Shown here piece after piece: positions 1-64,000 of a DNA stretch of 64,000 nt; the stretch's first letter is position 1; every line of letters starts with the position of its first letter. The DNA is from Ulva prolifera (taxonomy: Eukaryota; Chlorophyta; Ulvophyceae; Ulvales; Ulvaceae): NCBI GenBank assembly GCA_023078555.1, contig CM041201.1:6145172-6209171 (forward strand). Direction: 5' to 3'. The translations under genes were made by a program, and so were the position numbers. The notes under the pieces are model-generated. The model was given only the letters and a program-made list of their open reading frames with translations, was not told the DNA's origin and made no database searches.

Positions 1-1575
1 GGGGGCCAGGGAAGAAGCTGGTCATTGCGGCAGCGCGGGCATCATGGACTTTCGAAGTCCGCTCAGGATGTCGCCAGATGTTCCAGACAATACAGGTGAT
101 GTCAATGCAAATCAGGCTGTAATGATCCCCTTTACGCAACAACTTACTGATGATGGACCTATCGATGATGTGTATGATGACGATGATGTAGACACGGACG
201 ATCTTGGTTGGTTGGTGGTAGATCCACATGATGCCTCACAGAATCGCGACAAGCCGTTCCGAATGAATCAACCGTGCCCCCCAAAGTGTGTTGTTTTGAA
301 TTCTTTGCCGGTCGGACTTTTACGGCAACTTCTTACTAGATCATGCTACATGCAATGGCAATCATGATTGTAGACGATGCTGAAAGCTCCCCTTGAATCA
401 GGATCTGCGCAAGCCATCCTTTGTTGTGCAGGCTGAACAAGGTAATGAAGCAGATGACATGGCAACCCTTCGTTTTGCCGGAGTTGCAAACAGCGGCCAA
501 GGAGAGGTTACACCTGCTCTTGCCATCCCTTTTCGCTATGAAAGCTGCATGCCGCACTGCCAATGACAACACTGATTCTGTTGTCAAACCAATTGCTTCT
601 CAGCTGCCAGGACCTGCTTTGGACGCATTTGGAATATATGTCAACGACAAGCCACCCACATGTGATGAAGTTGTATTGGCTGATCAAGTCAGACATCTTG
701 GGGTGCAAGATTGGGATGGCGGATCAGATGGCTGTGCACATGATGATGTTGGAGACGAATATGCTGACACAAGTCGGTCTGGTACGACGGGCACCTGGCA
801 CCTGCCCTGCCGTTCACTTTTGCACCAAATTTGTGCATTGATGCCCTGTAGAAGTGGGCGTTCACCTGTAAGTGGATGATCGCAGCATTCGGTGCAAGCA
901 TATAGCTTCCTACATATCATGCCAGTCAATCACTTGATGACAGTCGCACCTTGTGCCTGCAGACATTGACGCTAGCGCAACTGCAGAGCTCGCTGAACAA
1001 GAGGGCAATTGCTCAATGCTACCACGTGCTGCAATGACATACGAAGAGCTTGTATCTGAACAAGAGGGCAATTGCTCAATGCTGCCACGTGCTGCAATGA
1101 CATACGAAGAGCTTGTATCGCAGTACTCACAGGCGATCGCAGCTGCATCGTGCGACGCCATGTCCCATCCACTTGTTTCCAAGAAGGTCCTTACCTATAC
1201 TTTGCTGTCCTTGCCTGCTGCATTGCAAGTATACTACGTGATGTCTGGCTTGCACCCACTTCTGGAACATAAGCGATTTGAAAGGTCATCCAGGTTCGCA
1301 GCTGGAAAACTACCATCCGGCAGGCAATGCATGAGCAACTTGGTCGACCTGAGTTCGATGTTCACAAGACCGGCGAGCAGCTTGTTCAACAAGCTAGTGT
1401 CCTTGCGGAAGCTAAGGCAGATAAACTATTTTTCGGGGACATCGTGAGATGTGAGCACAAATACGAGGTAGCCAGGTGCTTTAGTGCATTTCTACAGCAA
1501 GTCAACAACAATGCTGTCGACTTGATCAGAGGAGACACACCAGCGGACCCTTTCTTTGTGAAGGTTTGTAAATAG
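1..1575 (+). CDS. NCAPH2: Condensin II subunit H2 (NCAPH2), 3' part
   Basis: NCAPH2 is the kleisin subunit of condensin II, which shapes mitotic chromosomes. Recognition rests on three blocks. The frame open from base 2 to about 285 has an acidic stretch (DDVYDDDDVDTDDL) followed by WLVVDPHDASQNRDKPFR, like the W..LDPHD...KPF segment of the family. Exon 963-1186 carries TYEELVSQYSQA. Exon 1294-1575 carries SWKTTIRQAMHEQLGRPEFDVH-like and YEVARCFSAFLQQVN blocks, as in the family's C-terminal domain (TYE.L...H; W...L.P.L.EQ..RP.FD.H; YEV.R.F...LQ..N). The intron 1187-1293 (GTCCTT..CCAG) joins in phase 0 and makes SKK-VRSW. The exons between about 285 and 963 are not resolved; an open frame at 421-879 (LPGPALDAFGIYVNDKP) probably contributes. 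The gene starts upstream of the window. Stop TAG is at 1573-1575. Confidence 0.72.
995..1120 (+). repeat. 63-bp in-frame tandem duplication in NCAPH2
   Basis: Two direct copies, 995-1057 and 1058-1120, differ at two of 63 bases. Each encodes 21 residues (EQEGNCSMLPRAAMTYEELVS), so the conserved TYEEL start of the C-terminal block occurs twice. The near identity points to a recent duplication or an assembly slip. Confidence 0.9.
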
Positions 1576-2173
1576 TCAACGAGCGTCTCGTGTACGTAAT
1601 TTATGTTTGGCATTAGACTATGCGAGCAGTCTATGGTTTGTCCAATCCTGTGATGGTGGATCCATAGTAGACCCCACCATGGTCAACACTGTAAGGGACG
1701 CAAAATTTCAGCACAGCCAGCAGGCAAAGGCAGCTGTATAGCTTGAAGCTGCCTATGTTTTCTGCTGTTGTCGTGGGTGGTGCGCGGAACGTGACGGCAT
1801 CTGCCAGGTGGCGCGTGATGAACCTGTTCACATGGCAGTCAACCTCAAAAGCTAAGTGCACTATCATTGCAGGACACTGCAATCTGTTCAAGCTTGCTAA
1901 AAGCATTCATAGAGATACGCATATGACGTGTAGTGCCTGATGTCGAGGCGTTGCAATCACGGCACTGCACTGAAATGTGGTTGTGCGCGTTGCGGCAGTG
2001 TGGCTGGTCACCAACCAAGTATATATGCGGTGGAGTGTCCTTGCACGATAGGATGCATCTTGCTTCGCTTCCCAGAGCTCTGTAGAGCATTGACCACCTG
2101 TACCAGATGTTCGGTGTACGAACGTGCACGCTGCCAGCACGGCGCAGCATTGATAGGGTGAAGCTGCGATACG
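1576..2173. other. Intergenic stretch, no gene seen
   Basis: Between the NCAPH2 stop and the hAT element only short unconvincing open frames occur. A frame at 1743-1940 contains a weak WQSTSKAK-type string that might be a decayed retroelement RNase H, but it is too short to call. Right before the element, 2174-2181 is the left copy of its 8-bp target duplication. Confidence 0.5.
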
Positions 2174-2181
2174 GTGCGATG

Positions 2182-3324
2182 TAGAGCTGTAAATTTAACT
2201 CTTGGAAGCACGATTTAACGTTAATTAACAAAGCTAAAGTAAAATAAAAGCAAAATACGGCACAAAAGCTTGACTCTAAACGTGTTTCAAAATGGTGCTT
2301 TGCCACTTTACCATTACACTTGTTAAATACGTCAAGAGGCATTTGCTGCCATTTGCATGGCACAAACACGGCACAGACATGTCCACAACCACCTAGATAC
2401 ATCGATTGCACGACCTATCAACTATCTGCATCGCCTGAACAACTTGACGACGATGGAGGTGCTCCTAGGCTGTCAGAATCTGGGTCACATGCAACGGAAC
2501 CCATGTTCTGCATCACCAACTCCTCATCCACTTCAACGACAAATTCGAGCAGGCTGTCGAAGCGTGGAGCTTCAACAACAGCACCATCATGTTCGTTCAG
2601 GAGATGCACGTTCATCTTGGCGAACACCATCATTGCAAGCGTCTTGTTCTTCATCGACCTTCGCTTGGCAGTCGAGTTGTCTCCAAATGAGTTCCACAGC
2701 CTCTCGACACCTGTTGAGGAGGGCTTTGAAGACATCACTCTGATTGCAGCCTCTCTCAACAAACACTTTTCTGGGACTTGATGCATCCACAACGCGACAG
2801 GCGGCTCACCATCTACCCCCCACCTGCTGCAACTTGCGGCCATCTATGTGCAGATGCCTTCTGCGCTTGCTGGGACCACCAACATCTGCCAGATCATCCA
2901 GACTGTCCTGGTCAGAACTTTCAGTTTCTTCTTGAGAGTCAGCAGTGTGCTTGTCTTTTGTCATGTCTAGAACTTGCAGCTGCCAATTCAGAGGTCTAGA
3001 GTTCCTGGTTCTTCAAGCATGAGCAAGTGCACAGCGGCACAGATAAGTACTAGGAGCCAACAGTAGGTGACTAGCTGTGACTGAGCTTTATATAACGTGC
3101 CTTGCTAGTGTTGTTTGTCCTATGAGGATGGTCAAAGTCATCTCGATACAGCCCTTTTGGGCTGCCATTATAACTTTAAAGCCCGGTGAAAATTAAAAAG
3201 TGTTTAAGATAAAAGTAAAATGACCCCCTTTAACGCCACTCACGCGTTTTAACGTTAAAATAGTTAACTAAAATAGCTTCTTAAAGTTGATTCAAATGGG
3301 GTTTAAATTAAATTTACAGCTCCA
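2182..3324 (-). mobile_element. hAT-type DNA transposon copy 1, non-autonomous, intact ends
   Basis: The element is 1,143 bp. The left end TAGAGCTGTAAATTTAA and the right end, read in reverse as TGGAGCTGTAAATTTAA, are terminal inverted repeats. GTGCGATG lies directly outside both ends (2174-2181 and 3325-3332), an 8-bp target duplication as expected for hAT transposases. The inside holds one reverse-strand ORF ending in a hAT dimerisation-like segment, and AT-rich subterminal DNA. It sits between the NCAPH2 and p44 genes. A second copy lies at 8788-19030. There is no room for a full transposase, so movement would need a helper element. Confidence 0.9.
2418..2964 (-). pseudogene. hAT-derived small protein (dimerisation domain), frameshifted
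   Basis: An ATG at 2964 opens an acidic Ser/Asp/Glu-rich N-terminus (QEETESSDQDSLDDL), then a basic PSKRRR segment. A run of six G near 2820 (five in copy 2) breaks the frame. The following frame, to the stop at 2418, has SSTGVERLWNSFGD, KRRSMKNKTLAMMV and MNVHLL, the spacing of the C-terminal hAT dimerisation region (S...CER.WS.F....K.RNRL...R...LV....NL.L). It ends in an acidic/Ser tail. The total would be about 181 residues, far shorter than a hAT transposase (600-800), with no DDE core. The second genomic copy keeps the frame, so the ancestral element probably made this short protein. Its role is unknown; a repressor-like or accessory role is only an inference. Confidence 0.7.
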
Positions 3325-3597
3325 GTGCGATGCCTGCGGCAATACCTGCATCTCCGACTTTCCCGTGGTGACACAGCGTGCATAGTTTCGTGACGCTTTG
3401 ACCACGCTCATTATTGCTATCGGGAGTGATGCGTCGTTCCCATCAGCTTGAAGTGCAGCATGGCCAAAGGACAATTCGACCAACAAAACCAGGTGCAGGT
3501 CGAACAGCGGTACATCAGTGATTGGTTCATTTTGGCACGGACGTTGGTTCACGTTCGCAGGGACAATCATCTGCGAAGTCGGACACCCCTTGAGAGT

Positions 3598-5145
3598 ATG
3601 ACAGATCGCAAAACTATTTCGCCTCTAGAGGAGGATGACGATGACGGAATGGACGAGCACACAACTCAGGCCTTTGAAAGGCAGTACTTGGATGAAAGGT
3701 CGTGGGAGAACCTGGTTGAAAGAGATGGCCGTTTGGTGTCCGTCCAGGCTGCCACGGTGTACCGTAAGAGGGTCCGCGCAGACACCATTGATAGCAGGGT
3801 CCGCCGAGGGATGATAAGGTGATCTGCCATGCCGCCCTCAATGCGTCTGTGGGCACGAACCGCATCATCCGGGTTGCAGTGCTGTACACTCACCAGCATC
3901 ATGTCTCTGCCCAGAAAGAACATTCAGTCACTGCCATGGCTGCAAAATTCCGAGCAGACATCACACACATAGCATAAACACATCAAGGACATCATCGGTG
4001 CCACTAGCAGAAGTGCTGCAGGTATATGCAGCTGGTTTTAGATATGTCGGCAGCATGTGCAGCAACAACAGACATGCGGCCAAATCGTGCAGTTTCATTG
4101 GCACAGCTTGCTCAAGCTTTCATCTCAGAATTCTTTGATCAGAATCCATTGTCCCAGATGAGTGTCTTGGTCATGCGGCAAGGTTGTGCACACGTCCTCA
4201 CAGAGCTCTCCGCGTCTCCAGACATGCACAGAAATGCAGTCAAGGCAGCGTTGGAAACAGGGGGGGATATTTCTTTGCAAAATATGCTGGACCACTGCAC
4301 CCAGGTATGTCAAGGATCAGGCTGAAGCTATCAACTCGCTTTGTCTTGTGCGAGCCCTTGGTCCACTCTCAAATATCTCCCATGTCTCCTTATTACTTGG
4401 CACTATTCTCATGCTTCCTTCTTTGCAGACCGCTTTACTGATTCCTCCGTATGGCATGCGAGAGGCTCTTGTTCTGTTGTCATCTCTGACCACAGCAGAC
4501 CCCGGTAGTATTTCAGATTCAATTCAAGCAGCGCAGAAGGCAAAGCTGCGTGTATCCATTGTCGGGCTGTCAGCAGAAATGTATGTCAGCAGCCGCATTG
4601 CATCAGATACACTCGGGACTTACTCTGTTGCTGTGTCTGAAGAGCACCTGCGTGACCTTGTCATGGCTGCGTGTGCTCCACCAGCAGTGGAGGGCACAAT
4701 TGTCGCACCTAAACTTGTGCGTATGGCCTTTCCTGGGCATGATGCAGAGGGTGCCAAGTTTTCCACGTTTGTTGGGGAGGAGTGTACTGTCATAGGCGGT
4801 GCTTATACATGCCCCATCTGTGCCAGCAAAAATTATTCGATTCCAAGTGAATGCCACGTCTGCAAGGTGACATTAATATCATCTGCACACCTTGCACGAT
4901 CTTACCACCACCTCTTTCCGATTGCATTGTTCCAGGAAGCTCCAATGCCGACCTTCGCTGGGGCTACTGACATTCTCTGCTGCAGCTTCTGTGCATGTCA
5001 ATGGCGTGAAGAAGAAAAGACTGGTGAAACGCCAGTGTATAGATGCCTTCTTTGCATGAGTACTTGTTGCAGCATATGTGATGAGTTTGTTCATGAATAT
5101 TTGCATAATTGTCCAGGGTGTGAGATGCTACATAGCCAAGGATAG
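3598..5145 (+). CDS. GTF2H2: TFIIH core subunit p44 / SSL1
   Basis: p44 activates the XPD helicase in TFIIH, for RNA polymerase II initiation and nucleotide excision repair. Three exons fit: 3598-3818, 4022-4304 and 4429-5145, giving 406 residues (family about 390-420) with phases that agree. The order is: acidic N-terminus; a vWA domain with RRGMIRYMQLVLDMS, FFDQNPLSQMSVLV, LTELSASPDMHRNAV and SSLTTADPGSI; the core block LRVSIVGLSAEMYV; a C4 zinc site CPICASKNYSIPSECHVC; the family signature HLARSYHHLFPIALFQE; and a C-terminal RING-like zinc module ending in the block from CLLCMSTCCSICDEFVHEYL to CPGC. The start ATG at 3598 is chosen because the conserved N-terminus begins there. The vWA metal-site D of DLS/DGS motifs appears as LDMSAA. 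The gene is convergent with PIG-U and lies 273 bp downstream of a hAT insertion. Confidence 0.96.
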
Positions 5146-5563
5146 TGCACATGCTCAGTAGAATTGGTGTTTTCAAGCGTTCACATGCCAGCTGAGACGT
5201 ATGAAATGCTTAAATTCAGTATTTGCAATACATCTGTCCACTATGTAATTACATTCTTTCGCCATGTTAGGGAGGTCAGCAATGCTTGTCTCATTGACGT
5301 GGCTGTGGCCATACAACAGTCGCACGGTCAGATGTCACATCTGTTCCAAGCGTGACATCGCCCAGGCCTGAAAAATTCCCACAGGCTATTCTTGATGGTG
5401 TTGTACCGATGGGATACTCACATAGTACCACTACACATGTGGGAGTCGAGAAGACATTCATTCAATTAATTCTTACAAGGCACGGAAGCACAATATGCTA
5501 TTGGATGAAACATGCTCAAGGCCTCGCAAACATGACCGTAATTTACATCCGAGAAGATGCACA
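5146..5563. other. Convergent intergenic region between p44 and PIG-U
   Basis: This holds the 3' flanks of both genes. A 102-codon open frame at 5352-5660 overlaps the end of PIG-U on the other strand and shows no recognisable family, so it is not called. Confidence 0.5.
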
Positions 5564-7800
5564 TCATTCGCCCCGAGACTTGCCCACCTGCATTGCCTCT
5601 GCTCTGTGTGGCAGCATGAATGCCCATGCCTTCCCAGACACGTCAATGTCATGCTGCTGAACAGCAAACGTGATCAGAAGCATGATGAGCACCTGTGCTC
5701 CAGCCCACACCAGAGTCATGGCATAGAAAAAATTTGAGTTTGCAGACCCGGTTTGCAACCACAGATACAGTGTAGCTGGCCCCATTATGGCTGCCATCTG
5801 CATAATGAATGCGAGAACAATTCCAGGTTGCGACCATCCAAGGACAGGCAGCAACATTGACAAGAGAGTCACATACAGTGCTACATCTGCAGCGACTGGG
5901 AACGGCTTGAAAATGGCCACAAGCATAGCATGCAAGAAGAAAGAGAATAGAGGCCTGTGTCGAAATCGAACTGCTATTGGAATAGAAAACAGCAGCGTTT
6001 GAGAGTGTAACACAAACTTGAAAAAAACTTTGAATTCTTGGAACATCTCTCCAATGAAGTACCTGTGAAGCTGTGCAACCTCATCCACGAGCCAAGAATT
6101 GTGGAGTACACTCAGGCGATACCAGATAATACAAGCACACCAAATCATATTAAATGATGATACAAGCACACCAAGATGATACAAGCACACCAAACATATT
6201 AAAAACGGATCGATAAGCAAGGAGGCTCACCACCAGACCCCAATATTGGGAGATGGATCATCATATACAATCGACCTCCCATACGACTGCCAGATCCAGC
6301 TGTTGTAAGCAGTTTCAATCGCGAAGCCAGGAGCATGGCCTGACGGCTGTGCCAGGGACGGCCCTTGTGCCAGATACAGCTTTTTCAAATAGTCTGCCAG
6401 TTTCATTTCAACTGAACACAGCCCCTGCAATACAATGGTCGCTACAGGCTTGACACATTCTATACTACTGTAGAGAACATGCTAGTCTAGCACTGGCTGG
6501 AGATCGCAGCAGCGCGGATCAGTGTGCATCTGCTCTGACTCCAAAGGTGTCAGACAGTCTCCATGCGAGTATATACGGCCATGCAAACATGCATACATAC
6601 ATGGAGGCTACCGAATGAAGTACAGCCAGGCTCCTTTCAAGTGAAAGGGCAGACAATCACAAGATATATGACCAGTAGCAGAAAAGTCAGCATTGAACAG
6701 TTGGTGCACTTGGATGCCAAACCTGTTTCAAAAAATTCAGGGCTGTATACAATCGTCGGATCTGCTGTCCATGTTCATCAAATGGCGACCTACGATTCAA
6801 CAGTCCCACTTGCAGCCATTCCACACAGCGCCCCCCTGGCCACGTCAGAACTGACACATCTGACAGTAACACAAGCGCCACCGCATACAGAAGCAGAATC
6901 CCCCAGAATTCGCAAAATTTGAGATAGGCTGGGTGAAGCGAATTTGATGATCCCACTGCAGCCGCTTCAGATTCTGTTGCACCTTTGCGATAGAAACACC
7001 GCTGCCTCTGGAGCTTCGCAGCAACATCCGATGGAGCATTGGCCTGCTGCAAGCAGCGGCTGCATGACATTGCGGCTACAAATTCGACACCTCCCAAAAG
7101 AATACATGACAGAGGCAGACAGAACACGGTCGAGTATATGTCTAGATATGATGCTACCGCTACACCAAGAGCTGCGATTGCAGGGCTTCTTTGCACCGCC
7201 GCGCCATAGACAGCAAACATCAAAGCTGCTTGAACCAATCCTGCCAAGCTCAACGAGGCGCACGTCAAGATGAGTAAGGGATTACACAGGTACATGCATG
7301 CAGCCATCGTAGGGGTTACCACGCCGAACGTTTCCTGCATTGCCTCTGGTCTGGCTTTCGAATCACCGAATGGCGCATAGGTCAAATGCCTCACTACGAG
7401 AAATATGAGGCAAGCACTCAACATATCGGCGAATATAAAGGGCCATGGTGCCCACCAGCTTCCTACGGAGGTCTGCAGTGCCGATATAGCCAATGGCGGG
7501 ACCCGCACCCCAGAGCCTGCACGATGTTAGTATAGCATTGAACACAATTTGATGGCTGTTTGATGTACCGTGGCACATACATGAGCTGATAAGTCCACCT
7601 GAGTACGGGAACACTCCGTGATGCAGCAGTGCCGATGCCTCCTTGATGCCTTTGAATCCGGTGAAAACATTCGACAGCTCAACCCTTTGCTGCAAATCAT
7701 CGCCAAATGAAAGGATGACGAGACAGCGTAAGACTGTCAAGCTCAGAATCAGGATCAAGTTTCGGACAGAAGGAGAAATCCGATCTGATGGGCGGCCCAT
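5564..7800 (-). CDS. PIGU: GPI transamidase subunit PIG-U (CDC91-like)
   Basis: PIG-U is a multi-pass ER membrane subunit of the complex that attaches GPI anchors to proteins. Four exons on the reverse strand fit with matching phases: 7581-7800, 6844-7516, 6231-6299 and 5564-6062, total 486 residues (human about 435). The N-terminus has RVELSNVFTGFKGIKEASAL then GVFPYSGG, the family's first luminal block. Exon 2 has MYLCNPLLILTCASLSLAGL and SYLDIYSTVF. Exon 3 ends YDDPSPNIGVWW, joining to YFIGEMFQEFKVFF in exon 4, the most conserved PIG-U segment. Then come IFKPFPVAADVALYVT and GSANSNFFYAMTLVW. The introns are 7517-7580 (with a CTAAC branch point), 6300-6843 and 6063-6230. The donor at 6843 (GTGGCC) is the least certain. 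The loop in exon 2 (about residues 200-245, Ser/Gln/Ala-rich) is longer than in animals. Confidence 0.95.
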
Positions 7801-8787
7801 CGTCCGTCAACGTCAAGAAGATCACTGAAGCGTTGGGATGCCCGGACAGCCCCTCCCAAATGGCCCTACAATAGCCAATATTGTCATACTATAACAGAAT
7901 TCGGGAAGCCCACTTTCAGATATACAAGCACGCGACGCTGTCCCGGGTGGAGGGCGATTGCACCTCACGACACCGCGTTGGTGAATCCAATTGGCACGGC
8001 TACAGTAATGCAAAGTAGATCTGGACATATTCAGCCGTATCCTCCAGAAAGCACTGGCAGCTCCTATCGAATGGTATCACATCCGAAAGGGGTAGATCAC
8101 CTGGAAAGCCCCGTCACACAATCGTACACAACTCGCAGCGCCTCCTCCAATGCTAAGCGAGGTGACCACGCACAGCTGCTTCGATTTCCTTGAGCGCGCT
8201 GTATTGAACCCACGACCTGCTGAAAAGGAGGAGGTAGCTTTCAAGCCGTCCCCAACCCATTGGACAACAATAAACGGCGACCCCACCAGCGCAAGCGCTG
8301 GATAGAACCACCCCGTCGCCCTCCGGAGCGGGACTCATGATAGGCATTCGTATTGCACACGAACGCTGCTTGTCACCGGCTGCAATGCATCTGGTATACG
8401 CCATACTGCTCAATTCTTACTTACGAGGTCGGGATGGAAGTGGCTGCTCTAGCGTGCGCAACCTTCGATGTGTGTTTCCCGGCGATGACAAATGATGTGA
8501 TGTGTTCGAGCGACAGTGTAATGGGCACGCTCGGATCCCCTTTGCCCCAGCAGCCCGCCGGTACGGGTCGTGTACCGCGAATGACTCGCGAAGGCAACCA
8601 ATCCGGGCGTAGCTCCTCACCCAAGCGAACATCGACATCAACCGGAGGGACACACTAATAGCCACAAGCGACCACAATTGTCCCCTGGCCGATAATTGCG
8701 AGAGAGAGCACCGCAACAATGCGGCCGCGCACAAGGGAATGTCAAGGTACATCCACGAAAATGGTGTAATAACGCTTGCCCCACCAT
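7801..8787. other. Upstream of PIG-U; no gene seen, one tRNA-like stretch
   Basis: No open frame here resembles a known family. On the reverse strand near 8200-8275 the string AGGTCGTGGGTTCAATAC follows GCTACCTCCTCC. It resembles a tRNA T-arm with a pol III B box, but no full cloverleaf could be drawn. It may be a tRNA-derived SINE fragment. The rest holds the PIG-U promoter region, without a clear TATA box. Confidence 0.4.
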
Positions 8788-9433
8788 TAGAGCTGTAAAT
8801 TTAACTTTTGGAAGCACGATTAAACGTTCATTAACAAAGCTCAAGTAAAATAAAAGTAAAGTACGGCACAAACGCATTACTTTAAACGTGTTTCAAAATA
8901 GTACTTTGCCACTTTACCATTAAACTTGTTAAATTCGTTGAAGAGGCATTTGCTGCCATCTGCACGGCTCAAACACGGCACAGACATGTCCACAACCACC
9001 TAGATACATCTATTGCACGACCTACCAACTAAGTGCATCGCCTGAACAACTTGACGACGATGCAGATGCTCCTAGGCTGTCAGAATCTGGGTCACATGCA
9101 ACGGAACCCATGTTCTGCATCACCAACTCCTCCTCATCCAATTCATCGACAGGTTCGAGCAGGCTGTCGAAGCGTGGAGCTTCAACAACACCATCATGTT
9201 CATTCAGGAGATGCACGTTCATCTGGGCGTACACCATCATTGCAAGCGTCTTGTTCTTCATTGACCTTCGCTTGGCAGTCAAGTTGTCTCCAAATGAGTT
9301 CCACAGCCTCTCGACACATGTTGAGGAGGGCTTCGAAGACATCACTCTGATTGCAGCCTCTCTCAACAAACACTTTTCTGGGACTTGATGCATCCAAAAG
9401 GCGACAGGCGGCTCACCATCTACCCCCACCTGC

Positions 9434-9776
9434 TGTCACAATGCATGCGCCTGTGGGCAGCAACGTGGTGACAGATGCACCCATGCGCGATCGATCTGCG
9501 GGTCGAGTGCAGGGGTAAGCCGCCAGCGGGATTTTCCCGGAGTAGTGAGGGAGATCCTGCGAGGATCTCCCGCCGTAATCTTGACTGTTCAGTGTGCATA
9601 TATATGTCTGTGCACACTAAGAGCTGTAACCTTTCTCTCTATTGTTTCACGGTACTAGCACTCTCCCTTTAGCATCTCTCGGTTCTACCTCTGTGCGCAG
9701 CAGGTATGAGATGCTGGCTGTTGTGACCTGCATGAGGACTGTGCGCCTGACCTGCACAATGATAGCGTTTCCGACA
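9434..9776 (+). repeat. 5' LTR of copia A1 (family LTR-A)
   Basis: The LTR starts TGTCACAATG and ends TTCCGACA, 343 bp, with a TATA-like TGCATATATA near 9595. The same family occurs as 3' LTR at 17370, as solo LTRs at 10224, 14969 and 42346, as both LTRs of A2, and as a diverged copy at 27411. Confidence 0.9.
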
Positions 9777-9924
9777 TGGTATCGGTGATGTTTGCGTTAT
9801 GTCTGTTATGGTCTTGTTCAGGACGCCGTTGGCCAAAGTCTGCGCGCAGACACGGTAGGCATTCCACTGTTCTGCCGGCGCTCAGACCGCGGTCACAAGC
9901 GCGGGCATCATTAAGCGATCTCGA

Positions 9925-10659
9925 TGTCATAAATGAGGTCCATCTTGGGACATAATGCATGACTTGCAAGTACGCACATGAGTGTGGTGGCCACGGGCCC
10001 AACTCCTGTTATGTCAGACATATGCATGAGCATGTGCATGAGCACAATCCGTGCGAGGATTGTGTGCGGTCACTGTGGTTATGACCGCCGTAGACTTGAC
10101 TCATCGGTGGCATATATTCACGTGCCTCCAAGTCTACTGTAACCATTCTCTTACAGTCTTACGTGGTTCATGTATTGCCTCGCTGCATTACTGTACATCC
10201 CCAGATATGTGCATTGCTGACGTTGTCAGAAATGCTCTATCTTGTCAGGTCAGACGCGCAGTCTTTCATACAGGTCGGGTCAGGGCCGCCAGCGTTCCAT
10301 ACCTGCTGCGCACAGAGGTAGAACCGAGGAACGCTTAAGGGGAGTGCTAGCACCGGGAAACAGTAAGAAGAATGGTTACAGATCTCAGTGTGCACATGCT
10401 TATATGCACACTGAACACTCCAGGTTACGGCGGAAAACCCTCGCACGATCTCTCTCGCTACATCGAGACAATCACGGCTGGCGGCTTACCCCTGCACTGG
10501 ATCCGCGGATGGTCCATGCATGGGTGCACCTGTCACCACACTGCTGCCCGCAGGCTCATGCATTGTGACAGACGTACGACCTGAGTGCTCCATAGGTAAC
10601 GGCTCTGCAGCCCACTAGATAGCTTGACTAATGCTGCGCATAGGTCCTTGATTATAACA
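9925..10659 (+). repeat. Solo LTR of family B, interrupted
   Basis: It starts TGTCATAAATGAGG and ends near TTATAACA, in the A1 leader between the primer site and gag. Without the LTR-A nested in it the length is about 383 bp, matching the second copy at 16314-17078. Its own target duplication is not clean (CTCGA on the left, GTCGT on the right; A2 has CTCGT at the unoccupied site). Confidence 0.75.
10224..10570 (-). repeat. Solo LTR-A inserted in LTR-B, reverse
   Basis: It reads as the reverse complement of LTR-A: starts TGTCAGAAATGC, ends CATTGTGACA, 347 bp. A perfect 5-bp duplication GACGT lies at 10219-10223 and 10571-10575. It is therefore younger than the LTR-B copy it interrupts. Confidence 0.93.
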
Positions 10660-13600
10660 GTCGTAGCGTATTATTGTTAGGTACAAATCGAGACGCTTGT
10701 TTTCAATGATCAGCGTTGGGAAAAGCGAATGCGTTTATTTTAGCGAAAGGTCAGTCGATGAGGCTGATCAGCAGCCACTCGTCGACAGGGACGCTTACCA
10801 GCAGCTCCCTGACGAAGAACAGCCCGCGGGCATGTTACTTCGTGGCGGACCGGTCATTCGACCACGTCACTCTTCCCAAACTGGGCAGAGCAGCCAGCAG
10901 GTGCCCTTTTCCTCTCATGCAGTGAACGATCCCGGTCACACTGAGTCTCACATCACACTCGAAAAATTGACCGCAGCGCTGCGGGCATCTCGGGGACGTA
11001 ATGAGCCTGATTTGTCGAAAGGAAAACTGCCTGAGTGGAATTATAAGACCGAAAGCTTCGTTGCGTACGAGCAGAAAGTCTTCCTGTGGTTAGGTGAGTT
11101 TGAGCTAGACCATCTGTTGCAGCTCGCACCGTCCGCGGACGAACATCGTGTCCCCGTTAGAGCAAGCACTCAGGTCCTTATGTCTTTGCATGACGCGGAT
11201 AGGACAACTGTCTATCGCATGTCACATCTGCGTGAAGCATGGGCCTACCTGACCGCAAAGTATAGGCCTAGCACTGAAGCCGAGATCCACAGACTGTGGA
11301 GTCGCTTCAACTCGTTGTCACAGAAAAACAGAGACGTTGGGTCTTACTGTGGTGATGTGATGAGTGTGTGCACTCAACTGGAGGCACTAGGTGCTGATGT
11401 GGACCAGCGATGGCTTCGATTACACTTGTTAGAACTGGGTGAGGAGCTCAACGCCGTGCGCGGCGAAGTTCTCCACTCTTCCCCACACGTAGTCATTGCA
11501 CGTTTGCCTGAGCATGCTGATTTGCTCAAGCAACAGCGGCTGCAAGCGGCAAGGTCTGGGGCGCCCGCGGGCAAAGTAGGCCATGGCTGGCGCAAGCATT
11601 CCCGTGGCAACGGTCCTATAGTTGCCGCCCTCGCGGCTGGCAAGTCTCCTCGCGAGGAGACCAGGACCTGCTTCTTCTGCAAGAAGAAGGGACATTTGCG
11701 TGCGACCTGCCCCTAGCGCAAACAGGCTGCGGCCAAAGATGTTTGTGCTGTAGAAATACCTGAAAAGTATCCAACTCCTTATGCGTCACTGCCGTGGAAC
11801 ATAATCATAGACAGTGGTTCGGACATTCATATCGCAGGAAACCGCATAATGTTCACTGAGTATGGTCCGTGCCAGAGGACTGCCAACCCTGCGGGACCAA
11901 GGCAGCACCCCATTATGGGCAGGGGAACCATTCAGGTGAACCTGGGCACATATGTAGATGAGCTGGGGAAAAAGCATCCTCTGGATGTGGAAATCCCTGG
12001 TGTGTACTACGCTCCTGAATGTCCGTACAACATTCTGAGCACGATGGGTCTGCAGCATGAGAATATTTTTTAGACACGCGTAGGAATGTGTTGTATGTCC
12101 CTGGTCTGGGAGACATTGCTATTGGTATTGAAGATGCGGTCAAATACCAGGATCTAGATGAAGATAAGTGCAAAGTCTTTGCATTAAAAATGAGTGTCGA
12201 TACAAAGCCTGTTCTAGTTGGTCACCCTGTCAATCAGGGGGTGACCTGGTCTAACCAGAGCAGCCCAACCTCTGTTGTAGAGGATCAGAAGATGTGGTGT
12301 CATGTAACTGCTGCGGCAATCGACATCAAGCGTCCCAATGATGGGGGAGCTGTTGTCCCACATGACGCTTACATTCTGGAGCCTGCATTCTTAGCGCATT
12401 TGTCTTTCCATCAGTCTACGTGGGTCCTAAAGCGCATGCAGGCTAACAGTGAATTTTATGGTGCACTGCGTCTGAAAGTTGATTCTGAGCCAATGGGGAA
12501 TCGTTGTCATGGGTGCAGAATTGGCAAAGTGCCTGCGGGCAAACATTCTGCCAATGATCGTGAGCTCGTAGGCCGGGCACAATACCCCGGTGAGCAACTG
12601 CATGCTGATTTAGCTGGTCCCGTCACTCCAGTAGGGATCGGCGGTGTGAAATATGTTTTGTTTGTGATGTGTGCCTTTACCCGTTATACTTTCGTGGTCG
12701 GTCTGCGCAAAAAGAGTGAGGCTGCGGCCATGATCTCTTATATCATTGAGCGCATTCGGGTGAATGTGGTGAAGCCCGGTGAACCGGGTGTGCGCATCCT
12801 TCACACTGACAAAGGCGGAGAGTTCATGGTCGAGGCCTTATTGCTCTACCTCCAGCGGCGTGGCATTACTCACCGCAACACCCCCACAGCAGAACATCGC
12901 TGTAGTGGCATAATCAAACGAAGGACCGGTGTTGCCTTTGAGGCACTCCGAGCTGCGCTGCTCGCGAGCGGCCTCCCTCTGTTCCTATGGATACAGTGCC
13001 TCGCCAGTGTTGTTCATGGTCACAATCTCACGCCGTGCTCGGCGCTGTACCATGATAAACTGGCGAGAATCATGAGTTCACAGAAAGCTCAGCATGCTGT
13101 CAATGCATCCGCGGATGTATAGCAAGCTGAGAAGGGGACAAAGCGCATGAAAAATGCCGAGCGCGATAGGTTGAGGGATGAGGAAAAGCGCAAGTATCAG
13201 TTGCATGCAACGACAGAGTTGGATAAGTTGTTGTGTAGCTTTTGTGATAGGGATATCATTCCTTACATGTCCTTTTTCAGGGACACCTCCGTAGTGGTAT
13301 TCCAAGATCTACCGTGGCAGCAGCGTCCGTGGGGGGTTGAAGTGTATGCATACCCTAGGGATGACAAGCTGCGGAACTTTTCGCGCGGGGTATTGTTGCA
13401 TATTGGGTAGGTGGTGGGCTGGGTCCCAGCATGCAAAGGGTGTATGCCCAAGATGTGCCTGGGGGTAGGGTTGTGGTGGTGCGCCAGATCATGTGCGCCA
13501 CGGATCAGATGATCCGACACGTGCGTAAGTACGATGCGTCCGCCGTTGTGGACAAGAGGGAACCTGCGGAGTTTGCGAACTCCTACCAGGTTGTCTTTGA

Positions 13601-14968
13601 GAAAAGCGATGAGGGTGTCCGCGTGGCGGACAATGATGTACCCCCTTTTCTAGATGATGCCACCTATGATGGGGGAGTGTTGCGCCGTCTGCGTGACCAG
13701 CTGCACACCCCCCCGGGTCATGGTAGGGTTCCTGTCATGGATATGATATTCCAGAAGGACATTGTGCCTAACCCTGAGGCATACTCACCGCGATTTAGGG
13801 CTGGCTCCTCTGTGGAGGTGATCCGGCATGACCCAGCTCGGGCCACACCGGAGGTGGCCAAGGTCGCCATGCATCACACGCGTGCAATTGCTAGGGCGGA
13901 GGCGCACCCTGACGTCCGCGTTGCCCCTCGTGTGCAAGGTCAACTTCACAATTCTGCAGCCATGCCTTCTCGCACAATGGAGTACGTTGCAACTCGCAAC
14001 GCTGCACTCCATGATCCTGGTGTCCAAGATGCCTTTCCCGTCGCTCTGACGTCCAGCTCTTCCGGCTCCGGAATGGATGAAGATGACGACGGTCCAGGCA
14101 TCTACGATGATGACGATGAAGACAACATAGACTACACCATCAGCGATGATGAAGCGGCTGCGGCCCATGAGAATCGCGAAGCTCAGCGGGTCCTCTCTGG
14201 GAGTAATTCGGCTGCGGCCTCAGCATCTGTCGCGGGAGCAGTTGCTCAGCCCCTGCGAGGAGCAGAGTCGCCTAGGCCCTTCTGGGAGGATGAGCCAGAT
14301 GAGGTGGAGTCCGGATCCGAATTAGGGGGAGAGATCCAGGCTGCCCCCTCTGCCGCAATTGGGGTTCATTTGCCCGATGAGGTGAGAGCCATTCCAGCTA
14401 CTCTACCTCGCATCAAAATCAATCCTCTTGTACGCAGATGCCTTGTTCCATTGGCTGTGGATGTAGCAGCTGTGCATGAGCCTGCGGGTTGTGATCTTGC
14501 TAGTAGTGAAACAGTTGTAGCTGCTATTAAGTCTCCAGGCTGCAATCAGGACACATCAACTGTGACTGACTGTGGAGTATCCGGTGCAGGCCTGAAGCAT
14601 CAGCATGTAGAGTCTAGCGAGCAGCAGAGTGCTCAGCGTCATGGGTCGCGCAGAGCAGCTGCCGCCCGGAAGCCGAAGCCCTCTGATCCTGATCTACCTT
14701 CTATGAAGGAAGGACTTGCGGGTCCGGACAGGGATGCTTGGCTGCGTGCCATGCAAGAGGAGGTGGATGCACTAGTGAGCACGGGACATTCAGTTTGTGC
14801 TATTTGCCCGCGGGCAAGAAAGCGATCTCGGGCAAGTGGGTGTTCAAGATCAAGCGCGAAGTTGCGGGTGTTGCGCTACAAGGCACGATATGTAGCTTGT
14901 GGGTTTTCTCGGGCAGAAGGAATTGACTTCTTTGAGACTTGGTCCCCTGTCGGTAGTTATGCGACACT

Positions 14969-15314
14969 TGTCACAATGCATGAGCGTGCGGGCAGCAGTG
15001 TGGTGACAGGTGCACCCATGCACGGATGATCCGCGGATCAGGTGTAGGGGTAAGCCGCCAGCGGGTTTGTCCCGGTGTAGCGAGGGATATCCTGATGTGG
15101 ATCTCCCGTCGTTATCTTGACCTGTATGTGTTGATATATGGATGTGCACACTATGATCTGTAAATTTTCTTCTTACTGTTTCACGGTATTAGCATCTCCT
15201 CCTAGCATCTCCTCGGTTCAACCTCTGTGCGTAGAAGGTATGGCAATGCTGGCTACCTGACTTGACATGCACAAGATCTGCGCGTCTGACCTGCATAGGA
15301 TAGCGTTTCTGACA
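14969..15314 (+). repeat. Solo LTR-A inside the reverse transcriptase of A1
   Basis: 346 bp from TGTCACAATG to TTTCTGACA, flanked by a perfect ACACT duplication (14964-14968, 15315-15319). It cuts the RT codons between SYATL and RVLLS. It is a solo LTR left by recombination of a later insertion of the same family. Confidence 0.93.
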
Positions 15315-16313
15315 ACACTGCGTGTGTTGCTGTCCATTGCTACTCATGAGGATTTGGAGATCAGACATATAGATATTCAGTGTGCTTTTCTGAACGGTGA
15401 CCTGGAGGAAGAGGTTTTCGTTGGTCAGCCCCCGTACTTTACAGACGGGATAACACATGTATGGCAAATGCATGAGACTTTGTATGGCTTGAAGCAAGCC
15501 GCTTGCGAGTGGCATAGAGCTTTAGTAAAGTTCCTGGCTGAACTGGGATTTGTGTGCGCACAAAGTGACCCCTGACTGTATGTCAGAACAACCGGTCGAT
15601 GTCTTATCTTTCTGTGGGTAGATGACTTGTTCATTTTCAGTTGCTCTGCGGGGCTGCATGAAATCATCAGTGTCATTCTCACGAAATTTGAAGGCAGAGA
15701 TCTAGGTGACTTGTCTTGGGCACTTGGCACTGAGTCACGCGTGATCGAAAAGCGAAAAGAATCACAATGACACAACGTACAAAAATCTAGAACCTACTGG
15801 AAAAGTACAGCATGAGTGATTGTCGAAAATCTTTCACTCCGTTAGTGCCGCGGCAACAGCTAAGGAGTGTGAAAGAGCATCCTAACATGGAGAAAGTCAG
15901 TGCTGCTGAGCAATCCTGAATCATGAGTGCTGTAGGAAGCATCTAGTATAATGCGGGAGTGACACGACCTGACCTGAGCTATGTGGCACATGCCCTGGCC
16001 TTGCACATGTCTAGTAGCCTGAAGGAACATTGGTCTGCCGTGCAACATGTTTTGAGATACCTGCAGTCCACGAAGAATTTAGGAATAAAATTTATAGGCT
16101 CTGAGGGACACGGGTGTTTGCTAGAAGCTTTCTCATATGCATGCTTTGCGAATTCTGCGGATCCGAAAAGTGTGTCTTGTATGGTTGTTCGGGTGTATGG
16201 GAACTGTGTTCTCTGGCGTTCGAGGAAGCAGAGTATAGTGGCTGGGGATACCACAGAGGCTGAGCTAATCGCGATGAGTGCAACAGCCAACGAGCTCATG
16301 TGGATGAAGCAAC

Positions 16314-17078
16314 TGTCATAAATGAGGTCCATCCTGGGACACAATGCATGACGTGCAAGTACGCACATGAGTGTGGTGGTTCACGGGCCCAACTCCTATT
16401 ATGTGCGGAAATATGCATGAGCATGTGCATGAGCACAATCCGTGCGAGGATTGTGTGCGGTCACTGTGGTTATGACCGCCGTAGACTTGACTCATCGGTG
16501 GCATGTAGTCATGTGCCTCCAAGTCTATTGTAAACATTCTCTTACAGTCGTATTTGGTTCCTGTATTGCCTCATTGCATTACAGTACTGTCATAAATCAG
16601 TGTCTAGGTACACCTGCAATGCATGACGGGCAAGTCTGCGCATGGGTATGGTGGCCAAGGGCCTAGCCCGTGTTATGTTAGGATAGTGTACATGAGCATA
16701 CTTGGGGCGCTCCGTGAGCGGCTCGCCCCGGGCCATTGTCATTGGGCCACGGTAGAAATGCACGAATGGTCGCATATAGTCGTATGCGTCCAAGTCTGAA
16801 GTAACCTTTCTCTTGCATTTTCCATAGGTTCCTGCACTATCTTGCATCCAGTGCAGTATACTCCCTGATCTGTGTCGTGACCTTTCGTACGACGTGGCGG
16901 CTCTCAAGGTACAGGCACTACTAACCTCCTAATGCACACATACTAGGTTCTCGTTTATGACAAGTACATCCCCAGAACTGTGCATTGCCAACGTACGATT
17001 TGAGTGCTCCATAGGTAACGGCTCTGCAACCCACTAGATAGCTTGATTAATGCTGCGCATAGGTCCTTGAATATTATA
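16314..17078 (+). repeat. Solo LTR of family B in A1 RNase H, interrupted
   Basis: It starts TGTCATAAATGAGG. GCAAC occurs at 16309-16313 and 17079-17083 as a target duplication. Without the nested family C LTR it is about 385 bp. The host codons resume exactly (MKQ then LLL), so the insertion is precise. Confidence 0.88.
16588..16962 (+). repeat. Solo LTR of family C inside LTR-B
   Basis: 375 bp from TGTCATAAATCAG to GTTTATGACA, with short inverted ends (TGTCATAAA/TTTATGACA). The 5-bp duplication AGTAC is perfect (16583-16587, 16963-16967). It is a distinct family, though its first bases resemble LTR-B. This is the third insertion level at this spot (A1, then B, then C). Confidence 0.9.
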
Positions 17079-17369
17079 GCAACTGCTTCTCGACGTGAAG
17101 CTGGTCCCACACAAGCCGACTCTGTGGGGTGACAATAAGAGTGCCAACATTTTGGCTGTGAATGCTGTGTCCAGTGACAGATCCAAGCACATTCGTGTGC
17201 GGCACTTGCGAGTGCGGGAATATGTCCAGATGGATGAACTTAAGGTAGAATGGGTTGACACTGTTGATCAGTTAGCAGATGTGTTTACTACGGTGCTGCC
17301 CGGACCTGCTTTGCAAGAAGTTCGTAATAAACTCCAGCTAGTGGAAACGTAGCAGCGTTTATGGGGTAG

Positions 17370-18531
17370 TGTCACAATGCATGCGCCTGCGGGCAGTAGC
17401 GTGGTGACATGTGCACCCATGCATGATGTTGTGAGATATCTCTCACACTAGCGCATGCTGGCACAATTAACACCTTTTCTTATATGCGTAGCGACTTGTC
17501 CAGCCATGTGGACGGTCGCACACACATAGCTTTTGAATTACCGATCGAGTTGTACACAGTGTGATCACACGTACGCTCAGTGGGCTTACGTGCCTGCACT
17601 CGCCACGTGTGATTGCACGCGTCCGCCAGCCTTACGTGCACATTGCATCAGCACTGTGTACAGCCTTCTCCCGGCACAATGTGTCCCGTCATAGGCTTAT
17701 TATGGCTTTATGCGGCTAGCCGAATCGTTGCTGCACATATTACGTCTTACTGTGTGCATTACCGCCGTTACACAGGGTCCGACCGGCGGGCTCCAGGGTT
17801 GGCATGCACGATAATATCTGTACAGCCACCCAGAGCTGCCCACGAATTACGTGCGCAGCCTTGCTTACACTCATCTCAGGCTCTGTGAGCCACAATTTAA
17901 GATCTCCCGAGCTTATGCGGGATCTGGGATCAGTGTGGCAGTTATGCGGCACGATTCGGCGAGGCCAGCTTTGACAGGGGGATTGACCTGGGCGCACACA
18001 CCCCGGTATTTATACCGAGCGCTTGCTGGGACTCGACACGCTTTACAGTAGTCTGGTTGGGGCGCCATCCATTTCTGCACTGGCACGTCTCATCCTTGCG
18101 TGTGAGTGTACCCCTGCTCTGTTTGTGCCTATACAACCCTCGTGCTGCGGCAATCTTGACCCATCACTGCTTCTTCTTATTGCCATCGAGGTCTGTTACC
18201 CAAGACCAGACCAATAGGTCTCAACACATGATCGATATGCGGATCGAGTGCAGGGGTAAGCCGCCAGCGGGATTGTCCCGGAGTAGTGAGGGAGATCCTG
18301 CGAGGTTCTCCCGCCGTAATATTGACTGTTGAGTGTGCATATATGGCTGTGCACACTAAGATATGTAACCTTTCCCTCTATTGTTTCACGGTACTAGCAC
18401 TCTCCCTCTAGCATCTCTCGGTTCTACCTTTGTGCGCAGCAGGTACGAGATGCTGGATGTTCTGACCTGGCTTGCATGAGGACTGCGCGTCTGACCCGCA
18501 CAATGCTAGCGCTTTTTGACACCTGTTTCAA
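17370..18531 (+). repeat. 3' LTR of copia A1, split
   Basis: Starts TGTCACAATG after ATGGGGTAG and ends GCTTTTTGACA. Its first 57 bp and the rest (from 18227) match the 5' LTR; a family D LTR is inserted between them. Confidence 0.88.
17427..18226 (+). repeat. Solo LTR of family D, 800 bp
   Basis: Starts TGTTGTGAGA, ends GGTCTCAACA, with CATGA duplicated at 17422-17426 and 18227-18231. A diverged 3' piece of the same family lies at about 45700-46033. A TATTTATA-like box is near 18006. Confidence 0.88.
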
Positions 18532-19030
18532 CTTGCGGCCATCTATGTGCAGATGCCTTCTGCGCTTACTGGGACCACCAACATCTACTAGATCATCCAG
18601 ACTGTCCTGGTCAGAACTTTCAGTCTCTTCTTGAGAGTTAACAGTGTGCTTGTCTTTTGTCATGTCTAGAACTTGCAGCTACCAATTCAAACAGAGGTCT
18701 AGAGTTCCTGGTTCTTCAAGCATAAGCAAGTGCACAGCGGCACAGATAAGTACTAGGAGCCAACAGTAGGTGAATAGTGGTGACTGAGCTTTATATAACG
18801 TGCTTTGCTAGTGTTGTTTGTCGTATGAGTATGGTCAAAGTCATCTCGATACAATTCTTTTGGGTTGCCATTATAACTTTAAAGCCCGGTGAAAATTAAA
18901 AAGTGTTAAAAGTAAGATAAGTAAAATGACCCCCTTGAACGCCACTCACCCGTTTTGACGTTTAAATAGTTAAGTAAAATAGCTTCATATAATTGATTCA
19001 AATGGGGTTCAAATTAAATTTACAGCTCTA

Positions 19031-19399
19031 CTACAGCTACCCTCGCGAGGCCTCGCAATTCATGCAAGCGTTTGTGCAACGCCACCTTCACATTATGTAC
19101 CAGATTCATCTTATTATACTCGAACTACAATCAAACGTGTGTTTTGGGCACTTCACTATCTCGGATCGCGCGTGGCTCTAGTCATACCAATGACGGGTCA
19201 CTCGACTACTCATACGGGCATATCCGGATGAAAAGCCGCGCACTGCGTGAAGACTTATCATGCTCCATACCGTAGTAAATGTAAAGACTCGCGAATGTCC
19301 GGCCCGAAAAATTTTCCAGCGACGACAATGATGCTATGTCCTAATATAGCAAGAGTTGGGCCCGTGGCCACCACACTCATGTGCATACTCGCACATCAT
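19031..19399. other. Repeat fragments to the left of the triplet tract
   Basis: About 19270-19335 (GACTCGCGAATGTCCG, CCAGCGACGACA) is also found at about 31577-31635. From about 19350 to 19399 the bases match LTR-B in reverse (TTGGGCCCGTGGCCACCACA), ending at CATCATGAC where the GAC run begins. No gene is seen. Confidence 0.7.
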
Positions 19400-22561
<3,162 letters not shown>

Positions 22562-23370
22562 TACATTCATCCCGGGTCTAGTGGCCAGAACAGTGAGCAT
22601 ATGGTTAAAGCCATGCCCTTTGAACCTGTGTTCGACACAAAGGTCGAAGGCTGAGAACCTCTCACCCTCTGTAAATTACCAGGAGAGGGTGTTGCTCTGA
22701 TCTAGTGCGGGCTCACGAACGGGCACTGCCTTCATGGCGCCTACAATAGCATCGGCATCGGCTACATTTCAACACGGATGGATTTCACCATGGATGTCAC
22801 CATGTGGAAATCTTTAACATTACCTTGAGCCGTAGCTCGCAACATAGGACCTTTCAGGTGTCCAACCTCACGTGTGTTGTGAAAAGGCCTCGTAGCGCCC
22901 AAGGCATGTGCGCATGAGGATGCACGCACAAGGTGACACATGGCAATGACCAGCCCGCGAACTAGAAGATGCAGCCAATCTCGTTGTGTAGGTCGAACAA
23001 GATCATGGCCAAGTATCCATCTCGGATACTTACCATGCATGTGTGATCCCAGATATCAGGCGTCATGTGCTAAGTATTCCGCACACATACTTAACATTTC
23101 GCCTGACTAAACATACGATATGACGCTTCCACTCGCGCTTGCATCCGGACAACTTGCTGCGCGCATTGTAATGCAACATGGAGGGAGTCCGCTGCATCAT
23201 GGGTGCGCAACGCCATAGCTTTGACCGCCTCCATTTGACATGTGGCCCAGGCTGCCCTTGGGTGCCGGCTGCAAGGCCTTGCGTGTACACAAATTCAATC
23301 AAATACTAGTCCACATTATTTTTAATATTCAGACTAGAGCCAGCACGCACTATCGCTGCATCAGAAGAGG
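22562..23370. other. No gene seen
   Basis: Unique-looking sequence between the triplet tract and a copia remnant. Reverse-strand open frames at 22762-23040 and 23063-23302 show no recognisable family. Confidence 0.4.
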
Positions 23371-24905
23371 GGGTAATAATTGACGCTAAGCCCAAGTCCA
23401 GACCGCTTGCAGTGAATCGGAGGGTGAGCAGCGAAGGTGAAGATGTAATCGAGGATTCATCGGACTATGACATGATCGTGGGCATCCTAGCCTCATGCAC
23501 ACAACCAGATGTGGCGTACACTTTGGGATGCTAGCTCTATTCATATTGAGGCCATGGCAGGAGCAGTGGCAATGTCAAGGGGCTGCTCCGGTACCCGAAG
23601 AAGACAATATCCTTGGGGTTGCACTATGGGGGAAGGCATGCAGCTTCAAGACCGACACAGCAGAACGAGCGCACATGAGGCAGCACTGATGCTTACATAT
23701 GTTGTACGGCGGCATGCTCAGGCTTCTTGCCACCCAACTTGGCGATCGCGGCCAGGCTGACCAGAGCACTAGATAACTCACCTGGATTGTCAGAGCCGCA
23801 TGTGCACATGCCAGCCACACCGGAGCCGTCTGTAATAAGTAATGAACGTCATTGAATGATGCCAGATGGTTAGCCTGGTGATAATTCACCTCAGTCCGTG
23901 GGATCTGCGCAGTGCAGCTCGGGCCATACCACGTAATCGGGACACGGGGCAAAGCAACCAGAGCATGATATGACGTATCAGCATGTTTACAGCAACAATA
24001 CGTATTTTGTGAATAGTCCGGGCCCTGTGAGCCGTTGATTTGTTTGTAAATCTAACAAGAGCCAGTGAGGCGATACAAGAGCAATGGCGGACATTCAAGA
24101 CCGCCAGTCCACCATTGCAACGCGATCGCACACACAACCGGCCAGATACATCATTCAGAAACATGTACAAAATGTGTCCGTCCACGAACAGCTACAGACC
24201 TCATGAATCGTGTACAACAGCCTGGCCCGCCGCGTGACCAGGCCCACGGAAACACCTACGGAATCATGTAATCGTCGCCGATCGCGGCCGGAACAATTCA
24301 ATAGCACTCTAGAGAGGTCTGGCTACTCTCTGAATATGGTTTCAGTCAATTTGAAGTTTTCTGCGACCCTAAGCAGTTGGCGCCCTGTCTCGCGCACCCA
24401 TGTCGCGCACCACGGGTGCGCGACAAACGCGTAGTCTCTGTGTTCAAGCTTAAGCTTGAAGCTGCAGCTTCAAGTTTTTTAGGGAACTCTGACTTAGATT
24501 TTGTTGCATGTCTGAACAAGCGGAGGAGCACGGGAGGCTATGTATTTCTGTTCGTTGCGGAGCAATCGAATGGACCTGCTCTCAAATGTAGCTACATCCA
24601 CGATGGAGGCTGAGTACATGGCGAATGTTGTTGGAGACAAGACAGCCTCATGCATAAGGAAGCTGATGGCGACGAATCGTGGAGGTGTAGAAAATTCAAG
24701 GCACAAAGTGGTAGTGTAACAAACAGACAGCAGTGGCTTCATGACTTCAGAGATCCAAGCATATAGATGTTTGTCATCAGTACATGCAAGAGAGGGCGCC
24801 AAAGATGAGTTGGTGGTCGAATATGTGCCAACCAAGGAGATGTTAGTTGATCTGCTAACAAGGCTTCACCAAAGCCTCAGCTGGAATATCACAGGACCAA
24901 GCTAG
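23371..24905 (+). pseudogene. Copia-E RT/RNase H remnant
   Basis: Stops and frameshifts throughout. The order matches the end of a copia polyprotein: RT C-terminus, then RNase H with the block KRRSTGGYVFLF. An 814-bp insertion (23650-24463) separates the two. Not functional. Confidence 0.85.
23650..24463. mobile_element. 814-bp insertion with 10-bp direct repeat
   Basis: GCAGCTTCAA occurs at 23640-23649 and at 24464-24473, exactly where copia-E coding breaks and resumes. A 9- to 11-bp duplication would fit a Mutator-like element, but no clear terminal inverted repeats or transposase are visible, so the class is open. Confidence 0.55.
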
Positions 24906-24958
24906 TGACTTTGATTTTGTGAACAGGCTGAATAGTCTGGATACTGATTCAGGAGGAG

Positions 24959-25485
24959 TGTGGAAAGTGAGTCAGCATCTACAAGCTTACGTATCCGATC
25001 AGAGTGAATTGGACATGTCCGGATTGTGTTGACAATAAGATTGTTCTCTACTGGAATAGAATAACCTGGAACGTTAGGCAGCCTGTAGCCACTGCGGTAC
25101 AGCAGGCATGAGACCTATCGACAGGCACTGAGCCTTATGCTCTGATGGCCTGAACAGTATATAAAGAGCAGACAAAGTATTTCTTTTATCTCTTCTGATG
25201 TAAGTCTGCCGTACTGTGGTCTGATAACACTTCGGGCTCTGCTCAGACATCATCTAAGGGACCACAGCGGTGTGCAACATCCATGCATGAGTCTTGTGCG
25301 CCAACAGATTGGACCAGACCAGCTTGAGTACTCTAGATACATTGTGTGAGACTTGTGTGATGTGGAGCACAACACAACGCAGATAGTAGGCCTGGTGTGT
25401 GGAACATATATCAAGCCGCGGCTGCATTTGTGTCGTTCACTTGGAGTCTGCATCCGTTGCAACATCGATATACGGATTCACGAAA
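24959..25485 (+). repeat. 3' LTR of copia-E remnant
   Basis: Begins TGTGGAAAGTGAGTCAGC, like TGTTGAAAGTGATTCAGC at 45434. It shares CTCTAGATACATTGTGTGAGA and GTAGGCCTGGTGTGTGGAAC. It is about 270 bp longer than the other copy, in a part that holds a TATATAAAG box near 25159. The end near 25485 is inferred from the other copy. Confidence 0.75.
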
Positions 25486-25842
25486 ATTTGTAGGCAGAAA
25501 TGAATACAAGATCGCTCGACAAATCGGGACTTGCAAAACAAGCCGGCGCCCAAACACCTAGATTGGTGGAACATCCTTACTTGTCGCGGCATTGGCACAG
25601 TATCAACGCGCAACACGACCATAGCCATCGCTAAATACAAGTACACTGATGTCGCTCAATCTGAGTGTGCTTGACAGCTGATGTGACCACTGATGTGACA
25701 AAAAACGTATTGGCTGAGCAGCACGACAAGGAACATATCTATCTATGGTCTCTGCCAAGCCAGTGAAATGCGTATCTCGCATGCGGGTCATCGGGTCAGC
25801 ACACACATAGAATCTCAGCAGTACCTTGAAGGAATATCTTAC
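25486..25842. other. No gene seen
   Basis: Short open frames only; likely flank of the gene to the right. Confidence 0.4.
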
Positions 25843-27203
25843 TCAGCATCCAACCGTTGATGCAGTTTCCTTAGCTGCAGCGAGAATTTGCGACAGGCCA
25901 ATATCAGACACCAGAGGAACACCAATGGACAATCTCAGCTTATTTAGTACCTGCTGAGCCTCATGTGTACTCTGTGGGGAATGGCTGAGCTGTCTTCCAT
26001 ACAATACCTCTGAGATCCTTTGAAGAATCTGCTTGAGCTCAGTCATATCCTCTTTTGTATCCTCTTTTGCAGTTGATCTCAGTGAAGCACCATCAGACTC
26101 CCTGCCTTTGCGAGTAGGTGTCAAACTACCAATAGTGGTCCCTGCCATATCAGATTGTGGCAGGCTTGGTCGAGTGGATGAGAAAACGGAAATTCCGGTC
26201 TCTGTAGCTTGCGATCCTGAAGCTGGAATATTTCCGTTGCTGTCATGGCTTGCATCAGTGAGATGTGTGTAAGGTTGCGGATCATGTTCTGGAGGAAATA
26301 CACCGTTATGAGCTAACAACAACAAATTATCCAAAGCTTCCTTTTTATTTTGCTCGTGCTTGCTTGCGTCATCCTTTCTTTCGACGCCATAAACCTGAAA
26401 CACTGCTGCTTGCTGACACCTAGCGTCAACTTGACACTTGCTGTAACACGGCATTGCGGGTGTTCACGCATCATGTCGATTCACACCGAATGTTGGATCC
26501 CAAGAAACACACCGGTTTGCCCACTTTCGTAGCCGGGAGCGATCCTCCCGGCGTAGGCAGAACACCGTCTTCACCCAAACATGCCTCGGCATACAGCAGG
26601 GCTGCCACGGGTATCAACACGGCCGTCAGCGCAGCAAAGGGTCCTAACCAATGAAATATTTTTATGGCAACTGCCAGGGAAATGGGAATGATCAAGAAGC
26701 TAAGAGATAGCAGCGTGTGAGCAGAGCTTCCGATTCCTGTCGTCGTCACAGCAAGCAATTTCTCCAAGCCCGCATTTATGGGCACGTCAGGAAAGAGTCT
26801 GTCCATCTTGCGATACGCAGGCCACTGCTGCGAAGTGGCAATATCGGGAAGCCTGACAGAAAGCTGGCAAAGGCTGAAGACGGGTCAAATCCTGCTGTGA
26901 CAAGCGCGACTGGTCTACAAGTTGTTCAATGTACCGATGTGATGTTTGAAATGCACGGAACACAGGAATCGCGCGCATAATCGAAAGTTTTATCCTGCTC
27001 GCCACAAGTACAGTACAAGGCAGGTCGGCCGCACAACAAGATGAGGTTGTCCGTGTAAAGTCATGCACCGTAACGAATCCATGAGGGCCCACATTCAGGC
27101 GGAGTACGTAAGGCTTTTGGGGCCTGGTGCATGTCAGTTGCTTCCACATTGGCGCGGACCTAGATACACGCACGCCGCTGCCTGTCCGTACATTATGCCA
27201 CAC
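25843..27203 (-). CDS. Unrecognised membrane-protein gene, exons unresolved
   Basis: I do not recognise this gene. On the reverse strand one frame (26806-26471, extendable back to an acceptor near 26845) reads LPDIATSQQWPAYRKMDRLF and then a hydrophobic region, LLSLSFLIIPISLAV and FAALTAVLIPVAALLY, likely two membrane helices. An upstream frame (to about 27203) has a helical segment FQTSHRYIEQLVDQS. A downstream frame (26454-25843, stop at 25843) has Lys/Glu and Ser/Thr-rich linkers and a C-terminal KEDMTELKQILQRISEVLYG coiled-coil-like part. The pieces have gene-like composition and plausible splice sites, but the joins are not proven and the start is not known. Confidence 0.5.
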
Positions 27204-27410
27204 GGAACAGAGAAATTCGAGCTAGACGCCAGTGTACCTTGGGATCTATGCTGCACGTCTTCCATGGTCTGTGACAGACATGGCCATGTGCTTGAATCAC
27301 CCCCACCGCAACATGCACGAGACAAACCCAGGCACGCTATCTTTCCTAACGCAAGGTTCCAGCAATCATTTTTTCCTCCAGCCTTGGGCCAATGCACTTG
27401 TGCGCATGGT

Positions 27411-27735
27411 TGTTGCAATGCATGAATCCACGGGCAGCGTTGCAGTGTCAGGTGCACCCATGCACAGATCACCCTGCGGGTCGTGTGCACAAGGTGACTT
27501 CCCACGGGGGTGCCACGGACTAGTAAGGGAGAACCTGTGAGGATCTCCAGCCACGATCGGTTGTCGTGCATTTATGTAGGTGTGCACACATACGTGTAAC
27601 CAGACCTACACACTGTCGCGGCATTGACGGTCTCCCCTAGCATGTTGCCGGCCTCAACTTCTGTGCGCGTTAAGGTTTGGAGCACGCTCAGTGCTCTGCA
27701 TGACTGGCGTAGTGGAATGCGTGTTTGCAATACCC
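27411..27735 (+). repeat. Diverged solo LTR, LTR-A-like
   Basis: TGTTGCAATGCATGAATCCA and GGTGCACCCATGCAC follow the start of LTR-A, and GTGCACACATACGTGTAAC and CCTCAACTTCTGTGCGCG follow its second half. It is much more diverged than other copies, so it is an old insertion or a sister family. The right end near 27735 (GTTTGCAA) is approximate. Confidence 0.7.
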
Positions 27736-27958
27736 AAGGTAGTTTTTGCGACTATGGCGTGATGCTTGACTTAGATTTTGTCTAATTCCGTGCAACTATA
27801 TGTCAAACGAAGCTCTTAACTTGTCTGATCATAACATTTGTGTTGTAATGGCCAACTATGCCGGCTCAAAAGCATATATACTCCAGTTATGCAGGCACCA
27901 ATTGTGGATACATGTGACTGTATCTCATGCAAGTGTCCTGCTAGCATGTGTCATTCAA

Positions 27959-29095
27959 ACGTACCGTGCTAAATTAAGTCCATCGACATCGACGCCAATG
28001 TTATTGTGTACAAAATGAGGCACGACAATTTGGCCACCGTTATGCGTTATGACAATTGTTTTTATTTTTGGAGACTCGGCGCAACGGCTGAGCGGTACAC
28101 ATGACGAAGGCGCGTGCGCGGTGCGCGCGACCTGCTGCACCAGAGGTTCAGCGCCGCTGTGGCGCGTCGACACACGGCTTGTGTTTAAACATTAGCGCCG
28201 AAGTACATGTAAGGGAACTTATGCAGCTGATGTGTACATGTGCCAATAAGTGCCACCGTGAACTGCTTTAGCGCCAAGCGTGAAGTTGTGTGCTTGGCAA
28301 ACATGTCGGACAGCGACAGCGTGGGCTGGTTGATGATGACACATTAGGCCGTGTTCAGTGGCGGCCGGTTACGGTGGCGGTCACGAGCGCTGTTACTGGT
28401 CACGCTGCGGGACGTGTTCAGTGGCGGTTAGTGCACTGCCATCACGAAGCCACGAGAACGCAAAAAAACTCTTCAAAGCAATTAGAAACTGTTCAAAAGC
28501 ATTCGTACACCTACTGTATACAATATGCTACTGATGTGTGGTGCGCTGCAGTGATTCGGGATGGATTCGATCTGCAATGTCTCGTGACCATGGGCCGTGA
28601 CCACGATCACGACCGTGACCGCGATCCAGGACTGTGAACCCCCCTCGGAGGGGTTCACGAGCCCGGTCGTTCACGATCACCGTCACGAGACAGATCAACA
28701 AATAACTCGCAAGTAGCGTCCTGAAACGTCAAACGGCCAATTTTGATGGACTTGAAACATCTATTAGAGTAAATGTCACGTACATTCTGTGCTTTTTGCG
28801 ACATTTTTGTATGAGAGGTCTTGCCACTGAACACGGCCTTACAGACGTAGTTCTATGAAGAGGATACTTAAATGAGCAAATTTTGCGTTACATTCGGACC
28901 TGTTGCAAACGTGCTAGACGGTGAGTTGCGACATGTAGTACGTGACGGGAAGTGCCCTATACGTTGCAGATGTACAAAATGTTCTTGGAAGTGCGGCCCA
29001 TTTGGCCACCGTTATGCGTTACAGCGAGGTATTTCAACGACACTGTAGGCATGCGTTATGCGTTACGTGTCGTGGACTTAATATAGTACGGTATA
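27959..29095 (+). mobile_element. TIR element with Cys-rich ORF, copy L
   Basis: The left end GTACCGTGCTAAATTAAG and the right end TTAATATAGTACGGTATAC are inverted relative to each other, as in copy R (30690-31498). The first 350 bp match copy R in opposite orientation. An ATG near 28303 begins MSDSDSVG as in copy R. A Harbinger-like MITE interrupts it. Further on a frame (28914-29048) reads VANVLDGELRHVVRDGKCP then CRCTKCSWKCGPFGHRYALQ. It is non-autonomous or decayed; the superfamily is not identified. Confidence 0.7.
28347..28838. mobile_element. PIF/Harbinger-like (Tourist-type) MITE
   Basis: 492 bp starting GGCCGTGTTCAGTGGC and ending GCCACTGAACACGGCC, perfect inverted ends, flanked by TTA on both sides (28344-28346, 28839-28841). 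The GGCC.TGTTC ends and TTA duplication are typical of PIF/Harbinger elements. An internal copy of the end motif occurs near 28413. No coding. Confidence 0.9.
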
Positions 29096-30689
29096 CCAAA
29101 GACATCAGAAATGATAGGTACCTCAGAGCTCCAGCATGTACAACGTCACAGTTGTGCACATGAGTTGCATGCATACATCTACATGTGCATAATTCCACAT
29201 GCCCAAAAGTGCCACCAGCATCTCTCAGCGTGCATAGTCTCACATACCAATTCCATGTACCATGCCACATTATGTCACAGACTTTTGGTAGTACCAAGTC
29301 CCAGTACAATACGTTACATGTCACGCATGTAGCCCATGCATACCCCTGGACGTCGCCAATGACGCAGCGTCAGTGACCATGCCATCCTACATTTGCGTCT
29401 GCATGCATCACGACCTTACTGCATTGGATTGACAGAAGATGATACATGCCACATCCCAATGCCCGCAAGAGATCGCCAGATGTTGTGGGATATCCATATC
29501 TGGGGATCCAAGAATATAGATGACATATTCAATGGAGAAGTCATCTAACAAAAGAACTCGTTGCTTCAGGTGAGCCCCAGTGGTAGAGCATGTAGGTTGT
29601 ACTCAAGAGGTCACCGGTTCAATTCTTACTTTCATTTCTGCCACGCGACTTTATGTGATGGCAAGGTACGCTCCCCTCCACGTCATCATGCACAGTCAGC
29701 ATGCTTACCAGCTCAGGCACGCGCATTAACCCCTGTGCACACTCGATGAGACTAACACGCGTCTTGACACCAGATCTCATGGGATGCCGCACCCTGATCC
29801 GTACAGAGATCAACGTGCAGCGCGATTCCATAGTTCCACAGAGCTATCAGTAGCGAGGACAGGACAAAGCAGGGATGGGCTTGGGCACATACATTCCAAG
29901 TGTTTTGCTGTGATCGTCACAATTATCTTTGGTCGATTTGGGCGCTCCTGTTCCAGTCATTCCATTGTGTGCAACATTGTTACCAATGCCTTTCTCTCTT
30001 ATCGTTTATGTACGCTCGCTAAAGTGCCCAACTCCCTGCGCTACCCGAACAAGCAACAAGTGCACACAAGGGTTCATGCGCGTGCCTTCGTTGGTAAGCA
30101 TGTTGACTTGGCATGATGACGTGGAGGGGAGCGCACCTTGCCGCGTAAGGTCTCGGGCGTCAGAAATGATAAGTAAGGAATAAACCGGTGATATTTGGAG
30201 TACACACGGCACTGCTCTACCATGGGGGCCCATCTCAAGGAACGAGTCCTTTGTTAGAGCTCTACTGCCTTGATTTTGGCGGCTACATAATATCTTCGTC
30301 TTGCATCCCTAGGTATGGATATCCCACAACAGGCTGTGATAACGAATGTGTGAGGAATATTTGTCCGGTGTCACGGGTGTATAGGAGCAGAGCTCCGTGG
30401 GGGCGTGTTACCTCCGGGTGTAGCGCAGTGATGGGCTTTCGTCGCGGTACGAAGACCTTTGCCGACAATATAACAAACAGATACAAGTGGAATGATACGA
30501 AAACGTGTAAGCAGTATGCAGATTTAGATGGCACCCCATCCGGACGGAAGAATGTGCGTCCAGACCCAGCAAGCGCAGGTATAAATACCCGGGACGCGCC
30601 CAGGACGACCCCCTGCTTGGATGGCCTCGCCGAGATGGCGCACAATCGCGAGCACCCACCAGAGATCCTGAATATGCGAGGGAAATCTG
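29096..30689. other. Spacer between two opposed TIR elements
   Basis: An inverted repeat of about 90 bp (29660-29745 and 30055-30145) shares CTCCCCTCCACGTCATCATG. Outside it, GTCAGAAATGATA occurs at 29105 and 30158. On the plus strand near 29571-29630, GAGCCCCAGTGGTAGAGCA and CGGTTCAATTC resemble pol III A and B boxes, so a tRNA-derived SINE fragment is likely. A 213-codon open frame at 30188-30829 runs across a repeat boundary and is not called. Confidence 0.5.
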
Positions 30690-31498
30690 TATACCGTACT
30701 AAATTAAACCCATCGACACGTAACGCAGAACGCAGGCCTGAAGTGGCGTTGAAACACCTCGCTGTAACGGATAACAGTGGCCAGATTGGCCGTATCTCCA
30801 GGAATATTTCGTACACCCGTAACGCTTAGGGCACCTCACGTCACGTACTGCATGTCGCAGCTCACCGTCTAGCACGTTTACAACAACTCCGTGTGTGTGC
30901 CCGCACTTATCGTGCAAATGCTGAGCGACATCATCTTGCTCCTCACCACGACTCTGCTGGCCATCGTCGCTAGGCAGACTCGGTTCGATGCTGCACTGAC
31001 TATCGCCAATCTCGTACACTCCAGCATAAACATCTGGATCATAGTTGACGTACTCATCGTAATCGTAGTGAGTTTCACCGTACTGTTGTTCGTCTACGTC
31101 GGCATAATCTCCGATGTTGTCACTGTCGGACATATTTGCTAGACACACAACTTCACGCTTGGCGACAAAACAGGTTCACTGTGCTAATTGTTGGCATAGA
31201 GACACATCAGCTGATGTGACCTAGCTGCAGCATGTCCCTTACATGTACTTCGGTGCTGATTTTCAAACACGTGCCGTGTGTCACCCCGCTACAGCGCGCT
31301 GCACCGCTGGTGCAGCAGGTCGCGCGCTCTGCGCACGCTCCTTCGTCATGTGTAACGCTCAGCTGTTACGCCGAGTCTCCAAAAAATTTTAAACAGCTGT
31401 AACGCATAACGGTGGACGAATTGTCGTGCCCCAGATATATTTTGTACACAATAACGCTGGCCTCGATGTCGATGGGTTTAATTTGGTACGGTACTGTG
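30690..31498 (-). mobile_element. TIR element with Cys-rich ORF, copy R
   Basis: Ends: left ATACCGTACTAAATTAAACC, right (reversed) GTACCGTACCAAATTAAACC. About 810 bp. It points toward copy L. The shared sequence includes a TIR-proximal GC-rich region (GTGCGCAGAGCGCGCGACCT) and the ORF described separately. No clear target duplication is visible, possibly because the flanks are themselves repeats. Confidence 0.7.
30699..31133 (-). CDS. Cys-rich protein of TIR element, unknown family
   Basis: An ATG at 31133 gives MSDSDNIGDYADVDEQQYGE, Tyr/Asp-rich, followed by VVNVLDGELRHAVRD and RCPKRYGCTKYSWRYGQSG. In copy L the same segment reads KCPIRCRCTKCSWKCGPFGH, with Cys/His in a zinc-binding-like pattern. 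Copy R has lost two of those Cys (C to Y). Differences between copies are mostly substitutions that keep the frame, suggesting past coding. It is about 144 residues. It could be the N-terminus of a transposase or a separate DNA-binding protein; I do not recognise it. Confidence 0.5.
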   Translation of the reverse strand: MSDSDNIGDYADVDEQQYGETHYDYDEYVNYDPDVYAGVYEIGDSQCSIEPSLPSDDGQQSRGEEQDDVAQHLHDKCGHTHGVVVNVLDGELRHAVRDVRCPKRYGCTKYSWRYGQSGHCYPLQRGVSTPLQACVLRYVSMGLI

Positions 31499-32385
31499 GC
31501 TGATGTTCATCAGAGCTGGTGCACCGCTGATATTACGCCCTGGATCTATGTGCAGCGGTGTGCCGCAGCAACTGTAAAAAGACTCGCGAATGTCCGTCCC
31601 AAAATTTTCTCCAGCGACGACAGTGATGCGATGTGCCGGCCTGTGGCTCCGTAGAGCGGCGAATGAGCCATAAGAATTCGGTGGCGTCCCGGGCTTCTCG
31701 TTGCTATCGCGACGAACCGCAAAACAATGCATGTGTCCCGACCGTAGCAGCGCTAGTATCACGACGGTACAATCAATTACCGTTGGTACTATGGCATGAC
31801 TTGAGCGGGCAAGCTGAAGTGCACGTTGGAAATCATGTATTGCAAGTTACAGTCTTACACATCCATTGTTGCACATCCATTGTTGCGTGCATGGGATGTT
31901 GTTGCAGGGGTGTTGTTGAACGTCCATCGTTGCATTCATGGGGTGCACGAGGAATTTGATGCCAACAATCCAACACGGCAGGATTGTTGGCATCAAATTT
32001 CTCGAAGAATCTAGTTATCACCTTTGGCACCTTCCGAGATGGCTCGTCGTCCGCTGTCACTTCAATGCAATCACTTGACTCACTCCTGACGACTAATTGT
32101 ACACAATGTCGAACGGTACTCAACACAGATTTAATAAGCGATGTGACATCGGTGTGACGAGCGCCAAAACAATGACCTCGGCTGTCCGGACTGGTCAAGC
32201 ACGCAACCAACGAACCTCGAAGAAATGATCCGATTGTCTGTCCATGTAGCCACTCTGGCGACGGCCGGAAGTCGAAAACAATGATTTCGGCATCCTATTC
32301 CGGCACATGCCGTAGCGGGTCTTTGCATTTACTACGGCATGCATGCGCCAACGTAGGATGCACCCTAAGCCCATTGTGGCGTGGC
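31499..32385. other. No gene seen; repeat fragments and a hairpin
   Basis: About 31577-31635 repeats 19275-19335. A near-perfect 24-bp stem (one mismatch) with a 9-base loop occurs around 31946-32002 (TTTGATGCCAACAATCC and its complement). Remaining open frames are short. Confidence 0.55.
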
Positions 32386-32390
32386 ATGGT

Positions 32391-32737
32391 TGTCACAATG
32401 CATGAGCCTGCGGGCAGCAGTGTGGTGACAGGTGCACCCATGCACGGACGATCCGCGGATCCAGTGCAGGGGTAAGCCGCCAACGAGATCGTCTCGATGT
32501 AGTGAGAGAGATCCCGCGAGGGTTTCCCGAGCGTAACCTTGAGTGTTCAGTGTGCATATAAGCTTGTGCACACTGAGATCTGTAACCATTCTCCTTACTG
32601 TTTCCCGGTACTAGCACTCTCCTTTAGCATCTCTCGGTTCTACCTCTGTGCGCAGAAGGTATGAGATGCTGGCTGTCCTGACCTGACCTGAATGAGGACT
32701 GCGCGTCCGACCTGCACAACTATTAGCTTTTCTGACA
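32391..32737 (+). repeat. 5' LTR of copia A2
   Basis: 347 bp, TGTCACAATG to TTTTCTGACA. A TATA-like TGCATATAAG near 32551 sits between short inverted TGTGCA/TGTGCACAC strings and is the likely promoter. Confidence 0.95.
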
Positions 32738-33042
32738 TGGCATCGGTGACGTTAGCGTTATGTCTGTTTATGGTCTTGTTCAGGAAGCCGTCGGCCAATG
32801 TCTGTGCGCAGACACGGCGGGCATTCCACTGTTCTGCCGGCGCTCAGACTGCGGTCAAAAGCGCAGGCATCATTTAGCTTTCTCGTAGTATATTGTTGTT
32901 AGACACAATTCGAGAAGCTTGTTTTAATGATCAGCGCTGAGAAAAGCGAACGCGTTCGCTTATTTTCTCAACCTGTCGGCTTGCGAGCCAACCCACCGGT
33001 TAGTTGCTGCGCGCGACAAACAACCATCTGTCCTATTGCAGG

Positions 33043-36000
33043 ATGTCTCTCTCAAATGCCAACTCCAGCGCCAACTCTCCTCGCGAGGAGAGGCGTGACG
33101 ATGCTGATCAGCAGCCTCTCGTCGACAGGGATGCTGATCAGCAGCTCCCTGACGGAGAACAGCCTGCGGGTATGTTGCTCCGGGGCGGACGAATTGTCCG
33201 CTCTTCCCACACTGGGCAGAGCAGCCAGCAGGTGCCTTTTTCCTCTCATGTTGTGAACGATCCTGGTCACACTGAGTCACTCATATCACTCGAAACGTTA
33301 ACCGAGGCGCTGCGTGCATCTCGGGGACGTAGCGAACCTGATTTGACTAAAGGGAAATTGCCTGAGTGGAATTACAAGACTGAAAGTTTCGTTGCGTACG
33401 AACAGAAAGTCTTTTTGTGGTTAGGTCAATTCGAGTTAGATCATTTGTTGCAGCACGCACCGTCTGCGGACGAACAGCGTGTTCATGCTAGGGCGAGGAC
33501 ACAGGTCCTAATGTCTTTGCCTGACGCGGATAGGACGACTGTCTATCGCATGTCACACCTGTGTGAAGCATGGTCTTACTTGACTGCCAAGTACAGACCT
33601 AGCACTGAAGCCGAGATCCACAGACTGTGGAGTCGGTTCAATTCTTTGTCACAACACAATAAAGATGTCGCGACATATTGTGGTGATGTGATGAGTGTTT
33701 ACACTCAATTGGAGGCACTAGGTGCCGATGTGGGCCAGCGATGGCTCCGTTTGAAACTGTTAGAGGTGGGGGAGGAGTTCAACGCTGTGCGCGGCGAAGT
33801 TCAACACTCCTCCCCTCATGTGATAATATCCCGTTTGACTGAGCATGCTGATTTGCTCAAACAACAGCGGTCGCTGCAGGCTAGGTCTGGGGCGCCCGCG
33901 GGCAAACCAGGCCATGGCTGGCGCAAGCAGCACCGTGGTGATGGCCCTGTGGTCGCTGCTCTCGCAGCCGGCCAGGCTCCTCGCGAGGAGACCAGGACCT
34001 GTTTCTTCTGCAAGAAGAAGGGACACTTTCGTGCGAACTGCCCCCAACGCAAACAGGCTGCGGCCAAAGATGTTTGCACTGTAGAAATGCCTGACAAGTA
34101 TCCACAGCCGGACGCGTCCCTTCCGTGGAACATCATTGTTGATAGTGGGTCGGACATGCATATAGTAGGAAATCGTGAAATGTTCACTGAGTACGGTCCG
34201 TGTCAGAAAGTTGCCAATCTCGCGGGACCAGGGCAGCTTTCTATCATGGGCAGGGGAACCATTCAGGTGAACCTGGGCGCTTATGTGGACAAGCATGGGA
34301 ACAAGCATCCACTGGATGTGGAAATCCCTGGTGTTTACTATGCTCATGTATGTCCGTACAACCTGCTCAGCACGATGGGTCTTAGGCATGAACAGATGTT
34401 CCTAGACACGCGTAGGAATGTGTTGTATGTCCCTGGTCTGGGTGATATGGCTACCGACGTAGAAGATGACGTCAAATATCAGGAACTAGATGTGGACGGT
34501 CATCCTGTTTTTGCTTTTAAAATGGCAGTAGATACCAAACCCATTCTCGTCGGTGCGCCTGTCAATAGGGGGGTAGTCTGGTCTAACCAGAGCAGTCCGA
34601 CCTCAGTCATTGAGGATCAACAGCAGTGGCATCATGTGGCGGTCGCGGCCATTGACCTGAAGCGACCCAATGCTGGGGGAGCTGAGGTCCCGCATGATGC
34701 ATACTTGCTGGAACCTGCTTTTCTAGCACACTTGTCTTTTCATCAGTCTAATTGGGTTCTAAAACGCATGCAATCTAATTGGGTTCTAAAACGCATGCAA
34801 TCTAACAGTGAATTTTATGGTCATTTGAATTTGGATGTCGATTCCGAGCCACTGGGAAATCGGTGTCACGGCTGAAGAATTGGCAAAGTGCCTGCGGGTA
34901 ACTTTTCTGCCAATGATCGTGAGCTCATGGGTCAGGCCATATGGCCTGGTGAGCAACTGCACGCCGATTTAGCTGGTCATGTCTCTCCAGCAGGAATTGG
35001 TGGTGTGAAATATGTTTTGTTTGTGATGTGTGCCTTTACCCGTTATACTTTCGTGGTCGGTCTGCGCAAGAAGAGTGAGGCTGCGGCCATGATCTCTTAT
35101 ATTATTGAACGCATTCGGGTGAATGTGGTGAAGCCAGGTGAACCGGGTGTGCGCATCCTACACACCGACAAAGGGGGGGAGTTCATGGTCGCGGCCATAA
35201 AACTCTACCTCCAGCGTCGTGGCATCACTCACCGCTTGACCCCCACAGCCGCTCATCGCTGTAACGGCATGATCGAGAGGAGGATCGGAGTGGCCTTTGA
35301 GTCACTCCGTGCTGTGCTGCTCGCGAGCAGCCTGCCTCTGTTCCTGTGGATCGAATGCCTCGCCAGTGTTGTCCATGGTCACAATCTCACGCCGTCGTCG
35401 GCATTGTACCATGACAAATTGGCGAGCATCCTCAAGGGCCTGAAAGGTCAGCATGCTGTCAACGCATCTGCGGATGTTGACGAAGCTGAGAAAAGCCTGG
35501 GGAAGGTAAAGCGCATGAAAAAGGCCGAGCGCGATAAGTTGAGGGATGAGGAAAAACGCAAGTACAAGTTGCTTGCGACGACAGAGATAGACGAGGTTTT
35601 AGTGCGGTCTTGTGATAAAGATATCATTCCTTATATGTCTTTTTTCAGAGACACCTCCGTTGAGGTGTTCCAAGATCTGCTGCGGCAGCAGCGTCCGTGG
35701 GGGGTTGAGGTGTATGCATACCCTAGGGATGACAAGCTGCGGAAGTTGTCCCAAAGGGGTGTCCTTGCATACTGGGTCGGGGCTGGGCTGGGCCCCAGCA
35801 TGCAGCGTGTGTACGCCCAGGATGTTCCTGGTGGTAGGGTTTTTGTTGTGCGTCAGGTCATGTGCACTGCGGATCAGATGATCCGGCACGTACGCAAGTA
35901 CGATGCGTCCGCCGTTGTGGACAAAAGGGAACCTGAGGAGTTTGCGAACTCCTACACGGTTGCCTTCGAGGGGGACGATGAGGGTGAGCGTGTGACTGAT

Positions 36001-38613
36001 GCTGATGTCCCTCTTTTCGCGGCAGAGCACACATATGATGGGGGAGTGTTGCGCCGTCTGCGTGACCAGCTTCACACCCCCCCTGGTCATGGTAGGGTTC
36101 CTGTCATGGAAATGACATTCCGGCAGGACAACCCTGAGCCCAGTCCTACTGTGTACTCTCCACGATTTGGAGCTGGCTCCTCTGCGGAGATTATCCGACG
36201 TGACCCTGCTAGGGCAACACCGGAAATAGCCAGAGCAGCTTTGCATCGCACGCGTGCAATGTCCAGAGCTGCTGCTCACCCTGACGTCCCTGTCCCCCAT
36301 CGTGTGCGCGGCGAAGTGCATCACTCTGTCGCCACGCCCTCCCGTACTGCGCAGTATGTTGTCACACGCAACGCTGTGTTGCACGACCCTGGTGTAAAAG
36401 TTGCGTTCCCTGTTCACGTGTCTGTCAGTGCGTCTGATGACGACATGGACGAGGATGACGACAGTCCTGGCATCTATGATGATGACGATGAACAGCGCAT
36501 GGACTACACCGTCTCAGATGATGAAAGAGCTGCGGCTCATCAGAATCTGGAGGCTCAGCGGGTCCGTTCGGGGAGTAATTCGGCAGCGGCCTCAGCATCT
36601 GGCGCGGGGTCAGTTGCTCAGCCCTTGCGAGGAGCTGAGGCGCCGAGGCCCTTCTGGGAGGATGAGCCAGATGAGGTGGAGACCGGGTCCGAATTAGGGG
36701 GAGAGGATCCGGACCCCTCAGCCGCAGTTGGGGTTGATTTGCCTGACGAGGTGAGGGCCATTCCAGCCGCCTTGCCTCGCATAAAAATCAATCCTCTTGT
36801 ACGCAGACGCCTTGTTCCATTGGCTGCGGATGTAGCAGCTGTGCATATGCATGAGCCTGCGGGCTCTGACATTGCTAGTAGTGAGACAGTTGTAGCTGCT
36901 ATTGATGTTTCAGCCTGCGACCAGGACACATCAGCCGCGGCTGACTGTGGAGTGTCCTGTGCAGGCCTGAAACCTCAGCATGTGGAGTCTGGCGAGCAGC
37001 AGAATGCTCAGCGTCGTGGGTCGCGCAGAGCAGCTGCCGCCAGGAAGCAGAAGCCTTCCGACCCTGATCTGCCTTCTATGAAGGAAGGACTCGCGGGTCC
37101 AGACAGGGATGCATGGTTGCGTGCCATGCAGGAGGAGGTGGAAGCACTGGGTGAGCACGGGACGTTTATGTTGTGCTATCTGCCTGCGGGTAAGAAAGCT
37201 ATCTCGGGCAAGTGGGTGTTCAAGATCAAGCGCGGACCCGCTGGTGAGATTCAGCGGTACAAGGCACGATATGTAGCTCGTGGTTTCTCTCAGGTAGAAG
37301 GAGTAGATTTCTTCGAGACATGGTCTCCTGTCGGTAGTTATGCGACACTGCGTGTGCTGCTGTCTATAGCTGCTCAGGAGGATCTGGAGATTAGGCATAT
37401 AGATATACAGTGTGCTTTTCTGAACGGTGACCTGGAGGAAGAGGTTTTTGTTGAACAGCCCCCGTACTTTACAGACGGGACAGCACGTGTATGGAAATTG
37501 CATAAGACTCTGTATGGCCTGAAGCAAGCCGCTCGCGAGTGGCATAAAGCTTTAGTAAAGGTCTTGGCTGAACTGGGATTTGTGTGCGCACAGAGTGATC
37601 CTGGACTGTATGTCAGTAAAACCAGTCGATGTTTTATTTTTCTGTGGGTAGATGACTTATTCATTTTCAGATGCTCCGCGGGGCTGCAGAAAATCATCAG
37701 TGTCATTCTCACGAAATTTGAAGGCAGAGACCTAGGTGACCTGTCTTGGGCACTTGGCACTGAGATCACGCGTGATCGAAAGGCTAAAACAATCACAATG
37801 ACACAACGTAACAAAATCTAGAACTTGCTGGACAAGTACAGCATGTCTGACTGTCGTAAATCTCCCACTCCCTTAGTGCCGCGGCAACAACTAAGGAGTG
37901 TGAAAGAGCATCCTGACCTGGAGAAAGCCAGTGCTGCTGAGCATTCCAAGTTCATGAGTGCTGTAGGAAGCATCCAGTATATTGCAGGAGTGACACGACC
38001 TGACCTGAGCTATGTGGCACATGCCCTGGCCCGGCACATGTCTAGTAGTCTGAAGGAACATTGGTCTGCCGTGCAACATGTTCTGAGATACCTGCAGTCC
38101 ACTAAGAATTTAGGAATAAAATTTGTAGGCTCTGAGGGACACGGGTGTTTATTAGAGGCTTTTTCAGATGCAGATTTTGCGAATTCTGCAGATCTGAAGA
38201 GTGTGTCTGGTATGATCGTTCGGGTGTATGGGAACTGTGTTCTCTGGCGCTCGAAAAAGCAGAGTATAGTGGCTGGGGATACAACAGAGGCTGAGCTCAT
38301 TGCGATGAGCGCAACAGCCAACGAGCTAATGTGGATGAAGCAGTTGCTTCTCGATTTGAAACTCGTCCCACATAAGCCGACTCTGTGGGGTGACAATAAG
38401 AGTGCCAATATCTTGGCTGTGAATGCTGTGTCCACTGACAGATCCAAGCACATTCGTGTGCGGCACTTGCGAGTGCGGGAATATGTCCAGATGGATGAAC
38501 TTAAGGTAGCATGGGTGGGCACTGTTGATCAGTTAGCGGATGTGTTTACTAAAGTGCTGCCCGGACCTGCTTTGCTAGAAGTTCGTAATAAACTCCAGCT
38601 AGTGGAGACGTAG
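33043..38613 (+). pseudogene. Copia A2 gag-pol polyprotein, two in-frame stops
   Basis: One frame from ATG 33043 (MSLSNANSS; the frame is open from 33004) to TAG 38611-38613, about 1,856 codons. Order: gag; zinc knuckle CFFCKKKGHFRANCP; protease with IIVDSGSDMH; pre-integrase H..H and CHGC with the last Cys replaced by TGA (34873-34875); integrase D,D,E (HADLAG, HTDKGGEF, NGMIERR); a long Asp/Ser-rich linker; reverse transcriptase (GKWVFKIKR, CAFLNGDLEEEVF, catalytic WVDDLFIF, where YVDD is usual); TAG at 37819-37821; RNase H with AFSDADFANSADLKSVSGM and VAGDTTEAELIAM. A 27-bp tandem duplication at about 34744-34803 repeats SNWVLKRMQ. A1 lacks the TGA but shares the TAG at 37819. Confidence 0.93.
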
Positions 38614-38618
38614 CAGGG

Positions 38619-38630
38619 TTTATGGGGGAG
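38619..38630 (+). other. Polypurine tract of copia A2
   Basis: TTTATGGGGGAG immediately before the 3' LTR, the expected plus-strand primer position. A1 has TTTATGGGGTAG in the same place. Confidence 0.75.
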
Positions 38631-38977
38631 TGTCACAATGCATGAGCCTGCGGGCAGCAGTGTGGTGACAGGTGCACCCATGCACGGACGATCCGCGGAT
38701 CCAGTGCAGGGGTAAGCCGCCAACGAGATCGTCTCGATGTAGTGAGAGAGATCCCGCGAGGGTTTCCCGAGCGTAACCTTGAGTGTTCAGTGTGCATATA
38801 AGCTTGTGCACACTGAGATCTGTAACCATTCTCCTTACTGTTTCCCGGTACTAGCACTCTCCTTTAGCATCTCTCGGTTCTACCTCTGTGCGCAGAAGGT
38901 ATGAGATGCTGGCTGTCCCGACCTGACCTGAATGAGGACTGCGCGTCCGACCTGCACAACTATTAGCTTTTCTGACA
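38631..38977 (+). repeat. 3' LTR of copia A2
   Basis: 347 bp, identical to the 5' LTR except for one base (GTCCCGAC here, GTCCTGAC in the 5' copy), followed by the duplicated ATGGT. Confidence 0.95.
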
Positions 38978-38982
38978 ATGGT

Positions 38983-40915
38983 CGCATGCGCGTGGGCCGC
39001 TGATGGCTCGGTGCGAGTTCTTGTTGCATAGCATCTCGGTGCGAGGGCATACTGGTTTAATCGTCTGCGATTATTGGGTTGCCGAGCGCATTGTGCGCCG
39101 CGGCATTGGCTGTAGATGCGTCAAGCGCGTGTCTGTTCAATCCGCAGCGTACAATGTTGTTCTGCACGCTTCGAACATGGAGCAATGTTCGAGCTGCGAC
39201 CAGACGTATTGTGGTGCACGGTGCTGCCCGAAGGTCATGGCTGAGTCTTACACGAATTGGCAATATGTATTGGATGTTTCACTTGGACATGCAATGGTCG
39301 CATCAGCGAGCATGCATGCATCCGCGTCAGCGGGTGACGTCATATCAGTCTGTTTCAGGCACAATCGCTCTCCTCGCGTCAGCACCATGCATCACGCGGC
39401 CCGCCGAAACTGAGCCAAAAGGTGCTGAGCATAATTATATTCAGCACAACGCGAGATCAGCGGCAATGATTTTCACGGAAACGACAGATATGTTAATTGA
39501 ATTCCGGTGGCCCGGATGTAACTTGGCGCGAAACGAATGAGTGATCAGGCAGCATGCACGTCGAGATGAGAGTCGAAGTCATGGGATCACGGATTTTGGG
39601 GCTGCGAGGTGATAGATGTACTGATTGTGAAGACATGAAACACATATGCTGGTGGATTTGGCAGAGGCTGCACATGGCAGAACCGACATTGGTGCAGCCC
39701 CACAACAGCCTGAAATTAGCATACAAGTGCATTGGGTGCAGTGATGGCGGCCATGAGTACCCAGCAGTTTCTTACTGAGGCTCAACTGGTCATTTTGGAC
39801 CCCACTTTTGGCACAAACAGGCCAAACATGCCTCAACTTCAAGGCACCAGCCTTTCCCAGTCACAAAGCAACCGTATTGGCTGCGGATTGCAGGCGTCAG
39901 AAGACCATGTATCTCACTCACCATCTACTGACACTCCCTTCAAGTCGGGCGTCGAAGGGCTAATGTAAAAAAAAGAGACAGATATGTATTTGGCTGATAT
40001 TTTCTTAGTGGCCAATGCGTTATGCACATCTCACAATAGAGAAATCGGCCTCTGAAACTGCATTCTCTACCTGAAAAGGCACACCAATGATGTTGAGATC
40101 AAGGGCGGCAGCTGCAGCGGGGTCTTAAGGCATACGGGCATGGATGTCTGGGCGTGGATGTGTGGGCGCTTGATGACCGAGGGCTCACCATTTTCGTGGC
40201 ATGTTGGGCAGCACCACAAGGTGTCGATGCCCATATGGGTATCTGTTCGAATGCAGGCACGAGTGGAAGCGTCATACCGTAAGTATAGCTGGGTGAAATC
40301 ATACGTTTGTGTGCGGAGTACTTGGCACATGACGCCTGTGATCTGGGATCACACATGCATGGTCAATTTCGGAGTCAGATACTTGGCCATGATCTTGTTC
40401 GACCTATTTTCAAGAGAGGATGGAGCCTCCGGTGGCACAGATAAGTACCTCTATGGGAACTAAGGGTGACAGCATGTAATAGGGCCTTAGCATCGCAGCT
40501 CGGAGGCTGACCAAAAACGACAATACAATGACCAACAACGACAAAACGTGAACGGAAGAAGGATGCTTGTGGAGGTACGCCAGAGATGTGGATCAGAAAC
40601 CCCAAATCGGTCGCTGGAATAGAATGCCGATTCCCGGCAAGTGCACGGTGCAGAGAGCGTTGCGATTGCACCTAGGTCTATCCCCCGACTTGGCTGGCCA
40701 CGCTCAAGTGTTGCACAATAACGAGCACTCACTCAACTAGATTCCTCACTAAGAGAGGGAAAGGATATGCAGTAGACGAGAATCTCTGGAGCCTTACTTG
40801 GACTTAGGTTTGTGTACTTTACAAAAGAGTAAACAGGAGAAGGCAACACCACAAAAGAATCTCATCCGAAACAAAAGCCACGTACACACAATCACACCAC
40901 AACCGCGCCCACACC
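38983..40915. other. No gene seen
   Basis: Several open frames of 70-153 codons exist on both strands (for example 39079-39540 and 39003-39413), overlapping one another without family resemblance. Bases 40740-40915 are probably the 3' untranslated tail of the LINE to the right (AC-rich on the plus strand). Confidence 0.45.
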
Positions 40916-41600
40916 TCAGCCCGGCAGGATCACGTGCTCATACCGCAGCCCTTGCTCTCGCGAGCTGACCAGCCCTGATTTCCGATACATCTCCGCATTG
41001 CCCCGCTGCAACGACACGGCCAAAAAACGCAACGTCCACTGGACAAACGCGCCTTTGGCAATGCGCCCGCAGGTAGCAGCCACATCCCCCAACTGGCCGA
41101 CGAATTGCACGGCAACCTTGCCCATGGAGCCACCCGACTCGACGGCAAACGGAACAAACATGAATGCTGCATGATCAAGTACGTCCCGCCGGAAGCGGGC
41201 CCGCTTCCTGTTCTCCGCCCGCTCCGCCGTCGCACCCGCCACGCGTGCCGCAACGGCCACTTACTCGCCGCCGGCGCATGCATGACCACGACGTCCACGC
41301 CAGCCATGTCCAGGCGTGGCATGACTAAGACGATGTCTCTGCGATGATTCTGCTCCACGCCCGCGCCCCAAGCAAGTGCACGGTAGAGCGGCTCCAGTGC
41401 AGACTACAATCCGGCGTAAGAGGCAACCAGGCGCAAGGCACGGGCCAGGTTATCATGGCGCATCTGAATGGCACGTTCATGCTTAGTGCGCAATGCATGC
41501 GTGGCTCGCAGAAATGGCAACACGTGAGGCAGGCGCGTGGTCACATCAGACGCGTGTCTAAACAAAGACCGCAATTTTAACATGTTGACATAAGATTGCA
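40916..41600 (-). pseudogene. LINE (non-LTR retrotransposon) ORF2 tail
   Basis: On the reverse strand MRHDNLARALRLVASYAGLE leads to RRDIVLVMPRLDMAGVDVVV, then, after a frameshift, FMFVPFAVESGGSMGKVAVQ and LQRGNAEMYR before a stop at 40916-40918. This order (RHD, GDILLVLP..., FVPFAVE..GR.G, LCRGNA) is the usual C-terminal end of algal LINE ORF2 proteins. Only the 3' end remains, as with typical 5'-truncated LINE copies. Confidence 0.72.
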
Positions 41601-41604
41601 ACAA

Positions 41605-42289
41605 CTCTGGTCAGCTGCCATGGCTAACGCGGGAGTGTTTGGGGCTTGTACATCGTAATTCGCCAAGACACCTGTGCACAGCTGACTGTGTGCATGCTGA
41701 TGACGTGTACAACTTTATGACGCATGTCATCGACGGGATTGACCAGCATTACGTGTACCTCCTAACTTACAGAATCAATGAAGCTGATTTACCTTGTAGC
41801 CCACGTGCACGTCTCGGTTCACGACAATTCCATTGCTTAATAATATCTGGATTGTGAGTGTTGCAAGTGTCATAACTCTGGAGCGCAACGCCCTCGTAGC
41901 CACACGGCTAGTAGTGGACGACGGGTGCCCATGACGATGAAGTGGCCAACTCGAGATACGATGATATATCGTCCGATAACACGATGTGACAATTGATGAT
42001 AATCTAATCGCAGTGTGATGACGAAAATATTGCTCTGCTGTATAAAAAGGTCATGTTCGTGCTTGAGAGCACCTGCAGGTTATGCTTGTATGTGTGCCCT
42101 AACCAGCCGGCGCCCGAGGCAAAAAAACTATCTCACAACACCTATACATCGGGATGGAATGCGTCTTCCAACTTGTGGGCTGGTTACTACTATGTTACGT
42201 TCACCACGTGCGTGCATCGATGAGGATCCTTGTGTGCACATGTGTTGGGCGCTGTGATGCACTTTCACAACGATATCCCGGCGGGCGGC
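41605..42289. other. No gene seen
   Basis: Short open frames only. The last part, from about 42240, may already belong to the copia-E element (in-frame with EDAKRSCASRNSAVLWHK). Confidence 0.4.
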
Positions 42290-45200
42290 AAGAAGATGCA
42301 AAAAGAAGCTGCGCGAGCCGCAATTCGGCTGTGCTGTGGCACAAGTGTCAGAAACGCTATCTTGTCAGGCCAGACGCGCAGTCTTAGTACATGTCATGTC
42401 AGGGCAGCCGGCTTTCCATACCTGCTACGAACAGAGGTAGAACCGAGGAACGTTAAAGAGGAGATACTAGCACTGTGAAACAGTAGAGAGGAAGGTTACA
42501 GCTCTTAGTGTGCATGTCCATGTATGCACACTGAACAGTCAAGATTACGACGGGAGATATTCGCAGGATCTCCCTCACTACTCCAGGACAATCTCGCTGG
42601 CGGCTTACCCCTGCACTGGATCCGCAGATCGATCGTGCATGGGTGCACCTGTCACCACACTGCTGCCCGCAGGCGCATGCATTGTGACAACAAGAGGGTG
42701 GGGCATATGAGCTACGCAGCCATTGCAAAGATGGCTTGGCACGGAACAGTTGCCGGAATGCCGGTGGAGGCAAAATTTCAACGTTAATGGTGTGCAAGAC
42801 CCGCATGGAGGCCAAGCATGCGGCGGATATGGTATATCAGATAACAAAGCAACACCACTACAATTGGTGCACTCGGATCTCATGAGGCCCATGAGACCAA
42901 AAAGTTCTGGTGGCAATCTGAACATCCTAACAGCTGTGGACGGCTACAGCTCAGGTTGCGCTGCTGAAGCACAATAGCGACACCTGCAAGGCGTTGCAGG
43001 AGATCCTTCTGATGTGGGAGCGGCAGTTGAATGCAAAGGTGAATCAGGTCCGGACTGACAGAGGTGGCGAATATGTGTCATTCGATCGCTTGTGTGGCAC
43101 CCGTGGCAATCTGCGTGAGCGATCTGTTGCATATACTCTGGAGCAGTACAGACGGGCTACACGATTCAGGCAAGCCATGACCCAAAAAGTCAGAGCGATG
43201 ATGCTTGATGCTGCCAAGACATATTGGGGTGATGCATTCAAGACAGCTGTGGTGTACAATGTGTCTTCACGCATGACACATCCGGACACACCATATGAAT
43301 AATGTCCCGGGGATTGAAGTTGGATCTCGGCCACTTGCAGGTGTTCGGCTGCAAAGTCTTGTGCAAACGCAAACAAGCAGACTGCAAGGAGCTCACTGCC
43401 TGCAGGGACAAAGGGCGCTTCGTCGAGTATGATAATGGTTCCAAGGGCTGGAAGGTTAAGCTAGGCAATGGCTAAGACGTCGTGCAAGCAAATGTGAATT
43501 TCATCGAAGAAGCAACAGAGGCGGATGAGCATACAACAGATCGTGCAGATCAAAACGTATCAGGCTGATTGCATTTGATCAGGCTGATCAGCATGCTGCT
43601 GCATCTGCGAACGAAGGTGCATTTTCGAATGAAGGCCCTCATCACGGCTACAGTCACTCTGAGGTGGCGGCTGAGCCCGAGATCAAAGATCATGAGGGTG
43701 CCGAGAGTTCTGATAATGATGCTCATGATGATCCGGCAGAGCCGGAGGCTCCAGAGGAGGAGGTGCGATTGCCTCATAAGAGGGTGCTGTCTCCGCGGAC
43801 CAGAGTGCTGTCCAAAAGCCTCAGAGATGCATATGCTGTGATCACTCCAGATGGGCTGCCTGATGAGCCAGAGCTTCATGTGGCTCAGAAGCAACCGGAC
43901 TAGTCGCTGTGCGAGCATGCTTTAGATGATGAGGTGCAGTCTCTCATTCAGATTAAAGCATTTGAGGTGATTGACAAGCCGGATGCTGATGCACAGGCTT
44001 TGAAGTGCAAGTGGCTTCTGAAGAGGAAGAGGACCAAGGAGGGACACATTGAGCGGTACAAGACTCGTGTCTTACCCAAGGGCTTCACACGTGTACAGCA
44101 GTAGGGCATCTACGGCGGGGTCTCTGCCTCGAGAGCGAAGCATTCCACAGTGCCTGCAGTGCTGGGCATACCTTCGGAGGACCTTGAGACCGAGCAGATC
44201 GATTTGGAGATGGCCTTCCTGAATGGGTCTCTGCATGAAGATATCTAATGGAGATCCCGGAGCTGTACGAGTTCGGAAAGAACAAGGAGCTGCATCTCAA
44301 AAGAGCTTTGTACGGGCTGAAGCCGGCTACCAGGGCATGTCATCAAGTGCTGAACCGTGTGCTGAAGCAATATGCCTCGGAGGTGGCATTTGCTGATTCG
44401 TCTCTCTTCGTGTCTGAGAGGGGTGGCAGGCGTTCGTTCCTGCTGATCTATGTTGATGATGGCCTCGTGAATCACCAGTCATGATTGGCTGCAAGGCATA
44501 TGTCAGTCACACCATCAACAGCCTGGCTGATGAATTCGACATCAGAACGCTGAGGGCTGCATCGTACATTCTGTCGAAGGTGATAAAGCGTGACAAGAGT
44601 GTACACACTATCACACTACATCAGAAGAAGTATGCTGAGGTGATACTGCATGTAACATCTAAGGCTAAGCCTACGTCCATCCCACTGGCAGTGAATCTCA
44701 AGCTCAGCAGCGAGGGTGATGATCGGACGCACGATTCATCTGAGTATGCAACGATTGTGGGCAAGCTAGTGCATTTAGCTACATGCACACGCCCAGATCT
44801 GTCATATTCTGTGGGGTTGCTGGCTCGATTTGCCAAGCCTCGGGAGGAGCGTTGGCAGTGTGTCAAGTGGCTGCCCCAGTACCTCAAGAAGACTGTGTCT
44901 TCAGGGCTGAAGTATGGGGGACAGCAGCAGCTTGAGTTTGAGATTTATACTGATTCAGGATTTGCTGCTGATCCGGACAAGCGGAGGAGCACAAGGGGCT
45001 GTGTTTTCATGTTTGCTGGTGGAGCATGTGGAGCTCGAAGCTGCTTCCGACTGTAGCTACATCCACTGAGAATATGTCAGCTACTGTGAACGTTGCAGCC
45101 TAGACAGCTTTGTGGACAATGAGGCTGATGGCGACGGTCTGTGGAGGTGAAGACAACATGCAAGGCACAAAGCTGCATTTTGATAATCAGGTTGCGCTGG

Positions 45201-45365
45201 CTTTGGTAAATAACGCAGTGCGTTATCAGAGATCCAAGCATTTTGATGTGTGTCATCACTTCATCCAAGGGAGGGTTGCAAGAGGACAGATGGTGCTCGA
45301 CTATGTGCCAACCAAGGATTTTTATGCTGACCAAGGCTTTACCAAAGCCACAGTTAAATTATCAT
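42290..45365 (+). pseudogene. Copia-E pol, degenerate
   Basis: AVLWHK before and RVGHMSYAAIAKM after the inserted LTR form the pre-integrase start. Integrase pieces are LVHSDLMRPM, AVDGYSSG and VRTDRGGEY (the E region is disturbed). RT pieces: KCKWLLKRKRTKEGHIERYK, MAFLNGSLHEDI, LKRALYGLKP and LLIYVDDGLV. Then VGKLVHLATCTRPDLSY and YTDSGFAADPDKRRSTRGC, and the RNase H tail RSKHFDVCHHFIQG to LDYVPTKDFYADQG. Stops at several points (for example in 43904, 44101, 44246 and 44482) make it dead. Confidence 0.9.
42346..42689 (-). repeat. Solo LTR-A in copia-E, reverse
   Basis: 344 bp in reverse orientation, TGTCAGAAAC to CATTGTGACA, with perfect ACAAG duplications (42341-42345, 42690-42694). It splits the copia-E codons LWHK / RVGHMS, so it inserted after copia-E. 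Confidence 0.93.
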
Positions 45366-45433
45366 AGGACCAAGCTAGGTTTGTGTGATGTCTGTGAAGA
45401 AGCTGACTAGTTTAGATACTGATTCAGGAGGAG

Positions 45434-45690
45434 TGTTGAAAGTGATTCAGCGTGTAGAAGCTTCTGACTACATATGGTGCTGGAGTGTACTGGAAGTATC
45501 CAGTTGGGGCCAGATAGGCCTTGATGCTTTAGAGGACTCTAGATACATTGTGTGAGACGTGTGTGCCATGGATCACAGCACAAGACAGGAAGTAGGCCTG
45601 GTGTGTGGAACATATGTCAAGACACGGTTGCGTTTGTGTTGTTCCTCTTATGCTGTCTCCAGTGTAACATTGGTATACCAATTCACAACA
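45434..45690 (+). repeat. 3' LTR of copia-E
   Basis: 257 bp, TGTTGAAAGTG to ATTCACAACA, matching 24959-25485 in its two ends. No matching 5' copy in the window. Confidence 0.8.
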
Positions 45691-45699
45691 CTGCGAATT

Positions 45700-46033
45700 A
45701 CACTTCGGCCTGATCTGCCATGCTTCACAGGATCTTGGATCTGTGTGGCACGTATGCGCATGATTCGGCAAATCCAGCTCTGGCAGGGTGATTATACAGC
45801 CCGGGATTTGTGATAGGTGCTTGCTTGGAATAGGCATGCTTTGAACTCTGGTGGACGGTCAAACCCATTTCCGCCCCAGCATGTGGCATGCGTGTACATG
45901 TGCTGTGCTTGTCGGTTGCCACTGTTACCTTGCCTACACAGCTCTCGTGCTTCGGCATTGTCGCCCGCCACTGTCTCCTTGAACACTGCCTTCAAGGTTC
46001 GTTGTCCACAACCAGGCCGATTGGCTTCAACAA
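45700..46033 (+). repeat. Diverged 3' part of a family D LTR
   Basis: GGATCTTGGATCTGTGTGGC, GATTCGGC.A..CCAGCT and the end GATTGGCTTCAACA follow the last 340 bp of the LTR at 17427-18226. The 5' part is missing. Confidence 0.65.
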
Positions 46034-46819
46034 CCAAATTGCGGAAAACCTGCATAATCACACCATGCCAAAGGTTGACACAGGTCCTATCTCGTATCTA
46101 CCTACACTTTACAGCATCATTCTGAAAAAGGGCGAAACAGTGGGGCAGGAGGTGGATGGAGTTGCTGTCACCGATTAGATGCCCTTCAACACAGACTTGC
46201 GGAATTTTTTCGACAGCTGTGATCGGCATTCAGGCAAATGCACAGCTTCATGCGCTTTACATGTAATTTACACTGACCATATGTGGATATGTATTGAATT
46301 TCACAGGTGCAAGGTAGATATTAAGCAGGCCAACCTCACCCGACACAGGGAATGGACCTTTTGTTTGTGCTAAGAAGTGGAGCGAACCTGGACACAAGGT
46401 CAACATGTACGACGTTGTATGAGTATTCAGAGTCTCTGAATATGGTATCATACGCATGCTTGTGCAACGTGGGGTTGACTGGTTGATTCATGGGGGGTCG
46501 ACAGCCATGCCAAGCCTGGCAGCGACATGCATCGATCCAATGCATGCCTGGACTGGTGACACACCTGCTGTGATGTCAGCGGCTCTTGTCAACAAAGCAT
46601 TGTATGATGTAAGGTCACCCATCAGAACCTTGCAGCAGAAGTCGGGTGTTTAGATGTCGTTCCCGGCAGACCACTCGCACACCAGCAGACTCGCCGAGAG
46701 TGTCCCTCTTCCGCTCGTTAGCCCGTGGGGCAAACAGAATTGTCAATATCCTATCGTCGCTGCTCTTTCGGGTTTTTATTGCAGTCACGGGAATGTAAAG
46801 CAAACGTCAGCCTTAACCA
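46034..46819. other. Upstream region of the E2 gene; no gene seen
   Basis: A short frame ending at 46178 (YLPTLYSIILKKGETVGQEV) is not recognised. The promoter of the E2 gene should lie here; no clear TATA box is visible close to its ATG. Confidence 0.4.
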
Positions 46820-48267
46820 ATGAGTTCTCCGTCGCGTAATAAGCGCAGAGAAATGGATGTCATGAAACTGTGCGTTCCTGCTGAAGTATTCATGAAATAA
46901 TTTGGTCTTGCCGCAGCTCTGCAGAGCACAAATCATGCAAAGCAATTAACGTGACAAGCCAGGACACGCTCGCTCACGCGCTTGTGATTACAGGTTGATG
47001 TCAGACTGGAAGGTCGAGCTTGTCAACGATAGTACCAAAGAGCTAGAGGTTGATTTCACTGGTCCTGCAGGGAGTGCGCTTCGCAGTATGAACAATTGCT
47101 CACTGGCTTGCACCATGTCACCGGCCCTCTTGAAAAGGCGTGTCTGCCTCGCTGCATCTGAGAATCTAAACGCCTGGCTACTGCAGGTCCATATGAAGGG
47201 GGACTATGGAAAGTTCGGGTGGAGATCCCTGACAGTTACCCATACAAGTCACCATCGATCGGTTTCAAGAACAGAATTTTTCATCCCAATGTGGACGAAG
47301 CGTACGACCCTCCTCAAAACCTACTCGGTCATGTCGTTTCTGACCAATCCCGCTTGTTGAAGCGGCATGAACTTGCGGTAGGATTGTCTTGCGAAGCTGT
47401 GCATACATGTGACTCAGATTGCAATCAAAGTGTAGCCAGCACAAAGAGAGACCAAAGTGACTGATCATAGTGCATGGTACTGCTGTTCTAGAACGATGTG
47501 ATGGTCTTGCACCGCAAATCATGGTGTGTACCGTTTGCATGATATCAAACATTACATGAGGCAACTCTGCTTCAGGGCAGGATCTGTTTGCCTCGACGTC
47601 ATAAACCAAACATGGAGCCCCCTTTTCGGTGTGATCTTGCTGTCGTCGCTTTTACATGCTGAACCGATTGCGTTTGTGTGTCCCGTGACAGGCTCGTTTC
47701 GCTCGCTCAGTCACATGAGGTCTTAAATGTGGTACTGCAGAGCTCATCAATGTTTTTGAAGTTTTCCTGCCACAGCTTCTGTTGTACCCAAATCCTACAG
47801 ACCCGCTGAACGGGGATGCCGCAGCTTTGCTCATCCGCGAGCCGGAGTCTTTTGACAGAAAAGTTCGAGGTATGCAGATCAACATGTGCTTCCAGTGATG
47901 GATGTCCACATGAAGCAGGATACTAGATTTTCAATGACAATTGCAGTTGTTCGTGCTATGACATGCTGTGAGACGCTGCTGCATCTTCATGCTCATACGA
48001 TAGCGCCCAATATTACAGCTGATAGATGTGCTGAGCGCAGACTACGTGAAGAAATATGCAAGCTCGTCGGGTTCTTCTGCAACTGAACAAAATGGATCTG
48101 TCACACCCAATCCGCCAGCGACACCTTCAAAGAGGCATCAAGACGATCAATTAACAGGATGCAACAGCACTTTGGATCCACCGCTATTTGACACGGTTCA
48201 ACAAGGTAGCAGCACCTCTGATGATAACCTGGAAGGCATGTTGACAGACAGTGATGACGGCGTTTGA
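46820..48267 (+). CDS. UBE2H: Ubiquitin-conjugating enzyme E2, UBE2H / plant UBC4-5-6 type
   Basis: E2 enzymes carry activated ubiquitin on a cysteine and pass it to substrates with E3 ligases. Six exons fit: 46820-46869, 46994-47073, 47187-47301, 47576-47628, 47741-47869 and 48041-48267; all phases agree, giving 217 residues. The N-terminus [17 protein letters not shown] is typical of this subgroup. Then follow [40 protein letters not shown] and IFHPNVDE, then the catalytic block [16 protein letters not shown] with the active Cys, and [20 protein letters not shown] and [10 protein letters not shown]. The last exon gives [10 protein letters not shown] and a Ser/Thr/Asp-rich acidic tail ending LTDSDDGV, longer than but like the acidic tails of UBE2H. 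Two donors are GTGCGT and GTGCGC. It is transcribed away from the retroelements to its left. Confidence 0.97.
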
Positions 48268-48846
48268 CAGCAGCATGAAGGCTGCACTTTGCAAAATCAT
48301 TCAGTCCAGCACTTAAATCTCAATCCGTGTAACATATTTGTCATGGCTGTCGTTGGCTCGCTTCGTTTTCCCAACCACTGTTCCTTCAGTTCTAATTTTC
48401 AAAACTACTTCATGAGTTAGTCCTGCATCCTGTACACATTAGCGTCTCACGGGAACAGGCCTGAATGCCCGAACAAGCCTGCCACCTGGTCATGTAGGAT
48501 GTGATGCTACGGGGTTTCTTGTTACGGCACATCGAAACTGCATATGAAACTGGCAAGCAGGACATGGATATGAACGCAGTGAAAATCCACCCGGATGTAT
48601 GATGAAGAACACCCCGAAATCAAGATTAGCGATAGTGGTCGACTAACTTTGTATGTTCAAAGATCCATGGCATATTTCATGCCAAGCCATGAACAGCCCG
48701 GTCTAATTGTGTACTTATGCAAACAGGCGAACAATTGTTTGACCTTGTGGAGCACGCAACATTCAACACTGAGTTCACTGTCATAAGCCCCGTGTAGCAA
48801 AGACAACACACCGATTTCATCCTCACACTAGCCATGACTAGACCTA
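48268..48846. other. 3' flank of the E2 gene; no gene seen
   Basis: A 63-codon frame at 48595-48786 has no recognisable family. The region separates the E2 gene from the convergent rhodopsin-kinase gene. Confidence 0.4.
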
Positions 48847-49928
48847 TGTGTTCTGCAATAGCTGGAGATTGATTCCCGGCCCATGATTTTCGTTGCCGCC
48901 TGCCTGTTGAAGTGTTTTCACAGCATGTCTGGCTTGCAACAGCAGCAAAATTCGAGATCTCTTTGGTAGCAGGTCTCCCGTTAGCACCGCAAGCTCTGCC
49001 TCCGTCATTTTTGCAAGGGCTTGTACAGTGAGACCACATCCCTGCAACAATAGCACAAACTGCTCACCTTCAACGAGCTTGCCGTGGTTCATACGACAGA
49101 ATCACATTCGCGTCATCATCGCAAAAACAACTACAGGCTTGACTACCGGGCCTTGTGGAGATCATCGCTGCCTAGCTGAAGATGATCACGCCGTTCAGGC
49201 ATGTCTGCACTATGACATATACTCTGGACACACTGATGTGCGCGCTTCTCAGCCAGACAAACTCTAGCCCTGGATGAGGAATGAGGACCGGCCATTGAAC
49301 TTGTCCGCAGCTCGAATGTGCACAAATCAGGGACTGACAGCAGAGAGGGGCTGAGGCCAGGCTACAGTGGAGCATGTAGACACATACAGGTCATAATCAC
49401 ACACTGTGGACAGTCAGTACAGCTTGCATGTGCCTGCAGTATGAATGTAGGTGCATTGTCCAAATTCTCGCGTGTGAGATGCTGCGGCAATTCGTGAAAG
49501 CACCACGGTTGCAGCATCTCAATTGTGAATTATTATTCAAAGCATCTGTTGACGTCAGCACCAATCAAGGCTGTGGAGCTCTCAACTCGAGCAGCGTTGC
49601 ACAGGTAGTATTGACTCACTAAACGCACCATCAACCAGTTCGCTGTATGCCCCACACCAACCCTATTTGCAAGGCCCAGGAGGTCCTCATCCGCTGGTGC
49701 AGGTTCTAGTGAAGTGGCTGTGCCGATCTCTTTATCTGCCTGAAACTGCAATTGTGGCACGCATTCAGATGTCAGATGTCCTCCGTCGTCATGGCTGCCA
49801 CCAGAAACAGACAGAGTAGAATTTAAAGTATGTGATCCTGTCGAGTCGGCATTTCCCGACAGATGCTTCTGTTCATGAGATTCAGATAGCTCAAACACCT
49901 GCAAGTCAGCAGAAGATGATCCTGTCAT
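48847..49928 (-). CDS. Possible C-terminal exons of the rhodopsin-kinase gene
   Basis: A reverse-strand frame at 49928-49533 follows a plausible acceptor after the donor CAG/GTGAGC at about 49970. It is Ser/His/Asp/Glu-rich, low complexity, then VPQLQFQADKEIGTA and PADEDLLGLANRVG. Further down, 49092-48847 reads LVEGEQFVLLLQGCGLTVQA and LAKMTEAELAVLTGDLLPKR with a helical end, faintly like a SAM-type domain, to a stop at about 48844-48846. Direction and spacing suit a continuation of the gene at 49959-56650, but joins are not proven. It could also be a separate small gene. Confidence 0.4.
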
Positions 49929-49958
49929 CTTGTCGGTGTGTTGGGCAGGTCAAGTCAG

Positions 49959-52900
49959 TCAGCTCACCTGTTTCACCGCATGAGCGAGACGGGAAAATAT
50001 GGCTGTATCCTGGGCTGCTGATGCATCATTTGGCCGTAAGCGCTTCCATTGCAATGCTAGCGTGTGGAAGTCTGACCGAGCATAGCACATGTACTCCAGC
50101 ACGCGATCCATTGTTGTGATGGCGCTGTTCAGATCATCATGAACATCAAGGCCCTTCGCTCCATGCTCACCATTCAGAAGCTTTGAGCCTTCATGGCTGT
50201 GAATTTCAGAGTGCAAATCGCTCTGCAACTCCAAAATGGGCCAGAACTGGTAGACCGGTGCTGAACAATACTGCTGCGGTAGGACACGCATATTCGCTTC
50301 ATGTAGCTCGAAGTGAAGCCCTACGTTTGGATTATTCTGTGGTTCATAGCACTCAAAGGATGATTCAGGCGGTCCGCCTGACGCAACTGGAGTTGGGCCC
50401 TGCCTGTCTGGGTTGCACAATCGTTGTGGACGCAAGAGAATGTGACCTGCCGGGCATCGTGACACCAATGCCTTTGCAGCCTCCAAAGGCTCTCCAAAGA
50501 GCATGAGGCGTGACGTGTTTGGAATTGCAGACAGGCAAGTGAGCATACATGGCCCAGCTGTCACTGTGGCTGCAGGGTATGGTGCACGTGACACCTTGCA
50601 CGCCTGTAGCACAGAATGTAAGCAAGTTACCACTGTCACCATATCTGCTCAACATATTTGGTGCATCGTTTCTTGGACGCATTCGAGTGGAGTCATGCAC
50701 ACCTCTATCAACATTGCCATCGTGTTTTCTGCAAAAACATGCATTTGCTCAATGCACTCTTCTTCTGCAACGATCTCAGGGTCAGTCATGAATACCAGAC
50801 AGGTAGACCACTTTTGCACAAACAGCATTTTGTTGACGCTGCAATGAGCCTGCATCATTGGCATAACGCTGCAAATGACATCACGTGTGGCTCCTGAATC
50901 AGATTGCTCAGCTGCCGCAACATGCTCTGCCTGCAACGGTTGCATCATGATGTAGAACACAGCTGCACATGGCACAGAGATCGATACATCCTCAGCACCA
51001 TTCCGGAGCTCAACCTGCATGCACACGGTTATGGCTGCTCCTGTCACACGAAGAGCAGACAGCACTGCCATACACTAGCTTGCAGACACATCTTACCCCC
51101 ATTTGTTTAGTAACTGACAAATGCAGTAGGGACCATGGCAGGCGAGCCTCCACTTCTGTATCACACAGCTGCATTGTGTGGATGTGGGCCTGCATTATCA
51201 AACATCATGAGCCACACAGTATCTGCAGGTCCCATCTGTAGAAGACGAATATGGGTAGTACTGACCTGAACACGCATATGTAGATCTTCTCTCTGGAATG
51301 GCTTCCGAATATAATCATTGGCTCCATGTTCTAGCCCTTTCAAGACATCCTTTGTTTCCGAGTTAGCAGAAACCATCATGATTGGCAAGCTGTACCCTGC
51401 AGCAATTGTACAAGGAATGAACACCTGCAGCATACAAGCACGTGCACCTCACATGTGCTGATGTAGATATAAACAACCATTAGTTCATAACACTTTATAT
51501 TGTGCAACCTCCAGTGCATAAATATGTGAGCCTAACAAATTGCCATGTCAAAGCGGCTCCCTTTTTTGCCTGGCTTGATGATTGCATGAATGATTGCAAT
51601 AGCAAGTGCTTGCTCAAATTACAAACGTACATCGTTACTCCATTGAGCAGATTCGTGCGTCACCCTGTTCCGCGCCCAAACGAGAGGAGCTTCGTGGCAT
51701 GCGTATGATGATATGCAATCGATGATTTTGAAGACATTACCAACCAACAGCAGTGTGCACCTGGATTATTTGCATCATTCTGCACCAAGCATCTGTGACC
51801 GTCTAAGCCAGTCATTGCAACTCTGATTGAGGCCTTCTCAGCCGAGCATTCAATCTCAGGCACAACATGCAGAAAGGGCTACCATAGGCGCACCATAACG
51901 TGAGCGCATGTATTGGCACACCGAGTATCCTGACATCCCTGGCATCATGCAGTCCAACAGGACTAGGTCAGGCAACGCCGTTGCTTGCTCTAATACCGCC
52001 AGTGCTTCATGTCCATTCATTGCCTGCTGGACCCGACAACCCATCGGCTGCAATAAGTTGGAGACGACCATTTGATTGATTGGGTCATCATCAACTGAAA
52101 GGAGCAGCTGTCGCCCATATATCTGCCGATGGAAAAGGTGTTTTCGCGAAGTGGGATTATGCTGGCCAGATGCAGTCTTGATTCCAGCTAAAGGGTTCGC
52201 TAAGCACACACTCTTCTTGACTGGCATCACCGATGTGCGCGTGCTCTGAGATTCACTCTGCTGCCGTTCACCCACAAGGTCAGATACCGCGAGTGCACCC
52301 GCAAGCTTCTCATTTGCCATCTGACCCTGAAGCTGCAGGCACGGAAAGGAATAGGAATGAAATCAGTAGAAAGAAACAAAGAAGCATGCCGATGATCAAA
52401 CTGACTTCCTGAAATATGATGCAGCCCCATGCAGAGTCCAGCCTCATGACCACTTTCACAGTGTAACAAGAAAGCGCAAACATGATAACACCTTCAGAGT
52501 GGCCACATATGTAGGCATTCCCGTAGAAGGATACCAGCGGCGTAACATTGTACACAAGCATGCATGTTCACTTTGTGCACACGGGCACTGGATGGCAGAA
52601 CTTGTCCATCATTTGCAAGAACGGTAATGCCCTGACAAGGCAGTCCATGAGGTCACATGGATGACAAAGGCAGCACCAGATAATTGAAGGACCACTATTC
52701 TTCATGTGCCAACAATTGCATGAAACGCACAGTGATTCCGCTTTCCACAGGCTGCACCAGAAGCTGTCTGACCGACTTAGCTTGGCATGCTTGTGTGTCC
52801 ATGATCTCATCGTATGGCACGCCTTGTCCTACAGGCTCCTCAAGGTTTTGAATGTCATCAAGATCGAGCATGTGAATGGTTCGAGTTTCTTGTGCTATCT

Positions 52901-55900
52901 TTTCTGGCTGCGACAAAGGCAGCCGTACAGTCACCAAAGTTCCAGCCCCAACCATGCTCTTGAGAGAAATCTTGCCCCTGCAGAAATGACTCTCTGGTAC
53001 GCCTCACACGCGCTTATACGCGAGGGGCAACTACCTCTGAGCCGCAAGCAGGGTCAACACTCTGCTGCTCTGCCCTGCTGAAATTGCATGTGCCGCTGCC
53101 TTGCTGTACTTGCATTTGCTGCTCAGTTGACTCACTGAGACGTTTTCCACTCAAGCAGTACATAGTGGAGATACGTAGGCAAACACACGAGTTGAGAAGC
53201 AGCATGCCTGTGTGCTCGCACAAGCTCTTTTACAAAGTGCAATCCGAGACCTGCTCCCCCATGGGCACGCGTTGTGGTCATATCAGCCTGCTCGAAAACT
53301 CCAAAAACCTTGGGCATGACACCGGCCTCTATGCCACAGCCTGTGTCTCTCACATACAGAAAGACCATGCCTTCATCAGGTAAGTAGCCGGCTCCCACAC
53401 GTATGTACCCGGTGTGTGTGAATTTGGCTGCGTTGCTCGTCAAGTTGAATAGCACCTGCACTAATTTGCCACAGATTGGTTGGCTCAAGTGCCGAAGCTA
53501 TGCCGCCATCCATGGCAATTGTCTCGTGGAACCACTTAGCAAGCAGGCGACTGTATTCCTCAGTGATTGTTTGTACCTGCTCTATCCGGCCTGAATCTCC
53601 AGTAATTTGAGGTAAGTCATATACACGTTTGTAAACTACCACCCCTTCCTGCACGAATGGCATCACTTGCTGCATAACGTCGTCAATGACTGGAATAAGA
53701 CTGACTTCTTCATGCCTGCATACGTAAGAGACAGGCGGCTCGCAACCCATGCATTGTACGCGACACGAAGCTTCAGCAACTTACAGGTGCAACAAGCATG
53801 AGAAGCAGCATCGTGAGAACGGACTTGAGGACCAGTTGACCCTTCCTCAGCTGTGCTGCATCAAGCAAGTCATTAATAAGCTGCATCAACCGCTTGCCTG
53901 ATAGCTTAATCACACCGATTGTTGAGGCGACAGCCTGCAGACATGACAAGCGTATTGTAAAACACGACATCTAGCAGACGCAATGCATGCGCAAATCTGA
54001 AGGAATCCCTTCCTTAGCCATGTGCAGCAGTTGCTGCCGAGTGTCGAACAATCTATATTGAGTTCTACCCTTGCGCACCAGTGCAGAGCAACAACAGGCA
54101 TGCAAGCTGTGTACTCTCGGTCTAATACATTCATTTTAATCGCCACACCTGTGATAAATTTGTACCATGCTGAGCAGTTATTGCATCGGCCATCCCTATA
54201 ATGCCATTCAGCGGTGTCCGCAGCTCATGTGACATCACAGACAGGAAGCGGTCCTTCCGCTCTACTGTCAGCATCAGCTGCTTCATCGTCTCGTAAGTGC
54301 GCGACTGCTCCACGAGATGCATGTAGTACTGGAGCTTCTGCAAGAGTTGCATCATGTGAAAGCATGCCTTCACATCAGAACAATGACAAGCATCCAATTT
54401 CATCGCTGCCACGCCAGTGGATTCGATCTTCGAACGCAAGGGGAGATGGGGTTGAAAACATGTACATTGATTGTCTGCAAGGATGCCATCTTGCGCCAGT
54501 GCCCGATAAATCAAGTGACTTGAAGCTTGGTGAAACTGAACTGGAATGAAGTTATGCTTCTGCTGTAGCATTAGGCATGTCCGATTCCGTGACAACATAT
54601 GGAAACCGCCGCGGCCTTCTCCTCGTGCGGAGTAGCAGCAAGATGTGAGTTGACTTAGGTCATGCGTCTGACATCACTTCCAAGACTGGAGCACAGTGCT
54701 TCCGTGTAGCCATCAGCGCTCTCTTAGCCAGTTGACAAGCGCTGTGCACATGGAGACGAATGTGCATTGACCAATGGGGGTTATTTAATTGATAAAGAAA
54801 CATGCTACTGGATGGTTTATCAATCAAAAGATAGGCGTAATACACCTGCCCCAGGTGGTGAGAGTCCATGGTGATTAAACCAAGCAGTGAGGGATGCACC
54901 AATACATTCTGTGCAGCACGCACATGCATGTGTGTGCTTGTGCACTTTGCAAAAAAAAACTGTGCACTTTTCTCTCTCTTAACACCATGCAATTCAAAAA
55001 TTGCAGAATGGCAAATGATATCAGATGTTTGGCGAAGAGTCAGTACGAGCTACTCCTGCATGAGCGCTGATGCTTTGATTACGGGCTGCGATTTCCAGTT
55101 CCGGTCCAGCTGTAGCACCCCTCCATGCTGTAATAAACAGGCGTGTATCAGGTGAAATGTTGCCGCATTCTGAGCATTGATCCCAGACCTGTGATACTGA
55201 CCAAACGATCGCAGAGGCTGCAACAAGCCGAAGCCGGCCTGTGGCCAAGTGTACACACAAACAATGGTGGATAGATGATATCCACTACATGAAAGCTGAT
55301 GACCCACCCTTGCATGAACCAGTACAGACATTGTTTGATATCATCCCTGACAAAATCAAGATATACACAACGAGATTCGACACACCTGTGCCACTGTGAA
55401 GAACTCGGCCTCCATCAGTGATGACGTCATGCACATCTTGAGGCACCAGTCACAAATTGACCACAGAGGTTCAGACACGTAGAGCGGCAAACAGCCATCA
55501 TACGCAGCAAAGTAGATGGCTGGGAATAGCTGGTACGAAAATTGTCCAAAAACCCTGACAAAATACAGGCCTGAGAGAGAAAAGCGCCCAGAGAGTGGCT
55601 CACTTGACTCTATTGCATCTGAAAGCATTCGCCAGATATGATAACAGAGCTCAGGGAAGGGCACGCATGAGATCACCATCCAGTAAACCTTGTGCCCCCA
55701 GGATATACATGGGATGGTTGCCAACCCTCCAGCAACAAGCATGACGCTGTTCAACCACAGCACATAAATGCGCCGACGTACACTGTATGCTGAAATGTGA
55801 GATAATATCCACCTGTATGAATCGTACATTACAAAACAAATGAGGATGCTGAGACATGCTGTCACCAGATCTTCTGCGCCGAGCTTGCGTGATGCCGCAG

Positions 55901-56650
55901 CCTCACCGAAACAGGAAGTAAGGATCACACCAGATTGCGGGCATCGTGGACATGTACAGCCACCACCGAGTCGGTAAGAAAAGCACTGACTGAACATCAT
56001 GTGCAATGTAGGCCGAGCGAGTCCATAGCCGTAGGTAGCTTGTTGAAGAGATTAATGATATAAAAAAACTGATCAAAAGCAAACTTGAAGATCTTGATGA
56101 TCGTGCAAAGGCCCTGGAGCCAGTCAGAATTGATGGCTAGGTTACCCCATGTTGAATATTCCTGGCCACTACACTTGTGTGTTCAGCAGGTCTCACGCAG
56201 CCAGGTCATACACGATCCCGCATGGGAAATCCGTGGACGCCTGTCATGCCTGATTGGAAGTGGCCATTAGCAAAATTGTTCAAGTGAGATGTACTTTCGA
56301 TCGAGCCAATATCGGACTGCCCTCGCATGGCGGTCAGTGTGTCGCAGCCCTAGGAGTCGGATTGTACAGCAGGCTGTATCCGGTACTGTGGCCAAGTCCT
56401 CAACCACAGAGAGAAGCAGAATGCAGCAAGAGACGACTGATGAAGCCTAGGGTCCACATGAGCATTTAGGGAGACTGCGCACCATCGCATTATGGACAGA
56501 AGGAGGTTGCATGCGTATGCAACAGTGCAGTAGCCATACGCAATCTCCACAGACTTCGGCATTTTTGCACGCTCTTCATAGCGATACAATATGAACTCTA
56601 GTACGACACCAGATATGTGGATTGTAAGCCCAGCCCTACAAACACCAGCG
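49959..56650 (-). CDS. Rhodopsin - histidine kinase - receiver - pseudo-cyclase fusion (HKR type)
   Basis: Modelled exons: 56483-56650, 55907-56038, 55386-55812 (opsin); 54149-54337, 53825-53934, 53577-53715, from 53455 down, 52728-52977 (kinase); 51894-52332, 51266-51396 (receiver); 51097-51189 and below (linker, cyclase). Phases agree within the opsin set and from 52977 to 51097. Opsin: helices A/B in the first exon, helix C RWWLYMSTMPAIWCD, helix G SICDWCLKMCM with the retinal-binding Lys at the D...K spacing. Kinase: H-box SVMSHELRTPLNG, N-box FNLTSNAAKFT, DTGCGIE, GGAGLGL, GAGTLVTVRL. Receiver: SVDDDPINQ, phospho-Asp in LLDCMMPGMSG, MMVSANS, RKPF. Cyclase-like: AEDVSISVPCAAVFY, TAGPC, LMLFGEPLEAAKALV. 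Unresolved: the N-terminus, the opsin-kinase linker (54340-55385), the join before 52977, and the middle of the cyclase. Likely a membrane (perhaps eyespot or ciliary) photosensor; location is inference. Confidence 0.85.
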
Positions 56651-57440
56651 CTAAAAATAACGAAGCAGGTGACACCATGTTGACACGGTCACCAGTACGC
56701 CAGCAACACGAACACGGCGAAGTTGCTGCGCACGAAAGCCAGATTTGCAGCGCTTTTCGGCGCCACCAGGGGATATCTGCGCTGTGACAGTCTGCAGCGT
56801 TTGAGCTGTGTTGATCGCTTGCTTCTTGCTTCTCAAGAAACACCGCCTCGCCAGACTCCTGTTGGCCAGATTCATCCGACCTGCAGGAACTATGCACATC
56901 CATTTGCCGGTCATGATGGCACTCTGTTGTTGATCTTGCGGCCCGCCGTGGGTAGCTGTGTTATGACGTATGCAATGATTAGTTCGGCGTCACAACGGCC
57001 TCTGGCAAAGGTGATCAGCTTCTGTGCGGGTTGCAGGCAACAACAATCTCTTGTGTACAGGATTCTGGGATGTGATCCCGGTATCGTAAGCTCTACGGTG
57101 GCATACATCTCCGTTGCTGATGGGTCACAACGGTCCATGGAAACTTCGGCTTAACAATAGACGCAATAGCATGTTACCTACCAACAGCGAAGCACAGTGT
57201 TGGGGTACGTTGGCATAAAATACGTCAAATTGATTTGTCGACTTGCTGTACGCAGTTCTTGTCCCGTTGCGAGAGATGCAATTGCTTGGTACGCAGAGCA
57301 TATATGTGATGTCACGCAGAATACTTGAAATCTACTGGAGTCAACAGTAGATTGTGCAATAAAATTAATGGACCGTTGAACACGCAAAAATGTCCATTTG
57401 CCGATCAGAGAAGTAAGTGGCGGTAGGCCCGAGCGCCCTA
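56651..57440 (-). other. Likely 5' part of the rhodopsin-kinase gene
   Basis: Upstream of the acceptor at 56651 (TTCGTTATTTTTAG) a frame reads PKSAANLAFVRSNFAVFVLL, a probable extra N-terminal membrane helix, as in 8-helix cyclase opsins. A donor GTGACC at about 56692 would join in phase but leave only a 42-nt intron. A candidate start is ATG 56903 (MDVHSSCRSDESG) in another frame, needing a further intron. Not settled. From 57180 to 57440 nothing is recognised. Confidence 0.45.
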
Positions 57441-57499
57441 TGGCCATGTTGGTCGATGTACACAGCTATACTACTTGTCGAGCGGACGACCTGGGGATG

Positions 57500-58866
57500 C
57501 GGGCGCACGCATGTGGTAATGACATATGTGCTATAGGGACAAAGCAAGCAAGGCAGGCAGCACCGCGAGCAACAACCAGGGGAATCGCACACCACGCAAC
57601 AAGCCACACGCAGCACACACCAACACACCCACGCAACGTCAGCACCCGCGCCGGCCACAGCCACACAGCCACACACACGACCACTGTTTCTTTGCACGGT
57701 AGCCTTGGCTGCATGTGCTTCCGGGTCTCGTGCGCCTGGCTGGTGGGCGGGGTTCGGATGGGGGTGGGCGTGTGGGTGTGGGCGTGTGTGTGGCTGTGTT
57801 ACAAAGGAAAAAGCTGGAGGGGCAGGTAGCACCGCCAGGACCAAAAGGGAGAGCATAAGAAACGCAATGCGCACGCAGCAGGAGAGCCACAGCCAACGCC
57901 AAGGCACAACGAGCACACACACACCCCCACGCTCCCACACACTACCACACGAACCACGCACCGACACCCGACCCACGCACCCACGCACCCGCACGCGGCC
58001 CAGACCCGACCCCCAACACACACACCCACACGCCAACACGCTACACGACCCCGCCGCCCGCGCGGCAGCAGCAGCCCCACGCAGCGGCCTGGCCGGCGCC
58101 GGCCCCACACGGAAGCCGACGGGGGCCCCCAGGACCCCCGCCCCAACGCCCCGATCAGGCCAGCCCCGGGCGCCGGAACAACACACACGGGGGCGCCCCC
58201 ATCCGCGGACCCACCCGGAACGGAGCACGCCCGAGGCGCGCCGTGTGCGGGGGCCGGGGCACACGGCCGCGGCAGCACACGCCGCCGGCGTGTGTGTGGC
58301 TGTGTGGCTGTGTCCGGCGCGAGTGCTGCCGTTGCGTGGGTGTTTTGGTGTGAGCTTTGTGTGGCTTGCTGTGTGGTGTGCGGTTCCCCTGGTTCTTGCT
58401 TGCGGTGCTACCTGCCTCGCTTGCTTTGTCCTTGTAAAACACACGACCACACACCCACAAACACACACAAGCCTCCCACCCAACATCCACAAGCACACCC
58501 ACACCTCCACCCCCATCCGCACCCCGCCCACCAGCCAGGCGCAAGAGCCCCGAAAGCACATGCAGCCAAGGCTACCGTGCAAAGAAACAGCGAGACCCCA
58601 ACAACCCCCGCCCCGAGGAGGTGCCCCGCCCAGCCCCTGCACACCACCCCGCCCACCCGCAAACCCACACCCGCAACCCCCACAGTCCAGCCCAGCCGGC
58701 CAAACTACCCGGCTGCGCCCCAAGGGCGGGCCACATGCAGACGCACAGGGTAGACAGCGGCGAAGCGCGGTACGCCAGAGCCGCCACCACGACAAAGCGG
58801 ACGAGGCCGCGAGCGCACGCAGCGACGACCGCCTATCAGGCAGCCCGGGCCGGCGCGCAGCGCCGC
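57500..58866 (-). repeat. GC- and CA/TG-rich LINE 3' tail with inverted modules
   Basis: Very GC-rich, low-complexity DNA downstream of the LINE stop on the reverse strand. Two modules occur twice in opposite orientation: one at 57540-57685 and 58285-58435 (GCTTTGTCC/CGTTGCGTGGGTG-like strings), the other at 57690-57810 and 58440-58600 (TTTCTTTGCACGGTAGCC and its complement). Long open frames here (393 and 476 codons) are by-products of the GC-rich composition and repeat content, not genes. Confidence 0.6.
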
Positions 58867-60290
58867 TCAGGCCGGGTGGCCTGTGAGCGGCGTAAGGTCA
58901 TCGGACGGGACTGCCAGCCCCGTCAAAACTGCCTTGCCCGCATGACATGCCATCAGCGGGGCAGCGGCGTGCACCTGCCGAGCCACAGTGCGGCACAGCG
59001 TCGTGGACAGATCGCGCATTGCATTCTCCAAGAACAGCCGCCGGGAGGCTGCGGCCGAACCTGCAGCAACGTCAGCCAGCCGATTCAGGAAGGTGCATGC
59101 GGCAGGGCCGATCCTCCCGTTTGTCTCGTGAGAGAGAGCGGCACCAGGGTGAATGCGCCGGAGCCCGCCCGGCCATACTTGTCGCGCTTGCGCTGGTCGG
59201 ACTTCGCGGCGGCGGCGCCGTCACAGGTTGCCGCTGAGCGGACATTGGAGCCGGCCAGCGGGTGAGACACGCACGCCGATCACCGGCGAGCTGCCTCGCC
59301 GATCACTGGCGAGCTGGGGAAGAACGCGAGAATGTCACCAGCCTGAGCGCCTCTGCGCAACCGGGGAGGAGGAGCCGAAGGGGCACTCCGGACGGTGGCC
59401 GATCGCTGCGAACGCTGCCTGGCCGCCAGAGGCCGCGGAGGGTCAGGGGCGTCATGCACGTGGTCCGCCGCCAACGCCGCCGTCGGTGGCGCGTGTGACA
59501 CAGGGAGCACACCCCGAGGCAGCGACAGCAGCTGCGTACGTGACAGGAGGAAGAGCCTGGGCGCCATGGGAGGGAGCGGGTGCGGCCGAGGCAGGGGAGG
59601 TGTCGGAGATAGGCTGAGCTGTTGCAGGGAGAGCCGGCCAGGGGTCGACCGCATCGTGGGCGCGGGGCGAGTGCGCGCAGAGTGCAGCGGCGCCGAGGAC
59701 GGCTGCGCCGAGGACTGCGGCATTAGCGGCGGCATTGCATGCGGGAGCAGCCGCAGGGAAGATGGAGGGCAGAGCCTGGGCGCCATGAGAGGTTGCGGGC
59801 GCGGCCGAGGTCTGGGCGGGTGACGGTTCAGTGGAGGGTGACGTGCGGGGTGCTGCCGGGCGTGCCGGGAGGCCACGGCCGAGGCCTTGCGGGATCCTGC
59901 TCAGGTGCGGTTCCACCTCGGAAGCGATGCCGCTGCGCGCGATGACGCGGCGCCACGCCTCAACGAGCAGGTTGTGGCGGGCAACAACAGTCCCCCACAA
60001 CGACTTGCAGACCAAGGAGTGGGTGCCGGACTCCCCGCTGCGGCCACAGGGGCAGTCACCATCGTCGCTCAGGCTAGGCAGCAGGGCCTCACCCAGCCTC
60101 AGACGGGCGCACACGCCGAACTCCATGTCGGACAGGCCCGTAACGGGGCCCGGGAGCGCCGTGAGCCATGCCGACGCGATGGCGCCCATGCAGCTGCGCA
60201 GGCGGGCCATCGCCGCACCAGCCCCCGCTGCAATCTGGCCGTGAGCAGCGCCTGGAAGACCGCAGCTTTTCGCAATGACATATGTGGCTT
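58867..60290 (-). pseudogene. LINE ORF2 C-terminus, 5' truncated and frameshifted
   Basis: Reverse strand, in order: MARLRSCMGAIASAWLTALP, GVCARLRLGEALLP, a zinc-type CPCGRSGESGTHSLVCKS, RHNLLVEAWRRVIARSGIAS, a long Ala/Pro/Ser-rich spacer, GDILAFFPSS, SHPLAGSNVRSAATC, KRDKYGRAGSGAFTLVPLSL, and after a frameshift FLNRLADVAAGSAAASRR, NAMRDLSTTLC, to the stop at 58867-58869. The same family end as at 40916-41600, but better preserved. No RT catalytic core is present, so it is a dead 3' fragment (its left limit near 60290 is approximate). Confidence 0.8.
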
Positions 60291-60936
60291 CAAGGCATTA
60301 ATTCAGGGAGCTGCGTCTGTGATCCACGACGATTTCCCAGTCTCCAGTATATCCGCGCCATCCGGTGTGGCCTGCCGATAGATATCCTGCTTTCATGTGT
60401 GAATGAGTTCTCATGCAATACTGCGGAGAACTTTATGCTGGTATCAGACAATCCGATCTGTCGGATTTCAGTGCTGTCCACTCTGGTGCATGTGCTCGCA
60501 TTAGCTTGCAAATATGTATCGATATCTGGAATGAGTTGCTGCTTGCAGGTTGCACAGGACCGAAGCATACATGACAGTTGTGTCCAATCACTGTCACCTA
60601 TGCGTAGCTACGCGCATCTGGGAGGTACCTTAGCATGTAGAGGCCATGTCCCAGCAAGGCGTGTGCAAGACACTGCTGGTGACATCGCATTACATTGTCA
60701 CTCGCTGCATTGGAAAAACAGTAGATAGGTTTCTTCAGTGCAGAGGAAGGGCTCACAAATTTCTGCCCCGCAACTCGAATATAAGATCCCCATGGTGGCC
60801 TTTATGTATAGGCGAACTGCACCAATTGCTAGTCATCGCAAATTATGAATTGATGTCTACATCGCACGCCAGGTCTCTTACATCACATGGCGAACAACTT
60901 TAAAGCAATCGGCAATACTACTTCCAGAATGTTATT
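60291..60936. other. No gene seen
   Basis: Open frames of 85-148 codons on the plus strand show no known family. This is the 3' flank of METTL16. Confidence 0.4.
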
Positions 60937-62242
60937 TCACATCGCGCCACCGCCCTCACTACGTCCAGCCAGTGGCATCCTGACGTGGGCAGATGATTGC
61001 AATGGCAAATCTGCACAGCCTTGAGGCACAGTAAAACTCCACCCTAGCACCCACCGCGACTGCTTACCCTGTACCAACTCCTTGGTCCGGACGGCAGTCA
61101 CAGAGCGCATGCCATTGACAAGCGTACGCATTGCTCTGAAGGTAGACTTTTTACCAACCATTGCTGTATACCAATGACATGTGCCATGTCCAGTGTTGTG
61201 CATCGCCAAGCTATCTGCAACCATTGTCTGGACAAACGCCTGCTCCCCTCCCTGGCACACCATTTCACTGGACACCCCACCATACGCTGCAGGGCCTGTG
61301 CAGGACTCACGTTCCTCTGAAAAGAAGGGAGGGTTGCACACACAGAAATCGAAAACTTGTGAGCCCGCGGCACATGCAAGCGCGCCGGGCCGATTGCTAG
61401 ATGTCTCTGTTGGACTCGGCGTCACCTCAGCTGGCACATGCATTGGCACAGTGCGCATGGTGATCTTAAGCTCAATCAGACACTTCAGATCAGGATTGCT
61501 CTCAAGAATTTTGTTAGCACTAGCGACAGCGGTTTCATCATTGTCTGCCGCAGTGAAATGCCACCCGAACCTCGATGCTCCAATAAGTGGGTATACCAGG
61601 TTACACCCACAGCCTATATCCAAGCCATGAACATGACCGGTGCCTGCATGATCCAGAGAGTTCGAGCTATAGTTGATCAAAAAATTTTCTCCCCAATGAT
61701 CATGCGCACAGATTGGGGACATTGACTGTCGTGACCACAACAGCTGCGCTACGCGACAGCGGTCACATTTCGAACATATTCCGCTCAGTTTGTGAGATAC
61801 ACCACCGCAACGGACACTTTCAACACGCAAAGCCTGTTAAGATCATAAATCAGGCGACATCATAGGTTCGATAGCTGTCAGGATGCGTACGTGAGCGGGA
61901 TAGGTCCAGTAGGTCGTTCACCCACAACAGATAGTTCAGTCGATTTGGAATGGCTGGGACGAGCCGTCCTTCTGGGATACTCCAGCCCGCTACTTCAAAG
62001 TATTCTGCGAAAATAACTTGCGCAAGTGCATGGGTGGCATTCCAGTCCCGCCACGTCAAGGTAGGGCGGCCTGCATGCTTTCTCAGGTACGGGCGCAAAG
62101 CGGGATGCTTGTCAGCCAGCGCCGCGAAGTCTGGCTGCTGAGATAGCAGATCATTCTCTGGATGGGGACGCGGCCGCGATCGCTTCCGGACGGACTGCTT
62201 GGCAGTGGCGACCTGCCGACTGGCTCGTGTATCTTTCAGGAG
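60937..62242 (-). CDS. METTL16: METTL16-type RNA N6-adenine methyltransferase
   Basis: METTL16 methylates adenosine N6 in structured RNAs such as U6 snRNA, using SAM. Two exons fit: 61891-62242 and 60937-61643, joined in phase (C+GC) to give DLSRSRTGHVHGLDIGCG. Exon 1 has PDFAALADKHPALRPYLRK, RPTLTWRDWNATHALAQ and LVPAIPNRLNYLLWVNDLL. Exon 2 has the SAM-binding GLDIGCGCNLVYPLIGA, FTAADNDETAVASAN, the catalytic FDFCVCNPPFF, GGVSSEMVCQGGEQAFVQTM, and GKQSRWVLGWSF, then a short tail. The vertebrate C-terminal VCR region is absent. The frame upstream of 62242 meets a TAG without an ATG, and an acceptor (CTGCATAG) sits there, so a first exon must lie further up; ATG 62823 (MAKSERSASAD) is one candidate, not proven. 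Confidence 0.93.
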
Positions 62243-63329
62243 CTATGCAGCGAAAGTCGATAGTGAAACTTGATAGCCACTATAGCCGAAGCTAATTTCA
62301 GCAACGATCGAGGGGGCGCACTCAAGTCGGGGAGCTGGAGTGCGAACCTGCTTCAGATGAGCGTCGTGTGGACCCTTTCCTAGGGCTGCTTTTGTTTCCG
62401 ACTCGACTTCACGTAGTTCACAGTCACCTACGGACGGATTATTTAGCCTCATATTGCCCCGCAACTCGTTGGCATTGTTTTGCATTTGGCAACAACAGAT
62501 GGTAGTCAGTGCTCAGCGGACACGTCGGTTGGCGCTTGCGATGTCGATGTTGGGACGCACCGAAGCAGAGACGGAAGTTACGTCCAGCGTCCGGCCCAGT
62601 GCATGCACGGTGTTTCTGCATGGCTGAACATTGTGCGGCCAAGTGCCAGCGCATGGGCGCGTCTTGTCAAAGGCCACATCTGGCGACGCTGCACGAAACA
62701 GGCATCAGCCCATCTGAGTAACAGAGATACTTGATAGCGTGCTGGGCAGCTGTATTGTCTCCACAAGCGATTTATCCGTCGCTGCGCAGTATCTGCAGAA
62801 GCGGAACGTTCACTCTTGGCCATGGCCTGTAAACTGGCTGTGCAAAGCCAGACTGTGCCCGCAACGCATTTGCGGCTGTCTTTTCGTTGACCTCTTTCTT
62901 TTCGGGCCTGCTTGGTCGTACGGCCAGCTGCATGTCATGCAATTCCAGCGCCGATAGCCTCCTGACTGCTCGATCGGCGGGGCTGCTGGGTTGGAATTAC
63001 ACAAGCACAAATGCGTCGATGTGTAGTCAAGGTAATTGCCCCGGCAGGTGTGAGGGCAGGGTCCAACTGCAGGCACAGACGCTGTCGGTGGCACTTTGTC
63101 AGTCCGGTATGCCTGTGCCATGTGCGCAAGGGCAGATGCCAGGCCATGCAGGCTGTCGCGACAACAGCCCTGGTGGTAGAAGATGTGCTGTACTCCATGC
63201 GGAGGGCTCACCCCAGCTCCGGCCCATGCCTCTACCAGGTACGGAGCCATTATTGGCATCGCCAGTTAGTATAGATTTGCGACTACTGCCAAATTTGGTC
63301 ACCTAAGATTATCATGGGCTCCACATATA
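62243..63329. other. Unresolved region between METTL16 and the next gene
   Basis: Probably contains the first METTL16 exon on the reverse strand (a 62243-62485 frame is in line with the METTL16 frame but closed by the TAG before 62242). Frames at 62810-63259 (-) and 62887-63306 (+) overlap and neither is recognised. Confidence 0.4.
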
Positions 63330-64000
63330 TCATTGCTGTTTTGGCACAGGCATGTGGATGGACAGCTGCGCGTGGCCCCTGATCACTTCCCTGTGTTTCT
63401 GCAGACTGTAATCAAGGGCACAGGCGAGCACCTTGGCATTGCAGCTGCATGGCAAATGACGTTCCGACCCGATGGTGCATTCCATGGCGAGGTCACTGCT
63501 CCCCCGGTCTCGAGTCAGTTCGGATGGAATGGAGTCGTTGGAGTCGCGTCTTGGGAGCGCGAGTCTGGAATTGTCAGACCGTTGGTTTATGATGACCATG
63601 AGGTATGCTCAGTTTACGCGAGCTGTTCCCATTGCGCCAAAGGACTTGTTCTACAGTGACGCTAGCTTCATATCATCACTATATGCAGGTTTTGATGCTG
63701 GAAATGCTTGTGCGAAGCGCCTTCATACTGAATCGCATGGCTCACAGGCATGTTCGGTTCTTGGGTGCGCAGCTTGTTCATGGACCTGGAACATTGCAGC
63801 AACTTGACACAAGTGTGTTGAGTGCTTCCAGTCAGTCAGGGAACACAAATTCTGTCCCTGACCAATGTCAGACCTTGAGTATGTCTGAAAGCTTATTGGA
63901 GCCAGCAAATCAGGTCGACGCTCATGGCGAGCTGCCGTTCCTACATGACCGCAGCACGCTGCGTTCAACATTTCGGCGACGTAGTTTGCGCATGGATTTA
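63330..64000 (+). CDS. Unrecognised gene, partial at right edge
   Basis: A frame from about 63333 reads WQMTFRPDGAFHGEVTAPPV and GWNGVVGVASWERESGIVRP, then meets a likely donor GAG/GTATGC at about 63602. A second open frame begins after an acceptor-like TATATGCAG near 63689 and stays open to the last base: MLEMLVRSAFILNRMAHRHV, then Ser/Thr-rich, then RSTFRRRSLRMDL. I do not recognise the family. The joins are not proven. The good splice signals and lack of stops suggest a real gene. Confidence 0.5.

Follow-up and report, generated by a model that had tools for sequence, protein, structure and literature searches.

Algal histidine kinase rhodopsins (HKRs) carry an opsin, a histidine kinase and a receiver in this order; a cyclase is present in some of them, as stated in a review (PMC12558739), and many without a cyclase are listed in Table 2A of PMC7693036. 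Cr2c-Cyclop1 (COP6) has an active guanylyl cyclase, and its positions K298, H352 and T356 are given in PMC6284317. According to the parts of the literature drawn on here, the cyclase of COP5/HKR1 from C. reinhardtii is inactive, with neither GC nor AC activity (PMC6284317; PMC7693036; PMC8006352), and departs from working cyclases at nearly all key residues (PMC6284317; PMC7693036). The COP5 opsin switches an attached COP6 kinase-receiver-cyclase by UV-A/blue light (PMC8006352), heterodimers have been considered for COP5 (PMC7693036; PMC8006352), and COP5 knockouts lose ammonium chemotaxis (PMC11621555). Therefore, given the inactive cyclase of COP5 and the published HKRs without a cyclase, an HKR without cyclase output is not a new situation, and the signal output of HKRs that have no working cyclase is a question best exemplified by COP5.

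Here, a window of 64,000 nucleotides from Ulva prolifera (C6:6,145,172-6,209,171; genome searched, 88.9 Mb in 44 contigs) was analysed, in which a multi-exon minus-strand gene, starting near 56.9 kb and ending at 48,844, most likely encodes an HKR. Judged by its predicted protein, it is probably a genuine and likely functional HKR with an odd retinal pocket and no recognisable cyclase. We propose, at a probability of roughly three in four, that its opsin would drive an H359/D760 relay that is read out by phosphotransfer or through a partner, and not by cGMP of its own. As dead-cyclase HKRs (COP5) and a similar fingerprint (COP8-10) are already published, the kind is a known one.

The initial annotation placed a single reverse-strand gene at 49,959-56,650, the core of which stands while both ends had to be moved. 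Position 49,959 is only the stop of a read-through frame; the end of exon 14 is at 49,968, and a further two exons lead to the TAG at 48,844, so that the gene extends 1.1 kb further, and 56,650 is an acceptor and not the gene start, so that a first exon must lie upstream. The model comprises 16 exons with 3,945 bases, namely 1,314 codons and a single TAG at the end (Table 1). Starting with the H box exon, twelve successive minus-strand exons lead to the stop with matching phases at every join, and TGCAG/G is found at 9 of their 11 internal acceptors; four exons were placed upstream of the H box. The introns start with GT in 14 of 15 cases and with GC in one, the GC donor, CAG/GCATGC at window 53207, belonging to an intron within the kinase domain.

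Several splice sites of the model are sequence predictions; exon 1 as a whole, like the starts of exons 3 and 5, was picked from several in-phase options. In a codon-use score taken against the model's own introns and trained on the kinase-receiver exons and other genes, the model frame was best in eight of nine untrained stretches, the exception being exon 1; a separate score for the first 75 bases of exon 3 was poor and did not favour the model frame. Exon 1, which has no homology, no favourable codon score and alternative choices, is the least certain and weakest part of the model. Exon 2 scored 90 against a paralogue on contig C2 (60 shuffles, at most 51), and its donor GTGCGC is the same as that at 51,893. 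For exon 3, a start at 56,038, which avoids the poor-codon stretch, was rejected, as the opsin family PF01036 scored 22.1 bits with it versus 28.7 with 56,113, which the paralogue also favours. The exon 5 start at 54,337 was picked among several in-phase acceptors with the approximate layout of Cr2c-Cyclop1 (opsin end 303, H352) known beforehand; two observations count against the model here, as the frame remains open upstream of 54,337 with codon use best in this same frame, and 55,238-55,053 holds an open frame that has no place in the model.

The junction between helices C and D was revised in the course of the analysis. A frameshift was replaced by an intron reading, and an intron at 55,906-55,783 (132 residues from site 85 to the Lys) was discarded because the paralogue match extends into it. 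With the intron at 55,930-55,813, the paralogue match is gap-free over 61 residues and scores 226, versus 172 and 208 for the earlier junctions; site 85 and the Lys are then 134 residues apart, and site 96 is Ile, not Asp. This junction raises PF01036 to its highest score, which strengthens the case for the opsin and leaves the overall probability as it was, and the claim of an Asp96 is withdrawn. The column comparison with cyanobacterial rhodopsins, the motif check and the block alignment to the paralogue given below used the earlier junctions, which among the columns and motif letters affects site 96 only.

Table 1. Predicted exons of the histidine kinase rhodopsin gene, in window positions
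Feature	Position	Strand	Content	Support
Exon 1 (tentative)	56716..56903	-	ATG, acidic N-terminus, DIPWWRRKALQIW	Open frame; phase-2 donor joins exon 2 in frame
Exon 2	56483..56650	-	Additional helix TM0, then helix A	Alignment with paralogue at C2:1.297 Mb
Exon 3	55931..56113	-	Helices B and C (TRWWLYMSTMPAIW)	C2 paralogue match
Exon 4	55386..55812	-	Last part of helix C and helices D-G; DWCLK with the retinal Lys	PF01036 and paralogue
Exon 5	54149..54337	-	Coupling helix, H box SHELRTPLN (H359)	HisKA match
Exons 6-7	53934-53825, 53715-53577	-	Second DHp helix, start of ATPase domain	Phases and splice sites
Exon 8	53208..53455	-	NAAKFT (N), DTGCGI (G1), F box, GGAGLGL (G2); GC donor	HATPase_c
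Exon 9	52731..52977	-	Kinase end and linker	
Exon 10	51894..52332	-	Receiver VDDD, LLDCMMP (phospho-Asp 760)	Response_reg with exon 11
Exon 11	51266..51396	-	Receiver VSANS, IRKPF	
Exons 12-14	51189-51097, 51014-50703, 50603-49968	-	Where a cyclase domain would lie; unrecognisable as cyclase	In phase; codon use best in model frame
Exons 15-16	49898-49662, 49041-48844	-	C-terminal tail, stop TAG	In phase

Several other features were seen in the window. By eye, 46950-47464 (plus strand; ...FHPNVDE) holds exons of what we take to be a ubiquitin-conjugating enzyme (E2), whose 3' end faces that of the HKR gene. Just upstream of the HKR gene, an inverted repeat with arms at 57527-57791 and 58289-58590 (153 and 108 nt, 88-90% complementary) encloses about 0.6 kb and resembles a foldback or TIR element. 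An open frame at 59452-60297 (minus strand) with a Cys-His knuckle (CPCGRSGESGTHSLVC) resembles by eye the tail of a LINE-type retrotransposon protein. A GAC-triplet array of 3.16 kb occupies 19400-22560, with a 30-base unit containing two GAG triplets in the part read, and the AT skew is 1.0 in 20001-22000, where the plus strand has no T.

The retinal-type opsin, first recognised by the Lys in SICDWCLKMCM, was borne out by the Pfam score, the column of the Lys and a shuffle test. Against the spliced opsin with helices A to G, PF01036 (cut-off 24.6) scored 28.7 bits (E 1.1e-6); the six-frame genome search gave 26.1 bits, the open frame with helices D-G 27.3, and the earlier splice junctions 20.9-25.1 and 22.0, partly under the cut-off. 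Aligned by hhalign with a profile of eight cyanobacterial rhodopsins, the spliced opsin scored 39.4 and its 60 shuffles at most 25.8, which indicates a rhodopsin likeness beyond chance, and helices D-G alone scored 35.3 (shuffles, at most 18.9). The profile kept 8 of 11 loci, L111, L121 and L125, which phmmer with L113 missed, being dropped and L122-L124 and L126 left unused. The Lys, K305, falls in the alignment column that holds the Lys of all eight cyanobacterial rhodopsins and that of a channelrhodopsin-like protein from the same genome (L001, G000:C1:10,205,734-10,206,258, plus strand; PF01036 76.8 bits). A PDB search aligned it with the Lys of Rh-PDE at E 0.079, an unrelated enzyme ranking ahead at E 0.032; phmmer with an earlier spliced opsin matched xanthorhodopsin alone (E 0.24), and the AlphaFold model of 55,386-55,781, the D-G piece computed without relatives, had a mean pLDDT of 37.2.

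The strongest check on the predicted opsin exons is the match to the C2 paralogue (L028, G000:C2:1,296,685-1,302,968, plus strand), which has its retinal Lys in DWALK. Exon 4 is 55% identical to it over 143 aa (E 3.2e-51), and helices B-C of exon 3 are 45% identical over 53 aa (E 3.3e-6). By the paralogue alignment, TM0 and helices A to C could be accommodated in exons 2 and 3, as an extra N-terminal helix (eight transmembrane helices, type Ib) would require. The paralogue (C2:1.297-1.301 Mb) is co-linear with the window gene from TM0 to the ATPase domain and has the kinase boxes, with HATPase_c at 66.6 and HisKA at 49.0 bits in a hand-joined query, whereas its receiver-like stretch, by eye without the phospho-Asp, reached 19.0 bits in such a query versus a cut-off of 30.2. 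The shuffle filter of the block alignment was lax, as three stray open frames passed it with margins of 2-5 points and the receiver block passed at no more than 53 to 52. At third codon positions, G+C is 93% in the paralogue versus 55% in the window gene. Since the PF01036 genome search missed this paralogue, the numbers of HKR-like, HPt and opsin genes are lower bounds.

Downstream of the opsin, Pfam matched HisKA (59.4 bits), HATPase_c (80.9) and Response_reg (102.6, exons 10 and 11), and the motifs SHELRTP, NAAKFT, DTGCGI, FGVFEQ, GGAGLGL, VDDDP, LLDCMMP, VSANS and IRKPF are all present. The complete kinase and receiver of the initial annotation are thereby supported, as the H (H359), N, G1 and G2 boxes of the kinase are intact, and so are the DDD, the phospho-Asp (D760) and the Lys of the receiver. 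A 577-aa query of opsin and kinase returned the domains in order (opsin 25.9, HisKA 58.1, HATPase_c 80.9 bits), and these ordered Pfam domains on in-phase exons agree with the arrangement of the algal HKR type. The families named by the initial annotation were thus all matched in Pfam by the translated exons apart from the cyclase family. K305 and H359 are 54 residues apart with a Thr at H+4, and Cr2c-Cyclop1 has the same spacing, the same Thr and the receiver Asp; the agreement in spacing is not fully independent, its exact figure having been noticed after the acceptor was chosen.

Together, the in-phase exons and the K-H spacing suggest that opsin, kinase and receiver are probably on one polypeptide. 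The model does hold a 1,048-base intron with unassigned open frames between the opsin and kinase exons, as would be expected if these came from separate adjacent genes or if the locus were a pseudogene in decay. However, the phase-0 join yields the published K-H spacing, the paralogue shows the same order, 1,314 codons pass without an internal stop, and dN is well under dS (0.51 and 2.8 over 394 codons versus the C2 paralogue, dS being saturated), and such a split or decayed locus is very improbable.

The photosensor was said to be altered, and the pocket agrees with this, as Leu stands at the counter-ion site and Tyr replaces both tryptophans that sandwich the retinal. The window opsin keeps R82, T89, P91, P186, D212 and K216 and has Leu85 (the counter-ion site), Tyr86, Met90, Ile96 and Tyr182; sites 85, 86, 90, 96 and 182 of the C2 paralogue are Leu, Tyr, Val, Ile and Phe. 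Sites 86 and 182 are Trp in all eight cyanobacterial rhodopsins and in the hand-joined channelrhodopsin of the alga itself. In Gloeobacter rhodopsin, according to the part of PMC10510653 drawn on here, the two tryptophans sandwich the retinal and raise the isomerisation yield, which drops in the W222F variant. The helix-C site being neutral and only D212 being left, the photochemistry is possibly unusual, perhaps UV/blue or slow like that of COP5; the absorption colour is not readable from sequence.

These substitutions also bear on whether the protein senses light at all, since an opsin with Leu85, Tyr86 and Tyr182 might bind no retinal or isomerise it poorly and serve a chemosensory or constitutive hybrid kinase. 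Such a role would fit the replacement of both tryptophans in the two paralogues, the effect of W222F and the requirement of COP5 for ammonium chemotaxis (PMC11621555). Nevertheless, both paralogues keep the equivalents of Lys216 and Asp212, and each Trp of the window opsin has given way to another aromatic residue, and we consider a light-blind opsin unlikely.

Among the described opsins, COP8-10 of C. reinhardtii agree with the window opsin at seven of eight sites (L85, T89, I96, D212, Asp K-20, Ser K-12 and K216) and share its HisK and RR, Leu85 being found in Table 2B of PMC7693036 only in the Cop8 and Cop9-10 rows. They differ in having Ala90 where the window opsin has Met90, and 131 instead of 134 residues from site 85 to the Lys; COP8 in addition is reported to have N-terminal potassium-channel and cNMP domains (PMC5046144) as well as a cyclase, which were not seen in the window gene, the sequence upstream of 56.9 kb having been read by eye. 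COP5/HKR1 and Vop5 share with the window gene the opsin - HisK - RR order, the want of a working cyclase, a non-acidic site 85, T89, D212 and K216, but COP5 has Met85, Thr90, Leu96 and Glu204, and the window gene Leu85, Met90, Ile96 and Ser at K-12. COP5 is also listed with cyclase, SMC_N and SAM domains; in the window gene none of these was detected, Pfam having been run for SAM and SMC_N on the tail exons and the exon 14 open reading frame. By its predicted protein, the window gene falls outside the COP5 subtype, marked by the Met85/Glu204 fingerprint and C-terminal SAM and SMC_N.

A class III cyclase fold remnant had been proposed behind the receiver, which the analysis did not uphold: the five exons concerned (51,189-48,844) matched no Pfam family, the cyclase profile scored them under the shuffle median, and what is left is their position. 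The genome search with PF00211 gave no match at the window. Aligned by hhalign with a profile built from 80 class III cyclases, the region scored 10.35, the median of its 100 shuffles being 13.9, and the same test gave 62.1 (E 2.3e-9) for the cyclase-like domain of a hybrid kinase - receiver - cyclase-like protein (L024, G000:C2:2,041,976-2,037,900, minus strand), so that it is able to detect diverged relatives. With this region as query, a genome search at E up to 10 returned only its own gene among the best candidates scored, and phmmer against PDB gave a best E of 0.86. Three viral scans yielded no relative. A C-terminal SAM domain, suspected by eye, was discarded, as 581 of 2000 shuffles reached its score and Pfam had no match. 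Unlike Cr2c-Cyclop1 with its active guanylyl cyclase, the predicted protein has no recognisable one and, judged by sequence, does not match the 2c-Cyclop type, in which the receiver is followed by a guanylyl cyclase of class III.

It is nonetheless possible, though we think it less probable than its converse, that the region is a pseudocyclase that has kept the fold and dimerises with and regulates an active cyclase, the cyclic nucleotide coming from the partner. The region sits directly behind the receiver, the segment AGP...LMLFGEPLEAAKALVSRCPAGHILL resembles the cyclase-like domain at C2:2.04 Mb (score reached by 26 of 2000 shuffles, for a segment chosen post hoc), and a possible active partner exists at C7:2.58 Mb (PF00211 36.7 bits, both usual aspartates by eye); heterodimers of this sort are those raised for COP5. 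Against this stand the profile score below the shuffle median and the pairwise scores versus the C2:2.04 Mb protein, which 714 of 2000 shuffles reached for the whole region and 304 for its N-terminal part.

We return to the reading of an HKR with a relay output, in which the readout would do without cGMP of its own because no cyclase is recognisable behind the receiver; the strong divergence of the C-terminal region likewise makes a cGMP output unlikely. As inferred from 2c-Cyclop and COP5, retinal isomerisation would move helix G, whose extension into the kinase dimer is a coupling helix with 54 residues from Lys to His, and would alter the autophosphorylation of H359 and the transfer to D760. 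The state of D760 might then be read out via HPt phosphotransfer, or by a partner binding the receiver and the C-terminal region, a step of which we are less sure. An exit of the signal by phosphotransfer is plausible, as it fits the full relay, the want of a recognisable cyclase and the presence of an HPt gene in the genome (L109, G000:C5:3,779,237-3,779,446, plus strand; 44.9 bits, motif HELKGSAASFG), the sole clear one found.

The C2:2.04 Mb hybrid has a receiver (76.0 bits) and a PF00211 match (49.7 bits), both in hand-joined queries, and a SAM match of 15.7 bits, which is weak and under the cut-off; by eye, its G1 and G2 boxes and ATP lid are degenerate and both metal aspartates are replaced in the alignment (His, Cys), and no opsin was recognised in it. 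A bolder and quite unlikely scheme would be a cGMP-free rhodopsin phosphorelay, in which a plant-type HPt pathway receives its input from a light-gated kinase whose retinal pocket is poor in Trp (Leu85/Tyr86/Tyr182), and the HKR-like proteins split the relay among them. If this were true, trans-phosphorylation between the paralogues would be expected, since the C2:1.30 Mb protein has retained the kinase and not the receiver, and the C2:2.04 Mb hybrid combines a retained receiver with an ATP lid that is degenerate.

In conclusion, with its intact relay and much-diverged C-terminal region, the window gene would offer a clean place in which to test phosphotransfer as the output of an HKR. In addition, the altered pocket, found in two paralogues of one genome, may provide natural variants for the tuning of retinal.
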